Assembly (NCBI GenBank): GCA_007117885.1
Contig: SKFS01000057.1
Coordinates: 1 to 45,340 of the forward strand
DNA from: Candidatus Izemoplasma sp.
GTDB taxonomy: Bacteria; Bacillota_I; Bacilli_A; Izemoplasmatales; Izemoplasmataceae
Direction of reading: 5' to 3'
Length of the DNA stretch: 45,340 bases
Position 1 is the first letter of the stretch; every line of letters begins with the position of its first letter. Both the position numbers and the translations under genes were made by a program. Positions 1 through 45,340 of the stretch are shown here, one piece after another. The notes below the pieces were generated by a model. The model was not told where the DNA came from, ran no database searches, and was given only the letters and a program-made list of their open reading frames with translations.

Positions 1-137
1 AAGGCGTTTTTTAGACCTTAAATTATTTGTGATTTTGAGGTAATAATTCTAAATAAGCATTAATTATTCAAATAGATAATTTGAGGTTTGACTCATTAGA
101 AATCACAAAATGGTAAGGAATTTTTGATAACCAAAAT

Positions 138-166
138 AAAAACAGCTTAAATAGCTGTTTTTATTT
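138..166 (-). terminator. Terminator downstream of rlmH
   Basis: A 10-bp perfect stem (138-147 with 153-162) and 5-nt loop has A-runs on one side and T-runs on the other, so it can stop transcription in both directions. It lies about 70 nt after the rlmH stop and likely ends the trmFO-xerC-rlmH operon. I see no gene in positions 1-233. Confidence 0.75.
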
Positions 167-233
167 GCATTTACTCGATTATAACTACGTCTTTTAAATC
201 CCTTTGTTATGCTGTTTGTAACGATTATTGCAC

Positions 234-710
234 CTATTTATGATACGGCTCGTTGTTTGATATTTTCATTGACCTAAATAATTGTTCTAGTAAAATCAGT
301 CTCATGAGTTGATGGGGAAAGGTAAACATTGAAAAAGAGACTAAACGATCCATTTCTTTCTTCAAAGAATCGCTTAATCCGTATGACCCTCCAATAATAA
401 AATACATGCGACTCCCGTAATAGGTTTTTACGTCCTCAATCATTTTTGAAAAACCTTCACTAGAATAAGAATTTCCTTCAATCGCCAAAGCTATTTTATA
501 GCCATCCTTTATATGTTCACGAATTTTAGTTGCCTCGACTTCCCGTAGTTGATTTAAGTCTTCTATGCTAGCGTTCTTTTTTTCAGGTTGATCCTTAACC
601 TCAATAATCGATAACTTAGCATATTTTCTCAATCGTTTGCTGTAGTCCTCAATTAACATTTTCAAGGATTTTTCTTTAATTTTCCCCACTGCGACAATGC
701 AAATTTCCAT
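234..710 (-). CDS. rlmH: 23S rRNA (pseudouridine1915-N3)-methyltransferase RlmH
   Basis: RlmH is a SPOUT-class methyltransferase that uses SAM to methylate pseudouridine 1915 in helix 69 of 23S rRNA on assembled 70S ribosomes. The 158-aa length is normal for the family. The knotted SAM-binding C-terminal half shows FIIGGSYGL (about residues 104-112), and the protein ends with the family-typical EPYHK. The ATG overlaps the xerC stop (TAATG), with GAGG just upstream, so the two genes are translationally coupled. It is the last gene of the operon before the terminator at 138-166. Identification is firm. Confidence 0.95.
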   Translation of the reverse strand: MEICIVAVGKIKEKSLKMLIEDYSKRLRKYAKLSIIEVKDQPEKKNASIEDLNQLREVEATKIREHIKDGYKIALAIEGNSYSSEGFSKMIEDVKTYYGSRMYFIIGGSYGLSDSLKKEMDRLVSFSMFTFPHQLMRLILLEQLFRSMKISNNEPYHK

Positions 711-1609
711 TACTTTTTCCTCGCTCTCGGGTGATGATTTAAGTACTGGTTTTTTAAATCCTCTTTAGAAATGCTCGTGTAAATTTGTGTGCTTGATATA
801 TGTGCATGACCTAAAAGTTCTTGAACACTTCTTAAATCTGCACCTTGACTAATCAAGTGTGAGGCGAAAGTATGTCTTAATGTATGAGGACTCACCTTTA
901 GAAAGCTACTCGATTGATCCATAACCTCTTTAACAATGTAACGAACACCTCTTGGTGTAATCGGTTTTCCTTGAACATTTACCAAAAGATACGGATGGTC
1001 TTGTTGCTTCATAAAGTTTTTTCGGGTGCTTAAAAAGTACTGTTCTAGACGTTCTGTAAGCGCATGATTCATCAAAACATAGCGATCTTTTTGGCCTTTG
1101 CCATGGATTAATATCGTTCGCTGCTTAAAATCGATATCCTTATGTTTAATGGCGCATAGCTCTGAAACACGAACACCGGTGCCATAAATTAAATCAAAGA
1201 TTAAATAGTTGCGCTTACCTTTATCATTCGATACATCAATACTATTCAGTAAGCTTTCGATTTCTTCAGGGTAGACAAACTTTGGCAACTTCTTACTATT
1301 TTTCGGATACTTCACCTCTAAAAACGGATGGTGATTAACTAGATTTTCTTTTAGCAAAAAATGATAAAAGGACTTTAACGTTGAGATTTTTCTTCGCACT
1401 GTCAACGTTTGATATGACGAGGCGATTTCACTCATGTAAAACTTAGCGACTCGTGGACTCACATCCTTAAAACTCCCGAAATCCTCACGTTCTAAGAAGC
1501 TCATAAATCCTTCCAAATCCTTAGTGTACGCTAAAACAGTGTGTTGAGAATACCGCAACACACTTTGACAATAGTCTTTAAATAACACAATGAGTTCTTG
1601 ATTAGTCAT
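710..1609 (-). CDS. xerC: Tyrosine recombinase XerC
   Basis: This is a 299-aa site-specific tyrosine recombinase expected to resolve chromosome dimers at dif. The N-terminal SAM-like core-binding domain covers about residues 1-90 and the catalytic domain about 110-290. All six active-site residues are visible: R147 (GTGVRVSEL), K171 (HGKGQKDR), H242 and R245 (PHTLRHTF), H268 (LGHAHIS) and the nucleophile Y277 (TQIYTSI). It follows trmFO with an 8-nt overlap, as codV/xerC follows trmFO in Bacillus subtilis, which argues for XerC rather than XerD or a phage integrase. The reading frame is intact and no mobile-element features surround it. Confidence 0.92.
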
Positions 1610-2897
1610 TGAGATCCCTCACAAACTCTTGCATAGCTTTTAAAGCGCGTTGTGCATACGCTTCTTTTCGAACCTTCTTTTTTACCTTCTCCTTAAGTTC
1701 TGGCAGCAATCCGAAGTTTGCATTCATCGGCTGAAAATTTTCAGGGCTCGCATGGGCAATATAATCCGCTTGGGCTCCCATCACTGTCTCAATAGGAAAG
1801 GGCAGGACTGGTTTTCCCAAACGTGTTCTAACAATATGGGTTGCGGCAATTATTCCGCTTGCGGCACTTTCAACATAGCCTTCAACACCGCTGAACTGAC
1901 CGATGAAATAAAGGTTAGAATTGGTTTTATACTGATAAAACTGATTGAGGTATTTCGGTGCGTTTATAAAACTATTGCGATGCATTACGCCGTATCGTAA
2001 TATTTCCGCGTTGTGTAAACCTGGAATCATTTGAATGATCCGTTTTTGCTCAGAGAACTTTAGATGTGTTTGAAAGCCTACTATATTGTACATCGTTGCT
2101 CTTGCATCGTCTTGTCTTAACTGAACCACTGCATACGGTCTTTTCTTATTTTCTTCTTCAAGACCCACTGGTTTCAATGGTCCAAACAACAACGTTTTTT
2201 CACCTCTTCTTGCCATTTCTTCAACGGGCATACACCCTTCAAATACTTTCAGTTCAAAGTCTTTAAGCTCAGTGCATTCCGCTTCTATAAGTGCTTTATA
2301 AAAGCGTTCATAAGTTGCTTTATCCATAGGACAGTTTAAGTAATCTGCAGTGCCTTTATCATAGCGCGATTTACGGTAACAAATAGTTTCATCGATTGAT
2401 GAAGCATCGAGAATTGGCGCTGCAGCATCATAGAAATAAAGTGTCTCATCAAAGAGTGGGTTTAACGTTTTGAAAAGTCCATCACTTGTCAGTGGTCCTG
2501 TGGCAAAAACCGTGACACCTTCTGGGATTGTCGTCACTTCATCACGAATAATTTCAATATTTGGATGCGTCTTGAGAACGTTGGTGACAAACTGAGAAAA
2601 CTGATCGCGATCGACCGCCAAAGCACTCCCAGCAGGTACCTGTGAAGCCGCTGCAGCTTGCAAGATTAGTGAGTCAAACATGCGCATTTCTTCTTTCATC
2701 ACACCGACAGCTTGGTTTAAGTGATTACCTCTTAAAGAGTTCGAACAAACAAGCTCTGCAAAATCCCCGGTTTGATGGGCCGGTGTCAACCGTTTTGGGC
2801 GCATCTCAAACAAGCGTACGCTTACCCCGTTTTTCGCTAACTGATAGGCGGCTTCACTCCCTGCAAGTCCCGCACCAATGACATTGATTCTTTCCAT
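1602..2897 (-). CDS. trmFO: Folate/FAD-dependent tRNA (uracil-54-C5)-methyltransferase TrmFO
   Basis: TrmFO makes ribothymidine at position 54 of tRNA, using methylenetetrahydrofolate and FAD rather than SAM. The N-terminus carries the dinucleotide-binding motif [10 protein letters not shown] (residues 8-17). The family block around residues 48-57 includes C51 in CSNSLRG, and C222 lies in [13 protein letters not shown]; these match the two functional cysteines of the family. The 431-aa length is typical. It is the first gene of the trmFO-xerC-rlmH operon and overlaps xerC by 8 nt. Confidence 0.96.
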
Positions 2898-2952
2898 GAT
2901 TACACCCCATTGTTTTATGTCACTTCATTATAGCATGCTTCTAACCATTAAA

Positions 2953-2972
2953 AAAAGCACTCGCGTGCTTTT
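2953..2972 (-). terminator. Terminator of the GH13 gene
   Basis: An 8-bp stem (2953-2960 with 2965-2972) and 4-nt loop is followed on the minus strand by seven T. It overlaps the stop codon of the amylase-family gene at 2971. Confidence 0.85.
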
Positions 2973-4254
2973 AAAGTTCAAAAATCATCGGTTTAAAGCT
3001 TAAGTACACTTTTCCCTCTTTAATTTCTATCGTCTTACCATCGATTAAGTTACGCACAGTTTTAGTCCCGGCATCAAGCGCAATGGGTCCACGACTTTTA
3101 GAGACATTAAAAATCCCTACCATGGTTCTTTCTTCTTTAGTATACTTACCAACCAAAGCACCATTCACTGCTTTTAAATCGAAGATTCCCTCAGCAAAAA
3201 TAGGATGGGTTGTAATCGTCTGTAGCCGTTTAATCAAACCACTAATATCTTTCCCTTCCCGAGATATTGTGTCTTTATTAAACAGATCTGGATGTTTGCT
3301 TGCACTAAACTCTCCACCGCTAAAAATCATCGTTGCACCTTTATTAAAGAAGCTAAACGCATGCCAGTTTTCAAGCAAATCTTCATCGCCATTAACGAAA
3401 CCTGCGATTCGACCAAAGTCATGGTTTTCTAAATTCCGCATTTTCACATAGTTTTTGGGATACATAACTTCTTGTCGCATTACAGCTTTAGCGTACTCTT
3501 CAAGGGAGCCTTCTGACTTCAAAAAGGCTTCAAACTCAGGATGAACATCATAGTCGTACGCTAAATCAAACACTTGATAAAGTTCGCATTCACTCAAACA
3601 TTCAAAACCAGTGTTGCGAATCAAACGAAGGAACTGCTCATGAACGGACTCACTAAGCCATAACGTATCAGGGTTTATCGTGTGAACTGCTTTATGGGCT
3701 TTCTTTAAGAAGTCAAGCGGTAGAAAACTCGAGACATCAAAACGGAACCCATCAACGCCTAATTTTGTCCAGTAGATTAAATTATCGATTAAGTATTTCC
3801 ATAAGCCTTCATCCCGCTGATAATCAAAATCGATAATATCCCACCATTCACCGACACGATTAGCGAAGTCATTCTCTTGATTCCGATAAAAGTACTCTGG
3901 ATGTTTCTGACGCAGTAACGAGTCTGGTGATGTGTGATTAAAAACAATATCCATCATTATTTTCATGCCTTTACCATGAACTTCGGCAATCAAGCGTTTA
4001 AAATCTTCTAATGTGCCCAGTTCAGGATTAATACCGTAATAATCCTTTATCGCATAGGGACTACCGAGTTTTCCCTTACGGTTTTCTTCACCAATCGGAT
4101 GGATTGGTAATAGATAAACGACATCCGTCCCTAAATCTTTAATGCGCTCTAAATCCTCGATTAAAGCATTAAACGTACCTTCTTCTGTATGGTTTCTCAC
4201 ATACACTTGATAAATCAGTAAGTGTCTTAAGTTAATTCTTGTATTTTTTCCCAT
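2971..4254 (-). CDS. Intracellular alpha-amylase family (GH13) glycoside hydrolase
   Basis: This 427-aa GH13 enzyme should cleave or transfer alpha-glucosidic linkages in maltodextrin-like substrates. The barrel motifs are present: DIVFNHTS (102-109), DGFRFDVSS with nucleophile D173, LWLSES with acid/base E202, and ENHD with the transition-state stabiliser D279. There is no signal peptide or membrane segment, so it acts in the cytoplasm. It is transcribed divergently from a LacI-type regulator, with a candidate operator at 4312-4326. A TATAAT (4272-4277, read on the minus strand) may be its -10, but I see no good -35. The exact substrate (maltodextrin, neopullulan, oligo-1,6-glucoside) cannot be read from sequence alone. 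Confidence 0.85.
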   Translation of the reverse strand: MGKNTRINLRHLLIYQVYVRNHTEEGTFNALIEDLERIKDLGTDVVYLLPIHPIGEENRKGKLGSPYAIKDYYGINPELGTLEDFKRLIAEVHGKGMKIMMDIVFNHTSPDSLLRQKHPEYFYRNQENDFANRVGEWWDIIDFDYQRDEGLWKYLIDNLIYWTKLGVDGFRFDVSSFLPLDFLKKAHKAVHTINPDTLWLSESVHEQFLRLIRNTGFECLSECELYQVFDLAYDYDVHPEFEAFLKSEGSLEEYAKAVMRQEVMYPKNYVKMRNLENHDFGRIAGFVNGDEDLLENWHAFSFFNKGATMIFSGGEFSASKHPDLFNKDTISREGKDISGLIKRLQTITTHPIFAEGIFDLKAVNGALVGKYTKEERTMVGIFNVSKSRGPIALDAGTKTVRNLIDGKTIEIKEGKVYLSFKPMIFEL

Positions 4255-4311
4255 TTTATCACCCAGTTCTTATTATACCGTAAATCGTCGAAGTCGCACG
4301 TAAAATCCATA

Positions 4312-4326
4312 GTTAACCGTTTTCAC
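4312..4326. promoter_or_regulatory. Candidate LacI/CcpA-family operator
   Basis: GTTAACCGTTTTCAC is an imperfect palindrome centred on CG. Read on the minus strand it fits the catabolite-responsive (cre) consensus at most positions. It lies 5 nt upstream of the -35 of the regulator gene and about 35 nt upstream of the -10 of the divergent GH13 gene, so it could control both. It may bind the adjacent regulator or CcpA. Call rests on pattern and position only. Confidence 0.45.
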
Positions 4327-4331
4327 AACGA

Positions 4332-4360
4332 TTTACAAAGTACACGCCATCGCATATAAT
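4332..4360 (+). promoter_or_regulatory. Sigma-A promoter of the LacI-type regulator
   Basis: TTTACA (4332-4337), a 17-nt spacer and a perfect TATAAT (4355-4360), followed by AAGGAG (4367-4372) nine nt before the ATG. Confidence 0.85.
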
Positions 4361-4381
4361 GATTTTAAGGAGCGTGATGAT

Positions 4382-5359
4382 ATGCCTACCATTAAAGATG
4401 TTGCGAAGAAAGCAAATGTCAGTGTTGCTACGGTTTCACGTGTTATTAATAATACTGGCTATGTGAATGAAGAAACACGTAAACTTGTTGAAGCCGCGAT
4501 TAAGGAACTCGAGTATATTCCTAATGAACTCGCCCGCTCACTTTTTAAAAAACAATCGAAAATTGTTGGACTCATCGTTCCTCACCTCTCAACGTATTTT
4601 TTTGCTGAACTCATCGAAGCATTAGAAGAAGCGCTCGCAAAAAAAGATTATAAACTCATGATATTTAACGCAAAGGACGACCCGATTCGTGAGCGTAAAT
4701 ACATGCAAGTCTTTAATCAGTATAATATCGATGGCATCGTTTTAGTAGCCCACACAGAACAATATAAGGATTATCTTGATTTACGCATTCCCATTATCAC
4801 CATTGACCATAAGTTAAATGATGCGATCCCCTCGATTACCTCAGACAATGAAATGGGTGGACGATTAGCCGCACAAAAGCTTGTTGAAACAGGGTGTAAA
4901 AAAGTCATCCATCTGCGGGGTCCAAGCTTTTTGATAACCGCTAAGAACCGCAATAAAGGCTTTAACTACATTATTGAGCAAGCCAACATTGAAATGCATA
5001 CAATGGACTTAGCCTTTGTCGATCCCGATCAAACTATGATTGAAAACTTCATTCGCAAGCACCTAGATGCCGATGGCATTTTTTGCAGCAGTGATGTGAT
5101 TGCCCTCCATGCTTTAAAAGCCCTCTACACATTAAAAAAGAAAGTCCCTGAAGAAATTCAAGTTATCGGTTACGATAATATTGAACTCTCTTTATTAGCA
5201 ACGCCTCCGCTAACAACGATTAATCAACCGATTAACGATCTCGCCACCGAAGCTTCAAACACATTACTAGAACTCATTGAGAAAAAAGAAATAACCGTGC
5301 TTCATAAAGTCTTACCCGTTTCTTTAGTCGAACGTGATTCAACTAAAAAAAATTCCTGA
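4382..5359 (+). CDS. LacI/GalR-family transcriptional regulator
   Basis: This 325-aa protein has the LacI-family helix-turn-helix at its N-terminus (TIKDVAKKANVSVATVSRVI, with the hinge-helix region around residues 48-60). A periplasmic-binding-protein-like sensor domain follows to the C-terminus. The divergent gene is a GH13 glucosidase, so a role in maltodextrin/alpha-glucoside control is likely (a MalR-like function), but CcpA-like global control is not excluded. The start is fixed by a strong promoter and AAGGAG. A bidirectional terminator follows directly. Confidence 0.88.
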   Translation: MPTIKDVAKKANVSVATVSRVINNTGYVNEETRKLVEAAIKELEYIPNELARSLFKKQSKIVGLIVPHLSTYFFAELIEALEEALAKKDYKLMIFNAKDDPIRERKYMQVFNQYNIDGIVLVAHTEQYKDYLDLRIPIITIDHKLNDAIPSITSDNEMGGRLAAQKLVETGCKKVIHLRGPSFLITAKNRNKGFNYIIEQANIEMHTMDLAFVDPDQTMIENFIRKHLDADGIFCSSDVIALHALKALYTLKKKVPEEIQVIGYDNIELSLLATPPLTTINQPINDLATEASNTLLELIEKKEITVLHKVLPVSLVERDSTKKNS

Positions 5360-5372
5360 AGGAATTTTTTTT
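5345..5372. terminator. Bidirectional terminator between regulator and CHR genes
   Basis: A 12-bp stem (5345-5356 with 5361-5372), TGAA loop and A/T runs on both sides serves the converging regulator gene and the CHR-transporter operon, whose stop codon it overlaps. Confidence 0.88.
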
Positions 5373-5913
5373 ATAAGTAAATGATGATTCCAGCGATTCC
5401 AGAAAGAAATATAACAAGGATTGGATGCAAACGAAACCGCACGAGTAAAATTAAACCCCCGACAATAATTCCATAACCAAACCAGTCAAGAATCGTGTTT
5501 TGGGCAACACTAAAAACACTGGATAAAATCAAACCAACCAATGCTGGACGTAACCCTGTAAATATACCTTTCACAAGCTTGGAGGTTTTAAATGCTTCAT
5601 AATACTTTGCAACAACTGCCACTAAGATTACCGGGATAAAAACAACCCCTAAAGTGCTCATCGCTGCACCAAAAATGCCGAACATTAATCCAAACTCCTG
5701 CATCGTTTGAAAACCGATAAATGTCGCTGAGTTTATCGCAATTGGCCCCGGCGTCACCTGTGAAATGGCAATCATATCGACAAATCTTGCCATCGTAATC
5801 CAGTTTTGCTCATGGACCACCATACGTTCAAAGAGGGGTAACATCGCGTAACCACCACCGAAGGACACCATACCAATCGTTAAAAACGCCCAAAATAACT
5901 CAAGAATGATCAT
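5371..5913 (-). CDS. CHR-family (chromate) transporter, half-size subunit 2
   Basis: This 180-aa membrane protein is one half of a CHR-family transporter. It has the signature FGGGYAMLPLFER (about residues 18-30) and the QVTPGPIAINSATF block (about 52-65), followed by hydrophobic segments to the C-terminus. It overlaps the upstream paralogous half-gene by 14 nt, so the two are co-translated and should form a heterodimer, as shown for paired short CHR proteins of B. subtilis. Family members export chromate, but many have no known role in resistance, so the natural substrate is open. Confidence 0.85.
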   Translation of the reverse strand: MIILELFWAFLTIGMVSFGGGYAMLPLFERMVVHEQNWITMARFVDMIAISQVTPGPIAINSATFIGFQTMQEFGLMFGIFGAAMSTLGVVFIPVILVAVVAKYYEAFKTSKLVKGIFTGLRPALVGLILSSVFSVAQNTILDWFGYGIIVGGLILLVRFRLHPILVIFLSGIAGIIIYL

Positions 5914-6454
5914 GGTCGATCACCTCTTTAAGCGTAAACACTAAATATCCAAACAACCCAGTAATCAAAATAACTAAAAACGGATGGGTGTTAAAACTAA
6001 GGATTAACCCTATCGTTAACACTGTAATATAGACCCCTAACCAAGAACGACTATTGCGCAATAACTTATATCCCGCAAGGGCCATCAAAGCCACAACACT
6101 GAGTCGAACACCTTTAAAAAAGGCTTCAACAATAGGATACTCAATAAACTGAAAAAAGAAAATTGCGACGACTAAAATAAACATAAATGATGGAAGCACA
6201 ACGCCTAAAAACCCTGCAATCGCTCCTTTAAATCCTTTAATCTTCAAGCCTAAAAAAACCGAGAAATTAATCGCGATAGCACCTGGTAATGACTGACAAA
6301 CCACCAATGCATCATAAAACTCACTCGGTTCTAATAGCTTTTGTCGATGCACTAACTCACGTTCAATTATGGGAATCATCGCATATCCACCCCCAAAAGT
6401 AAGGGCACCGACTTTGAAAAATATAACAAATAATTTACCTACTGAAAGTTCCAT
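5900..6454 (-). CDS. CHR-family (chromate) transporter, half-size subunit 1
   Basis: This is the second half-size CHR protein (about 184 aa), first in the operon. It carries FGGGYAMIPIIEREL and the CQSLPGAIAINFSVF block, the counterparts of the motifs in its partner. I chose the ATG at 6454 because GAGGAAG lies 7 nt upstream; a GTG two codons earlier (6460) is possible. The two halves are clearly diverged paralogues rather than a split full-length gene: each has its own complete motif set. Confidence 0.85.
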   Translation of the reverse strand: MELSVGKLFVIFFKVGALTFGGGYAMIPIIERELVHRQKLLEPSEFYDALVVCQSLPGAIAINFSVFLGLKIKGFKGAIAGFLGVVLPSFMFILVVAIFFFQFIEYPIVEAFFKGVRLSVVALMALAGYKLLRNSRSWLGVYITVLTIGLILSFNTHPFLVILITGLFGYLVFTLKEVIDHDHS

Positions 6455-6491
6455 ACGCACACTTCCTCATCGATTAACTCCATTATATCAA

Positions 6492-6520
6492 AAAAAGTGT
6501 TGCCTAAAACAACACTTTTT
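6492..6520 (-). terminator. Terminator of the hsp20-clpB operon
   Basis: An 11-bp stem (6492-6502 with 6510-6520) and 7-nt loop has a T-run on the minus strand, directly abutting the clpB stop codon. Confidence 0.88.
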
Positions 6521-9094
6521 TTAGCTGACGATTCCAAGGACACCGTCTATTGAATCAATAGTCACTGTTTGATGAGGATTTATTTCTCCAGCAATCATTG
6601 CTCGACCTAACATCGTCTCTATTTGTGATTGGATGAAACGTTTAATCGGTCTTGCACCGTAATGAGGATGATAAGCTTCTTCTAAAATATGTTCCTTCGC
6701 CTTCTCAGTAAAGCTTAAGCGAATATCCTGATCCTTTAAACGTTGATTGAGTTGGGCTATTTGAAGATCGATAATTTGATATAATTCGGCCTTTTTTAAA
6801 GGCTTAAATAGAATTGTTGCATCAATTCTATTAAGAAACTCAGGTTTAAACGCTCGACGTAACGTTTCAAAAACTGCTTTTTCAACATCTTCACGTAAGC
6901 TTCCGTCCTCGTTCAAACCTTCAAGAAGCAACTCACTACCAATATTTGATGTCATAATCACAATGGTATTTTTAAAGTTTACTCTCCGCCCTTTACTATC
7001 GGTTAAACGTCCATCATCAAGGACTTGAAGCAAAGTATTAAATACTTCAGGATGGGCTTTTTCAATTTCATCAAAGAGAATTACACTATACGGTTTACGT
7101 CGAACCGCTTCAGTCAGCTGCCCACCTTCTTCATAACCAATATAACCCGGAGGTGCGCCAATTAAACGAGCCACTGTGTGACGTTCTTGGTACTCGCTCA
7201 TATCGATGCGAACCATCTGATCTTCACTGTCAAAAAGGGCTTCCGCTAACGTCTTCGCTAGCTCGGTTTTACCCACCCCAGTTGGTCCTAGAAAAATAAA
7301 CGATCCGATGGGTTTTTGTGGGTCTTTAAGCAGAGCCCTTGCGCGTAAAACAGCATCACTAACAGCCCGAACTGCTTCATCTTGACCGATGACACGTTGA
7401 TGAAGTTGAGTTTCTAAATGAAGCAGTTTATGCTTCTCACTTTCCATCAACTTCGTTACCGGTATTCCCGTCCAGCGTGCAACAATTTCAGCAATTTCAA
7501 TCTCTGTGACTTCCTCTTTAATCAATGATTTTTCATCGGCTTTTTGACGAGCCTCTTCAAGCGCTTTTTCGGCTTCAGGTAGTTCACCGTATTTAAGTTT
7601 TGCCAAGCGCTCTAAATCGTAGGCACGGCTCGCCTGATCAATCTCTCGGTTTAAATCTTCAATCGTTTGTTTTAAGGTTTTAACTTCACTCAGCCCAGAC
7701 TTCTCTTTTTCCCAACGGAGCATCATCTCGTTTTTCTTCTCGTTGAGATTCGATAACTCTTCATTTAGTTCTTCGAGACGTTTTCTTGAGTTTTGATCCT
7801 TTTCTTTTTTAAGGCTCGTTCTCTCAATTTCTAACTGCAATACTTTGCGACTTAACTGATCAAGTTCGTCTGGCATCGAGTCAATTTCAGTGCGTAACAT
7901 GGCTGCGGCCTCATCCATTAAATCAATGGCTTTATCAGGTAAGAAACGATCACTAATGTACTTATGCGACAACTCCGCACATGCCACCAAGGCTTGATCA
8001 CTAATCCGAATCCCGTGATGAATCTCAAACTTTTCTTTGATTCCTCTCAATATTGAAATCGTATCTTCGATGCTAGGTTGATCGATAAGTATTTGTTGGA
8101 AACGGCGTTCTAAGGCTGCGTCTTTTTCGATATATTTACGGTATTCATCGATGGTTGTTGCACCGATACAGTGGAGTTCCCCGCGGGCCAACATGGGTTT
8201 TAAAATGTTTCCTGCATCCATAGCTCCTTCTGTTTTACCCGCACCGACGATTAAGTGTAACTCATCGATAAATAGAATAATTCTTCCTTCAGAGCCCTTT
8301 ATTTCAGCAAGGACAGCTTTTAAACGTTCTTCAAACTCCCCACGGTATTTCGCACCTGCAACGAGTGCCCCCATATCAAGCGCAAAAATCGTCTTATCTT
8401 TTAACCCATCAGGGACATCTCCATTAACGATCCTAAGTGCTAATCCTTCCGCAATCGCCGTCTTTCCAACCCCCGGTTCTCCAATGAGGACAGGGTTATT
8501 TTTTGTCCGACGGGATAAAATCTGAATCACACGGCGGATTTCTTCATCACGACCAATAACAGGATCGAGTTTCCCCTCTTTTGCGAGTAACACTAAATCG
8601 CGACCATACTTGTCTAAAACCTCATAGTTAGCTTCAGGCATATCACTTTCAACCTTCTTCCCTTTTCGAATCTGTTCTAAAGAGGCATGAACTCTATCTT
8701 TTGTAATGCCATGCTCCTTAAAGACTCTTTCCGCTGTTTGGCTGGGGCTATCAATTAGTGCTAAGTATAAGTGCTCAACACTCAAAAAGTCATCCTTCAT
8801 CGCTTTCATTATATCTTCAGCTTTCAACAACACTTGATTGGCCTGTCTTGACATATAGAGTTGATCACCACTGTCAAAACTCGGTTCCTTTTTCAAACGA
8901 TCGAATAGACTTTGTAAAATCGCATTAACATCGATCTTTAAGCTTTTTAAAATCGACACAATTAAACTGTCTTGAACCACTAAAAGTGCCGCATGAAAAT
9001 GATCCGGCGTTAACATTTGATGATTAAGGCGAGTCGCAATATTTTGCGCTTCACGCATGGTTTCTTGCATTTTTTGTGTAAATTTATCGGTCAT
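6521..9094 (-). CDS. clpB: ATP-dependent disaggregase ClpB (Hsp100)
   Basis: ClpB extracts polypeptides from protein aggregates together with DnaK. The 857-aa protein has the Clp N-domain (1-145), first AAA domain with Walker A GEPGVGKT (205-212) and Walker B ILFIDELH, a long charged coiled-coil M-domain (about 400-520) and a second AAA domain with GPTGVGKTE and [12 protein letters not shown]. The M-domain sets it apart from ClpC/ClpA. The RBS is AAAGGAGGAGG. It lies 52 nt downstream of hsp20 with a terminator hairpin between them and no second CIRCE seen, so its expression should depend on read-through from the CIRCE-controlled promoter. Confidence 0.97.
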
Positions 9095-9115
9095 TATTAG
9101 CCTCCTCCTTTCAAA

Positions 9116-9148
9116 AAATAACTTCAGGGCTGACCCCTGAAGTTATTT
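9116..9148 (-). terminator. Intercistronic terminator/attenuator between hsp20 and clpB
   Basis: A perfect 14-bp stem (9116-9129 with 9135-9148) and 5-nt loop is followed by six T on the minus strand. It overlaps the hsp20 stop codon and lies upstream of the clpB RBS. It has the form of an intrinsic terminator inside an operon, so it should lower clpB output relative to hsp20. Confidence 0.8.
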
Positions 9149-9578
9149 ACTCAACCTCGATCACATAACTGTGCTCTTGGACTTCAGATTTCTCGGCAGT
9201 TACAATCAAGACACCGTCTTCTAACTTAGCTTTCACTTTTTGCGGATCAACACCTGGAATGTTTAGGCTGCGTTTCATTGAGCATACGCGGCGTTCACGG
9301 TGAAGATAGTGTTCTCTTGTCTCTTCTTTTTTCTCATCGCGTTCAACCGAAATTGTGAGTAAATCATCAGAATAAGAAATCTTAATTTCTTCACGCTTAA
9401 CACCAGGAATATCCGCTTCAATTACAAAGCGTTTTTCTTCTTCCTTGACATCGAGCTTAAACGTATCTTGGCGAACGGTGCGAAATGGACTGCTAAAGAA
9501 ATCATCCACTAAATTGTAAAAATCAACAAATTCATCACTGCGTTTAGGTGATGATGTAAATGGGGTTAATTTAAACAT
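9147..9578 (-). CDS. Small heat shock protein, Hsp20/alpha-crystallin family
   Basis: This is a 143-aa ATP-independent holdase chaperone. The alpha-crystallin domain spans roughly residues 38-140. The A-x-x-x-G-V-L motif appears as AKLEDGVLIV near the C-terminus, preceded by FVIEADIPGVKREEIKI. It lacks a clear I-x-I tail (it ends SYVIEVE). The start is ATG at 9578: an AGGAGG lies 8 nt upstream (9587-9592), whereas the in-frame ATG at 9599 sits before that RBS. It is the first gene after the CIRCE operator and is followed by clpB; together they form a holdase/disaggregase pair. Confidence 0.93.
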   Translation of the reverse strand: MFKLTPFTSSPKRSDEFVDFYNLVDDFFSSPFRTVRQDTFKLDVKEEEKRFVIEADIPGVKREEIKISYSDDLLTISVERDEKKEETREHYLHRERRVCSMKRSLNIPGVDPQKVKAKLEDGVLIVTAEKSEVQEHSYVIEVE

Positions 9579-9603
9579 AGCAAATGCCTCCTTTATCATT
9601 TTG

Positions 9604-9630
9604 TTAGCACTCTACTCTTTTGAGTGCTAA
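9604..9630. promoter_or_regulatory. CIRCE operator (HrcA binding site)
   Basis: TTAGCACTC (9604-9612), a 9-nt spacer and GAGTGCTAA (9622-9630) match the CIRCE consensus perfectly. The element begins about 10 nt downstream of the -10 and so covers the transcription start. HrcA bound here would repress hsp20-clpB until heat or misfolded protein titrates GroEL. Confidence 0.97.
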
Positions 9631-9639
9631 TCTACTTGT

Positions 9640-9668
9640 ATTTTAAACTGAACTCTCAATAATGTCAA
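9640..9668 (-). promoter_or_regulatory. Sigma-A promoter of hsp20-clpB
   Basis: On the minus strand: TTGACA (9663-9668), a 17-nt spacer and TAAAAT (9640-9645), immediately upstream of CIRCE. Confidence 0.88.
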
Positions 9669-9685
9669 GAGAGAAACACAAAAAA

Positions 9686-9706
9686 ATGCGATTTTTTAGA
9701 TCGCAT
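9686..9706 (-). terminator. Terminator of the ZIP transporter gene
   Basis: A 6-bp stem (9686-9691 with 9701-9706) and 9-nt loop has a T-run on the minus strand, 8 nt after the ZIP gene stop. It also separates that gene from the heat-shock promoter. Confidence 0.7.
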
Positions 9707-9713
9707 CTTTTTT

Positions 9714-10559
9714 TTAAAACCAAGCGGGTAAAATAAGTAAACTAAACGCCATGATCGCCATTCCAGCAAGTAACCCATAGATGACTTTATGGTGTTCACC
9801 GTATTTCTCTGCCGTCGGTAACAGTTCATCTAAGGCGATGTAAACCATAATTCCACCGACCCCAGCAAAAACAATTCCGAAGACGGCATCATTCATAAAG
9901 AACGTTAAAATAAAGAACGCAACAAGGGCCCCTACAGGTTCTGCAAGTCCAGATAAAAACGAGTAGATAAAGGCCTTGGATTTCGATCCGGTTGCATAAT
10001 AAATCGGTACACTGACTGCAACGCCTTCAGGAATATTATGGATGGCCACAGCAATGGCTACACTGATCCCTAAAACAGGGTTTTCAAGAGCCGCTAAAAA
10101 CGTTGCAATGCCTTCAGGGAAATTATGCAAGGTAATCGCTAAAGCTGTAAATACACCCATTCTCATTAATGCTTTTGACTTACGTTTTTCTTCTTCATCA
10201 CCATCATGCATGTCTTCAACATCACGAATCTCATGGGGATTAGCAACATCAGGGACTAAACGATCAATAATCGCCGTCAATAGAATCCCACCAAAAAAAG
10301 CAACGGTTGTAATCATATACGCAGTTTGCTCGGTGTAGATTTCCTCAAGCGCTTCGAGAGCTTCAGGAAATATTTCTACAAATGAAAGATAAATCATGAC
10401 GCCCGCTGAGAATCCGAGGGCGATGCTCAAAAAAGATTCGTTGGTCTTTTTTGTAAACACAGCAATGGCGCTGCCAATCCCGGTTGATAACCCGGCAAGG
10501 GTTGTTAAAAGGAACGCAAAAAGGATTTGGTTTGTTGTAAACTCATGGACTAAAAACAT
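9714..10559 (-). CDS. ZIP-family divalent metal transporter (ZupT-like)
   Basis: This 281-aa membrane protein imports Zn2+ and possibly Fe2+ or Mn2+ into the cytoplasm. The two metal-site helices are clear: ALAITLHNFPEGIATF (TM4) and AIAVAIHNIPEGVAVSVP (TM5), with histidines, glutamates and N/P in the ZupT arrangement, followed by SGLAEPVGAL. A charged loop rich in D, H and E (about residues 110-127) sits before TM4, as is usual for ZIP proteins. A GGAGG RBS precedes the ATG. It lies 54 nt after the GltS-type gene on the same strand. The metal is inferred from the family. Confidence 0.9.
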   Translation of the reverse strand: MFLVHEFTTNQILFAFLLTTLAGLSTGIGSAIAVFTKKTNESFLSIALGFSAGVMIYLSFVEIFPEALEALEEIYTEQTAYMITTVAFFGGILLTAIIDRLVPDVANPHEIRDVEDMHDGDEEEKRKSKALMRMGVFTALAITLHNFPEGIATFLAALENPVLGISVAIAVAIHNIPEGVAVSVPIYYATGSKSKAFIYSFLSGLAEPVGALVAFFILTFFMNDAVFGIVFAGVGGIMVYIALDELLPTAEKYGEHHKVIYGLLAGMAIMAFSLLILPAWF

Positions 10560-10612
10560 TGTTCTTCCTCCTGTTTAATAATCTAGCATAATAGAATAGC
10601 ATATTTTCCTGT

Positions 10613-12034
10613 TTAGCCAATCTCGGACGCATCTTTTTTCCCAAAATATAAAAGTCCCATTAAAATCCAGCCAATCATCACAAGCGTAACAAAGATTAAA
10701 ACCGGGATGGCACCAAAGTTAAAGATGAGTGGCACACTAATTGCGGTCATCACACCACCACCAACGAATGGCTCAAACAGTAATTGCTTATAACCAAAGG
10801 CTTCCAAAGCTCGGGTATCGCCTTTACTATCCACAATACGGATTAGCATTAAACCTGCCGCAGTCATCCCCATCGATTGGCCAAAGTCACCAATACCTCG
10901 CTCAAACCAATTTTTTGGAATCATTCGTCTTGCGAGGAATAAAAATGCTAAAACATTCCATAAAATACCTCCGAGTGCTAACGTTAAGAAAACCCATATG
11001 TTTGCCCCGATAACTTGTAATGAAAGTGTGGCAATCGCACTCACAACAAGAAAATCAAGCGCTAATCCTTGAACGCGGTTGATCATCTCTCGATCGACTA
11101 AATGATACTTGTCGTATTTGTCTAAAATGATTTGCAAAATAACGCCACCAATCATCGCTAAAGGAAACAATGGAATATAGCGCATAATTAATACACTTTC
11201 ATCGGCACCCCAAGTCATGTTTTCCACCCAAATTAAGAGCGTCAAAATAGCTTGACCAATCAAAATCGCAATCCCAATCATACCGATATGTAAAGCAAGG
11301 GGTTCAATCGATTGCGGTGAAACACTTAAATGACTACCAGGTTGACGTGCTTCAACATCAATAACACCACGGAGTTCAACTTCATCAAACGATGAAGGAT
11401 CTTTTAAGTAGTTCGTCTTGCCTTTTCGAACGCCCCAATTAATCAAAAACACCCCTATAACAACACCGCTTACAACACCAACGGTTGCCAGTCCTAACGC
11501 TAAATCAGCGCCTTCTTCAAATCCTAAATCGGCAAACGTGTCAGCGAGTCCAGCGGCCGTTCCATGGCCCCCTTCAAAGGCAATTTCAATCAAAGCCCCC
11601 GCCATCGGATTAATGCCAAAAACAGGACCTAGAAAAACTAAAACTAAAAGAATACCGACCACATACTGTCCCCAAGCAACCGTTTGTCCATACGAGACTT
11701 GGGGTCCTGCAGTCATCCAAATCTCTTTTATATTCGGTATCTTTTTTCCTAAAAACAAGCCAGCAAAAATAACACTAATCAACAAGCCGGGAATCGTCCG
11801 GAATACCGCGATAATATCTTCTGTAAAAACCCCAAACTCAAGCGTATTAAAGCCAAGGTTTAAGGCAATCCTCCCGATAACTTCAGGACCAAGTATCAAA
11901 AACAAGAACCCTGCAATCACCGAACTCGGCAAAAAGAACTTCGAAAAAAACCCGAACCGAATACGGATTAGTTTTGCCACGACAAGTCCAACACCAATAA
12001 GTAATATACTGAGTCCTACCGTTGTTGCTTGCAT
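10613..12034 (-). CDS. Sodium:glutamate symporter family (GltS/ESS) protein
   Basis: This approximately 473-aa polytopic membrane protein has about 11-13 hydrophobic segments in two inverted halves. The family motif FEGGHGTAAGLADTF is present in the first half, and GQSMGMTAAGLMLIRIVD is the equivalent re-entrant segment in the second; both match the GltS pattern. It should import glutamate or a related carboxylate with Na+. The start is ATG at 12034, with AGGAGG at 12041-12046; the longer frame to 12070 lacks a better RBS. It is longer than E. coli GltS (about 400 aa), with an extra central cytoplasmic loop, so the substrate may differ. Confidence 0.82.
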   Translation of the reverse strand: MQATTVGLSILLIGVGLVVAKLIRIRFGFFSKFFLPSSVIAGFLFLILGPEVIGRIALNLGFNTLEFGVFTEDIIAVFRTIPGLLISVIFAGLFLGKKIPNIKEIWMTAGPQVSYGQTVAWGQYVVGILLVLVFLGPVFGINPMAGALIEIAFEGGHGTAAGLADTFADLGFEEGADLALGLATVGVVSGVVIGVFLINWGVRKGKTNYLKDPSSFDEVELRGVIDVEARQPGSHLSVSPQSIEPLALHIGMIGIAILIGQAILTLLIWVENMTWGADESVLIMRYIPLFPLAMIGGVILQIILDKYDKYHLVDREMINRVQGLALDFLVVSAIATLSLQVIGANIWVFLTLALGGILWNVLAFLFLARRMIPKNWFERGIGDFGQSMGMTAAGLMLIRIVDSKGDTRALEAFGYKQLLFEPFVGGGVMTAISVPLIFNFGAIPVLIFVTLVMIGWILMGLLYFGKKDASEIG

Positions 12035-12086
12035 TGAATCCCTCCTATCGTATCGTGAATATTGTATCAAATATCGCCCTAAATAA

Positions 12087-12104
12087 AAAGCGCTTAAGCG
12101 CTTT
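12087..12104 (-). terminator. Terminator of the PII-fetAB operon
   Basis: A perfect 18-nt palindrome with a 7-bp stem (12087-12093 with 12098-12104) and TTAA loop is followed on the minus strand by TTTTTATTT. It overlaps the fetB stop codon. Confidence 0.85.
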
Positions 12105-12882
12105 AAATTAATTGTTTTTGATGATTGAAAAAGGTCCGGTAACCAAGTTGTAAAAAAAGATAGGTCGCTAAACTCACTCCACCAAGAATTCCTAACATAA
12201 TCCCGATTTGATAAAGAATCGCCATGTTCGGTGCAACGCCAGACAGTATTTGTCCCGTCATCATTCCTGGGAGGAAAATGATTCCCATACCTAACATACT
12301 ATTTAACGTTGGCATAATGGCTGCATCAAAGCTATCATTAATGATTTGGTTTGAAGCTTGTTTAGGTGTTGCACCTAAAATAAGTGACTCTTCAATCTCA
12401 TGTTTTTGATGATTGAATCGATTGAGCATGGTATGAATCCCTAAAGAAATTCCAGTCATACTATTCCCGATAATCATCCCTGTAATCGGCACGAAATACT
12501 GAGGATTATAATAAGGTTCCACACGGATGACGATGAGCAGAAAATACAACACGACAGGTAATGTGCCTAAGGTCATTGATAGAACAATCACTTTTTTTAT
12601 ACGATGACTTAACTTCCCTTTAAACTTCCTAAATAATGTCAAAATAGCAAAACCCACCATAATCAAGACAATAGCCAAGGTCACAAGGGGATGAGGTTGT
12701 TCAAAAACAAACGTCAAAATATAACCGACAGCGATTAGCTGAATCGTCATCCGAAGCGATGCAAAAATCAACTCCTTTTCTCGTTGAATCCCGCGACGCC
12801 TCAAGAAGAACAGTACAATCAAAACAAAAATATACGCCAAAGCAACTTGAAGGAAATTTAACTGAATAATCCCATCACTCAT
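12103..12882 (-). CDS. fetB: FetB-type ABC transporter permease (UPF0014)
   Basis: This 259-aa membrane protein has about seven hydrophobic segments. The UPF0014/FetB signature is GMIIGNSMTGISLG followed by ESLILGATPKQA and LPGMMTGQILSG. In E. coli, FetAB exports iron and protects against oxidative stress. The ATG at 12882 was chosen over one at 12915 because AAAGGAAG lies just upstream and the length then fits the family. It overlaps fetA by 8 nt. Here it ends an operon led by two PII-type proteins, so metabolic control of this exporter is plausible. Confidence 0.88.
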   Translation of the reverse strand: MSDGIIQLNFLQVALAYIFVLIVLFFLRRRGIQREKELIFASLRMTIQLIAVGYILTFVFEQPHPLVTLAIVLIMVGFAILTLFRKFKGKLSHRIKKVIVLSMTLGTLPVVLYFLLIVIRVEPYYNPQYFVPITGMIIGNSMTGISLGIHTMLNRFNHQKHEIEESLILGATPKQASNQIINDSFDAAIMPTLNSMLGMGIIFLPGMMTGQILSGVAPNMAILYQIGIMLGILGGVSLATYLFLQLGYRTFFNHQKQLI

Positions 12883-13513
12883 TGTTTTCACTTCCTTTAA
12901 GACACCCTTTTTCAATGGTTAAAACCGTGTCACCATAGTGGGCTGCTACGTGTTTAGAATGGGTAATCATGATTAAGGATTTCTGATGTTCTTTAACATA
13001 GTTCACCATCGCCTTAATCACAAACGCTTCTGTTTCATCATCGAGCGCACTTGACGGTTCATCGAGTAAAATTACTTGAGGGTCTAAAAGGATAATCCGC
13101 GCAATCGCTAATCGCTGTGCTTCCCCACCAGATAATCGTGAAGCATCTGTGGACAATGGTTTCGCTAAATTTACAAACGCTAAGGCTTGTTCTAAAGAAC
13201 TCTCATTGATTTCCTTTTGATGATAGTTTAAGCCTTTAACTAGATTATCACGAATTGTTTTAGGAAAAATAAACGGTTTTTGCGGCAGCATCACTACTTC
13301 TTTACGATAGGCCACACTATCGAGTGTCTCCAAGGGCTGTTGATAGTATTCAATCGTCCCTTCTGTAGGTGAAACTAGTTTACTCAATAAACGTAAAAAT
13401 GTGGTTTTTCCACCGCCACTTTCACCAACAATACACGTGATTTTCTTTGCTTCAATCTTTAAGCTATTTATCGTTAATACATCGTTATATTTTAGATTTC
13501 GAATCGTGTACAT
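12875..13513 (-). CDS. fetA: FetA-type ABC transporter ATP-binding protein
   Basis: This 212-aa ABC ATPase has Walker A GESGGGKTT (about 33-41), signature LSGGEAQRLA, Walker B VILLDEPSSALD and the switch histidine in MITHSKH. It pairs with the overlapping FetB permease. AGGAG lies 5 nt before the ATG. It stops with TGA, which supports the standard genetic code. Only 8 nt separate it from the upstream PII gene, so all four genes are one transcription unit. Confidence 0.9.
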   Translation of the reverse strand: MYTIRNLKYNDVLTINSLKIEAKKITCIVGESGGGKTTFLRLLSKLVSPTEGTIEYYQQPLETLDSVAYRKEVVMLPQKPFIFPKTIRDNLVKGLNYHQKEINESSLEQALAFVNLAKPLSTDASRLSGGEAQRLAIARIILLDPQVILLDEPSSALDDETEAFVIKAMVNYVKEHQKSLIMITHSKHVAAHYGDTVLTIEKGCLKGSENNE

Positions 13514-13521
13514 AAAAACTC

Positions 13522-13839
13522 CTAACCATCAATTTTAGTCAAACCAACAACATCCTCGACATCCAAAACAAAAATGATACCTTTACCAATTTCACCGATG
13601 TGCAATGCGTCTTGAATCCCTTTTTTTACTTTTTCAAGTTTATCGAGTTCAACGAGGGTAATCACCATTGCTTTCTCCGGCTCCAAAAGACCACTTAAAA
13701 AGGACTTTGTTTCGGCAGCACCGCTACCTTTACCATAAACAATCGTGCCCCCTTGTGCTCCTGAACGTTTCGATGCTTCAACCACTTCTCCGCCTTTAGA
13801 ACGCGGAGTTATCGTTATAATACATTGGTATTTTTTCAT
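13522..13839 (-). CDS. PII-family signalling protein (second of pair)
   Basis: This 105-aa protein has the PII (GlnB/GlnK) ferredoxin-like fold pattern: a T-loop region GAQGGTIVYGKGS (residues 28-40) and the C-terminal block IGEIGKGIIFVLDVEDVVGL (82-101), which corresponds to the B- and C-loops. Family members bind ATP/ADP and 2-oxoglutarate and control transporters or enzymes by direct contact. No uridylylation Tyr at the usual GlnB position is evident. The gene is sandwiched between another PII-like gene (ATGA-type junction at 13839) and fetA, suggesting FetAB as its target (inference). Confidence 0.82.
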   Translation of the reverse strand: MKKYQCIITITPRSKGGEVVEASKRSGAQGGTIVYGKGSGAAETKSFLSGLLEPEKAMVITLVELDKLEKVKKGIQDALHIGEIGKGIIFVLDVEDVVGLTKIDG

Positions 13840-14186
13840 TATTTTTCTCCTTTAACAAGCGTTTCTAACCACGTTTCCATACCTTCGATGGTATGAACTT
13901 TAAGTTCTACCATAATTCCCGTATTCTTTTTTGTTAACTGGCCGATTCGAGTGTAGACCTCTTTGACGTTATACAAACATTCACGCGGTACAACACTGAA
14001 TATCACATCCCGATCGGGATCGTAGGTTAAGCCTAACAACGCTTCAAACATCTCCGGATTTACTGTGCCTCTTCCTGTTAGTTGCATCGTAGCTAAAACA
14101 CCGTGCTTTTTTCCTTCACGGAGCATCTTTTTAGCATACCCTTTCTTCATGATTGTCATTAATAATGCGTACTTCATTGCATCCAT
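13839..14186 (-). CDS. PII-like protein (first of pair)
   Basis: This 115-aa protein starts the four-gene operon. It is a divergent PII-like protein: KKGYAKKMLREGKKHGVLATMQLTGRG resembles the first helix and T-loop of the family, and the strand order matches, but the ATP-site glycines are poorly conserved and the C-terminus is not canonical. It ends in a 1-nt overlap with the second PII gene, so the two may form a heteromer. The RBS is GGTGG. The start could also be the ATG three codons later. Confidence 0.65.
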   Translation of the reverse strand: MDAMKYALLMTIMKKGYAKKMLREGKKHGVLATMQLTGRGTVNPEMFEALLGLTYDPDRDVIFSVVPRECLYNVKEVYTRIGQLTKKNTGIMVELKVHTIEGMETWLETLVKGEK

Positions 14187-14250
14187 ACTTCACCCACCTT
14201 TTCATGGTCTCTTCATTATACCATGCCAAGAAAGTCTTAATAAAGAAAAA

Positions 14251-14269
14251 AAAGGGCTTGCGCCCCTTT
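14251..14269 (-). terminator. Terminator of the PAP2-led gene group
   Basis: A 6-bp stem (14251-14256 with 14264-14269) is followed by eight T on the minus strand, just after the PAP2 gene stop. Confidence 0.8.
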
Positions 14270-14272
14270 AAA

Positions 14273-15142
14273 CTAAAACTTAAATCTCGTAAAGAAATAC
14301 GGATAAAGACCAAATCCAACAAAAGCAACCGTGAAGTAACGGAGGAAATCAAGCACATTTTTTAGCGTTCCATCGCTTGCAAACACACTGAAAAAAGCGC
14401 CTAATCCCATTAAAACTGCGAGTAGGATTATCATGCCTAATAGATAGCGAAGCAGCTTCTTCGGCCAAGAAATCTCTAAAGTGAACGAAACAAATCTTTT
14501 CTCAAAAACGACCGCAGCTATAAGACCCACTAAAATACCGTAACCTCTAAAAAAATCATTTCCTGTCACAAAGAATGTAAAGGGTAAAAATAACACAATC
14601 AACACCGCGTAAAAACGGTGAAGCGCTCTTTGTTGATTGCGATACCTGTTAAAAAAGTAATACACGAAGCCGACGGTTAAAAATCCTAAAGCGCCACCAA
14701 CAAGAACATCTTCTAAGTAGTGAACACCTAAGTACATCCGACTAAACATCATTAAAACGGTCACAACAATAGCTAAAATTAAAACGCTTTTTCGTCGAAG
14801 GTAAAAAGCAAAAGCCGCAAAAAAACTTGCCGCACCTTGGGTATGCCCACTCGGCATTGAGTGTCCTGTTGCCGTTCCTGGACGTTTATTTTCTACAAGG
14901 TTTGACTCTTCAAAAGGTCGCGGTGCCTCAAAGAAATCTTTAGCTAGATTGTTAAAGGCAAACGTAACCCCTAACGTCACACCAACAAATTCTCCTAAAC
15001 GCTTATTGATCAACCAGTAGACGAGTGCCAACACTGCAATATAGAAATACTCTTCTCCTAAAAAAGAAACGGCTTGAAAAAATACATCCACTAACCAAAA
15101 ACGATCGAGTTCTTGAAGCCATAAAATCAAATCTAAAGACAT
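14273..15142 (-). CDS. PAP2-family membrane phosphatase
   Basis: This 289-aa integral membrane protein has the three PAP2 catalytic motifs: K-x6-RP in AKDFFEAPRPF, PSGH in HSMPSGHTQGA, and SR-x5-H-x3-D in SRMYLGVHYLEDVL. The family dephosphorylates phosphatidate, undecaprenyl pyrophosphate or similar lipid phosphates on the outer face of the membrane. An additional hydrophobic C-terminal region of about 110 residues extends past the core, as in larger PAP2 proteins. It follows the SDR gene with one base between, so it is co-transcribed with it. Substrate unknown. Confidence 0.88.
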   Translation of the reverse strand: MSLDLILWLQELDRFWLVDVFFQAVSFLGEEYFYIAVLALVYWLINKRLGEFVGVTLGVTFAFNNLAKDFFEAPRPFEESNLVENKRPGTATGHSMPSGHTQGAASFFAAFAFYLRRKSVLILAIVVTVLMMFSRMYLGVHYLEDVLVGGALGFLTVGFVYYFFNRYRNQQRALHRFYAVLIVLFLPFTFFVTGNDFFRGYGILVGLIAAVVFEKRFVSFTLEISWPKKLLRYLLGMIILLAVLMGLGAFFSVFASDGTLKNVLDFLRYFTVAFVGFGLYPYFFTRFKF

Positions 15143-15143
15143 A

Positions 15144-15908
15144 TTATTGATCCTCTCTGTTTGCCATTATTTTATAAAACTTCCTTGTTTGTATTTTAAC
15201 ATATAAAGTAAAAAACCAAGGCGCTAACTTAAAACCATACTTAAACAACTTGGAAGGATAGATTCTTTTTTGATCTCGTTTGATACCGTTAATTATTGAC
15301 TTAGCAACATGATCACTTGTCTGCACTGGCCAAGGCATCGTTTCTTGATTAGCCCGATCAAAAAACGCGGTTTTTGTGGCAACGGGAAAAACTGTTTGAT
15401 AGACTTCTTGCTTAGGTGATTCTAAGCGAATCGCGTCCATAAACCCACGTAGTGAAGCCTTTGTAGCACTGTAAAGTGCATACCCAGGCATCGATAAAAA
15501 ACTCACAGCACTCGCGACCACAATAAAGTTAAACCCTTCTTTAGCGAAACATTCCTTCATTTTCGTGACGCTATAAATAACACTAAAAGTATTAAGTTTA
15601 AAAATAGACTCAATATGCTTGTAGTCACTACCCTCTAAAAACTCATAATACGTAAAACCCGCATTTGCGATAAATGCGTCGACTCTCTCATACTTAGCCA
15701 TAGCATAATCAAACAATGCATCGATGGCTTTTTGATCAGCTAAATCAAAGTTTTTCTTTGTTAATAAAGGGTGTTCAAGCGCCATTGACTCCGCACGTCT
15801 TGATACAGCTAAAACCTGTGTTTCTTCCGCGAGAAGACGGTTTACAATATCCCGACCTATTCCCGTTGAAGCACCCGTAACAATCATCACTTTTCCCTTT
15901 AAATTCAT
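15144..15908 (-). CDS. Short-chain dehydrogenase/reductase (SDR)
   Basis: This 254-aa protein has the classical SDR Rossmann motif TGASTGIG (about residues 11-18), NAG (83-85), a catalytic serine in VVASAVSF, and YSATK with the catalytic Tyr and Lys. The Arg after the second strand (SRRAE) suggests NADP(H). The C-terminal tail WFFTLYVKIQTRKF is hydrophobic and basic and may touch the membrane, as in 3-ketosphinganine-reductase-like SDRs, which would suit its PAP2 neighbour (inference). The RBS is GGAGG. Substrate unknown. Confidence 0.87.
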   Translation of the reverse strand: MNLKGKVMIVTGASTGIGRDIVNRLLAEETQVLAVSRRAESMALEHPLLTKKNFDLADQKAIDALFDYAMAKYERVDAFIANAGFTYYEFLEGSDYKHIESIFKLNTFSVIYSVTKMKECFAKEGFNFIVVASAVSFLSMPGYALYSATKASLRGFMDAIRLESPKQEVYQTVFPVATKTAFFDRANQETMPWPVQTSDHVAKSIINGIKRDQKRIYPSKLFKYGFKLAPWFFTLYVKIQTRKFYKIMANREDQ

Positions 15909-15919
15909 GGTTTATCCTC

Positions 15920-16633
15920 CTAATCTATTTCAAGAAAACGTAAGATATGTTCAATAGTTTGTGTCATTTGAGTTTCCTTTGAAATTGTCGGGTCACCGTC
16001 GCCACGTTGTGCACCATAGTGGGCAAAGTTTGCATGATTTCCCCCTTCAATCTCAATGAATACGGTATCGTCTGGAAGGAGAACTCTAGTTTCTTGAAAC
16101 TGATCCCAATTGAGTATTTCATCATTCGAAGCAGTGATCGACAAGACCTTGAATGGCCCCTCACTTAAATCTTCCGAACTTGCGGGATAAGAAGCAATGA
16201 GAATCAATGCCTCTAGCCGTGCATCAGCAACAAAACTAAGCGTTGCACCCCCTAAAGAATGTCCCATTGCCACCCAGGGCAAATCACTTGGATAATCGCG
16301 ATAGATTGCCTCTATCGCATGACGGTTTAAAATCGCTAAATTCAATGGCATCCTTGGGATGAAAACTCTCACTCCAGCTTCTCGTAATCCTTCTAAAAAC
16401 ACTAAATATGCTTCAGTTTGAACTAAGCCCCCTTGATAAAATACTAAGTTCATTACCGCTTCATCCGGTTCCATAACAATCAGTGATCCCACCCTTTGGG
16501 TATGGGGCTGATCAAGCACCTGTAAAGCTAAAGGTTCTGCGCGATATGTCAAGGCTAAAACCATCGCTAGCCCGATTAGCGATAGAATAAAAAACCCAAT
16601 GATTATCCTGAACGCCCACCGCAGTACTTTCAT
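15920..16633 (-). CDS. Membrane-anchored alpha/beta hydrolase
   Basis: This approximately 237-aa protein has an N-terminal transmembrane or uncleaved signal segment (residues 5-28) and a short alpha/beta-hydrolase domain. The nucleophile elbow is GHSLGGA, an acid lies in ITASNDEI, and the histidine is in EGGNHANF. It probably acts on an ester outside the membrane. I chose the ATG at 16633, 8 nt after GGAAAG; a GTG at 16642 that overlaps the previous stop is the alternative. It sits between the SDR and the acetyltransferase in one run of genes. Substrate unknown. Confidence 0.75.
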   Translation of the reverse strand: MKVLRWAFRIIIGFFILSLIGLAMVLALTYRAEPLALQVLDQPHTQRVGSLIVMEPDEAVMNLVFYQGGLVQTEAYLVFLEGLREAGVRVFIPRMPLNLAILNRHAIEAIYRDYPSDLPWVAMGHSLGGATLSFVADARLEALILIASYPASSEDLSEGPFKVLSITASNDEILNWDQFQETRVLLPDDTVFIEIEGGNHANFAHYGAQRGDGDPTISKETQMTQTIEHILRFLEID

Positions 16634-16638
16634 TGTGA

Positions 16639-17190
16639 TCACTTTCCTTTCGGTCTTTCAACAAGACGTTTAGCCATATAGATATCCGGCTTATTAAAGC
16701 CGTTCGCATCGGGTAAAACACCGACGATGCGATAACCGATCTTTTGATAAAACTCATACGGATGCTGAGCATAGTTTTCGATTTTTTCAATCGCAGCAAA
16801 GGGATTTTCAAATAAATCGACTTGAGATAGCGACGTTTTAAAGTGCTCATCATCCGTACCTAAAAACATGACAATCCCGCCACGTTCACGAACTTGATTT
16901 TCAACTTGTTCCATTAGTAACGAGCCGACTTTCTGAAACTGATACGTTTGATACACCGCAAGAGGGTGAAGCTCCCAACCGGTGATGCCGTACCGTGGTT
17001 TCGCACCAACGACTCCGATAATTCGATTTTCCTTACGGTAAACCAAAACAATACCTTGCTCTTTTGTTAAGTCAATCGCTTCCTCAAGTGCCGTGTCGTC
17101 ATCGGCATAACTCCATGGGAACGTCACTTGCAAAAGATCTGCGACCGCCTTAAGTGATTCATGGTCATGTTTATCCAACGCCTCAATCAT
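16639..17190 (-). CDS. GNAT acetyltransferase resembling aminoglycoside 6'-N-acetyltransferase AAC(6')-Ii
   Basis: This 183-aa GNAT-fold enzyme uses acetyl-CoA. From memory of the chromosomal AAC(6')-Ii enzyme of Enterococcus faecium, shared blocks are RYGITGWELHPLAV, RGGIVMFLGTDDEH, TSLSQ-DLF, HPYEFYQKIGYRIVGV and LPDANGFNKPDIYMAK, in the same order and spacing. The total length also agrees. It should acetylate the 6'-amino group of aminoglycosides such as tobramycin or kanamycin, though the native substrate of such chromosomal enzymes is uncertain. GGAGT precedes the ATG. An ANT(6)-like gene lies 69 nt upstream on the same strand. Confidence 0.85.
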   Translation of the reverse strand: MIEALDKHDHESLKAVADLLQVTFPWSYADDDTALEEAIDLTKEQGIVLVYRKENRIIGVVGAKPRYGITGWELHPLAVYQTYQFQKVGSLLMEQVENQVRERGGIVMFLGTDDEHFKTSLSQVDLFENPFAAIEKIENYAQHPYEFYQKIGYRIVGVLPDANGFNKPDIYMAKRLVERPKGK

Positions 17191-17259
17191 ACTCCAACCC
17201 CCATCTATTCATTCACCTTAATTATAGTGCATGTAACACTCTCAACCCTAAGAATTCAC

Positions 17260-18099
17260 TTAGTTTTTTCTTCTATTTTTTTGGATATACTCACAAATAG
17301 CTTGATGATTGACAAGAATGCCATAGCCAAAGTGTTTACTAACCTTCTCACTCACAACTCGATAAAGATTTACCATGGTAAATAAACTCTCATATACAGA
17401 CGCTTTCTTGGCCAATGGGTACGTCATTAAATACGTTTGATAGTGTTCCTTGTCGAGATAGTTTGGTAAGTTTTTTCCTGACTTGCCAAGTTCGATGTGC
17501 CAACCATACTCCACTCCAATAGACCACGCCAACATCGCCTCTAAAGCCGCTCTCATTAGTGATAAATGCTCAATCGCATAAGCAATCATACTCCGTTCTA
17601 GTCCCTTCATGACGTATAAACTGAGCCAATAAAACTCTTTAACATTTGCTTGAAAGTACGCTTTCGTCGGCACGTCTATGGTAAAAACATTTTGGTTCGG
17701 CAAGCGCTGACCTTTCAAGCGATGGTCTTTATCAAACAAAGGTTGATAGTAATCTTTATCCGCAAGCGATAACGTTAAATCACACACATCAATAATCGAT
17801 AAATCTAAACGCGTTCCATTAGAAAACTGCATCATTTTAATATAACCTAGAAATTCAGAAGTTTTAGGAAATAACTGCTCTTCTTTTGCTTGAGAAATAA
17901 GAACATTCTCAAACTCATCAAAAAAGTGTTGATCGTTGACGACACTTTCATAGTCGACAACATAATACACGATATCTAAATCTGAAAACCGATCAACATC
18001 CCCATGAAGATTAGCCCGTGACCCATTCAACATAACAAGACGAACGCGTGGATCGTTTTGTGCCTTTTTTATAACCCGATTTTTTAAGTCTTCAATCAT
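17260..18099 (-). CDS. ANT(6)-type aminoglycoside (streptomycin) adenylyltransferase-like protein
   Basis: This 279-aa protein matches the AadK/AadE family that adenylylates streptomycin at position 6. The nucleotidyltransferase core shows LNGSRAN (residues 25-31) and the metal-binding DLDIVYYV (41-48), with a third acidic residue in RLDLSIID. The alpha-helical C-terminal domain includes KEFYWLSLYVMKGLERSM and GKSGKNLPNYLD, as in AadK. It is intact and is followed by the AAC(6')-like gene. Divergent from feoA, with a 177-nt AT-rich regulatory region between them. Confidence 0.83.
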   Translation of the reverse strand: MIEDLKNRVIKKAQNDPRVRLVMLNGSRANLHGDVDRFSDLDIVYYVVDYESVVNDQHFFDEFENVLISQAKEEQLFPKTSEFLGYIKMMQFSNGTRLDLSIIDVCDLTLSLADKDYYQPLFDKDHRLKGQRLPNQNVFTIDVPTKAYFQANVKEFYWLSLYVMKGLERSMIAYAIEHLSLMRAALEAMLAWSIGVEYGWHIELGKSGKNLPNYLDKEHYQTYLMTYPLAKKASVYESLFTMVNLYRVVSEKVSKHFGYGILVNHQAICEYIQKNRRKN

Positions 18100-18156
18100 T
18101 TCTTTTATCCTCCTAAACTAATTACAGCTTAGAATTCTAATTAATTATAAGCTTAT

Positions 18157-18171
18157 TTATAATTATTCTTA
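18157..18171. promoter_or_regulatory. Second Fur/PerR-like box (weaker)
   Basis: TTATAATTATTCTTA matches the 15-bp Fur/PerR-type consensus TTATAATnATTATAA at 12-13 positions. It lies 13 nt upstream of the better box, in a region that also holds the inverted repeat TTCTAATTAA/TTAATTAGAA (18135-18144 and 18169-18178). Confidence 0.4.
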
Positions 18172-18184
18172 ATTAGAACTCTAT

Positions 18185-18199
18185 TTATAATTCTTATAA
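18185..18199. promoter_or_regulatory. Fur/PerR-like operator upstream of feoA
   Basis: TTATAATTCTTATAA is a near-perfect palindrome and matches the PerR/Fur-family consensus TTATAATnATTATAA at all but one position. It ends 5 nt before the feoA -35, where a bound repressor would block RNA polymerase. Given the ferrous iron genes downstream, Fur is the more likely regulator, but PerR or a DtxR-type protein cannot be ruled out. Confidence 0.65.
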
Positions 18200-18204
18200 A
18201 AAGG

Positions 18205-18233
18205 TTGAAAATCACACGCCTCTTTCTTATAAT
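18205..18233 (+). promoter_or_regulatory. Sigma-A promoter of the feoAB operon
   Basis: TTGAAA (18205-18210), a 17-nt spacer and TATAAT (18228-18233), about 44 nt upstream of the feoA ATG. Confidence 0.88.
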
Positions 18234-18276
18234 AAAACCATGAAGATATGTATGACAACATGAAAGAGGCGAAACT

Positions 18277-18492
18277 ATGCATTTATACGCAGGGAAAAAA
18301 CATCAAAAGTATATTCTAAATGATTGTCCAAACGATTCACTATTGAATGCCATTGGTGTGCGCAATGGGCTTGAAGTTAGTGTCGTCACAAAACAACCGA
18401 TTGGCGGACCGATTATTATCCGTGTTAAAAAACGCGAGATTGCTATCGATAAATCATTAGCTTGTTTGATTACAGCTAAGGCGGTTAATTAA
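18277..18492 (+). CDS. feoA: FeoA-type ferrous iron transport accessory protein
   Basis: This 71-aa protein has the SH3-like FeoA fold pattern, with LLNAIGVRNGLEVSVV in place of the usual LxxLGlxpGxxv block and IIIRVKKREIAIDKSLA as the final strands. FeoA proteins bind and modulate FeoB at the membrane. The stop codon overlaps the feoB start (TAATG), giving coupled translation. The RBS (AGAGG) is modest. Confidence 0.88.
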   Translation: MHLYAGKKHQKYILNDCPNDSLLNAIGVRNGLEVSVVTKQPIGGPIIIRVKKREIAIDKSLACLITAKAVN

Positions 18493-20225
18493 TGGATTGT
18501 CATCAGACAAAACCTCTAGGAAATCGTCCCGAAGGAATCAAACGCATTCTCTTAATGGGAAATCCCAATGTCGGAAAAAGTGTTATTTTTAATCGCTTAA
18601 CTGGTTTAGATGTTGTTACAGCAAATTATACTGGTACGACAGTTACTTATCATGAGGGTTTGGTTCGTTTTCAAGGGAATCAAGCCCTTTTAATTGATGT
18701 TCCTGGGATTTATGGATTAAACGCACAATCAAAAGCTGAAGAAGTTGCGGTTGAGATGTTAAACAGTGGTGCTGACCTAATTGTTTGTGTCCTTGATGCC
18801 ACGCATCTAGAACGTAATTTGCACTTAGCTTTTGATCTTCAAACCTATGATATTCCGACTCTCTATGTCTTAAACCTAAGTGATGTTGCTAAACGAAAAG
18901 GCATTACTATAGATGTGCATCTCTTGTCTAAATATTTAAATGCTCCTGTTTTTGAAACCGTTGCAGTTAAAAATATCGGCATCGATATTTTAAAAGAATC
19001 GCTTTTCAAACCTCATCCCGTTAAACCGGCACTTAAAATACTAGATCGTCATGAAAAAAGTCAAGAAATTACTGAAAACGTCACCCAAGAACATGATGTT
19101 GAGATTGGTTTTTTAGAACGTTTAAGTGAATGGTGTATTAAACCACGGACAGGCATTCCGATTTTAATCATTGTTTTGCTTGCCGCTTTAGGAATCATTG
19201 TCGGAGGAGGTAAAGGACTACGTGCATTGATTTTACTTCCTTTAGTCAATAACTATTATATACCGTTTATGACAAATCTCATTGAAGGAATTATCCCCGA
19301 ATCAGTATTCAGGAATGTTTTAGTGGGGGAGTTTGGTGTTCTTATCAAAGTTATTGAGTGGCCTTTTGCATTGATTCTACCGTATGTGTTTTTGTTTTAC
19401 GTTGTCTTTAGTTTTCTTGAAGACAGTGGTTACTTACCCCGTCTTGGTGTTCTAATGGATGGTATTTTCCGAAAAATCGGTCTTCCTGGAAACAATATTA
19501 TTCCCTTTATCTTAGGCTATGGGTGTGCCGTCCCAGCAATACTAGGCACGCGTGCCTCAGGAAGTCGGCGAGAACGCATTATTGTTGTCTCTTTGATATC
19601 TATCGCTGTCCCTTGTACTGCACAAACAGGCGCCTTTATTACGTTATTAGGTGACCGTTCAATCTTCGCTTTAGCTTTTGTCTACTTCATTTCTTTCCTT
19701 ACAATTCTATTGGCTGGTTTACTACTTAACCGGCTGTTGAAAGGGAAAAGTCGTCCTTTGATATTGGAGTTACCTAATTTATTGATGCCTGATTTCAAAA
19801 CCTTAAGTAAAAAGATTTGGATAAAAATGAAACATTTTATTTATGAAGCACAAGTGCCTATGTTTTTAGGTATCTTACTTGCGGCATTTCTTGTTGAAAC
19901 GGGCATGATGAATACAATTGGAACATTTTTAGAACCGTTAGTTGTCGGCTGGTTAGACTTACCTAAAGAAGCAAGTTTGTCGCTTATCCTCGGGGTTGTC
20001 AGACGAGAGCTCGCGGTCATGCCATTGCTCGAGATGAACTTAACGACTGTGCAACTCATTACTGGCTCAGTGGTTGCTTTGTTTTACCTCCCCTGTATTT
20101 CTGTATTTGTGATTCTAGTTAAAGAATTTAAAGTAAAAATCGCACTGCTTATCGCCCTCTCTACCTTTGTTTTAGCCTTTGCAATGGGTGGTATTGTGCA
20201 AATATTGTTGAATTTGGTGATGTAA
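18492..20225 (+). CDS. feoB: Ferrous iron transporter FeoB (short form)
   Basis: FeoB imports Fe2+ across the membrane, gated by an N-terminal GTPase. G1 is GNPNVGKS (23-30), G2 GTT, G3 DVPG (69-72) and G4 LNLSD, where the usual NMxD is replaced by NLSD. The membrane part has the FeoB gate motifs GYGCAVPAILGTR and, in the second half, VPCTAQTGAF in place of the bacterial MPCSAR-type motif. At 577 aa it is clearly shorter than the roughly 650-770 aa of most bacterial FeoB and ends without a cysteine-rich tail. The next gene starts directly after its stop codon. Confidence 0.92.
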   Translation: MDCHQTKPLGNRPEGIKRILLMGNPNVGKSVIFNRLTGLDVVTANYTGTTVTYHEGLVRFQGNQALLIDVPGIYGLNAQSKAEEVAVEMLNSGADLIVCVLDATHLERNLHLAFDLQTYDIPTLYVLNLSDVAKRKGITIDVHLLSKYLNAPVFETVAVKNIGIDILKESLFKPHPVKPALKILDRHEKSQEITENVTQEHDVEIGFLERLSEWCIKPRTGIPILIIVLLAALGIIVGGGKGLRALILLPLVNNYYIPFMTNLIEGIIPESVFRNVLVGEFGVLIKVIEWPFALILPYVFLFYVVFSFLEDSGYLPRLGVLMDGIFRKIGLPGNNIIPFILGYGCAVPAILGTRASGSRRERIIVVSLISIAVPCTAQTGAFITLLGDRSIFALAFVYFISFLTILLAGLLLNRLLKGKSRPLILELPNLLMPDFKTLSKKIWIKMKHFIYEAQVPMFLGILLAAFLVETGMMNTIGTFLEPLVVGWLDLPKEASLSLILGVVRRELAVMPLLEMNLTTVQLITGSVVALFYLPCISVFVILVKEFKVKIALLIALSTFVLAFAMGGIVQILLNLVM

Positions 20226-20723
20226 ATGATTAAACCTTTAACAAAAATGTATGAACACTTAGCGGTAAAAACACGCATTTTAGAAAAACTTGGTGAGCGC
20301 TATTACACGCCAATGGTTGAGCGTGAAGTTCAGACAGCAGCGATTAGACAAGACGATCGCGTGTTGTTTATTGGCGGTGGTCCGTTACCGATGAGTGCAC
20401 TATTAATCGCACGTTTTACACATGCTACCGTTGATATCGTCGATTGTGATAAGCGTGCTCTCAGTAAAGCGCGGCACTTTCTCTCTAAATACGACGTGCC
20501 TATTTCATTCATCCATGCACGCGGAGAAGAAATGGTTATTGATCGATACTCTGTCATTATTATTGCTAAACAAGTCATGCCTAAAGCGTGTGTATTAAGA
20601 CAGCTTCTTGACCAAGCATCAAGTGGTACCCGGATTCTCTATCGTGAAAGCCGGCGTGCCGAATTAACTTACCCTTCACGAGTAAAAAGAGTAGGTCAGT
20701 TATGTCTTATCGTCGCAGCTTAA
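20226..20723 (+). CDS. Small nicotianamine-synthase-like / SAM-binding Rossmann protein
   Basis: This 165-aa protein has one Rossmann-like domain. VLFIGGGPLPMSALLIARF (46-64) followed by VDIVDCDKRALSKA (69-82) resembles the SAM-binding segment of nicotianamine synthases (GSGPLPLTS type), including the bacterial metallophore enzyme CntL, rather than an ordinary methyltransferase motif (DxGxGxG). The C-terminal GTRILYRESRRAELTYPS also recalls the NAS pattern with an Arg-rich strand and a Tyr-Pro. It is shorter than CntL-type enzymes (about 270 aa), lacking most of the helical N-terminal part. It starts at the base after the feoB stop and overlaps the next gene by 22 nt. Function in iron handling or lipid modification is inferred from context. 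Confidence 0.55.
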   Translation: MIKPLTKMYEHLAVKTRILEKLGERYYTPMVEREVQTAAIRQDDRVLFIGGGPLPMSALLIARFTHATVDIVDCDKRALSKARHFLSKYDVPISFIHARGEEMVIDRYSVIIIAKQVMPKACVLRQLLDQASSGTRILYRESRRAELTYPSRVKRVGQLCLIVAA

Positions 20724-21655
20724 GCTATTTAGGAGTTTTGCTTGCTGTTGGGCTTATTATCTGGTTAGTCATAGGTAGTGATCTTACGCTAGTTTTTAAC
20801 GAGGTAAAACGTTTTGATATTCCTACCTTATTCTTACTCATTGGGTTGCAAATAATCACGATTCTTTTAATTAGTTGGCAGTGGCAACTACTCTTTGCAG
20901 CAAGCACGATAACTCTAGGTTTCAAATCGATACTGATGATGAACTTTGTCGGAACTTTCTTCGAGAGTATTACACCGGCGATGAAATCGGGAGGGGAAGG
21001 ATTTAAACTTGTTTACTTGAAACGTCTTTCAGTGCCTTTTTCTGCTAGTTCACCTGTATTGCTTGTACAAAAAACCATAAGTTTTTCAATCTTTTTGCTT
21101 TTAACCGTTTTAAGTTTTTTGGTTATGGTTCCCCGTTTAGAAGCTGACTTAAGGCAACTAATTTTCGTTATTATATTGTCACTATTTGTGCTTATTAGTC
21201 TATTCATCGTAGGGAGTTTCGTATTACTTAGAAAACGTACGCAATCAAAACACCTTCACCGTTTTAAGCATGCTTTTCACGTTTTGCTTAGTTCGCTAAG
21301 ACAAAACCCTTATAAAACCTTACTTCTTGTTTTTATAAGTGTTCTTATTTGGAGTTTGTTTGCATTGAAACTGCACCTTGTGTTAGGGGCGTTTGCTATC
21401 AACACTCGTGTCTTTGAATCCGCATTTATCACTTATATTCCTTATGCAGTCGGCTTATTACCTTTATCGCCGGGTGGCTTAGGGACTTTTGAAGCAACGA
21501 TGACTTATCTTCTGTACCCAAGGTTTAGTGATTACTCTATCGCGGTAAGTATTACCTTAATCTTCCGCTTTATCAGTCATTGGATCGTATTTATCTTAGC
21601 CTTGATTTATATTTCAATCGCCCGTCTTTTTAAAAGGAGTTCATTTTATGAATAA
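20702..21655 (+). CDS. UPF0104/lysylphosphatidylglycerol-synthase-TM-like membrane protein
   Basis: This 317-aa protein has about eight transmembrane helices and the family motifs SITPAMKSGGEGFKLVYLKR (about 85-105) and LLPLSPGGLGTFEATMTYLL (about 253-272). The family (LPG_synthase_TM, YbhN/AglD-like) includes the flippase domain of MprF and putative lipid-linked transfer proteins. No soluble lysyl-transferase domain is attached. It overlaps both neighbours, so it is made with the NAS-like protein and the phosphatidyltransferase. A role in flipping or using a lipid made by those genes is inference. Confidence 0.85.
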   Translation: MSYRRSLSYLGVLLAVGLIIWLVIGSDLTLVFNEVKRFDIPTLFLLIGLQIITILLISWQWQLLFAASTITLGFKSILMMNFVGTFFESITPAMKSGGEGFKLVYLKRLSVPFSASSPVLLVQKTISFSIFLLLTVLSFLVMVPRLEADLRQLIFVIILSLFVLISLFIVGSFVLLRKRTQSKHLHRFKHAFHVLLSSLRQNPYKTLLLVFISVLIWSLFALKLHLVLGAFAINTRVFESAFITYIPYAVGLLPLSPGGLGTFEATMTYLLYPRFSDYSIAVSITLIFRFISHWIVFILALIYISIARLFKRSSFYE

Positions 21656-22151
21656 AGTCATTACATTGCCCAATATACTAAGCAGTATTGGGATTATCAT
21701 CGCGATAAATGCAATGGTTTTTCGCCAATACCTAGGATTAGCCTTAACACTAGTGTTTATTGATGTGATTATTGATTATGCCGATGGGAAAATCGCTAAG
21801 TTTTTAAAGCAAGAGTCAAGGTTAGGTCTATTGCTTGACTCGCTTAATGATACGATTGGCTTCTTGCTGGCACCGGTCTTAATTATTGGTGCTCAAATTG
21901 AAGGAAATGTTTACTTCGTTCTCCTCGCTTGTTTATACGTCTTAGCTGGGATTTATCGTTTATATCGTGAGTATACCCTCAACAACAAAACACACTTCAC
22001 TGGTTTAACCACGACCGCATCAGCGGTTTTACTGCTAGTTTTGTTTACTCTTGTTCATCTGACATCACTCAGTCATCAGCTGGTCCTGATAGGATTATTT
22101 ATCTTAAGTTCGTTGATGATAGCTAAGTTTCCACTTAAACGTCTATTCTAA
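21648..22151 (+). CDS. CDP-alcohol phosphatidyltransferase family protein
   Basis: This 167-aa membrane enzyme has the CDP-AP signature spread over residues 43-68: DYADGKIAKF then G-LLLDSLND, matching D-x2-D-G-x2-A-(R/K)-x8-G-x3-D-x3-D except for Lys in place of the usual Arg. The family joins a CDP-activated lipid to an alcohol (glycerol phosphate, inositol phosphate, serine) to make phospholipid. The N-terminal LPNILSSIGIIIA is also typical. AAGGAG lies 10 nt upstream. It is the last gene of the feo operon, and a terminator overlaps its stop. The head-group alcohol cannot be told from sequence. Confidence 0.85.
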   Translation: MNKVITLPNILSSIGIIIAINAMVFRQYLGLALTLVFIDVIIDYADGKIAKFLKQESRLGLLLDSLNDTIGFLLAPVLIIGAQIEGNVYFVLLACLYVLAGIYRLYREYTLNNKTHFTGLTTTASAVLLLVLFTLVHLTSLSHQLVLIGLFILSSLMIAKFPLKRLF

Positions 22152-22166
22152 AGACGTTTTTCTTTT
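22137..22166 (+). terminator. Terminator of the feoAB operon
   Basis: An 8-bp stem (22137-22144 with 22152-22159) and 7-nt loop is followed by TTTTCTTTT and overlaps the stop codon at 22149-22151. Confidence 0.82.
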
Positions 22167-22193
22167 ACAGTCATGAAAGCTCTATGTTACAAT
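22164..22193 (+). promoter_or_regulatory. Promoter of the MscS-family gene
   Basis: TTTACA (22164-22169), an 18-nt spacer and TACAAT (22188-22193), with GAGGAG (22213-22218) before the ATG at 22225. Confidence 0.65.
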
Positions 22194-22224
22194 AAAACCA
22201 ACCAAGCCTTGAGAGGAGAATGTT

Positions 22225-23259
22225 ATGTTTATGTTAAGTGTTTTATGGCAATCGCTTTACACGCTGGCGATTATTTTCATCCTTTCTTTCGTCTTTCTTG
22301 TTCATCGCCATTATATCGAATCAAAAAAAGAGGAAATAAAAAATCGGTATATTGTCATAGTTTACCTAGTCTTGTTTTTTTTATTGGCCGCATCAATTGC
22401 TATAATTCTCTTTATTTGGGGCTATGATATAAGTGATTATTTAGCCGATTTATTTACAAACTTAGGGGTACTTATCGAAGCGAGTATACCGCGAATAATC
22501 GGTACACTTATTGCTATTTTTGTGGCCATGGCATTGTATAAAATTAGTAAGATCACCTTCTTTCGCATCGGTAAAAAGGACTCCCCTCATCACAAGCGCA
22601 AACAAACTATCGCAAAAGTCACTTTAAGTATCGTGAAGTATATTATTGCCATCACAAGCCTATTATCAATTCTTGCAATATGGGGTGTAAATGTTGCACC
22701 AGCTTTAGCTGGTTTAGGTATTTTTGGGTTAGTGATTGGATTAGGTGCACAGAAATTCATCAATGACTTGATTAGTGGCTTCTTTATCATATTTGAAAAC
22801 CACTTCAATGTGGGTGACTGGGTAGAAATCAACGGTTTTATGGGCGAGGTTGTCGATATTGGATTAAAAACCACGAGAGTTCGTAACTTCAGAGGTGAAA
22901 ATCGGATTTTCAATAACGGAAGCATCGATCCGGTTTCAAACTTCTCAACATCGAACTCACTCGCGATTGTCGATTTTGGAATCGCCTATAAAGAAGACGT
23001 CTCAAAAACCATCGATATTCTCCGTGAAGAACTCCCTAAAATGCGCCATGAGCACGAAGTAATGCTTGAAGACCCAAGAGTATTAGGCGTCACAGATTTA
23101 GCTTCTTCAAGTGTTAACATTCGCGTGGTAGTTCTTGTTGTGTCAATGAATCAGTGGGCGGTTGAACGGGCGATAAGACAACGCATTAAGGAAATATTAA
23201 ATACACATAACATTGAAATTCCTTTCCCTCAAATGGTCATTCATAAACCAAGCAATTAA
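22225..23259 (+). CDS. MscS-family small-conductance mechanosensitive channel
   Basis: This 344-aa membrane protein has four or so transmembrane segments followed by the MscS pore helix and beta domain. The pore helix reads PALAGLGIFGLVIGLGAQKFIND, and the beta domain FNVGDWVEINGFMGEVVDIGLKTT is a textbook match. It opens under membrane tension to release solutes on osmotic downshock. Two N-terminal helices precede the usual core, so it is slightly longer than E. coli MscS (286 aa). It has its own promoter and a strong terminator. Confidence 0.93.
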   Translation: MFMLSVLWQSLYTLAIIFILSFVFLVHRHYIESKKEEIKNRYIVIVYLVLFFLLAASIAIILFIWGYDISDYLADLFTNLGVLIEASIPRIIGTLIAIFVAMALYKISKITFFRIGKKDSPHHKRKQTIAKVTLSIVKYIIAITSLLSILAIWGVNVAPALAGLGIFGLVIGLGAQKFINDLISGFFIIFENHFNVGDWVEINGFMGEVVDIGLKTTRVRNFRGENRIFNNGSIDPVSNFSTSNSLAIVDFGIAYKEDVSKTIDILREELPKMRHEHEVMLEDPRVLGVTDLASSSVNIRVVVLVVSMNQWAVERAIRQRIKEILNTHNIEIPFPQMVIHKPSN

Positions 23260-23260
23260 A

Positions 23261-23290
23261 AAGCTGTGCATGCGTGCACAGCTTCTTTTT
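23261..23290. terminator. Bidirectional terminator between MscS gene and small membrane protein gene
   Basis: A 10-bp stem (23261-23270 with 23275-23284), TGCG loop and T-run on the plus strand; A-rich flanks allow use by the converging minus-strand gene as well. Confidence 0.88.
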
Positions 23291-23484
23291 TACTTATCCT
23301 GATTGCCTTTTCGTCTAAATAATAGGTATTGAATCCCTATCCATACGGCATAAAAAACAATGAACTGAATCAGTAAATCGAGCGCTTCATATCCTTCGAT
23401 TAAGAAATAACTTAGTATGACATACATGGATGAGGCAATCAACCCTGAAACTAAAATATACTTATGAGAACGGTGTTGTCTCAT
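23290..23484 (-). CDS. Small two-helix membrane protein, function unknown
   Basis: This is a 64-aa protein with a basic N-terminus (MRQHRSHKY), two hydrophobic segments (about residues 10-28 and 36-52) and a basic tail (FRRKGNQDK). I recognise no family. The ATG at 23484 follows GGGAG by 8 nt; an ATG at 23502 has no RBS. It lies between a bidirectional terminator and the two methyltransferase genes, and is probably expressed from TATGATAAAAT-like sequence just upstream. Confidence 0.6.
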   Translation of the reverse strand: MRQHRSHKYILVSGLIASSMYVILSYFLIEGYEALDLLIQFIVFYAVWIGIQYLLFRRKGNQDK

Positions 23485-23521
23485 TTTATCATCTCCCATC
23501 AATCATTTTATCATAAATCAT

Positions 23522-24118
23522 TCACACTTTAAAGTTATTCTCGATGACATAAAGTGTGCTTCTTTTAGACACCGGTATCACGTGTAGATGCCCAAAATAT
23601 TCACGAAGTTCTTTTTCAGCAACCACTACGTAGTTAAAGTAATCGCCACCTTCTAAATATTCGATAAACTTTATAAAGAGATTGTTTGTCTTACGGTGCT
23701 CATAAAAAACGATGTATTTTTGCGATAGTCGTTTCATCGTCTCATACAGTTTAAACCGATCTTTAGTGACTAAACCATGTGCCATATACGCACTTATCAC
23801 AACATCCACAGAGGCTAAATCGTCTAAAGGGTCATGAAGAACATCGGCAATGCGATAAGGCAACGCGTCTTTGCCTTGTTTCTTTTTAGCGATGGCTAAC
23901 ATTTTTTCACTGCCATCGACCATAAGAACATCCGCACCTTTTTCCTTCATCGCACTGCTTAAAGCCCCTGTACCCGCACCAAGGTCAATAATCTTTAAAC
24001 CCTTCAAAACAAAAGGGAGCTTGGGAATGACACGGTTCAAATAATGTTTCTTTTGGGCACGAAAGAACCATCCATAAAAGAACGATATACGATTAAATAA
24101 GCGAATATGCTTAGTCAT
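23522..24118 (-). CDS. Class I SAM-dependent methyltransferase
   Basis: This 198-aa protein carries motif I IDLGAGTGALS (about 44-54) and an acidic ribose-binding residue in VLMVDGSEKML. The N-terminal segment HIRLFNRISFFYGWFFRAQ resembles small-molecule methyltransferases of the UbiE type. It overlaps the upstream methyltransferase gene by 8 nt (ATGACTAA), with GGAG just upstream, so the start is the ATG at 24118 rather than an in-frame TTG at 24130. Substrate unknown. Confidence 0.78.
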   Translation of the reverse strand: MTKHIRLFNRISFFYGWFFRAQKKHYLNRVIPKLPFVLKGLKIIDLGAGTGALSSAMKEKGADVLMVDGSEKMLAIAKKKQGKDALPYRIADVLHDPLDDLASVDVVISAYMAHGLVTKDRFKLYETMKRLSQKYIVFYEHRKTNNLFIKFIEYLEGGDYFNYVVVAEKELREYFGHLHVIPVSKRSTLYVIENNFKV

Positions 24119-24824
24119 TTTTCTCCGCAAATAAAACTAACTGATACGAATTTTCTTTATCAAACGGTCGTTCACTAAACCCATCAAACGATTGAATTTT
24201 CTTGAACCCGATAGCATTCAACATAATCACTAAAGCTTGAGCAGTTAAAGGAAACAACTGTGTCGTATTATTAAACGTTTCATCCTCAACAATCAAGGCA
24301 GTTTTAAAATCGATGAGTGGTAATTTAAAGTCATACCGTCTCAATAAACTCACACCATTGTTTTGAATCAGCGGTAAGGTATGGATATCTTTCTCTAAAA
24401 TCCGTTCATAATTAATCATTTGCAAGATTAGTTTAGAATTAGGTTTTAGTGCTTTATAGACACGTTTAAATGTCTCAAAGATTGCCTCCATTGAGTTAAG
24501 GTGAACAATGGTGTTCCCGATTGAATAGATTGCATCATAAGACTCAATGTCATTGAGCTTTTGCATATCTTGACAACGAAAAACATTGTTTAAATCCAGT
24601 TTATCTGCTTTCGCTATCGCTTGCTCAATCATGAGTGAAGAAACATCTAATCCTTTTACATGAAAACCATGTTCTCTTAATGCGAGAACATACCCTCCGG
24701 TTGCACACCCTAAGTCCAATACTTCCTGCGCTTTTTTAAGGTGATGTTTTAAAAACTCAACTTTTTCCGTTTCTATCGGAAATATTTCATCGTAATACTT
24801 TGCAAATCGCTGATAAAATTCCAT
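24111..24824 (-). CDS. Class I SAM-dependent methyltransferase
   Basis: This 237-aa protein has motif I VLDLGCATGGYVLAL (about 35-49), GLDVSSLMIEQA and a post-I pattern typical of class I methyltransferases, plus a C-terminal beta-rich extension of about 100 residues. The N-terminal FYQRFAKYYDEIFP is a frequent start in this subgroup. AGGAGG lies 6 nt before the ATG at 24824. It is the first of two overlapping methyltransferase genes that are only distantly similar to each other. Substrate unknown. Confidence 0.8.
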   Translation of the reverse strand: MEFYQRFAKYYDEIFPIETEKVEFLKHHLKKAQEVLDLGCATGGYVLALREHGFHVKGLDVSSLMIEQAIAKADKLDLNNVFRCQDMQKLNDIESYDAIYSIGNTIVHLNSMEAIFETFKRVYKALKPNSKLILQMINYERILEKDIHTLPLIQNNGVSLLRRYDFKLPLIDFKTALIVEDETFNNTTQLFPLTAQALVIMLNAIGFKKIQSFDGFSERPFDKENSYQLVLFAEKND

Positions 24825-24884
24825 AGTCAACCTCCTGATTATAATTATACCGTATTAAGACAATTTGTAAATTGATTATGACGT

Positions 24885-24913
24885 TTGACATCACACGTTG
24901 TATATACTATAAT
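24885..24913 (+). promoter_or_regulatory. Sigma-A promoter of the M-box/mgtE transcript
   Basis: TTGACA (24885-24890), a 17-nt spacer and TATAAT (24908-24913): a full consensus match, 7-8 nt upstream of the riboswitch. Confidence 0.92.
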
Positions 24914-24920
24914 TTTTACG

Positions 24921-25057
24921 AACTGTTAGGTGAGGCTCCTATACAGAAATACGCTACTGCCGAGAAACGTCGAAAGACGCCAATTGGTTGAACAGACTTA
25001 GCCGGATTAAGGCTTAGTATAATGTAGCTGGATTTCCTACGCTGTATAGTGCTAAAA
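24921..25057 (+). ncRNA. M-box (ykoK) magnesium riboswitch
   Basis: The leader has the M-box hallmarks: GTTAGGTGAGGCTCCTATACAG (24925 onward), GCTACTGCC, the CGTCGAAAGACG hairpin, CCAATTGGTTGAACAGA, and the closing GCTGTATAGTGCTAAAACTC. It senses Mg2+ and lies directly upstream of mgtE, its commonest target. When Mg2+ is abundant, the aptamer folds and favours the terminator at 25083-25110. When Mg2+ is low, AACGAAGG (25061-25068) can pair with CCTTCGTT (25084-25091) and disrupt that terminator. Confidence 0.93.
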
Positions 25058-25082
25058 CTCAACGAAGGGTACTTTTTTTGTG

Positions 25083-25110
25083 GCCTTCGTTATGAAGGCT
25101 GTTTTATTTT
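25083..25110 (+). terminator. Regulated terminator of the M-box riboswitch
   Basis: GCCTTC (25083-25088), a 5-nt loop and GAAGGC (25094-25099) precede TTTTATTTT. The 5' arm overlaps the alternative pairing partner of 25061-25068, the expected switch arrangement. Confidence 0.8.
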
Positions 25111-25126
25111 AAAAGGAGGTAGGCCA

Positions 25127-25252
25127 ATGAACGATAAGCCAGATGAAGAAGACTGTCATTTAAATCAATCTCAAGGCGTAGTTTACGCCTACAAAAAAAA
25201 GGAGAATCGATATGGAAAAACAAAAACTACAGTTATTAAAGGAAATACGTAA
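25127..25252 (+). CDS. Putative leader peptide upstream of and overlapping mgtE
   Basis: A 41-codon reading frame starts at ATG 25127 behind a strong AGGAGG (25114-25119). It lies just after the riboswitch terminator and overlaps the mgtE start by 41 nt in another frame. The peptide begins MNDKPDEEDCHLNQSQ, an acidic, proline-containing start, and its tail is basic. A hairpin (25174-25180 with 25184-25190) inside the frame sits just before the mgtE RBS, so translation of the leader could open or close it. Whether the peptide itself matters is unknown; a translated regulatory leader is the inference. Confidence 0.5.
   Translation: MNDKPDEEDCHLNQSQGVVYAYKKKENRYGKTKTTVIKGNT
25174..25190 (+). 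promoter_or_regulatory. Hairpin next to the mgtE ribosome binding site
   Basis: A perfect 7-bp stem with a 3-nt loop lies inside the leader reading frame, followed by an A-run and the AAAAGGAGA ribosome binding site of mgtE. There is no T-run on this strand, so it is not a terminator for mgtE. Confidence 0.5.
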
Positions 25253-26582
25253 ACTTATTGATCATAATGATCTTGAAAATCTAAAATCAAAACTCAATGC
25301 AACTGAAAACTATCTTTTGGCAGATATCATTGAAATTCTTGAACCAGAAAAGCAGGTGGTGGTTTTTCGCTTACTTGATAAAGACACCGCTCTTGAAGTC
25401 TTTGAGTACATTGAAGTCGATATTCAACAAGATCTTCTACAAAACTTTACTGATGAACGAGCCATTGAGTTTTTTAAAGGCTTAGAACCTGATGATCGCG
25501 CTGCGCTAATGGGCGAGCTTCCCGCAAAAGTCGCTAAAGATTTACTGCTTAGTTTGTCTAAAAAGGAACGTGACTTAACAAATTTAGTTCTTGGATATGA
25601 AGTGGGTACGGCAGGACATATTATGACGCCTAAATACATTTCATTTAAACGTGGGATGACCGTCCAATCCGCTCTAGATAAAATACGTGAGGTCGCTGAT
25701 AAAGTTGAAACAATTTATCATCTTTATGTCACGGATTCTACGCGAAAGCTTGAAGGGATGATTGAACTCAAGTCTTTAATTACTGCGGATCCTAAAACAA
25801 TGATTGAAACCATTATGTATCAAGATCCGATTAGTGTTGACTATGATGTTAAAGATGAAGTCGTTGCAAAGCTACTTCAAGATTCCGATTTACTCGCTGT
25901 CCCCATCACCGATAAAGAACACCGGTTACTCGGCGTTGTCACGGTCGATGATGCGATGGATGTCCTCGAAGAAGATGCGATAGATCGCGACCTAACCAAT
26001 GCCGGTTTCCTTGAGTTTTCACGAAAAGAAACCGACCGAAGTAAAGTTTTAACAAGTGGTAAACTATGGGAGATTTGGCGTGTTCGTGTACCCTTTTTAA
26101 TCATTACGCTAATCGGTGGAATTTTAGCTGGATTTGTGATTGAAGGCTTCGAAGAAACCTTAGCAGCTGTCACTGCACTTGCCTTCTTTATTCCGGTCGT
26201 AATGGATATGGGAGGAAACGTTGGGACACAATCCTCAACAATCTTTACTCGCGCACTGGCGTTAGGCCATATCAACTTCAAACGCTTTATAAAACAATGG
26301 GGTAAAGAAGTTTTAGTTGGTTTCACAATGGGAATCATGTTAGGGATTGCCGCTGGTGCGATTGCCTTTGTTTGGCAAGGCGATTTTCGGCTAGCGTTTG
26401 TCATCACAAACGCAATCCTCTTTACGATTACGATTGCGACAGCACTCGGCTTTATGGTTCCTTATATAATGTTAAAAATAGGTGCCGATCAAGCGGCCGC
26501 GAGCGCTCCCTTTATTACAACGATTAAAGATATTACAGGTCTTCTTATTTATTTCCTATTAGCGGCATTACTCTTATCATAA
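25212..26582 (+). CDS. mgtE: Magnesium transporter MgtE
   Basis: This 456-aa Mg2+ channel has the cytosolic MgtE N-domain (about 1-125), two CBS domains (about 130-255) with MTPKYISF and YQDPISVDYD marking their starts, a connecting helix and five transmembrane helices (about 285-456). The pore region includes PVVMDMGGNVGTQSST, the family signature. The N-domain and CBS pair close the pore when intracellular Mg2+ is high. Transcription is controlled by the M-box riboswitch, so the gene is regulated at both RNA and protein level. Confidence 0.96.
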   Translation: MEKQKLQLLKEIRKLIDHNDLENLKSKLNATENYLLADIIEILEPEKQVVVFRLLDKDTALEVFEYIEVDIQQDLLQNFTDERAIEFFKGLEPDDRAALMGELPAKVAKDLLLSLSKKERDLTNLVLGYEVGTAGHIMTPKYISFKRGMTVQSALDKIREVADKVETIYHLYVTDSTRKLEGMIELKSLITADPKTMIETIMYQDPISVDYDVKDEVVAKLLQDSDLLAVPITDKEHRLLGVVTVDDAMDVLEEDAIDRDLTNAGFLEFSRKETDRSKVLTSGKLWEIWRVRVPFLIITLIGGILAGFVIEGFEETLAAVTALAFFIPVVMDMGGNVGTQSSTIFTRALALGHINFKRFIKQWGKEVLVGFTMGIMLGIAAGAIAFVWQGDFRLAFVITNAILFTITIATALGFMVPYIMLKIGADQAAASAPFITTIKDITGLLIYFLLAALLLS

Positions 26583-26608
26583 AAACACCTCAACGAGGTG
26601 TTTTTTTT
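26583..26608. terminator. Bidirectional terminator after mgtE
   Basis: A 9-bp stem (26583-26591 with 26595-26603) and 3-nt loop, followed by eight T on the plus strand; it also lies at the end of the converging ABC permease gene. Confidence 0.88.
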
Positions 26609-28217
26609 AACTTTTCATCGCGTAGATTAGTTGTTCACTCCGCTTATAAATATACCAAGTTAAAAGCAAGCTTAAGACTAAGTTCACTAAAGAAATAATC
26701 AATAGATTAAGTGAAAACCCCACGCCACGACTCATAAAGTAAAACATAACTCCATTCAATGCAATCAGCGCAAATCCGCCAAATATAGCAAACAGTGCAC
26801 TGGCACTTTGCTTAATGACCTCTACCTCATTTTTAAAATCAAGTTTTGGTAAATGAAGATTAATGACTGCATCAAAAACTGTAATTAAGTACCCAAAAAC
26901 GATAGCCGCAAAAACCATAACAATCAACGCAATACTGCCGACACTGTATGTAATTCCAAGTGCTATCACAGCGAAAACTGCGAGCGGAATGCCTAAGTAA
27001 AGGTTAAAGATAATCTTTGAGAAAACAATGTCTATCGCTCTTAAGGGTAAACTCTTTAAAACCCAAAGGTTTTTCCCTTCTAATGATAAGCTAATTGCAG
27101 TCGTATACACCATAACCAAAGAAAAACTAACAAACAACAAAATACCCACTTCAATGTTGACTTCCGAACCGCCAACTTCAATAAAAATAGACTGAATTGA
27201 ACTGCGGTAAAAGATACCCAGTAAAGGAACAATGAGTAAAAAAAGCGGTCCAATGCCAGCATTTAGGACATAGATAGGAAGTGAAAAGAACCGTTTCATT
27301 TCTTTATGCACTAACGTATGATGCGTCGAACGCGAACGGGAAACAGCATCTTTTTGATGATTTCGTTTCATCGCACTCATCCCAACTTGATTCGTTCGAT
27401 TAACAAAATCATACGCCAACAAAACAAAGAGTCCAATCGGTAAAGCATTCAATGCGACGACCCCTAAAATCATCATAATGTTCGCTTGATGGACACCGAC
27501 TTGAAACCAATGAAGTGGTAAATAAAACTGTGCTAAACGATCCATAAAACTTTGTTGGCTAACTAATGGATTCTCAAAATCACCACTACTCATCGAGAAC
27601 GATGCCACCATAAAGCCGATTAATACGACAACCATAATAATAATGTTTAAGTAGTTAGCATAGCGAAACCGCACAGTAATTCTTGCGATAAGCAATGTCA
27701 TAAAGGCACCGATTAAAACAGGAAAAATCGGTAAAAACAAAAGCCCTACGACACTTAGAAGCAGGCGGATTATACTAAAGCCTGTCCAATAAAAGTAAGC
27801 AAATAATACGGGTAAACTCATGAGGAACATCATCGCATAAATCATCATAAACATCAGTGATAATTTAGCGATAAGCAATGTTTTTGAATGAATCGGTAAG
27901 GAGCCTAAAAGAGGATAATCTTTATAGTGAAAAATATACCCATTTGACCGTAAAAATGCTAAAAATACACCGAACAAGATTGCGTAGCTTGCTAAAAAGA
28001 CAAGCATTAAATCGGCTGCGTTAAGGAACACTAAAAACTCGCCTAAATCATAAAATAGATAACCAATCATGCCAAAGAAAACTGCAAGCGCGTAAAGAAT
28101 CGCTAAACCGATCAAAAACCCTTTTAGTTTCTCTTTTTTATAATCGAATCCCAAAAGTCGTTTTAACGAGAAATTTTCTTTCAATAAGACTCTCATTAAA
28201 CTACGATAGGTCTTCAT
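26607..28217 (-). CDS. ABC-2-type exporter permease (large)
   Basis: This 536-aa membrane protein has about 12 hydrophobic segments in two similar halves, like the large permeases of YtrF/EcsB-like exporters. It has no recognised catalytic motif. The partner ATPase gene upstream overlaps it by 17 nt, so the two form one exporter. Several residues near its N-terminus (LMRVLLKENFSLKRLLGFD) form a basic amphipathic stretch. The substrate (peptide, lipid or drug) cannot be told. Confidence 0.78.
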   Translation of the reverse strand: MKTYRSLMRVLLKENFSLKRLLGFDYKKEKLKGFLIGLAILYALAVFFGMIGYLFYDLGEFLVFLNAADLMLVFLASYAILFGVFLAFLRSNGYIFHYKDYPLLGSLPIHSKTLLIAKLSLMFMMIYAMMFLMSLPVLFAYFYWTGFSIIRLLLSVVGLLFLPIFPVLIGAFMTLLIARITVRFRYANYLNIIIMVVVLIGFMVASFSMSSGDFENPLVSQQSFMDRLAQFYLPLHWFQVGVHQANIMMILGVVALNALPIGLFVLLAYDFVNRTNQVGMSAMKRNHQKDAVSRSRSTHHTLVHKEMKRFFSLPIYVLNAGIGPLFLLIVPLLGIFYRSSIQSIFIEVGGSEVNIEVGILLFVSFSLVMVYTTAISLSLEGKNLWVLKSLPLRAIDIVFSKIIFNLYLGIPLAVFAVIALGITYSVGSIALIVMVFAAIVFGYLITVFDAVINLHLPKLDFKNEVEVIKQSASALFAIFGGFALIALNGVMFYFMSRGVGFSLNLLIISLVNLVLSLLLTWYIYKRSEQLIYAMKS

Positions 28218-28926
28218 GATGTTCTAACAACTCCATAAATAGTTTTTCTAATGATTTATCTTGAATGACCTTTTGGGTGTCGCCGACTGTCACGATTTTA
28301 CCTTGTTTAATTATGGCCACTTTATTACAAAGCTTTTCTGCAACTTCAAGGACATGCGTTGAAAAGAAAATGGCTGATCCTTTCGAAACCCTATCTTTAA
28401 AGATTTTTTTCAGTAAATAACTCGCTTTTGGATCAAGTCCAACGAACGGTTCATCGAGTAACCATAGCTCTGGTTCATGAATCAGAGCGCCGATAATAAC
28501 AAGTTTTTGTCGCATCCCATGGGAGTATGAAGCAATGGTATCATTTAAAACATGATCAATCTCAAATAGGTTAGTGTATTCACGAATCAGTTGTCGTCTA
28601 CGGTCTTCGTCTAGCTTAAATATATTCGCGATAAAATCTAAGTACTGAATGCCGGTTAGTGACTCGTAAATATCAGGATTATCGGGAATATACGCAATTC
28701 TTTTTTTTACTTCTAAAGGCGCTTTTTTAATTGAGTATCCGTCAACTAATATATCCCCTTCTTCAAAAGATAAAATCCCCGCGATTGATTTAAGTAATGT
28801 TGTTTTACCGGCCCCATTATGGCCAATAAAAGCGTAGATATCGCCTTTTTCAACCGATAGATTAATTGTATCACAGGCTTTCTTTTTACCATCATAACTT
28901 TTAGAGTAGTTTATAATCTCTAACAT
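28201..28926 (-). CDS. ABC transporter ATP-binding protein
   Basis: This 241-aa ABC ATPase has Walker A GHNGAGKTT (about 34-42), signature YSHGMRQKL (LSGGQ variant, common in exporters), Walker B LWLLDEPFVGLD and the switch His in FSTHVLEVAE. It powers the adjacent permease. I take the ATG at 28926, behind AAAGGACG, as the start. The upstream in-frame ATG at 28965 is unlikely, since TATAATAGAG in that stretch looks like a -10 box. Confidence 0.9.
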   Translation of the reverse strand: MLEIINYSKSYDGKKKACDTINLSVEKGDIYAFIGHNGAGKTTLLKSIAGILSFEEGDILVDGYSIKKAPLEVKKRIAYIPDNPDIYESLTGIQYLDFIANIFKLDEDRRRQLIREYTNLFEIDHVLNDTIASYSHGMRQKLVIIGALIHEPELWLLDEPFVGLDPKASYLLKKIFKDRVSKGSAIFFSTHVLEVAEKLCNKVAIIKQGKIVTVGDTQKVIQDKSLEKLFMELLEHHEDLS

Positions 28927-28971
28927 CTTTTCACGTCCTTTCAACTCTATTATACTAAATATCACATAAAA

Positions 28972-28991
28972 AAAGCCTAATTTAAGGCTTT
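28972..28991 (-). terminator. Terminator of the esterase gene
   Basis: A 7-bp stem (28972-28978 with 28985-28991) and 6-nt loop has a T-run on the minus strand, overlapping the esterase stop codon. Confidence 0.78.
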
Positions 28992-29579
28992 AGTAAACTC
29001 ACTAATAATTTTCACTTCTGCGGTTGTAATCTCATGGCCTCCCGCAAACCATTCAAGTTGGACTTTCGCATTAAACCCTGTCAGTATTTTCTCAAGTTCT
29101 TTAGTTTCAGATATAGGACACATCGCATCGTGCTGACCCGCAGTAATCAGGATCGGTGTTTGCTTGAGGTCAACTGTCTGTATGTCTCGTCTTGGTACCA
29201 TTGGATGCATTAATAAAGCGGCTTTAAACACAGCACCTTTCGTCAGTAACACATTGGCCGCAATGTTGGCACCGTTTGAATAACCTAAAGCAATAAGACT
29301 AGAACGATTAAACTGGTATTGTTTTGAAGCTTCCGTAAGAAACTGATCGAGATGTTCGGTCCGAATGGCTAAGTCTTCTAAATCAAATACTCCCGGTCGG
29401 ATACGCTTAAAGAAACGGTTTAATCCGTTTTCATTGACTTCACCGCGGACACTTAAGTATCCTGCGTCAGGTAAAATGGTGTTAATAAAGGGAACTAAAT
29501 CGTGTTCATCACCACCCGTGCCATGCAGCAATAAAAAGATCGGTGCGTTATTTTTGGGATGTTGGTATAAATGAATCAT
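28977..29579 (-). CDS. Carboxylesterase of the MhqD/phospholipase-carboxylesterase type
   Basis: This is a 200-aa cytosolic alpha/beta hydrolase. The oxyanion strand is FLLLHGTGGDEHDL, the nucleophile elbow GYSNGAN, the acid in TAGQHDAMCP and the histidine in AGGHEIT; all match the MhqD/YodD group. In B. subtilis such esterases are induced by quinones and work beside dioxygenases. The start is ATG at 29579, behind GGAGGGT. Its upstream neighbour is a flavin reductase-like protein, and the pair may act on an aromatic or quinone compound (inference). Confidence 0.83.
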   Translation of the reverse strand: MIHLYQHPKNNAPIFLLLHGTGGDEHDLVPFINTILPDAGYLSVRGEVNENGLNRFFKRIRPGVFDLEDLAIRTEHLDQFLTEASKQYQFNRSSLIALGYSNGANIAANVLLTKGAVFKAALLMHPMVPRRDIQTVDLKQTPILITAGQHDAMCPISETKELEKILTGFNAKVQLEWFAGGHEITTAEVKIISEFTKALN

Positions 29580-29589
29580 GGTCACCCTC

Positions 29590-30183
29590 CTATATGGGTC
29601 GTTTTAAGGTAATTATCTTGCCGATTGTGCCGTAGTTATTGCCATCTAAACGAAGGATCGGGGAAAGTTTTAATACGTCAACACGATGATCGGTTAGCAC
29701 CTCAGGGTGGACATGTATTTTAATAATCTCACCGATAAACATATCGGCATTTTCAAAAGGAACGCGTGCATCTAAGCGACACTCAAAACGCACTTTGCTT
29801 TCTTTTATTTGAGGCACGTCAATTACTGTGCTATCGACTAAGTGTAAGTTTGTCCGATCGATTTCACTTTCATTTGAGGGTAATCGTCGAGCTGTTTCAT
29901 TTACAGCCTCTAAAATATCTTCAGTCACAATGTTCACCACAAATACTTTTGATTCAAGGATATTTCTCGCGGTATCTTTAATTCCTTCTTGCGCATAGTT
30001 CACCACAACCGAAACTCTTGGGGGTTTTGAAGTAACTGCGTTAAAGTAACTAAATGGTGCGGCATTGATTACACCGTTCGTTCCTTTTGTTGTTACAAAA
30101 GCGATGGGTCTTGGTGCAATCACTGCAGTCATCAATTGATAGAGTTCACGTTTTTCCATGGACTCAGGATTCATTTCATGCAT
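29590..30183 (-). CDS. Flavin reductase-like (FMN-binding split-barrel) protein
   Basis: This 198-aa protein matches the flavin reductase-like domain family: VIAPRPIAFVTTKGTNGVINAAPFSYFNAVTSKPPRV near the N-terminus is the classic FMN-binding block. Such proteins reduce FMN with NAD(P)H or act as FMN-dependent enzymes. The start is the ATG at 30183, with AGGAGGG at 30189-30195; the longer frame to 30309 runs into the guaA promoter region and has no RBS. It is probably co-transcribed with the MhqD-like esterase, 10 nt apart. Confidence 0.86.
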   Translation of the reverse strand: MHEMNPESMEKRELYQLMTAVIAPRPIAFVTTKGTNGVINAAPFSYFNAVTSKPPRVSVVVNYAQEGIKDTARNILESKVFVVNIVTEDILEAVNETARRLPSNESEIDRTNLHLVDSTVIDVPQIKESKVRFECRLDARVPFENADMFIGEIIKIHVHPEVLTDHRVDVLKLSPILRLDGNNYGTIGKIITLKRPI

Positions 30184-30272
30184 GTTGTCCCTCCTAAACT
30201 TAGTCTTATTATACGCGATTTGCGTTTTATTTGGGGTGGTTACGCTTTCAAGAAAAAGTTCCTGATAAGCAA

Positions 30273-30301
30273 TTGTTATTTCCGTGATTTTCAAGTACAA
30301 T
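30273..30301 (+). promoter_or_regulatory. Sigma-A promoter of the guaA transcript
   Basis: TTGTTA (30273-30278), a 17-nt spacer and TACAAT (30296-30301), just upstream of the guanine riboswitch. Confidence 0.75.
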
Positions 30302-30308
30302 AAAGACA

Positions 30309-30381
30309 CGATTCATATAATGTCGATAATACGGTTCGAACGTCTCTACCCCACTACCTTAAATATTGGGACTATGAATGC
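30309..30381 (+). ncRNA. Guanine (purine) riboswitch
   Basis: The aptamer has the purine-riboswitch pattern: P1 ATTCATA (30311-30317) with TATGAAT (30373-30379), ATAATGTCGATAATACGGTT, the J2/3 core GTCTCTACC and the closing GGGACTATG. The ligand-contacting base in GACTATG is C, as in guanine riboswitches, rather than the U of adenine riboswitches; J2/3 has U at the position that is C in the 2'-deoxyguanosine class. It precedes guaA-guaB, so guanine should switch off GMP synthesis. Confidence 0.93.
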
Positions 30382-30398
30382 TTTTTTCAGCATTCATT

Positions 30399-30422
30399 GA
30401 CGTTCAAAAGAACGTTTTTTTT
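30399..30422 (+). terminator. Regulated terminator of the guanine riboswitch
   Basis: ACGTTC (30400-30405), AAAA loop and GAACGT (30410-30415) are followed by eight T. GACGTTC (30399-30405) can also pair with GAACGTC (30338-30344) inside the aptamer, which gives a possible antiterminator when guanine is absent. A second hairpin (30375-30381 with 30390-30396) can invade P1. Confidence 0.78.
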
Positions 30423-30435
30423 AATAGGAGGACCT

Positions 30436-31971
30436 ATGGATTTTGATAAAATCATCGTGCTTGATTTTGGCAGTCAAACCAATCAACTAATTTCCCGTAG
30501 AATCCGTGAACTTGGGGTCTATAGTGAGCTTTATCCGCATACACTTAGTGCCGATGCCATTAAAAATCTCAAATCTGTAAAAGGTATTATCCTCAGTGGT
30601 GGGCCTAACAGTGTTTACGCGAAAAATGCGTTATCGATTGACCCTGATATTTTTAATTTAGAAATACCGATTTTGGGTATTTGCTATGGCATGCAACTGA
30701 TCGTTCATCACCTTGGTGGGACGATTGAGAAAACACCTTTAAGAGAATACGGTCACGCAGAGATTAGTATTGTGAAGAATAGTGGGCTATTTTCAGGCTT
30801 GAACCCACAACAACACGTGTGGATGTCCCACGGTGATCATGTCATGACCGTTCCCAAAAACTTTACTGTCTTAGCGAAAAGCGCTTCGTGTTCAATTGCT
30901 GCTATTGAAAATCTTGATGCACAACTCTATGGTGTTCAGTTTCATCCTGAAGTCAATCACACCGAGAATGGCACTGAGATATTACGTAACTTTGTTTTTA
31001 ACCTATGTAAAGCCAAAGCCCATTGGACCATGGAAAACTATTTAGAAGAACAAGTGACCTTAATTCGTGAGAAAGTGAAAGACAAGCGGGTTGTTTTAGG
31101 TTTATCTGGCGGCGTTGATTCAAGTGTTACGGCCGTTTTAATTGATCGCGCGATTGGCAATCAACTGACGTGTCTGTTTGTTGATCACGGACTCTTAAGA
31201 GAAAACGAAGCCGATCAGGTGATGAAGACATTTAAGGAAAATTTGAACCTTAATATTATTAAAATCAATGCTGAAAAACGATTTCTTCATGCCTTAGATG
31301 GGGTTTCTGACCCGGAAAGAAAACGTAAAATTATCGGTAATACCTTCATCGAAGTCTTTGATGAGGTTGCAGATGAAATGAAAAATGTAGCGTTTTTAGC
31401 ACAAGGTACGCTTTATACGGATACGATTGAGTCAGGTACAGAAACCGCACAGACAATTAAGTCTCATCACAATGTTGGGGGACTCCCTGAAGTCATGAAA
31501 CTGGACTTGATTGAACCTTTAAATAAACTCTTTAAAGATGAAGTACGAAAACTAGGTTTAGAGCTAAACATCCCTCAGTCAATGATTGATCGACAACCTT
31601 TTCCAGGTCCTGGACTAGCCATTCGGGTTATCGGTACGATTACGAAAGAAAAATTAGACCTGGTGCGCAAAAGCGATGCAATATTGCATGAAGTTATCGC
31701 TGAGCACAATCTAAACCAAAGTATTTGGCAATATTTCACTGTGTTAACGCCCGTAAAAACTGTGGGTGTTATGGGCGACCAGCGCACCTATGAACATGTG
31801 CTTGTTATCCGGGCAGTAACATCCAATGATGGGATGACTGCAGATTGGGCTAAGATTCCCCATTCTGTGCTTGACCAACTATCTCGTCGTATCGTCAATG
31901 AAGTTTCAGGCATAAACCGGGTTGTTTATGACATTACATCCAAACCCCCTGGCACCATCGAATGGGAATAA
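30436..31971 (+). CDS. guaA: GMP synthase (glutamine-hydrolysing)
   Basis: GuaA converts XMP to GMP using ATP and glutamine ammonia. The 511-aa protein has an N-terminal class I glutamine amidotransferase domain (1-190) with nucleophile C83 in GICYGMQ and the catalytic His/Glu in FHPEVNH. The ATP-pyrophosphatase P-loop LSGGVDSSV follows, and the dimerisation domain ends with [10 protein letters not shown], the conserved C-terminus. The start is ATG at 30436, behind AGGAGG; a TTG at 30397 would fall inside the riboswitch terminator. Confidence 0.97.
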
Positions 31972-31984
31972 CGAGGTGAAAAAT

Positions 31985-33442
31985 ATGAAAATAATTCAAG
32001 ACGCATTCACGTTTGACGACGTTTTACTGATTCCTAAACGCTCACACGTTTTACCTAAGGAGACGAAGTTAGTAACGCAGTTAACTCCTTTGATTAAACT
32101 TAACATTCCGATTGTTTCCAGTGCGATGGATACCGTCACAGAAAGTGCGATGGCCATTGCACTAGCTCGGCAAGGCGGTCTCGGGTTTATCCATAAAAAT
32201 CTTTCCATTGAAGCACAAGCTGAGATGGTGCGCCAAGTCAAACTAAGTGAAGCAGGAATGATTACTGATCCAATTGTCTTAGGAAAAGACCAAACCTTAG
32301 AAGAAGCCGAAAAATTGATGAAACATTATAAGATTTCTGGTTTTCCTGTCGTTAAAGAAGATCAAACCTTAATTGGGATTTTAACCAACCGCGACATTCG
32401 TTTTCAAGAGGACTTATCCGCGCGTGTTGAAACGTTTATGACCGCTGATTCACTTATCACAGCACCCGTTGGAATCAAGCTTGAAGAGGCAAAAACGATT
32501 CTTCTAAAAAATCGTATCGAAAAACTTCCTATCGTCGATGCCGATAATCGTCTTAAAGGATTGATTACCATTAAGGATATTGAAAAAGCAAAAACCTATC
32601 CAGAAGCCGCCAAAGATGGGCAAGGACGATTATTATGCGGTGCCGCAGTTGGCGTGTCAAACGATTCCTTAGATCGGGTGCATGCGCTCGTCAAAGCTGG
32701 CGTTGATGTTATCACTGTCGATTCGGCTCATGGCCATTCCGAAGGGGTGTTATCGATGGTTCGAAGCATTAAGGAAGCGTATCCTGCTCTTGAAATCATT
32801 GCAGGCAACATCGTCACTGAGGAAGCCGCTATAGCACTAATCGAAGCCGGTGCCGATGCCTTAAAAGTGGGGGTAGGTCCGGGTTCTATCTGCACCACTC
32901 GTGTCATTGCAGGAGTCGGTGTGCCCCAGATAACAGCGATTATCGACGTCGCGAAAGTTGCTAAAAAAGCCGGAATCCCTGTCATTGCGGATGGAGGTAT
33001 TAAGTATAGTGGTGACATTGCAAAAGCGATTGCAGCCGGTGCTGATACCGTAATGTTAGGGAGTTTGCTTGCGGGATGTGAGGAGTCTCCCGGTGAAGAA
33101 ATTATCTATCAAAGTCGGAAATATAAGATTTATCAAGGCATGGGCTCAGTCGCCGCCATGAAAAGAGGCTCCAGTGATCGGTATTTTCAAAGCGACCATA
33201 TCCAAGCTAAAAAACTGGTGCCTGAAGGGATTGAAGGAAGAGTTCCTTACAAAGGAAAAGTTGAAGATGTCGTCTATCAATTAATCGGCGGGTTGCGCTC
33301 TAGCATGGGTTACTGTGGAACAAAAACCATTAAGAATCTTCAAGATACAGGCCAGTTTGTAAAAATTACCCAAGCGGGTTATATTGAGTCTCACCCCCAT
33401 CATATTGAACTGACCGTTGAAGCACCGAATTATCAAAAATAA
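31985..33442 (+). CDS. guaB: IMP dehydrogenase
   Basis: GuaB oxidises IMP to XMP with NAD+, the step before GuaA. The 485-aa barrel holds the catalytic loop GPGSICTTR with C303, and two CBS domains are inserted at about 92-205 ([17 protein letters not shown] and the following repeat). The flap Arg-Tyr region (RGSSDRYF) is also present. It starts 14 nt after guaA behind AGGTG, so both genes are under the guanine riboswitch. Confidence 0.97.
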
Positions 33443-33467
33443 AGAAGACCGTTTTTTGGTCTTCTTT
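33441..33467. terminator. Bidirectional terminator after guaB
   Basis: A perfect 10-bp stem (33441-33450 with 33458-33467) with T-runs on both strands lies between guaB and the converging EIIC-like gene. Confidence 0.87.
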
Positions 33468-33469
33468 AT

Positions 33470-34489
33470 TTATGTCTCGGAAAGCGAGAAATCGCCTTCA
33501 ACAATCCAACCCTTACGTCTAAAGATTGTATCAAAGATAAAAACGAACAGGAATGGCAACACAAAATGCATTAACACGACAATGAAGATTGTCGTTACCC
33601 CATAGCCCATCGCATCGAATGTTGCAAACTGACCCACAAAGGCACTTGTTCCCATACCGCTTCCCTCATAACGTGTGTGCATTTCAAAAACCACGGTAGA
33701 TAGTGGTCCTAAAATCGCGGAGGCAAGTATGGGGGGCAACCATATAATCGGTTTTCTCAGGATGTTTTTAAAGTGTAGCATTGACGTTCCAAAAGCCACT
33801 GATAAAACAGCACCCATCGTATTATCTTTACGACTCATTACAGCAAAACCAATCATTTGTGTCGCGCCACCAACCACCGCAGCACCGCCAGCAATTAAAC
33901 TCGCTTGACTTCCCGGGTCACCCAGCGTAATGCTCACAGCTATTGCTGCACTGCTAATCGGTGCCGTCAGTGCCATGCCCATTAAAACAGCAATAATTAT
34001 GCCCATAAAAAAGGGCGTGTAGGCTGTTGCTGAGTCGATATACCATGATATCGCATCCATCATTGCAAGGACAGGGCGTTCGATGATTAGAACCGTCATC
34101 AATGCTAAAAAGCTTGAAACCAAAGGAATTAAAACAATATCAAAAGGCGTTTTCTTACGCAGTAAAAAACGTACCCCTTCAATCGCCACAATGACTGTTA
34201 CATAAGCAATAACAGGATCCGCTCTAAGTGGAACTTGTGTCGCAATTCCCCCTGCAACAGCGCCAGCAACTAGCGGTAATCCGGTAAGTTTAAAACTCCA
34301 AGCAACACCCACTCCAATGCCGACTCCCATTAAACTCATTAAAACGGCCGCGAGTTGAGAAATGACCTGAATATTCGTGAAATCACCGATTTGACGAACA
34401 ATCACCCCAATAATCAATGTTGAAAACAACCCTAAAGCCATGCCATTCAATGTCTTAATAAAATACTCAAGTACCTTTCGCTCTTTCAT
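33470..34489 (-). CDS. PTS EIIC-like membrane protein (PTS_EIIC_2 type)
   Basis: This approximately 339-aa protein has about 10 hydrophobic segments and the features of the EIIC_2 family: GGATQMIGFAVMSRKDNTMGAVLS, GTSMLHFKNILRKPIIWLPP and GMGTSAFVGQ. No EIIA or EIIB domain or neighbour is present, so the phosphorylation partners must lie elsewhere, or the protein acts without the PTS. The start is ATG at 34489 behind GAGGTG; the longer GTG start at 34501 would swallow the RBS. Substrate unknown. Confidence 0.8.
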   Translation of the reverse strand: MKERKVLEYFIKTLNGMALGLFSTLIIGVIVRQIGDFTNIQVISQLAAVLMSLMGVGIGVGVAWSFKLTGLPLVAGAVAGGIATQVPLRADPVIAYVTVIVAIEGVRFLLRKKTPFDIVLIPLVSSFLALMTVLIIERPVLAMMDAISWYIDSATAYTPFFMGIIIAVLMGMALTAPISSAAIAVSITLGDPGSQASLIAGGAAVVGGATQMIGFAVMSRKDNTMGAVLSVAFGTSMLHFKNILRKPIIWLPPILASAILGPLSTVVFEMHTRYEGSGMGTSAFVGQFATFDAMGYGVTTIFIVVLMHFVLPFLFVFIFDTIFRRKGWIVEGDFSLSET

Positions 34490-34577
34490 GTTGCACCTCA
34501 CTTTTTCTACTGTTCATAGTATCGTTTGTCAATAAAAAAACAACTCAAAATCCCTATGTTTTTGTTTTGGTAAATTC

Positions 34578-35027
34578 TTAATCACGCATAGTCTTCGTTT
34601 TATCAATAAACATCTTTAATGCCTTCTCAAAGTTGGTGTTTTGAACTTGAGTCCGTTTGGGAATCACACTAAGTCGCTTGTTTCTCTTTCTCATCTTTTG
34701 CCCTAAATACCGTTTCATTAAGAGCCCATCAATTGTTTCATTGGTATAAAACCAACCGTCTTGATGTAAAACATAGGCGCCTTTACTCAATGCTAAAGCC
34801 GCTAAACCGTAGTCTTGAGTAATGACTAAATCCGCTTTTTGAGTGCGGGATATAATCGCATGATCGGCTTCATCTACTGAATCATCAACACGAAGATGTT
34901 CTCCATAGTCTTCTTCAATATGATGATGAAGATTACTAACGATTAAAAGCGGAATTTCTTCCGTTTTTGCAATGTTAACGACTATCTTACGAACTGGGCA
35001 ACCGTCCGCATCAACTAGGATTTTCAT
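34578..35027 (-). CDS. UPF0178/DUF188 (YaiI/YqxD) family protein
   Basis: This 149-aa protein has the family block MKILVDADGCPVRKIV at the N-terminus, with acidic residues suited to metal binding, then DEADHAIISRTQKADLVITQDYGLAALALSKGA, which looks like a PIN/NYN-type nuclease fold. The cellular role is unknown. It overlaps ribU by 17 nt, so its expression also depends on the FMN riboswitch. Confidence 0.88.
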   Translation of the reverse strand: MKILVDADGCPVRKIVVNIAKTEEIPLLIVSNLHHHIEEDYGEHLRVDDSVDEADHAIISRTQKADLVITQDYGLAALALSKGAYVLHQDGWFYTNETIDGLLMKRYLGQKMRKRNKRLSVIPKRTQVQNTNFEKALKMFIDKTKTMRD

Positions 35028-35676
35028 CGGTTTTCACCGTTGGTGATAAACGATCTCTAGGAAAAAACTTATCATTTAAATCGTCGATAAAATGAGAAAT
35101 CCGTTTATACACTAAAAAAGTAATCCCATACACTAATCCTGATAAAACAATATTCATCGGAATCGCTGCATACACAATATAAAGCCCCATGAAATTATCA
35201 ATAGTAATGTTTGGTATACGAGACATGAACTGCAGCAAGGGTTCTGGGTCACCGCCAAAGTAAAAATTAATGTAAAAATCGATTAAAAAGAAATAGTTCG
35301 CAAATACAGCAACACTAACCCATGTTACTATTCCGGCTAATGAAGCAACAACTGCACCTTTACGTGTACGGTAACGTAAATAAACGATGGATGAGGCCAA
35401 CACCGTAGCAGTACTAATAATGATGTCTGCACCTTCACCGACATAAAGTGTGGAAGTGCCGACAATCGCTAGTTTAAGCAATGTTCGTAACATCACTATG
35501 AGTACACCGCTAAGGGGACCTAACGCAAAACCACCAATAATCGCAGGCAAGTTCGAGAATTGAATATCTAAAAATGTTGCAAAGGGCCAAGGAAACTTTA
35601 GTGTTGAGTAAAGCAGTGTTGAAATTGCTGTTAAGTTCGCAATAATTACAATTTGAAGCGTTCTGTTCGTTTTCAT
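35011..35676 (-). CDS. ribU: ECF transporter riboflavin-specific S component RibU
   Basis: This 221-aa membrane protein has about six helices and the ECF S-component pattern: FATFLDIQFSNLPAIIGGFALGPLSGVLIVMLR (about 33-64), where the helix-1-to-3 Gly/Ala motif fits. The FMN riboswitch directly upstream makes riboflavin the likely substrate. The shared EcfAA'T energising module is not in this window. AGGAGG precedes the ATG. The C-terminal tail is charged and overlaps the DUF188 gene. Confidence 0.87.
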   Translation of the reverse strand: MKTNRTLQIVIIANLTAISTLLYSTLKFPWPFATFLDIQFSNLPAIIGGFALGPLSGVLIVMLRTLLKLAIVGTSTLYVGEGADIIISTATVLASSIVYLRYRTRKGAVVASLAGIVTWVSVAVFANYFFLIDFYINFYFGGDPEPLLQFMSRIPNITIDNFMGLYIVYAAIPMNIVLSGLVYGITFLVYKRISHFIDDLNDKFFPRDRLSPTVKTDENPS

Positions 35677-35706
35677 TCTTTTCCTCCTCTTCTAGCATTA
35701 AAAAAT

Positions 35707-35731
35707 GCTCATGAAGAATGTCTTCATGAGC
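35707..35731 (-). terminator. Regulated terminator of the FMN riboswitch
   Basis: An 11-bp stem (35707-35717 with 35721-35731) and 3-nt loop is followed by a T-run on the minus strand, between the aptamer and the ribU RBS. Confidence 0.87.
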
Positions 35732-35751
35732 AAAAAATAGTCAAAAAACGA

Positions 35752-35860
35752 CATCTTCTTTCATCTAGACTATAACTATCGGTTTTGGAATTTCACCAAA
35801 TCGTGCCTTCGGCTCGCGGACTATACCGCCGGTCGGGAATTTCACCCTGCCCTGAAGATT
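35752..35860 (-). ncRNA. FMN riboswitch (RFN element)
   Basis: Read on the minus strand the leader contains the RFN hallmarks in order: ATCTTCAGGGCAGGGTGAAATTCCC, ACCGGCGGTATAGTCCGCGAGC, GGTGAAATTCCAAAACCGATAGTTATAGTC and the closing GATGAAAGAAGAT. P1 joins 35854-35859 with 35752-35757. It binds FMN and shuts off transcription of ribU through the terminator at 35707-35731. Confidence 0.96.
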
Positions 35861-35875
35861 ATTCAATTCATTTGT

Positions 35876-35904
35876 ATTATAAGTTATCCAGCTTTTCTTG
35901 TCAA
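35876..35904 (-). promoter_or_regulatory. Sigma-A promoter of the FMN riboswitch/ribU transcript
   Basis: On the minus strand: TTGACA (35899-35904), a 17-nt spacer and TATAAT (35876-35881), a full consensus match. Confidence 0.92.
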
Positions 35905-35910
35905 GAAATA

Positions 35911-36621
35911 CTATAAGAACCAACTCATAACTAAGTAATAAACAATAGGCACAAGTAAAGATGGCAACATATTAGCAACTTTGACCTGTTTGAGTTTCAT
36001 AAAATTAATCCCAATTCCAATAATAATAATGTTTCCTACCATCGATAAACTCGTCCACATCTCTGGTGTTAAAAAAGCATCCGCTTGAACAGCTAATAAG
36101 GTTATCGCTCCTTGATAAATTAAAACACTGATCGCAGCAAAAGCCACACCAACACCAAAAACTGTCGCTAACATCATCGCGGTCACAAAGTCGAGCATGC
36201 TTTTTAGCAGCAATAAAGTTAAATCCTGATGTACGACTTCATAGATAGGCCCTAAAATCGCCAACGCACCAACACAGAAAATCAACGTGCCTGCCACAAA
36301 GCCTTTAGCTAATGGCGGTAACTGATATTTATGTTCCACCCGTTCAGACAACCGAGTTATCTTACCATCGATATCCACTTTTGTGCCAATCAACGTGCCA
36401 ATGACTAACGAAGATAATACTAGGAGTTCTCCCGATGTTGAAAACCCGTCGGTCTCAAGCACTAAAAAATCACTTAAAAACCAGCCAAAGGCCAACACAA
36501 AAATAACTAATCCTAACACAAACATCAACGACTCTTTCAACGTCTCAGGAAGTCGCTTTTTGAACACTAGTCCAATAAATGTTGCAACCACAACCGCAAT
36601 GGCATTAATAATGGTCCCCAT
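35911..36621 (-). CDS. DUF554 family membrane protein
   Basis: This 236-aa protein has seven hydrophobic segments and the DUF554 (YqgA) pattern: N-terminal MGTIINAIAVVVATFIGLVFKK, then GTLIGTKVDIDGKITRLSERVE and FVAGTLIFCVGALAILGPI. The family is annotated as possible transporter but has no proven function. It ends with TAG just before the ribU promoter, with no terminator seen between, so read-through is possible. It lies 8 nt after ogt. Confidence 0.85.
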   Translation of the reverse strand: MGTIINAIAVVVATFIGLVFKKRLPETLKESLMFVLGLVIFVLAFGWFLSDFLVLETDGFSTSGELLVLSSLVIGTLIGTKVDIDGKITRLSERVEHKYQLPPLAKGFVAGTLIFCVGALAILGPIYEVVHQDLTLLLLKSMLDFVTAMMLATVFGVGVAFAAISVLIYQGAITLLAVQADAFLTPEMWTSLSMVGNIIIIGIGINFMKLKQVKVANMLPSLLVPIVYYLVMSWFL

Positions 36622-36629
36622 AACTCACC

Positions 36630-37097
36630 TCACTTAAATCTTTGTTCATGTTCTAATAACCACTTCTTACGATGAATGCCTGATGAATAACCGCCGATTT
36701 CTTGCGTACTCGTTAAGACTCGGTGACAAGGTACAATAATCGTGATAGGGTTTTTCCCGTTGGCATTGCCAATCGCTCGATACGCTTTAGGATAGCCAAT
36801 GGATCGGGCTTGTTCTTGATAAGATAGGGTTTCGCCATAAGGGATGTTAATCAGTCGCTGCCAGGCCTGCTTTTGAAAGTTTGTCCCTACCAAGTCAAGG
36901 TTGACATCAAATACTTTTCTTACCCCAAGGAAATACTCATTAAGTTGTCGAAGTACATCGTCAAGCATCGCCGATGAATCGCTTTCCTTAATCTTCTCAA
37001 CGAAATCAATACCGATTAAATTAACCCCCATCACCACAATCCGTAATGGACCAATTGGCGACCTGTAATACCCTACCTCTTGCCTCATACTATTCAC
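36630..37097 (-). CDS. ogt: O6-alkylguanine-DNA alkyltransferase
   Basis: This 155-aa suicide DNA-repair protein transfers the alkyl group from O6-methylguanine to its own cysteine, found in IIVPCHRVL (about 122-130). The helix-turn-helix recognition block is PYGETLSYQEQARSIGYPKAYRAIGNANGKNP, with the Arg finger. The length fits Ogt/MGMT without an Ada domain. The N-terminus could start at the ATG three codons in. It leads the ogt-DUF554 pair. Confidence 0.95.
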   Translation of the reverse strand: MNSMRQEVGYYRSPIGPLRIVVMGVNLIGIDFVEKIKESDSSAMLDDVLRQLNEYFLGVRKVFDVNLDLVGTNFQKQAWQRLINIPYGETLSYQEQARSIGYPKAYRAIGNANGKNPITIIVPCHRVLTSTQEIGGYSSGIHRKKWLLEHEQRFK

Positions 37098-37145
37098 CTA
37101 AGATACGACTTATGGACAGTGTATCACAAACCTATAGGTCTGTCA

Positions 37146-38330
37146 TTATTCTTGTTGCAATAATCGTTTCTCAGTTAACTGAATTAAACTTGCACCTAAC
37201 GGTGCTGTCACTAAGATAGCCAAAACAGAAATTGCCAATATAATTTCTCCACCAGGTACACCTAACGTTAAAGGAATTGATCCCATTGCAGCTTGCACAG
37301 TCGCTTTAGGAATAAATGCTATGAATAAAAAGGACTTTTCTCTCCATGTAAAATTTGTTCTCAATGTTGCAATAAAAACGCCAAATGACCGCGCTATTAA
37401 ACCAGAAAAAATCAAAATCAAACCGATCACTCCAGCATCTAAAGCCACAGTCACATCGACAGCCGCCCCAACTAAAACAAATAAGAAAAGTTCCGCTAAA
37501 ACCCATACCTTATCGAACTTAATCGCTAATCGTTCAGCCACAACTTTTCGGCGTTCAACAATGACCAGTCCTAAGGTCATCACACCTAAAAGCGAGGCAA
37601 TGTAAATATATTCTTCTATTTGCTCAGTAAAACTTACAAAAAGAATGCTAACCGCCAATAATATCAATATCTTTTTCGTGTCACGGATGCGAAACTTCGT
37701 AAATAGCCATACTAAGCCTACCCCAATCACAAATCCAATAAGGATTCCTAAGAGTATCGACAATGGTAAACTTAATACACTTAGCACAGCGAGGTTACTC
37801 GCCGTCACTGCAGCACTTAAAAACATCGAAAAAAGTGTAATCGCAATAACATCATCAATACTCGCTGAAGCGAGCACTAATGTTGGGATATGGCTTCTTG
37901 TACTTACCTTATCTCTAATGAGTTTTAACATCGCTGGGACGATCACAGCCGGTGAGACCGCAGCAATAACAAATCCCAACATGCCTCCTTGAATAAAACT
38001 AAACTCCAATAACCACATCGCCAGAAACAAAATCATTAACCCTTCAAAAACCACCGGAATCACACTCATCGTCCCGGCAACTTTACCAACCCTTTGAATC
38101 GCTCTGCGGTTCAATCCGAGTCCTGCTCTAAGTAAAATAATAATCAGTGCAATCTTTCGTAAATCCCCAGAAATGGCTAAAAGACTCTCACTTAACAAAT
38201 CAAACCCTTGTGGGCCAATAACAATCCCGACCAACAACATACCTATAAGACCGGGGAGTTTGATCGCTTTAAAAAGTATGTGTCCTAACATGCCGAATAA
38301 AATTAAGTAAGCTAAACTTAACATCATCAT
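37146..38330 (-). CDS. Cation/proton antiporter (CPA family) under fluoride control
   Basis: This approximately 394-aa membrane protein has 12-13 helices. Family features are LPGLIGMLLVGIVIGP (TM2), the interrupted-helix block AAVSPAVIVPAMLKL and the core helix SASIDDVIAITLFSMF, with the ID-D acidic pair of CPA-type exchangers. The start is ATG at 38330 behind GGAGG. A fluoride riboswitch lies in its 5' leader, so it is expected to help fluoride tolerance, as antiporters in other fluoride-riboswitch operons are thought to do. The ions exchanged (Na+, K+, F-?) are not known. Confidence 0.87.
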   Translation of the reverse strand: MMMLSLAYLILFGMLGHILFKAIKLPGLIGMLLVGIVIGPQGFDLLSESLLAISGDLRKIALIIILLRAGLGLNRRAIQRVGKVAGTMSVIPVVFEGLMILFLAMWLLEFSFIQGGMLGFVIAAVSPAVIVPAMLKLIRDKVSTRSHIPTLVLASASIDDVIAITLFSMFLSAAVTASNLAVLSVLSLPLSILLGILIGFVIGVGLVWLFTKFRIRDTKKILILLAVSILFVSFTEQIEEYIYIASLLGVMTLGLVIVERRKVVAERLAIKFDKVWVLAELFLFVLVGAAVDVTVALDAGVIGLILIFSGLIARSFGVFIATLRTNFTWREKSFLFIAFIPKATVQAAMGSIPLTLGVPGGEIILAISVLAILVTAPLGASLIQLTEKRLLQQE

Positions 38331-38349
38331 GGTTCCCTCCAATAAAAAA

Positions 38350-38383
38350 ACTCCTGTCCACGCGTAAAAACGTTAACAGGAGT
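38350..38383 (-). terminator. Regulated terminator of the fluoride riboswitch
   Basis: ACTCCTGT (minus strand, 38383-38376) pairs with ACAGGAGT (38357-38350), followed by seven T. The 5' arm is also the 3' end of the aptamer, so ligand binding and termination exclude each other: fluoride should turn the gene on. Confidence 0.88.
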
Positions 38384-38420
38384 CATCAGCATTTGCGGTT
38401 ATCGGTGAACTCCATCACCA
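38378..38420 (-). ncRNA. Fluoride riboswitch (crcB motif)
   Basis: On the minus strand, GGTGATGGAGTTCACC, then ATAACCGCAAATGC and TGATGACTCCT match the crcB motif: the hairpin with GATGG-GTTC, the short pseudoknotted middle and the highly conserved TGATGACTCCT end. The aptamer overlaps the terminator, and the gene behind it is a cation/proton antiporter. Confidence 0.92.
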
Positions 38421-38428
38421 TCTTAACC

Positions 38429-38457
38429 ATTATAACAAGCGCCTTTCCGATAATCAA
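38429..38457 (-). promoter_or_regulatory. Sigma-A promoter of the fluoride riboswitch transcript
   Basis: On the minus strand: TTGATT (38452-38457), a 17-nt spacer and TATAAT (38429-38434), directly downstream of the heliorhodopsin stop codon. Confidence 0.8.
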
Positions 38458-38469
38458 TACCTAATTGAA

Positions 38470-39297
38470 TTAAGGTTGGAATGCGCCAAAGAGTACAAGC
38501 CAAGTTAAAATCGTTTTTGCGACCAACGATAAAATAATATAGCCGCGCTCACCATACAGATAGTTTTTAAACTTACCAATCCCTTTATACTGTAAAAACA
38601 TATTAACAGGGAAGGTGTTAAAGGCTAGGAAGTACGTAACAAGTATCGCCCATACAAAGCCAGGAACTGCATCTAAGTTTGGATTGACACCAATATAAAA
38701 AGCAATCGCTACCCATGGTGCAAGTCCAATAATTGAACCAAAAATAAACGGTAACCAATTTGTTTTCTTCTCTGTTTTATCGGTCCCAGCATTAAGTAGC
38801 TCCATATCTAAACCAAATAGATTCATCGCTGCATTTGCGAGTGCGATTAAGGCAAATACTGCAATATCACGAACACCAAACAATGAAGAAATCAAAACAA
38901 TCATTAACGATGAACTCAGTGCATACTCATACCAACGTAGTTTGTTGATGCCTTGCTTTAAATCATCCACGTACTTCTTCTTGTAAGGCACAGCAATAAT
39001 AAAATGGAAAATACCTGAAATAAGTAAGAAACTCGCCGTTAACGGTAAAAACGGTAATTGAAATAGTGTATCGGTTGTCGTTAAAACTAGCCCTTCACCT
39101 TGAACAAATTCTAAGTAATTCCCCACAACTGGAATGGTAAACGTTTGCGTCCCTGTTCCATCTAAGTTCGGGTAAATTAAAAACGCAAAGAGCATCATGA
39201 GTGTCCCTTGAATTAAGTGGACCGTCCCCATAATCTTGTTAAAACGTATTAAACTTGGAAATGATAACTTGTCTTTTTTGACAACTTCAGTGGCCAT
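38470..39297 (-). CDS. Heliorhodopsin
   Basis: This 275-aa seven-helix protein matches the heliorhodopsin family of retinal proteins, whose N-terminus faces the cytoplasm. RWYEYALSSSLMIVLIS (121-137) is the helix-C motif, with E124 as the Schiff-base counterion. YGERGYIILSLVAKTILTW (248-266) is helix G, with K261 as the retinal-binding lysine. FNTFPVNMFLQYKGIGKFKNY (226-246) is the conserved F-G region, and a long AB loop (about 42-80) is present as expected. The family is thought to sense light or regulate partners rather than pump ions. AAGGAG precedes the ATG. No retinal synthesis gene is in the window, so retinal must come from elsewhere. Confidence 0.93.
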   Translation of the reverse strand: MATEVVKKDKLSFPSLIRFNKIMGTVHLIQGTLMMLFAFLIYPNLDGTGTQTFTIPVVGNYLEFVQGEGLVLTTTDTLFQLPFLPLTASFLLISGIFHFIIAVPYKKKYVDDLKQGINKLRWYEYALSSSLMIVLISSLFGVRDIAVFALIALANAAMNLFGLDMELLNAGTDKTEKKTNWLPFIFGSIIGLAPWVAIAFYIGVNPNLDAVPGFVWAILVTYFLAFNTFPVNMFLQYKGIGKFKNYLYGERGYIILSLVAKTILTWLVLFGAFQP

Positions 39298-39390
39298 ATT
39301 TTCACTCCTTATGAATTTTTATGTGATTAGCTTCATTATATCATTGACCATTTTAAAACATCGGTTAAATACACTTTAAATTATAAAAAA

Positions 39391-39411
39391 GGATGATTGC
39401 ATCAATCATCC
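39391..39411 (-). terminator. Terminator of the CPBP protease/small membrane protein pair
   Basis: A perfect 9-bp stem (39391-39399 with 39403-39411) and 3-nt loop has six T on the minus strand. Confidence 0.87.
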
Positions 39412-39435
39412 AAAGTATAAAGTCCTAAAAATCTA

Positions 39436-39771
39436 TTAACGATCTTGTTTGACATAGAGAAAAAGATAGGCTTCGATAAGAACACCATAGACAATCCCGG
39501 CAATAAAACTAACGGCGTCTTCAAACCCTGTTGAGCTATAAAAAGCAAAGGACACCAATAATCCGAGTACTGCACCTCGTAAAAGTGCGTTTTTTCTTTG
39601 AGATAATGGCCAAAATGCACCAATAACTAATCCCATAATCACACGATTATACCAAAGTGAAAAAACAAAGTCCGGTGAGGCTGTAAACCCCGATCGAACT
39701 GAAGCACCCACGACACAAATAACACCGAGTACTGCACCAGCAATCAATGCATGAACAATTCTTTTAGTCAT
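39436..39771 (-). CDS. Small four-helix membrane protein, function unknown
   Basis: This approximately 111-aa protein has four hydrophobic segments and small polar loops (GASVRSGFTASPDF, PLSQRKNALLRG); I recognise no family. I chose the ATG at 39771, 4 nt after the CPBP protease stop. An earlier ATG (39792) that overlaps that gene by 17 nt is also possible. The two genes are probably co-transcribed and end at the terminator at 39391-39411. Confidence 0.6.
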   Translation of the reverse strand: MTKRIVHALIAGAVLGVICVVGASVRSGFTASPDFVFSLWYNRVIMGLVIGAFWPLSQRKNALLRGAVLGLLVSFAFYSSTGFEDAVSFIAGIVYGVLIEAYLFLYVKQDR

Positions 39772-39775
39772 TTCA

Positions 39776-40609
39776 TCACGCTTCTTCCTCATCGAGCGTG
39801 TACTTTATTGGCTGATACTCATCACGATCATCGTCAACCTGTCCAACGGTTTTCTTAATTTGCCATAAGCCAATAGGTACAAGTAAAATTAAACCATAAC
39901 TCAAAACGATAAACCATGTTTCTTCAAAAACGGCTTCAGGAATTAAAACCGACAATGAAGCAAACGCATTGTTCCCAAAATGCATCGCAATCGGTACCCA
40001 TATAGATTTAGTCCAATAAAACCCTAGCGCATAAATAATCCCAATCGCTGAGGCAAAAACCCCTTGAACAATGTTTAAGTGAAAAAGACCGAAAAATAAG
40101 CCGCTTAATAGAATAATAACCCAAGGACGCATATTCGTCTTTTCAAACCAACGAAAAAACATGCCTCTAAAAGCAATCTCTTCAACTAGCGGCGCCATTA
40201 AAGCCACCGCAAGAAAACTTAGCCACAAATCAGCGCCACCAATACTAGCTTCAATGGCTTCAATGTAAGACTGTACCGCTTCAGGAAACAAAAACTCGAC
40301 AAAATGAATGAGCAACACGCTGATGTTAATTCCCGCAAAACCAACAATCAGTGCCCAAAATAACACATAGGGTTTCACCTTTTTAAAGCGCATATGGCGG
40401 ACAAATCCAGGTTGATAGATAATCAAGATACCCAGAAAGATAATCACTTGTGTCGCAAGCAACGTTAAGGTGATATTGTTTGCTGATACTTCAGCAGGAT
40501 CTTCAACACCCAAAGCGATAAACAGAACTACCGTGATGATTACATTAACGATTAAGTAAAGTAAAATAAAGCCTAACGTTTTACCAATAGGTTTACTATA
40601 TTGCTTCAT
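39776..40609 (-). CDS. CPBP-family intramembrane metalloprotease
   Basis: This 277-aa membrane protein has the three CPBP (Rce1-like, Abi) motifs: EEIAFRG (EExxxR), FFGLFHL (FxxxH) and HFGNNAFASL (HxxxN). Bacterial members process peptides or take part in bacteriocin immunity and stress signalling; the substrate here is unknown. The C-terminal tail is acidic (DDDRDEYQ, DEEEA). A TATAAT on the minus strand about 20 nt upstream of the RBS (GGAGG) may be its -10. Confidence 0.87.
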   Translation of the reverse strand: MKQYSKPIGKTLGFILLYLIVNVIITVVLFIALGVEDPAEVSANNITLTLLATQVIIFLGILIIYQPGFVRHMRFKKVKPYVLFWALIVGFAGINISVLLIHFVEFLFPEAVQSYIEAIEASIGGADLWLSFLAVALMAPLVEEIAFRGMFFRWFEKTNMRPWVIILLSGLFFGLFHLNIVQGVFASAIGIIYALGFYWTKSIWVPIAMHFGNNAFASLSVLIPEAVFEETWFIVLSYGLILLVPIGLWQIKKTVGQVDDDRDEYQPIKYTLDEEEA

Positions 40610-40749
40610 AAAAGACCTCCAAAAATATGACTCATTGAAACTATTATACCGTATCCAATTTGAAAATACTGTGAAGATGGTATTATTTCAGCGTTTTCCT
40701 AAACTCCTTTAAACATAAACAAGATTCTTCAGACGAATGATTGAGATTG

Positions 40750-41964
40750 CTACGCTTTAAGTCTATCACTAATTGGGGGATGACTATAGTAAACCCAAAC
40801 ATAAAGCGGATGGGGTGATAAGTTCGTGAAGCTTTCTTTAGTCAAGCGAATAAGACCATTATTGATGGCTTCTTTCGATGTGTGTTTAGCTGCAAAGGCG
40901 TCGGCTCTATATTCAAATCGACGACTAAATGCATTCGCATAAAGACCGAAAATAATCTCGATAGGTCCTAATACAAGCGTCATTAAAACCACCGCAAACC
41001 CCAACTGAATACCGTCAAGACCAAAACTTGTAAAGAAAATATCATTGGTTAAAACAAGACCGAATGCAAAGGCATAAACCGCAACCATGACTAAGTTACG
41101 AGCCAGGTATTTAGGTGCATCTTTATGCACGACATGGCCGATTTCATGCGCCATAACTGCCACCACTTCATCTTCTGTTAGTTGCTGAATGAGGGTATCA
41201 AATAGGACTATCTCTTTTGTTTTTCCTAAACCGGTAACGAAAGCATTCGCATGCGAAGAACGTTTAGAACCATCCATCACAAAAATACGACTAATCTTAA
41301 AGTCTAAACGTGCAGCAAGTTCCTCGATACGGGTTCTAAGAGTGCCTTCTTCAAGTGGTACGAGCTTATTAAATTTTCTAATAAACCATCCGTTTAAAAT
41401 AAACGCACCAAACATAAACGCGGCAATAAGCAGGAATATCATAGTTATAAACACAATAATAACCTCAATAAATGTAAGATAAATTAAGGTTACAATGGTG
41501 AGCAAAGCACCACCGATAATCATTGTTAAAACCAACGATTTTACCCAATCAATGACAAATATCTTCTTTGTCATTTTATTAAAACCAAAACGTTCCTCAA
41601 TAACAAAATTCCGATAGTAACTAAATGGTGTCGAAATCACTAGGTTAACAAGATAGAAAGCAAACAAAAAAATCAATGTTTGGATAACGACTAAGTCTGT
41701 CAGCTCTTTAGCAATAGCTTCGATCCAAGGGAAAAATCCAAAGAGTAATAACCCAAGCATCATCAATGTTCTCACTCCCGTTGAAACAAAACCGAATTTT
41801 GTGTTTGCCATACTGTAATCAAGGGATTTTTGATAGGCTTTTGAATCAAAAATATCCTTTACATTTTCTGGGAGTGGTGTGTTTCTGTGTCGGAAGTTTA
41901 ATACATCGACAATAATTTCAAAAACGGTAACACCTAAATAAATACCAATAATAATATAATTCAT
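40750..41964 (-). CDS. M48-family (Ste24-like) membrane metalloprotease
   Basis: This 404-aa zinc protease has several N-terminal helices, the family Ste24 N-terminal domain (residues about 20-190), the zinc motif HEIGH (273-277) and the third ligand region RRFEYRADAFAAKH. The C-terminal HPLYVWVYYSHPPISDRLKA closes as in CAAX prenyl protease 1. Bacteria lack prenylated CAAX proteins, so it probably acts in membrane protein quality control, like HtpX. It follows the HTH regulator gene by 9 nt, so both form an operon. Confidence 0.92.
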   Translation of the reverse strand: MNYIIIGIYLGVTVFEIIVDVLNFRHRNTPLPENVKDIFDSKAYQKSLDYSMANTKFGFVSTGVRTLMMLGLLLFGFFPWIEAIAKELTDLVVIQTLIFLFAFYLVNLVISTPFSYYRNFVIEERFGFNKMTKKIFVIDWVKSLVLTMIIGGALLTIVTLIYLTFIEVIIVFITMIFLLIAAFMFGAFILNGWFIRKFNKLVPLEEGTLRTRIEELAARLDFKISRIFVMDGSKRSSHANAFVTGLGKTKEIVLFDTLIQQLTEDEVVAVMAHEIGHVVHKDAPKYLARNLVMVAVYAFAFGLVLTNDIFFTSFGLDGIQLGFAVVLMTLVLGPIEIIFGLYANAFSRRFEYRADAFAAKHTSKEAINNGLIRLTKESFTNLSPHPLYVWVYYSHPPISDRLKA

Positions 41965-41973
41965 TTTTACACT

Positions 41974-42522
41974 TTATCCTTTCTTTATAGGAACCCATGA
42001 AGCTGAGAAGGCATAAATTTTCTCATCTCCTTTAGCTGGCATGTTTTGATACTTTTTAATAAGCGTGTGTAGTTCTCTATAAAATGACATTAAATTTTCA
42101 TCGCTGACATGCAATAACTCGCGTCCCATACCAAAGCGTATCGCATCGTTAGTTTGGGCCCATTCGTTTAAGTAATCATAGATTTCCGATGTAATAGTAC
42201 TCATCCAAATATTGACTGCATTGACAACGTCTTCATACTGTTCTTGATCCGTATCATGGTCTAAACTAGCCGTAACATCATAGTTCAACTTAAAGTATCT
42301 CTCTAAAACACTGTGAACTTTTTCTTGTTTCTCAACCGCGATGATGTCTACATCCAACAACTCCTTAATTGCACGATAGATTGACGCTTGAGCATACTCT
42401 TTATTATCTTCGATGATTTGCTTGGTTGTTACCGTATTGTGCAACTGAATGTAACTAATAATCGCCATATTGATTGGCTTTAATGAAATCCCGAACTTCG
42501 TTTTATCGAGCTTCTTACGCAT
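41974..42522 (-). CDS. Winged-helix transcriptional regulator
   Basis: This 182-aa protein has an N-terminal winged helix-turn-helix (about 15-75: MAIISYIQLHNTVTTKQIIEDN, ASIYRAIKELLDVDIIAVEKQ) of the ArsR/HTH_20-like kind, followed by a helical domain without clear metal-binding cysteines. It sits upstream of the Ste24-like protease in one operon, and probably regulates it. AAGGAGG precedes the ATG. Its ligand or signal is not known. Confidence 0.75.
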   Translation of the reverse strand: MRKKLDKTKFGISLKPINMAIISYIQLHNTVTTKQIIEDNKEYAQASIYRAIKELLDVDIIAVEKQEKVHSVLERYFKLNYDVTASLDHDTDQEQYEDVVNAVNIWMSTITSEIYDYLNEWAQTNDAIRFGMGRELLHVSDENLMSFYRELHTLIKKYQNMPAKGDEKIYAFSASWVPIKKG

Positions 42523-42837
42523 TTTTTCCCTCCTTACTCGATGTTATTAGAGATATAAAGCCCGGCCAAATCCTAAAATTAGCCAAATGGTTAAAAATAA
42601 GTACTCATCCTATCATTGATTTCGCTTAACCAAACTTGCATAAAAACAAAGAGTTAATTGGAAACGATAAAAGAAATAAACGATGAGGCTTACAGCTGTA
42701 AAAAGTAAAAAGACTAAAAGCTGTTTTTCCAACGCTTTTTAAAATGCACTGTTTTTGCACTTTCAACGATAGGATGTTCTTCTATGAAAGACTCTATAGT
42801 TTTTTACCCTAAATCTCATTATCGCTTTTGATAATTA
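42523..42837 (-). other. Long 5' leader of the regulator/protease operon
   Basis: A stretch of about 310 nt between the promoter at 42838-42867 and the regulator RBS has no full gene. On the minus strand it carries two short overlapping frames without good starts. One could encode KTIESFIEEHPIVES-like residues (about 42805-42719). The other, from a TTG near 42740, encodes MEKQLLVFLLFTAVSLIVYF with one transmembrane helix, ending at TGA about 42620. This looks like a decayed or frameshifted small membrane protein, or a spurious frame. It has no match to a known riboswitch that I can see. Confidence 0.4.
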
Positions 42838-42867
42838 ATTCTATCATAGCTATAACCGTCTTGTCAA
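42838..42867 (-). promoter_or_regulatory. Sigma-A promoter upstream of the regulator/protease operon
   Basis: On the minus strand: TTGACA (42862-42867), an 18-nt spacer and TAGAAT (42838-42843). The next gene on this strand, the HTH regulator, starts about 310 nt downstream. Confidence 0.75.
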
Positions 42868-42967
42868 GAAATCTAACTCCTACCGATTTTAAAGTACCGC
42901 TAATCGTGAAAAATTATACGCTAAAAGTATACAAACATGATTCCACATCAGGCAAAAAGTAAAAAAA

Positions 42968-43007
42968 AGAAGCATTTAACCTAGTTTTTAGGGGGTTAGA
43001 TGCTTCT
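42968..43007 (-). terminator. Terminator downstream of the DUF4143 ATPase gene
   Basis: A 14-bp stem (42968-42981 with 42994-43007, one G-U) has eight T on the minus strand. It lies 200 nt after the ATPase stop. I see no gene in 43008-43209. Confidence 0.8.
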
Positions 43008-43209
43008 TCTACTTTAATATGAATGGCTTTGTTAAGGGGTTTTTAATGAAAGCAATGTGACACTTTCAACATGCGTTAAAAAACCATATTGCTTGCAAAA
43101 TAAACCTTGTGTGTATAAAAGTAACATCAAAATCAGCTAAAATATGTTTACCTTTACAAGGTTAAACACCTCATGAACAAAACTGATTCATTTCTACGTT
43201 ATCAATGAT

Positions 43210-44472
43210 TTAATACTTTAGACATCCGATTGGAACTACATAAACGCCATCTTCTCTTTGATAACCAAATTCTGTTCCTGTTATTACCATTAAAAATGTC
43301 GGTTCACTCCCTGTTTTCACATCAACTTTATCAACAAGTTCAATCAAATGATTAGCTGCTTCATCAATATCATGTGAACCGAGTTTTACTTCAACAGCTG
43401 CCCATCTCCCATCATTGAGATGAATGATGGCATCCACTTCAAGACCTGATTTATCTCTATAATGAGAAACATAACCACCTAAATAATCCGTATATACTCT
43501 TAAGTCTCTAATAACTAGAGATTCAAATAATAATCCCATTGTTTCTATATCTCTTAACAAGTCATCTGGTGTTGCACCTAACAATGATGCTGCAAAAGCT
43601 GGATCAATGAAGTGTCTTGTATTTGAAGTTCTAATTGTTGTTTTACTTCTAAGTTTAGGACTCCATGCTGGTAAGTCTTCAGTAATATATAACTCTCTTA
43701 ATACTTTTAAATAATCACTTAGTGTATTTCTATGTATGGAATAATGGTTTGATTCAACATCACTTACAATCTTAGCATCAGTTGCTTGAGTAGATGTATG
43801 TCTAGCAAGTGATTTAAGCACGGCTAATGTTTTAGCCTCATCTCTTTCAACACCATCTATTGTTTTAATTTCCGTCTTAACAATTGTTTGGATATAACCT
43901 GCAACTTGCTTCATTGCAACTTTAATATCTTTTCCAATACTGTTTGGCCATCCACCTCGAACAATTAATTTGGATATATCATTGATAGATAGATTAGATT
44001 TTGTCATGTTAAAAGACTTCGAATCAAATAAATCCGATAAACTAACCGTTCCATTTGAGTCTGTAGACTCATACAAAGACATTGTTCTCATCAAAACGCG
44101 TGAAATTCTACCAACACCTGAATGACTGATTTTTGATTCATCCACTTTAGATGATCCAGTAAGAATATATAAACCCTCTTTTTGCTTTTCATCAACATCA
44201 TGTCGAATAGCATCCCAGAGTTCTGGTGCAAGTTGCCATTCATCAATCAATCTAGGATTTTCACCTTGCAATAAAATAAGTGGATTAATTTTAGCAGTTT
44301 TTAGATAGTTAGATTTTTGTGATGGGTCTTGCATATTCAATATGCTTTTTACATACTGTTTAGCTGTAGTTGTTTTTCCGCACCATTTAGGTCCGTTAAT
44401 CAACACAGCACCGAATGCGCTAAGTTCATCTTGCAATACTTTGTCCATAATCCTTTTATAATATTTCTCCAT
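43210..44472 (-). CDS. AAA-type ATPase with DUF4143 domain
   Basis: This 420-aa protein has an N-terminal AAA_14-type ATPase: Walker A GPKWCGKTT (27-35), a Walker B-like LIDEWQLAPELWD, sensor segment ILTGSS, and the RISRVLMRTMSLYES block. The C-terminal DUF4143 region (about 200-375) includes a winged-helix-like stretch (HRNTLSDYLKVLRELYI) and a nuclease-like DKSGLEVDAIIHLNDGRWAAVEVKLG, with the PD-(D/E)xK-type acidic and lysine residues. These proteins are common, patchily distributed and of unknown function; a defence or toxin role has been suggested. The ATG at 44472 follows GGTG. Stands alone next to repeats, suggesting acquisition. Confidence 0.88.
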   Translation of the reverse strand: MEKYYKRIMDKVLQDELSAFGAVLINGPKWCGKTTTAKQYVKSILNMQDPSQKSNYLKTAKINPLILLQGENPRLIDEWQLAPELWDAIRHDVDEKQKEGLYILTGSSKVDESKISHSGVGRISRVLMRTMSLYESTDSNGTVSLSDLFDSKSFNMTKSNLSINDISKLIVRGGWPNSIGKDIKVAMKQVAGYIQTIVKTEIKTIDGVERDEAKTLAVLKSLARHTSTQATDAKIVSDVESNHYSIHRNTLSDYLKVLRELYITEDLPAWSPKLRSKTTIRTSNTRHFIDPAFAASLLGATPDDLLRDIETMGLLFESLVIRDLRVYTDYLGGYVSHYRDKSGLEVDAIIHLNDGRWAAVEVKLGSHDIDEAANHLIELVDKVDVKTGSEPTFLMVITGTEFGYQREDGVYVVPIGCLKY

Positions 44473-44518
44473 TGTATCACCCAATATAAGTATATCATCA
44501 TTGCTTCATAACATCAAC

Positions 44519-44584
44519 ATTAATGTGCACTTTGTCTTATTATTAATGTGCATTTTGTCTTATTATTATTGTGCAAAATGTCAC
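44519..44584. repeat. Three short tandem direct repeats with TGTGCA core
   Basis: Two 23-nt copies (44519-44541 and 44542-44564) differ by one base; a third, diverged copy runs 44565-44584. Each has TTAnTGTGCAnnnTGTC-like sequence. Position just upstream of the ATPase suggests either regulator binding sites or the multi-repeat end of an IS21-type element. Confidence 0.75.
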
Positions 44585-44730
44585 ATAATTGGAGAGATTT
44601 CATTATTCATTTGAACTTGTTGAAGTCTAATGCTTTCTTTTATGGAATAATGGTAAGCGTCAAATCTAGGACGACTATTAAAGACCACCAAACCTTGAGA
44701 CGATAGTATCAGAAAGGTAAGGTGGTTTTT

Positions 44731-44826
44731 GATGAAAAAACAACGTGATCTCGAAAAGGAAAAGCAATGGCTGAAACACCTGGAACCCTTAAAGCCGAAA
44801 AACTGTCTATCAATAAGTTCTGTGTG
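44731..44826 (+). CDS. Short charged reading frame, possible gene remnant
   Basis: A 31-codon frame starting at ATG 44731, behind a weak AAGGTGG-type RBS, encodes a basic charged start, MKKQRDLEKEKQWLKHLEPL, and stops at TGA. It is too short to place in a family. It could be the truncated N-terminus of a gene lost by deletion, or not translated at all. Confidence 0.3.
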
Positions 44827-44857
44827 AAGTATCCGCTGCATGTAGAAAACGGACCGA

Positions 44858-44888
44858 ATAGAGCCACCTGTCCGACAGGTGGCTCTAT
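44858..44888. repeat. Near-perfect 15-bp inverted repeat
   Basis: 15 bp on each arm (44858-44872 and 44874-44888) around a single central base gives a strong GC-rich hairpin. Few T follow on either strand, so it is a poor intrinsic terminator by T-run, but as it lies 10 nt after the split frame's stop it may serve as a transcript end or RNA-stabilising hairpin. Confidence 0.7.
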
Positions 44889-44897
44889 CAGACCATA

Positions 44898-45340
44898 TTA
44901 TGCATCAAAGGCATCAATATGCTTTCTTAATGGTTCGCTAGGACCGTTCCTTAATACAAATCTTAAAAGGGTATTTCCAACACCGTTGAGAAACGACTCG
45001 ATCATTGCGATATTATCGGGTTGCCAAAAATCGCAACGAACGGTGTTTATGTATGCCATATCCACAAGTTTCGCTAAATAGGATCCTTCACGACTCAGCA
45101 AAATCAAGTCATCCCCAAGGACATTTTAAGGCCTAGTGGGTGGAATAAAATTGTAATTCTTTTGAAACGTTGCTTCATATTCTTGGAAATCATATCGTAG
45201 TGCATCTTCAAAAGAAAGTGCCACAATCCACGCATCATTGACACTGTAAAAGAAGCCAGTGTTATGCGCTTGAGGGGAAAATGTAATGGCTTCTTCGGTG
45301 ATTTCTTCTAACGCTTCTTTAATGCCATAGGCCGTTATGG
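44898..45340 (-). pseudogene. Unknown protein frame interrupted by an in-frame TAA (partial at window end)
   Basis: Two open stretches lie in the same minus-strand frame, separated by one TAA at 45126-45128. The upstream piece (45129-45338, open at the window edge) ends NFIPPTRP. The downstream piece continues NVLGDDLILLSREGSYLAKL and ends LRKHIDAFDA at 44898. There is no good RBS or ATG for the second piece (only TTG at 45107). A gene broken by a nonsense mutation explains this best; two separate genes or stop read-through are alternatives. I do not recognise the protein family; it looks soluble and rather acidic. Confidence 0.5.

Follow-up and report, generated by a model that had tools for sequence, protein, structure and literature searches.

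Heliorhodopsin genes and a fluoride-controlled antiporter form a recurrent gene order in bacteria of the Ca. Izimaplasma group. In the window, a stretch of 45,340 nucleotides from one such bacterium, an intact heliorhodopsin (HeR) gene is followed on the same strand by a fluoride riboswitch and the gene of an NHA-type cation/proton antiporter, and the same three-part order is found in 13 genomes of five genera (g1, g7, g12, g14, and g16) among 150 surveyed relatives, 65 of which have HeR and 53 a fluoride riboswitch. This strengthens the hunch of the first-pass annotation that the antiporter would be an informative neighbour for a protein family of unsettled function. We tentatively propose, with slightly less than an even chance of being right, that HeR is kept directly upstream of the fluoride-induced antiporter as its light-dependent regulatory partner. 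The choice between light-sensing coupling to this antiporter and conserved gene order stands at about even.

The heliorhodopsin gene

The HeR open reading frame begins with ATG preceded by AAGGAG. Its product matches the Pfam family Heliorhodopsin over positions 1–241 of the 242 in the profile (PF18761; E=2e-84; 283 bits, cut-off 26.7), as well as NCBIfam NF038020 (262 bits, cut-off 100); this profile search had been named as a check when the gene was first described as a heliorhodopsin with all diagnostic residues intact. Heliorhodopsins in the PDB match the protein with E values of 1e-49 to 3e-43, and its counterion E124 and Schiff-base lysine K261 align with those of the solved HeRs. Among 75 aligned HeRs, E124 is invariant (75/75) and K261 is present in 74, the remaining one having a gap at this site; for H27, H98, R121, W122, Y125, and S130, conservation holds in 74 or 75 sequences, H27 and H98 being the conserved histidines of helices A and B, both present in the window HeR. 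Family assignment and residues are thus both borne out, and, as far as a sequence can tell, the gene certainly encodes a bona fide, intact heliorhodopsin. Heliorhodopsins have an inverted topology with the N terminus inside, which is assumed for the window HeR as well.

Comparison with the HeR of the congener gives a pN of 0.078 at a pS of 0.69, with synonymous sites nearly saturated; because of this ratio, the window HeR is judged to be under strong purifying selection. In the HeR tree, the window and congener HeRs belong to a distinct subtype (10 rows, 100/100 support, stem length 1.16), which is 77–91% identical internally and 54–57% identical to other linked HeRs and HeRs of its own family. 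The subtype also occurs in several MAGs of Bacillota and in Tenericutes bacterium MO-XQ (L180, L182–L192, L195, and L196), and it stands under much tighter constraint than the remaining HeRs of the order (pN 0.065–0.17 versus 0.14–0.28), synonymous sites being saturated throughout. Identities of 86–91% across families could hint at recent horizontal transfer of this HeR type, which is an unneeded explanation, as strong constraint explains these values at least equally well given the saturated synonymous sites (pS 0.69–0.89). A virus or plasmid as carrier was also rejected: two weak viral-contig matches come without neighbour genes, and two plasmid matches are at 44–51%. One of these two plasmid matches is predicted to be mobilizable; an HeR gene is located at 4149–4931 of NZ_CP141705.1, a 10.5-kb Lactococcus petauri plasmid.

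More than one HeR can occur in a genome of this group. The genome of the window contains a second, quite different HeR (L042, G000:C15, 7268–7916), which a contig end cuts before the lysine. In genus g4 (L036 and L040), HeRs of two subtypes share one strand at a distance of ~3 kb; a polyprenyl synthetase gene is placed between them on the opposite strand.

Layout of the region and the fluoride gate

The 118-aa gene upstream ends in an intrinsic terminator, so that HeR opens a unit of its own (Table 1). Downstream, the first-pass annotation had placed the same-strand promoter of the riboswitch transcript 12 nt past HeR, had seen no terminator between, and had suggested that HeR and the antiporter share some transcription. 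The distance is correct: TTGATT (38457–38452) and TATAAT (38434–38429) are separated by a 17-nt spacer, TG precedes the second box, and the RF01734 aptamer follows. Between the HeR stop codon and this promoter, the window has neither a terminator nor room for one, and the riboswitch terminator is therefore the first that HeR transcripts meet. This terminator overlaps the aptamer 3′ end, and the 85-nt stretch folds at z=-3.8. As it stands between HeR and the antiporter open reading frame, any shared transcription of the two genes must pass the fluoride gate. The earlier description accordingly holds up to the promoter, beyond which the intrinsic terminator of the riboswitch separates HeR from the antiporter; shared transcription is possible as read-through of that terminator only, the antiporter having its own promoter before the riboswitch. 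Given how riboswitches of this class are known to operate, read-through from HeR into the antiporter should be fluoride-gated.

Table 1. Annotated features around the heliorhodopsin gene (positions in the window)
Feature	Position	Strand	Basis
DUF554 membrane protein	35911..36621	-	Pfam, neighbourhoods
O6-methylguanine-DNA methyltransferase, next downstream of antiporter; likewise in congener L032	36630..37097	-	Pfam, neighbourhoods
NHA2/SLC9B-like cation/proton antiporter, DD motif	37146..38330	-	ORF list, Pfam, PDB match, alignment
Riboswitch terminator, stem then T run; first terminator downstream of HeR	38349..38384	-	Sequence, folding
Fluoride riboswitch aptamer RF01734, 52.5 bits (gathering score 34)	38370..38428	-	Covariance model
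Sigma-70 promoter of riboswitch transcript, TTGATT-17-TATAAT, 12 nt past HeR stop	38429..38457	-	Promoter scan
Heliorhodopsin (HeR) gene, 275 aa	38470..39297	-	ORF list, Pfam, NCBIfam, PDB, alignment
HeR ribosome-binding site AGGAG	39305-39309	-	Sequence reading
TATAAT-like -10 of probable HeR promoter, weak -35	39335..39340	-	Sequence reading, inferred; below promoter scan threshold
Intrinsic terminator after upstream 118-aa gene	39391..39411	-	Terminator scan, folding
118-aa four-helix membrane protein, recurrent HeR neighbour	39436..39792	-	Profile, neighbourhood and fold searches

The window also contains M-box magnesium, purine, and FMN riboswitches (24915–25077 and 30293–30394 on the plus strand, 35749–35863 on the minus strand), the FMN riboswitch preceding the gene for an ECF transporter substrate-binding component.

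The antiporter

The likely start of the antiporter is the ATG at 38330, which follows GGAGGG; the mechanical open reading frame starts at TTG 38342. The protein matches PF00999 (Na_H_Exchanger; E=2e-42), and its nearest solved relatives are structures of mammalian NHA2 (SLC9B2; 7b4l, E=4e-39). Paired aspartates are present in all 44 antiporter sequences covering the site, and in CPA2-type antiporters this DD motif goes with electrogenic exchange. The original label of fluoride-controlled antiporter is right in that the riboswitch precedes such a gene, and is to be specified as a DD-motif, NHA2/SLC9B-like protein. Sodium/proton antiporters are the next commonest target class of fluoride riboswitches after fluoride exporters (review, PMC11139923). 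In the 53 relatives with fluoride riboswitches, nearly all of these precede an antiporter of this kind, with or without HeR, which makes antiporter and riboswitch the older unit.

Recurrence of the gene order among relatives

The linked genomes are G000 (the window), G001, G007, G012, G014, G016, G023, G028, G030, G031, G035, G037, and G038. The G023 locus was joined from two contigs that share an exact overlap of 104 nt; the G007 contig breaks off soon after the antiporter start, leaving a fragment that is hence absent from the antiporter tree. A 14th genome (G045) carries a relic, in which 20 nt of an HeR 3′ end (FGAFQP and stop) stand before the riboswitch and antiporter; its nucleotide similarity to congener L032 extends from the last HeR codons through riboswitch and antiporter, and an unrelated gene lies upstream.

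Every linked locus has the antiporter as the gene immediately following HeR (+1). The interval from HeR stop to aptamer is 15–44 nt in all of them, and a -10 box immediately precedes the aptamer, so that no separate HeR terminator fits. Where HeR is missing, other genes adjoin the riboswitch equally closely upstream, so that close spacing does not set HeR apart.

The pairing has a limited range. Window-type HeRs in other genomes do not stand beside an antiporter, and outside the family of the window organism none of the fetched loci (80 named HeR loci from the genome collection) has an antiporter beside HeR, leading to rejection of the pairing as a general HeR trait. A search with the antiporter profile over all HeR loci examined yielded only two other antiporters, neither adjacent to HeR.

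The 118-aa protein encoded upstream has no Pfam or NCBIfam match, and structure and fold searches gave no significant match (best E 0.12), with weak Tim17-like matches only. It is found in 33 of the 150 relatives at E<=0.001; its gene precedes HeR on the same strand in G017, G020, G029, and G032 as well, and an Anaerolineaceae MAG (L210, ~66% identical) has it close to HeR. The DUF554 gene, which in the window lies on the other side of the antiporter, is directly upstream of HeR in L060, L065, L067, L070, and L071. In the sister family, at loci that include L084, L092, L097, L098, L100, and L101, HeR runs antisense to a block made up of DUF2177, class II photolyase, DUF1295, and a DegV/DAK2 protein.

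Functional coupling or inherited gene order

We hypothesize that light controls the antiporter through HeR. HeR would be a retinal-binding photosensor, made constitutively from its own promoter and probably supplied with chromophore from outside the cell, and would act as a membrane protein that regulates, in response to light, either the antiporter itself or the homeostasis of pH and sodium that the antiporter serves. Regulation would take place via contact in the membrane, by analogy with the pairs of HeR and ABC transporter, HeR and glutamine synthetase, and HeR and photolyase, which count as precedents for functional coupling (PMC11109279; PMC9529153; PMC9769723). Most antiporter production would start from the promoter next to the HeR stop codon, once fluoride releases the riboswitch terminator; HeR transcripts would end at that terminator without fluoride and read on into the antiporter with fluoride. 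A stronger version, in which HeR directly modulates the electrogenic NHA-type antiporter and the two constitute a light- and fluoride-responsive homeostasis module of saline, alkaline, and fluoride-exposed bacteria, is rather unlikely. Several points count against coupling, among them that the recurrence is largely in one family, is in part plain descent, and may represent one ancestral gene order.

This leads to the foremost alternative, to which we assign a substantial probability, still somewhat below one half: HeR and the riboswitch–antiporter unit became adjacent a single time, in the ancestor of these genera, and were kept by descent without coupling, HeR alleles being swapped by recombination. 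In the antiporter tree, all linked antiporters fall in one clade of 22 (support 97/96; 12 of the 22 linked) and largely follow the genera, in support of this alternative. The other 10 antiporters of this clade have no adjacent HeR, riboswitch–antiporter pairs without HeR occur throughout the class, and several genomes have independently lost HeR or the antiporter. Near the slot, genes for serine dehydratase, an RlmCD-like protein, and the endonuclease family are likewise kept, and the usual order in most linked genera is serine dehydratase, RlmCD-like, HeR, riboswitch, antiporter.

The observation that the antiporter is always the gene immediately next to HeR is less easily reconciled with descent alone, as is the history of HeR itself. 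Linked HeRs occur in several places of the HeR tree, with 7 label changes, at least 5 of which are forced by well-supported branches. The gene before HeR varies, being DUF554 in g14, a different RlmCD-like gene in congener L032, and the 118-aa gene in the window, and in g1 the unit persists with a different HeR subtype and with different genes on either side. The three-part unit thus survived the replacement of one HeR lineage by another as well as altered flanks, and its persistence favours, without proving, selection for adjacency.

Adjacency might instead be a matter of transcriptional convenience, in which HeR borrows the riboswitch terminator at a place that is cheap to keep and acts elsewhere, for example with DNA repair or stress genes. 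The short stop-to-aptamer spacing and the lack of any other terminator fit this explanation, as do the HeRs of the sister family, which stand beside genes for class II photolyase (E ~1e-63 to solved photolyases), DUF2177, and DUF1295, as in the published partner set (PMC11109279; PMC9769723). However, convenience alone does not explain how distinct HeR lineages reached the slot, and genes other than HeR also precede the riboswitch; we regard this explanation as improbable. Less probable still is that HeR is a light-driven ion conductor like giant-virus V2HeR3, its proton or sodium flux balanced by a neighbour that exchanges cations for protons: PMC9448325 reports that one viral HeR carries protons in light, but it describes a viral HeR and calls the general function of HeRs unknown.

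The organism and its source of retinal

The window genome (G000) comprises 1.75 Mb in 167 contigs and is 90% complete; its placement within the Ca. Izimaplasma group agrees with the low-GC monoderm host first suggested. Congener G001 matches record SKIW01000041.1 of Candidatus Izimaplasma bacterium CSBr16_77, and MAG records from soda lakes, labelled CSSed, B1Sed10, and T1Sed10, are among the matches of the linked genomes. CSBr16 and CSSed16 presumably refer to the same soda lakes as B1Sed10 and CSSed10. Fluoride is high in soda lakes. The labels B1Sed10 and CSSed10 denote sediment metagenomes of hypersaline soda lakes (PMC6146748).

The window itself holds no retinal biosynthesis gene, as had been noted from the start. 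A search for blh and crtI/crtY in the genome, which had also been advised, was positive for crtI: a CrtI-family gene and a phytoene-synthase-like crtB adjoin each other. It was negative for the remainder, as neither BCD/Blh nor RPE65 nor a lycopene cyclase scored above cut-off in the window genome. Among the 150 relatives, including the 65 with HeR, none has BCD above cut-off, an absence that is not fully controlled since BCD control genomes are equally silent. Synthesis of retinal via Blh/BCD, RPE65, or lycopene cyclase was rejected on these grounds, with the same reservation for BCD, and the gene content points to uptake or an unknown route as the likely source.

Comparison with known heliorhodopsin and riboswitch systems

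Heliorhodopsins occur widely but have no settled function, and advances so far have come via the testing of neighbours. A partner that persists beside HeR through rearrangements and in several HeR lineages, with the layout unchanged, offers a hypothesis that is specific and inexpensive, namely that light controls an ion antiporter; published neighbour surveys do not list it (PMC11109279; PMC8612252). None of the ten groups of HeR neighbours sorted in PMC11109279 contains an antiporter. PMC8612252 counted only same-strand HeR neighbours less than 10 bp away; as ~139 nt, including promoter and riboswitch, lie between the HeR stop and the antiporter ATG in the window, this layout fails the limit and that survey would have missed it. 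A literature search, subscription papers, preprints, and supplementary tables aside, found no paper on the pairing, and the conserved neighbourhood is apparently unreported.

Within the heliorhodopsin family (PF18761, NF038020; solved 6is6, 6su3, and 9vfc), the window HeR is a full-length match with all key residues, and differs in belonging to a separate, strongly constrained Bacillota subtype. HeR neighbours in the sister family agree with published groups (PMC11109279). The linked loci resemble OcHeR–OmrDE ABC transporter (PMC11109279), AbHeR–glutamine synthetase (PMC9529153), and TfHeR–photolyase (PMC9769723) in that HeR is next to a partner gene that it possibly regulates; unlike in those pairs, the partner in the window is a cation/proton antiporter with its own promoter, and a fluoride riboswitch lies between. 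With known RF01734–antiporter systems (PMC11139923), the window shares riboswitch and antiporter, and it differs from them in having a putative photosensor gene directly upstream that reads into the riboswitch.
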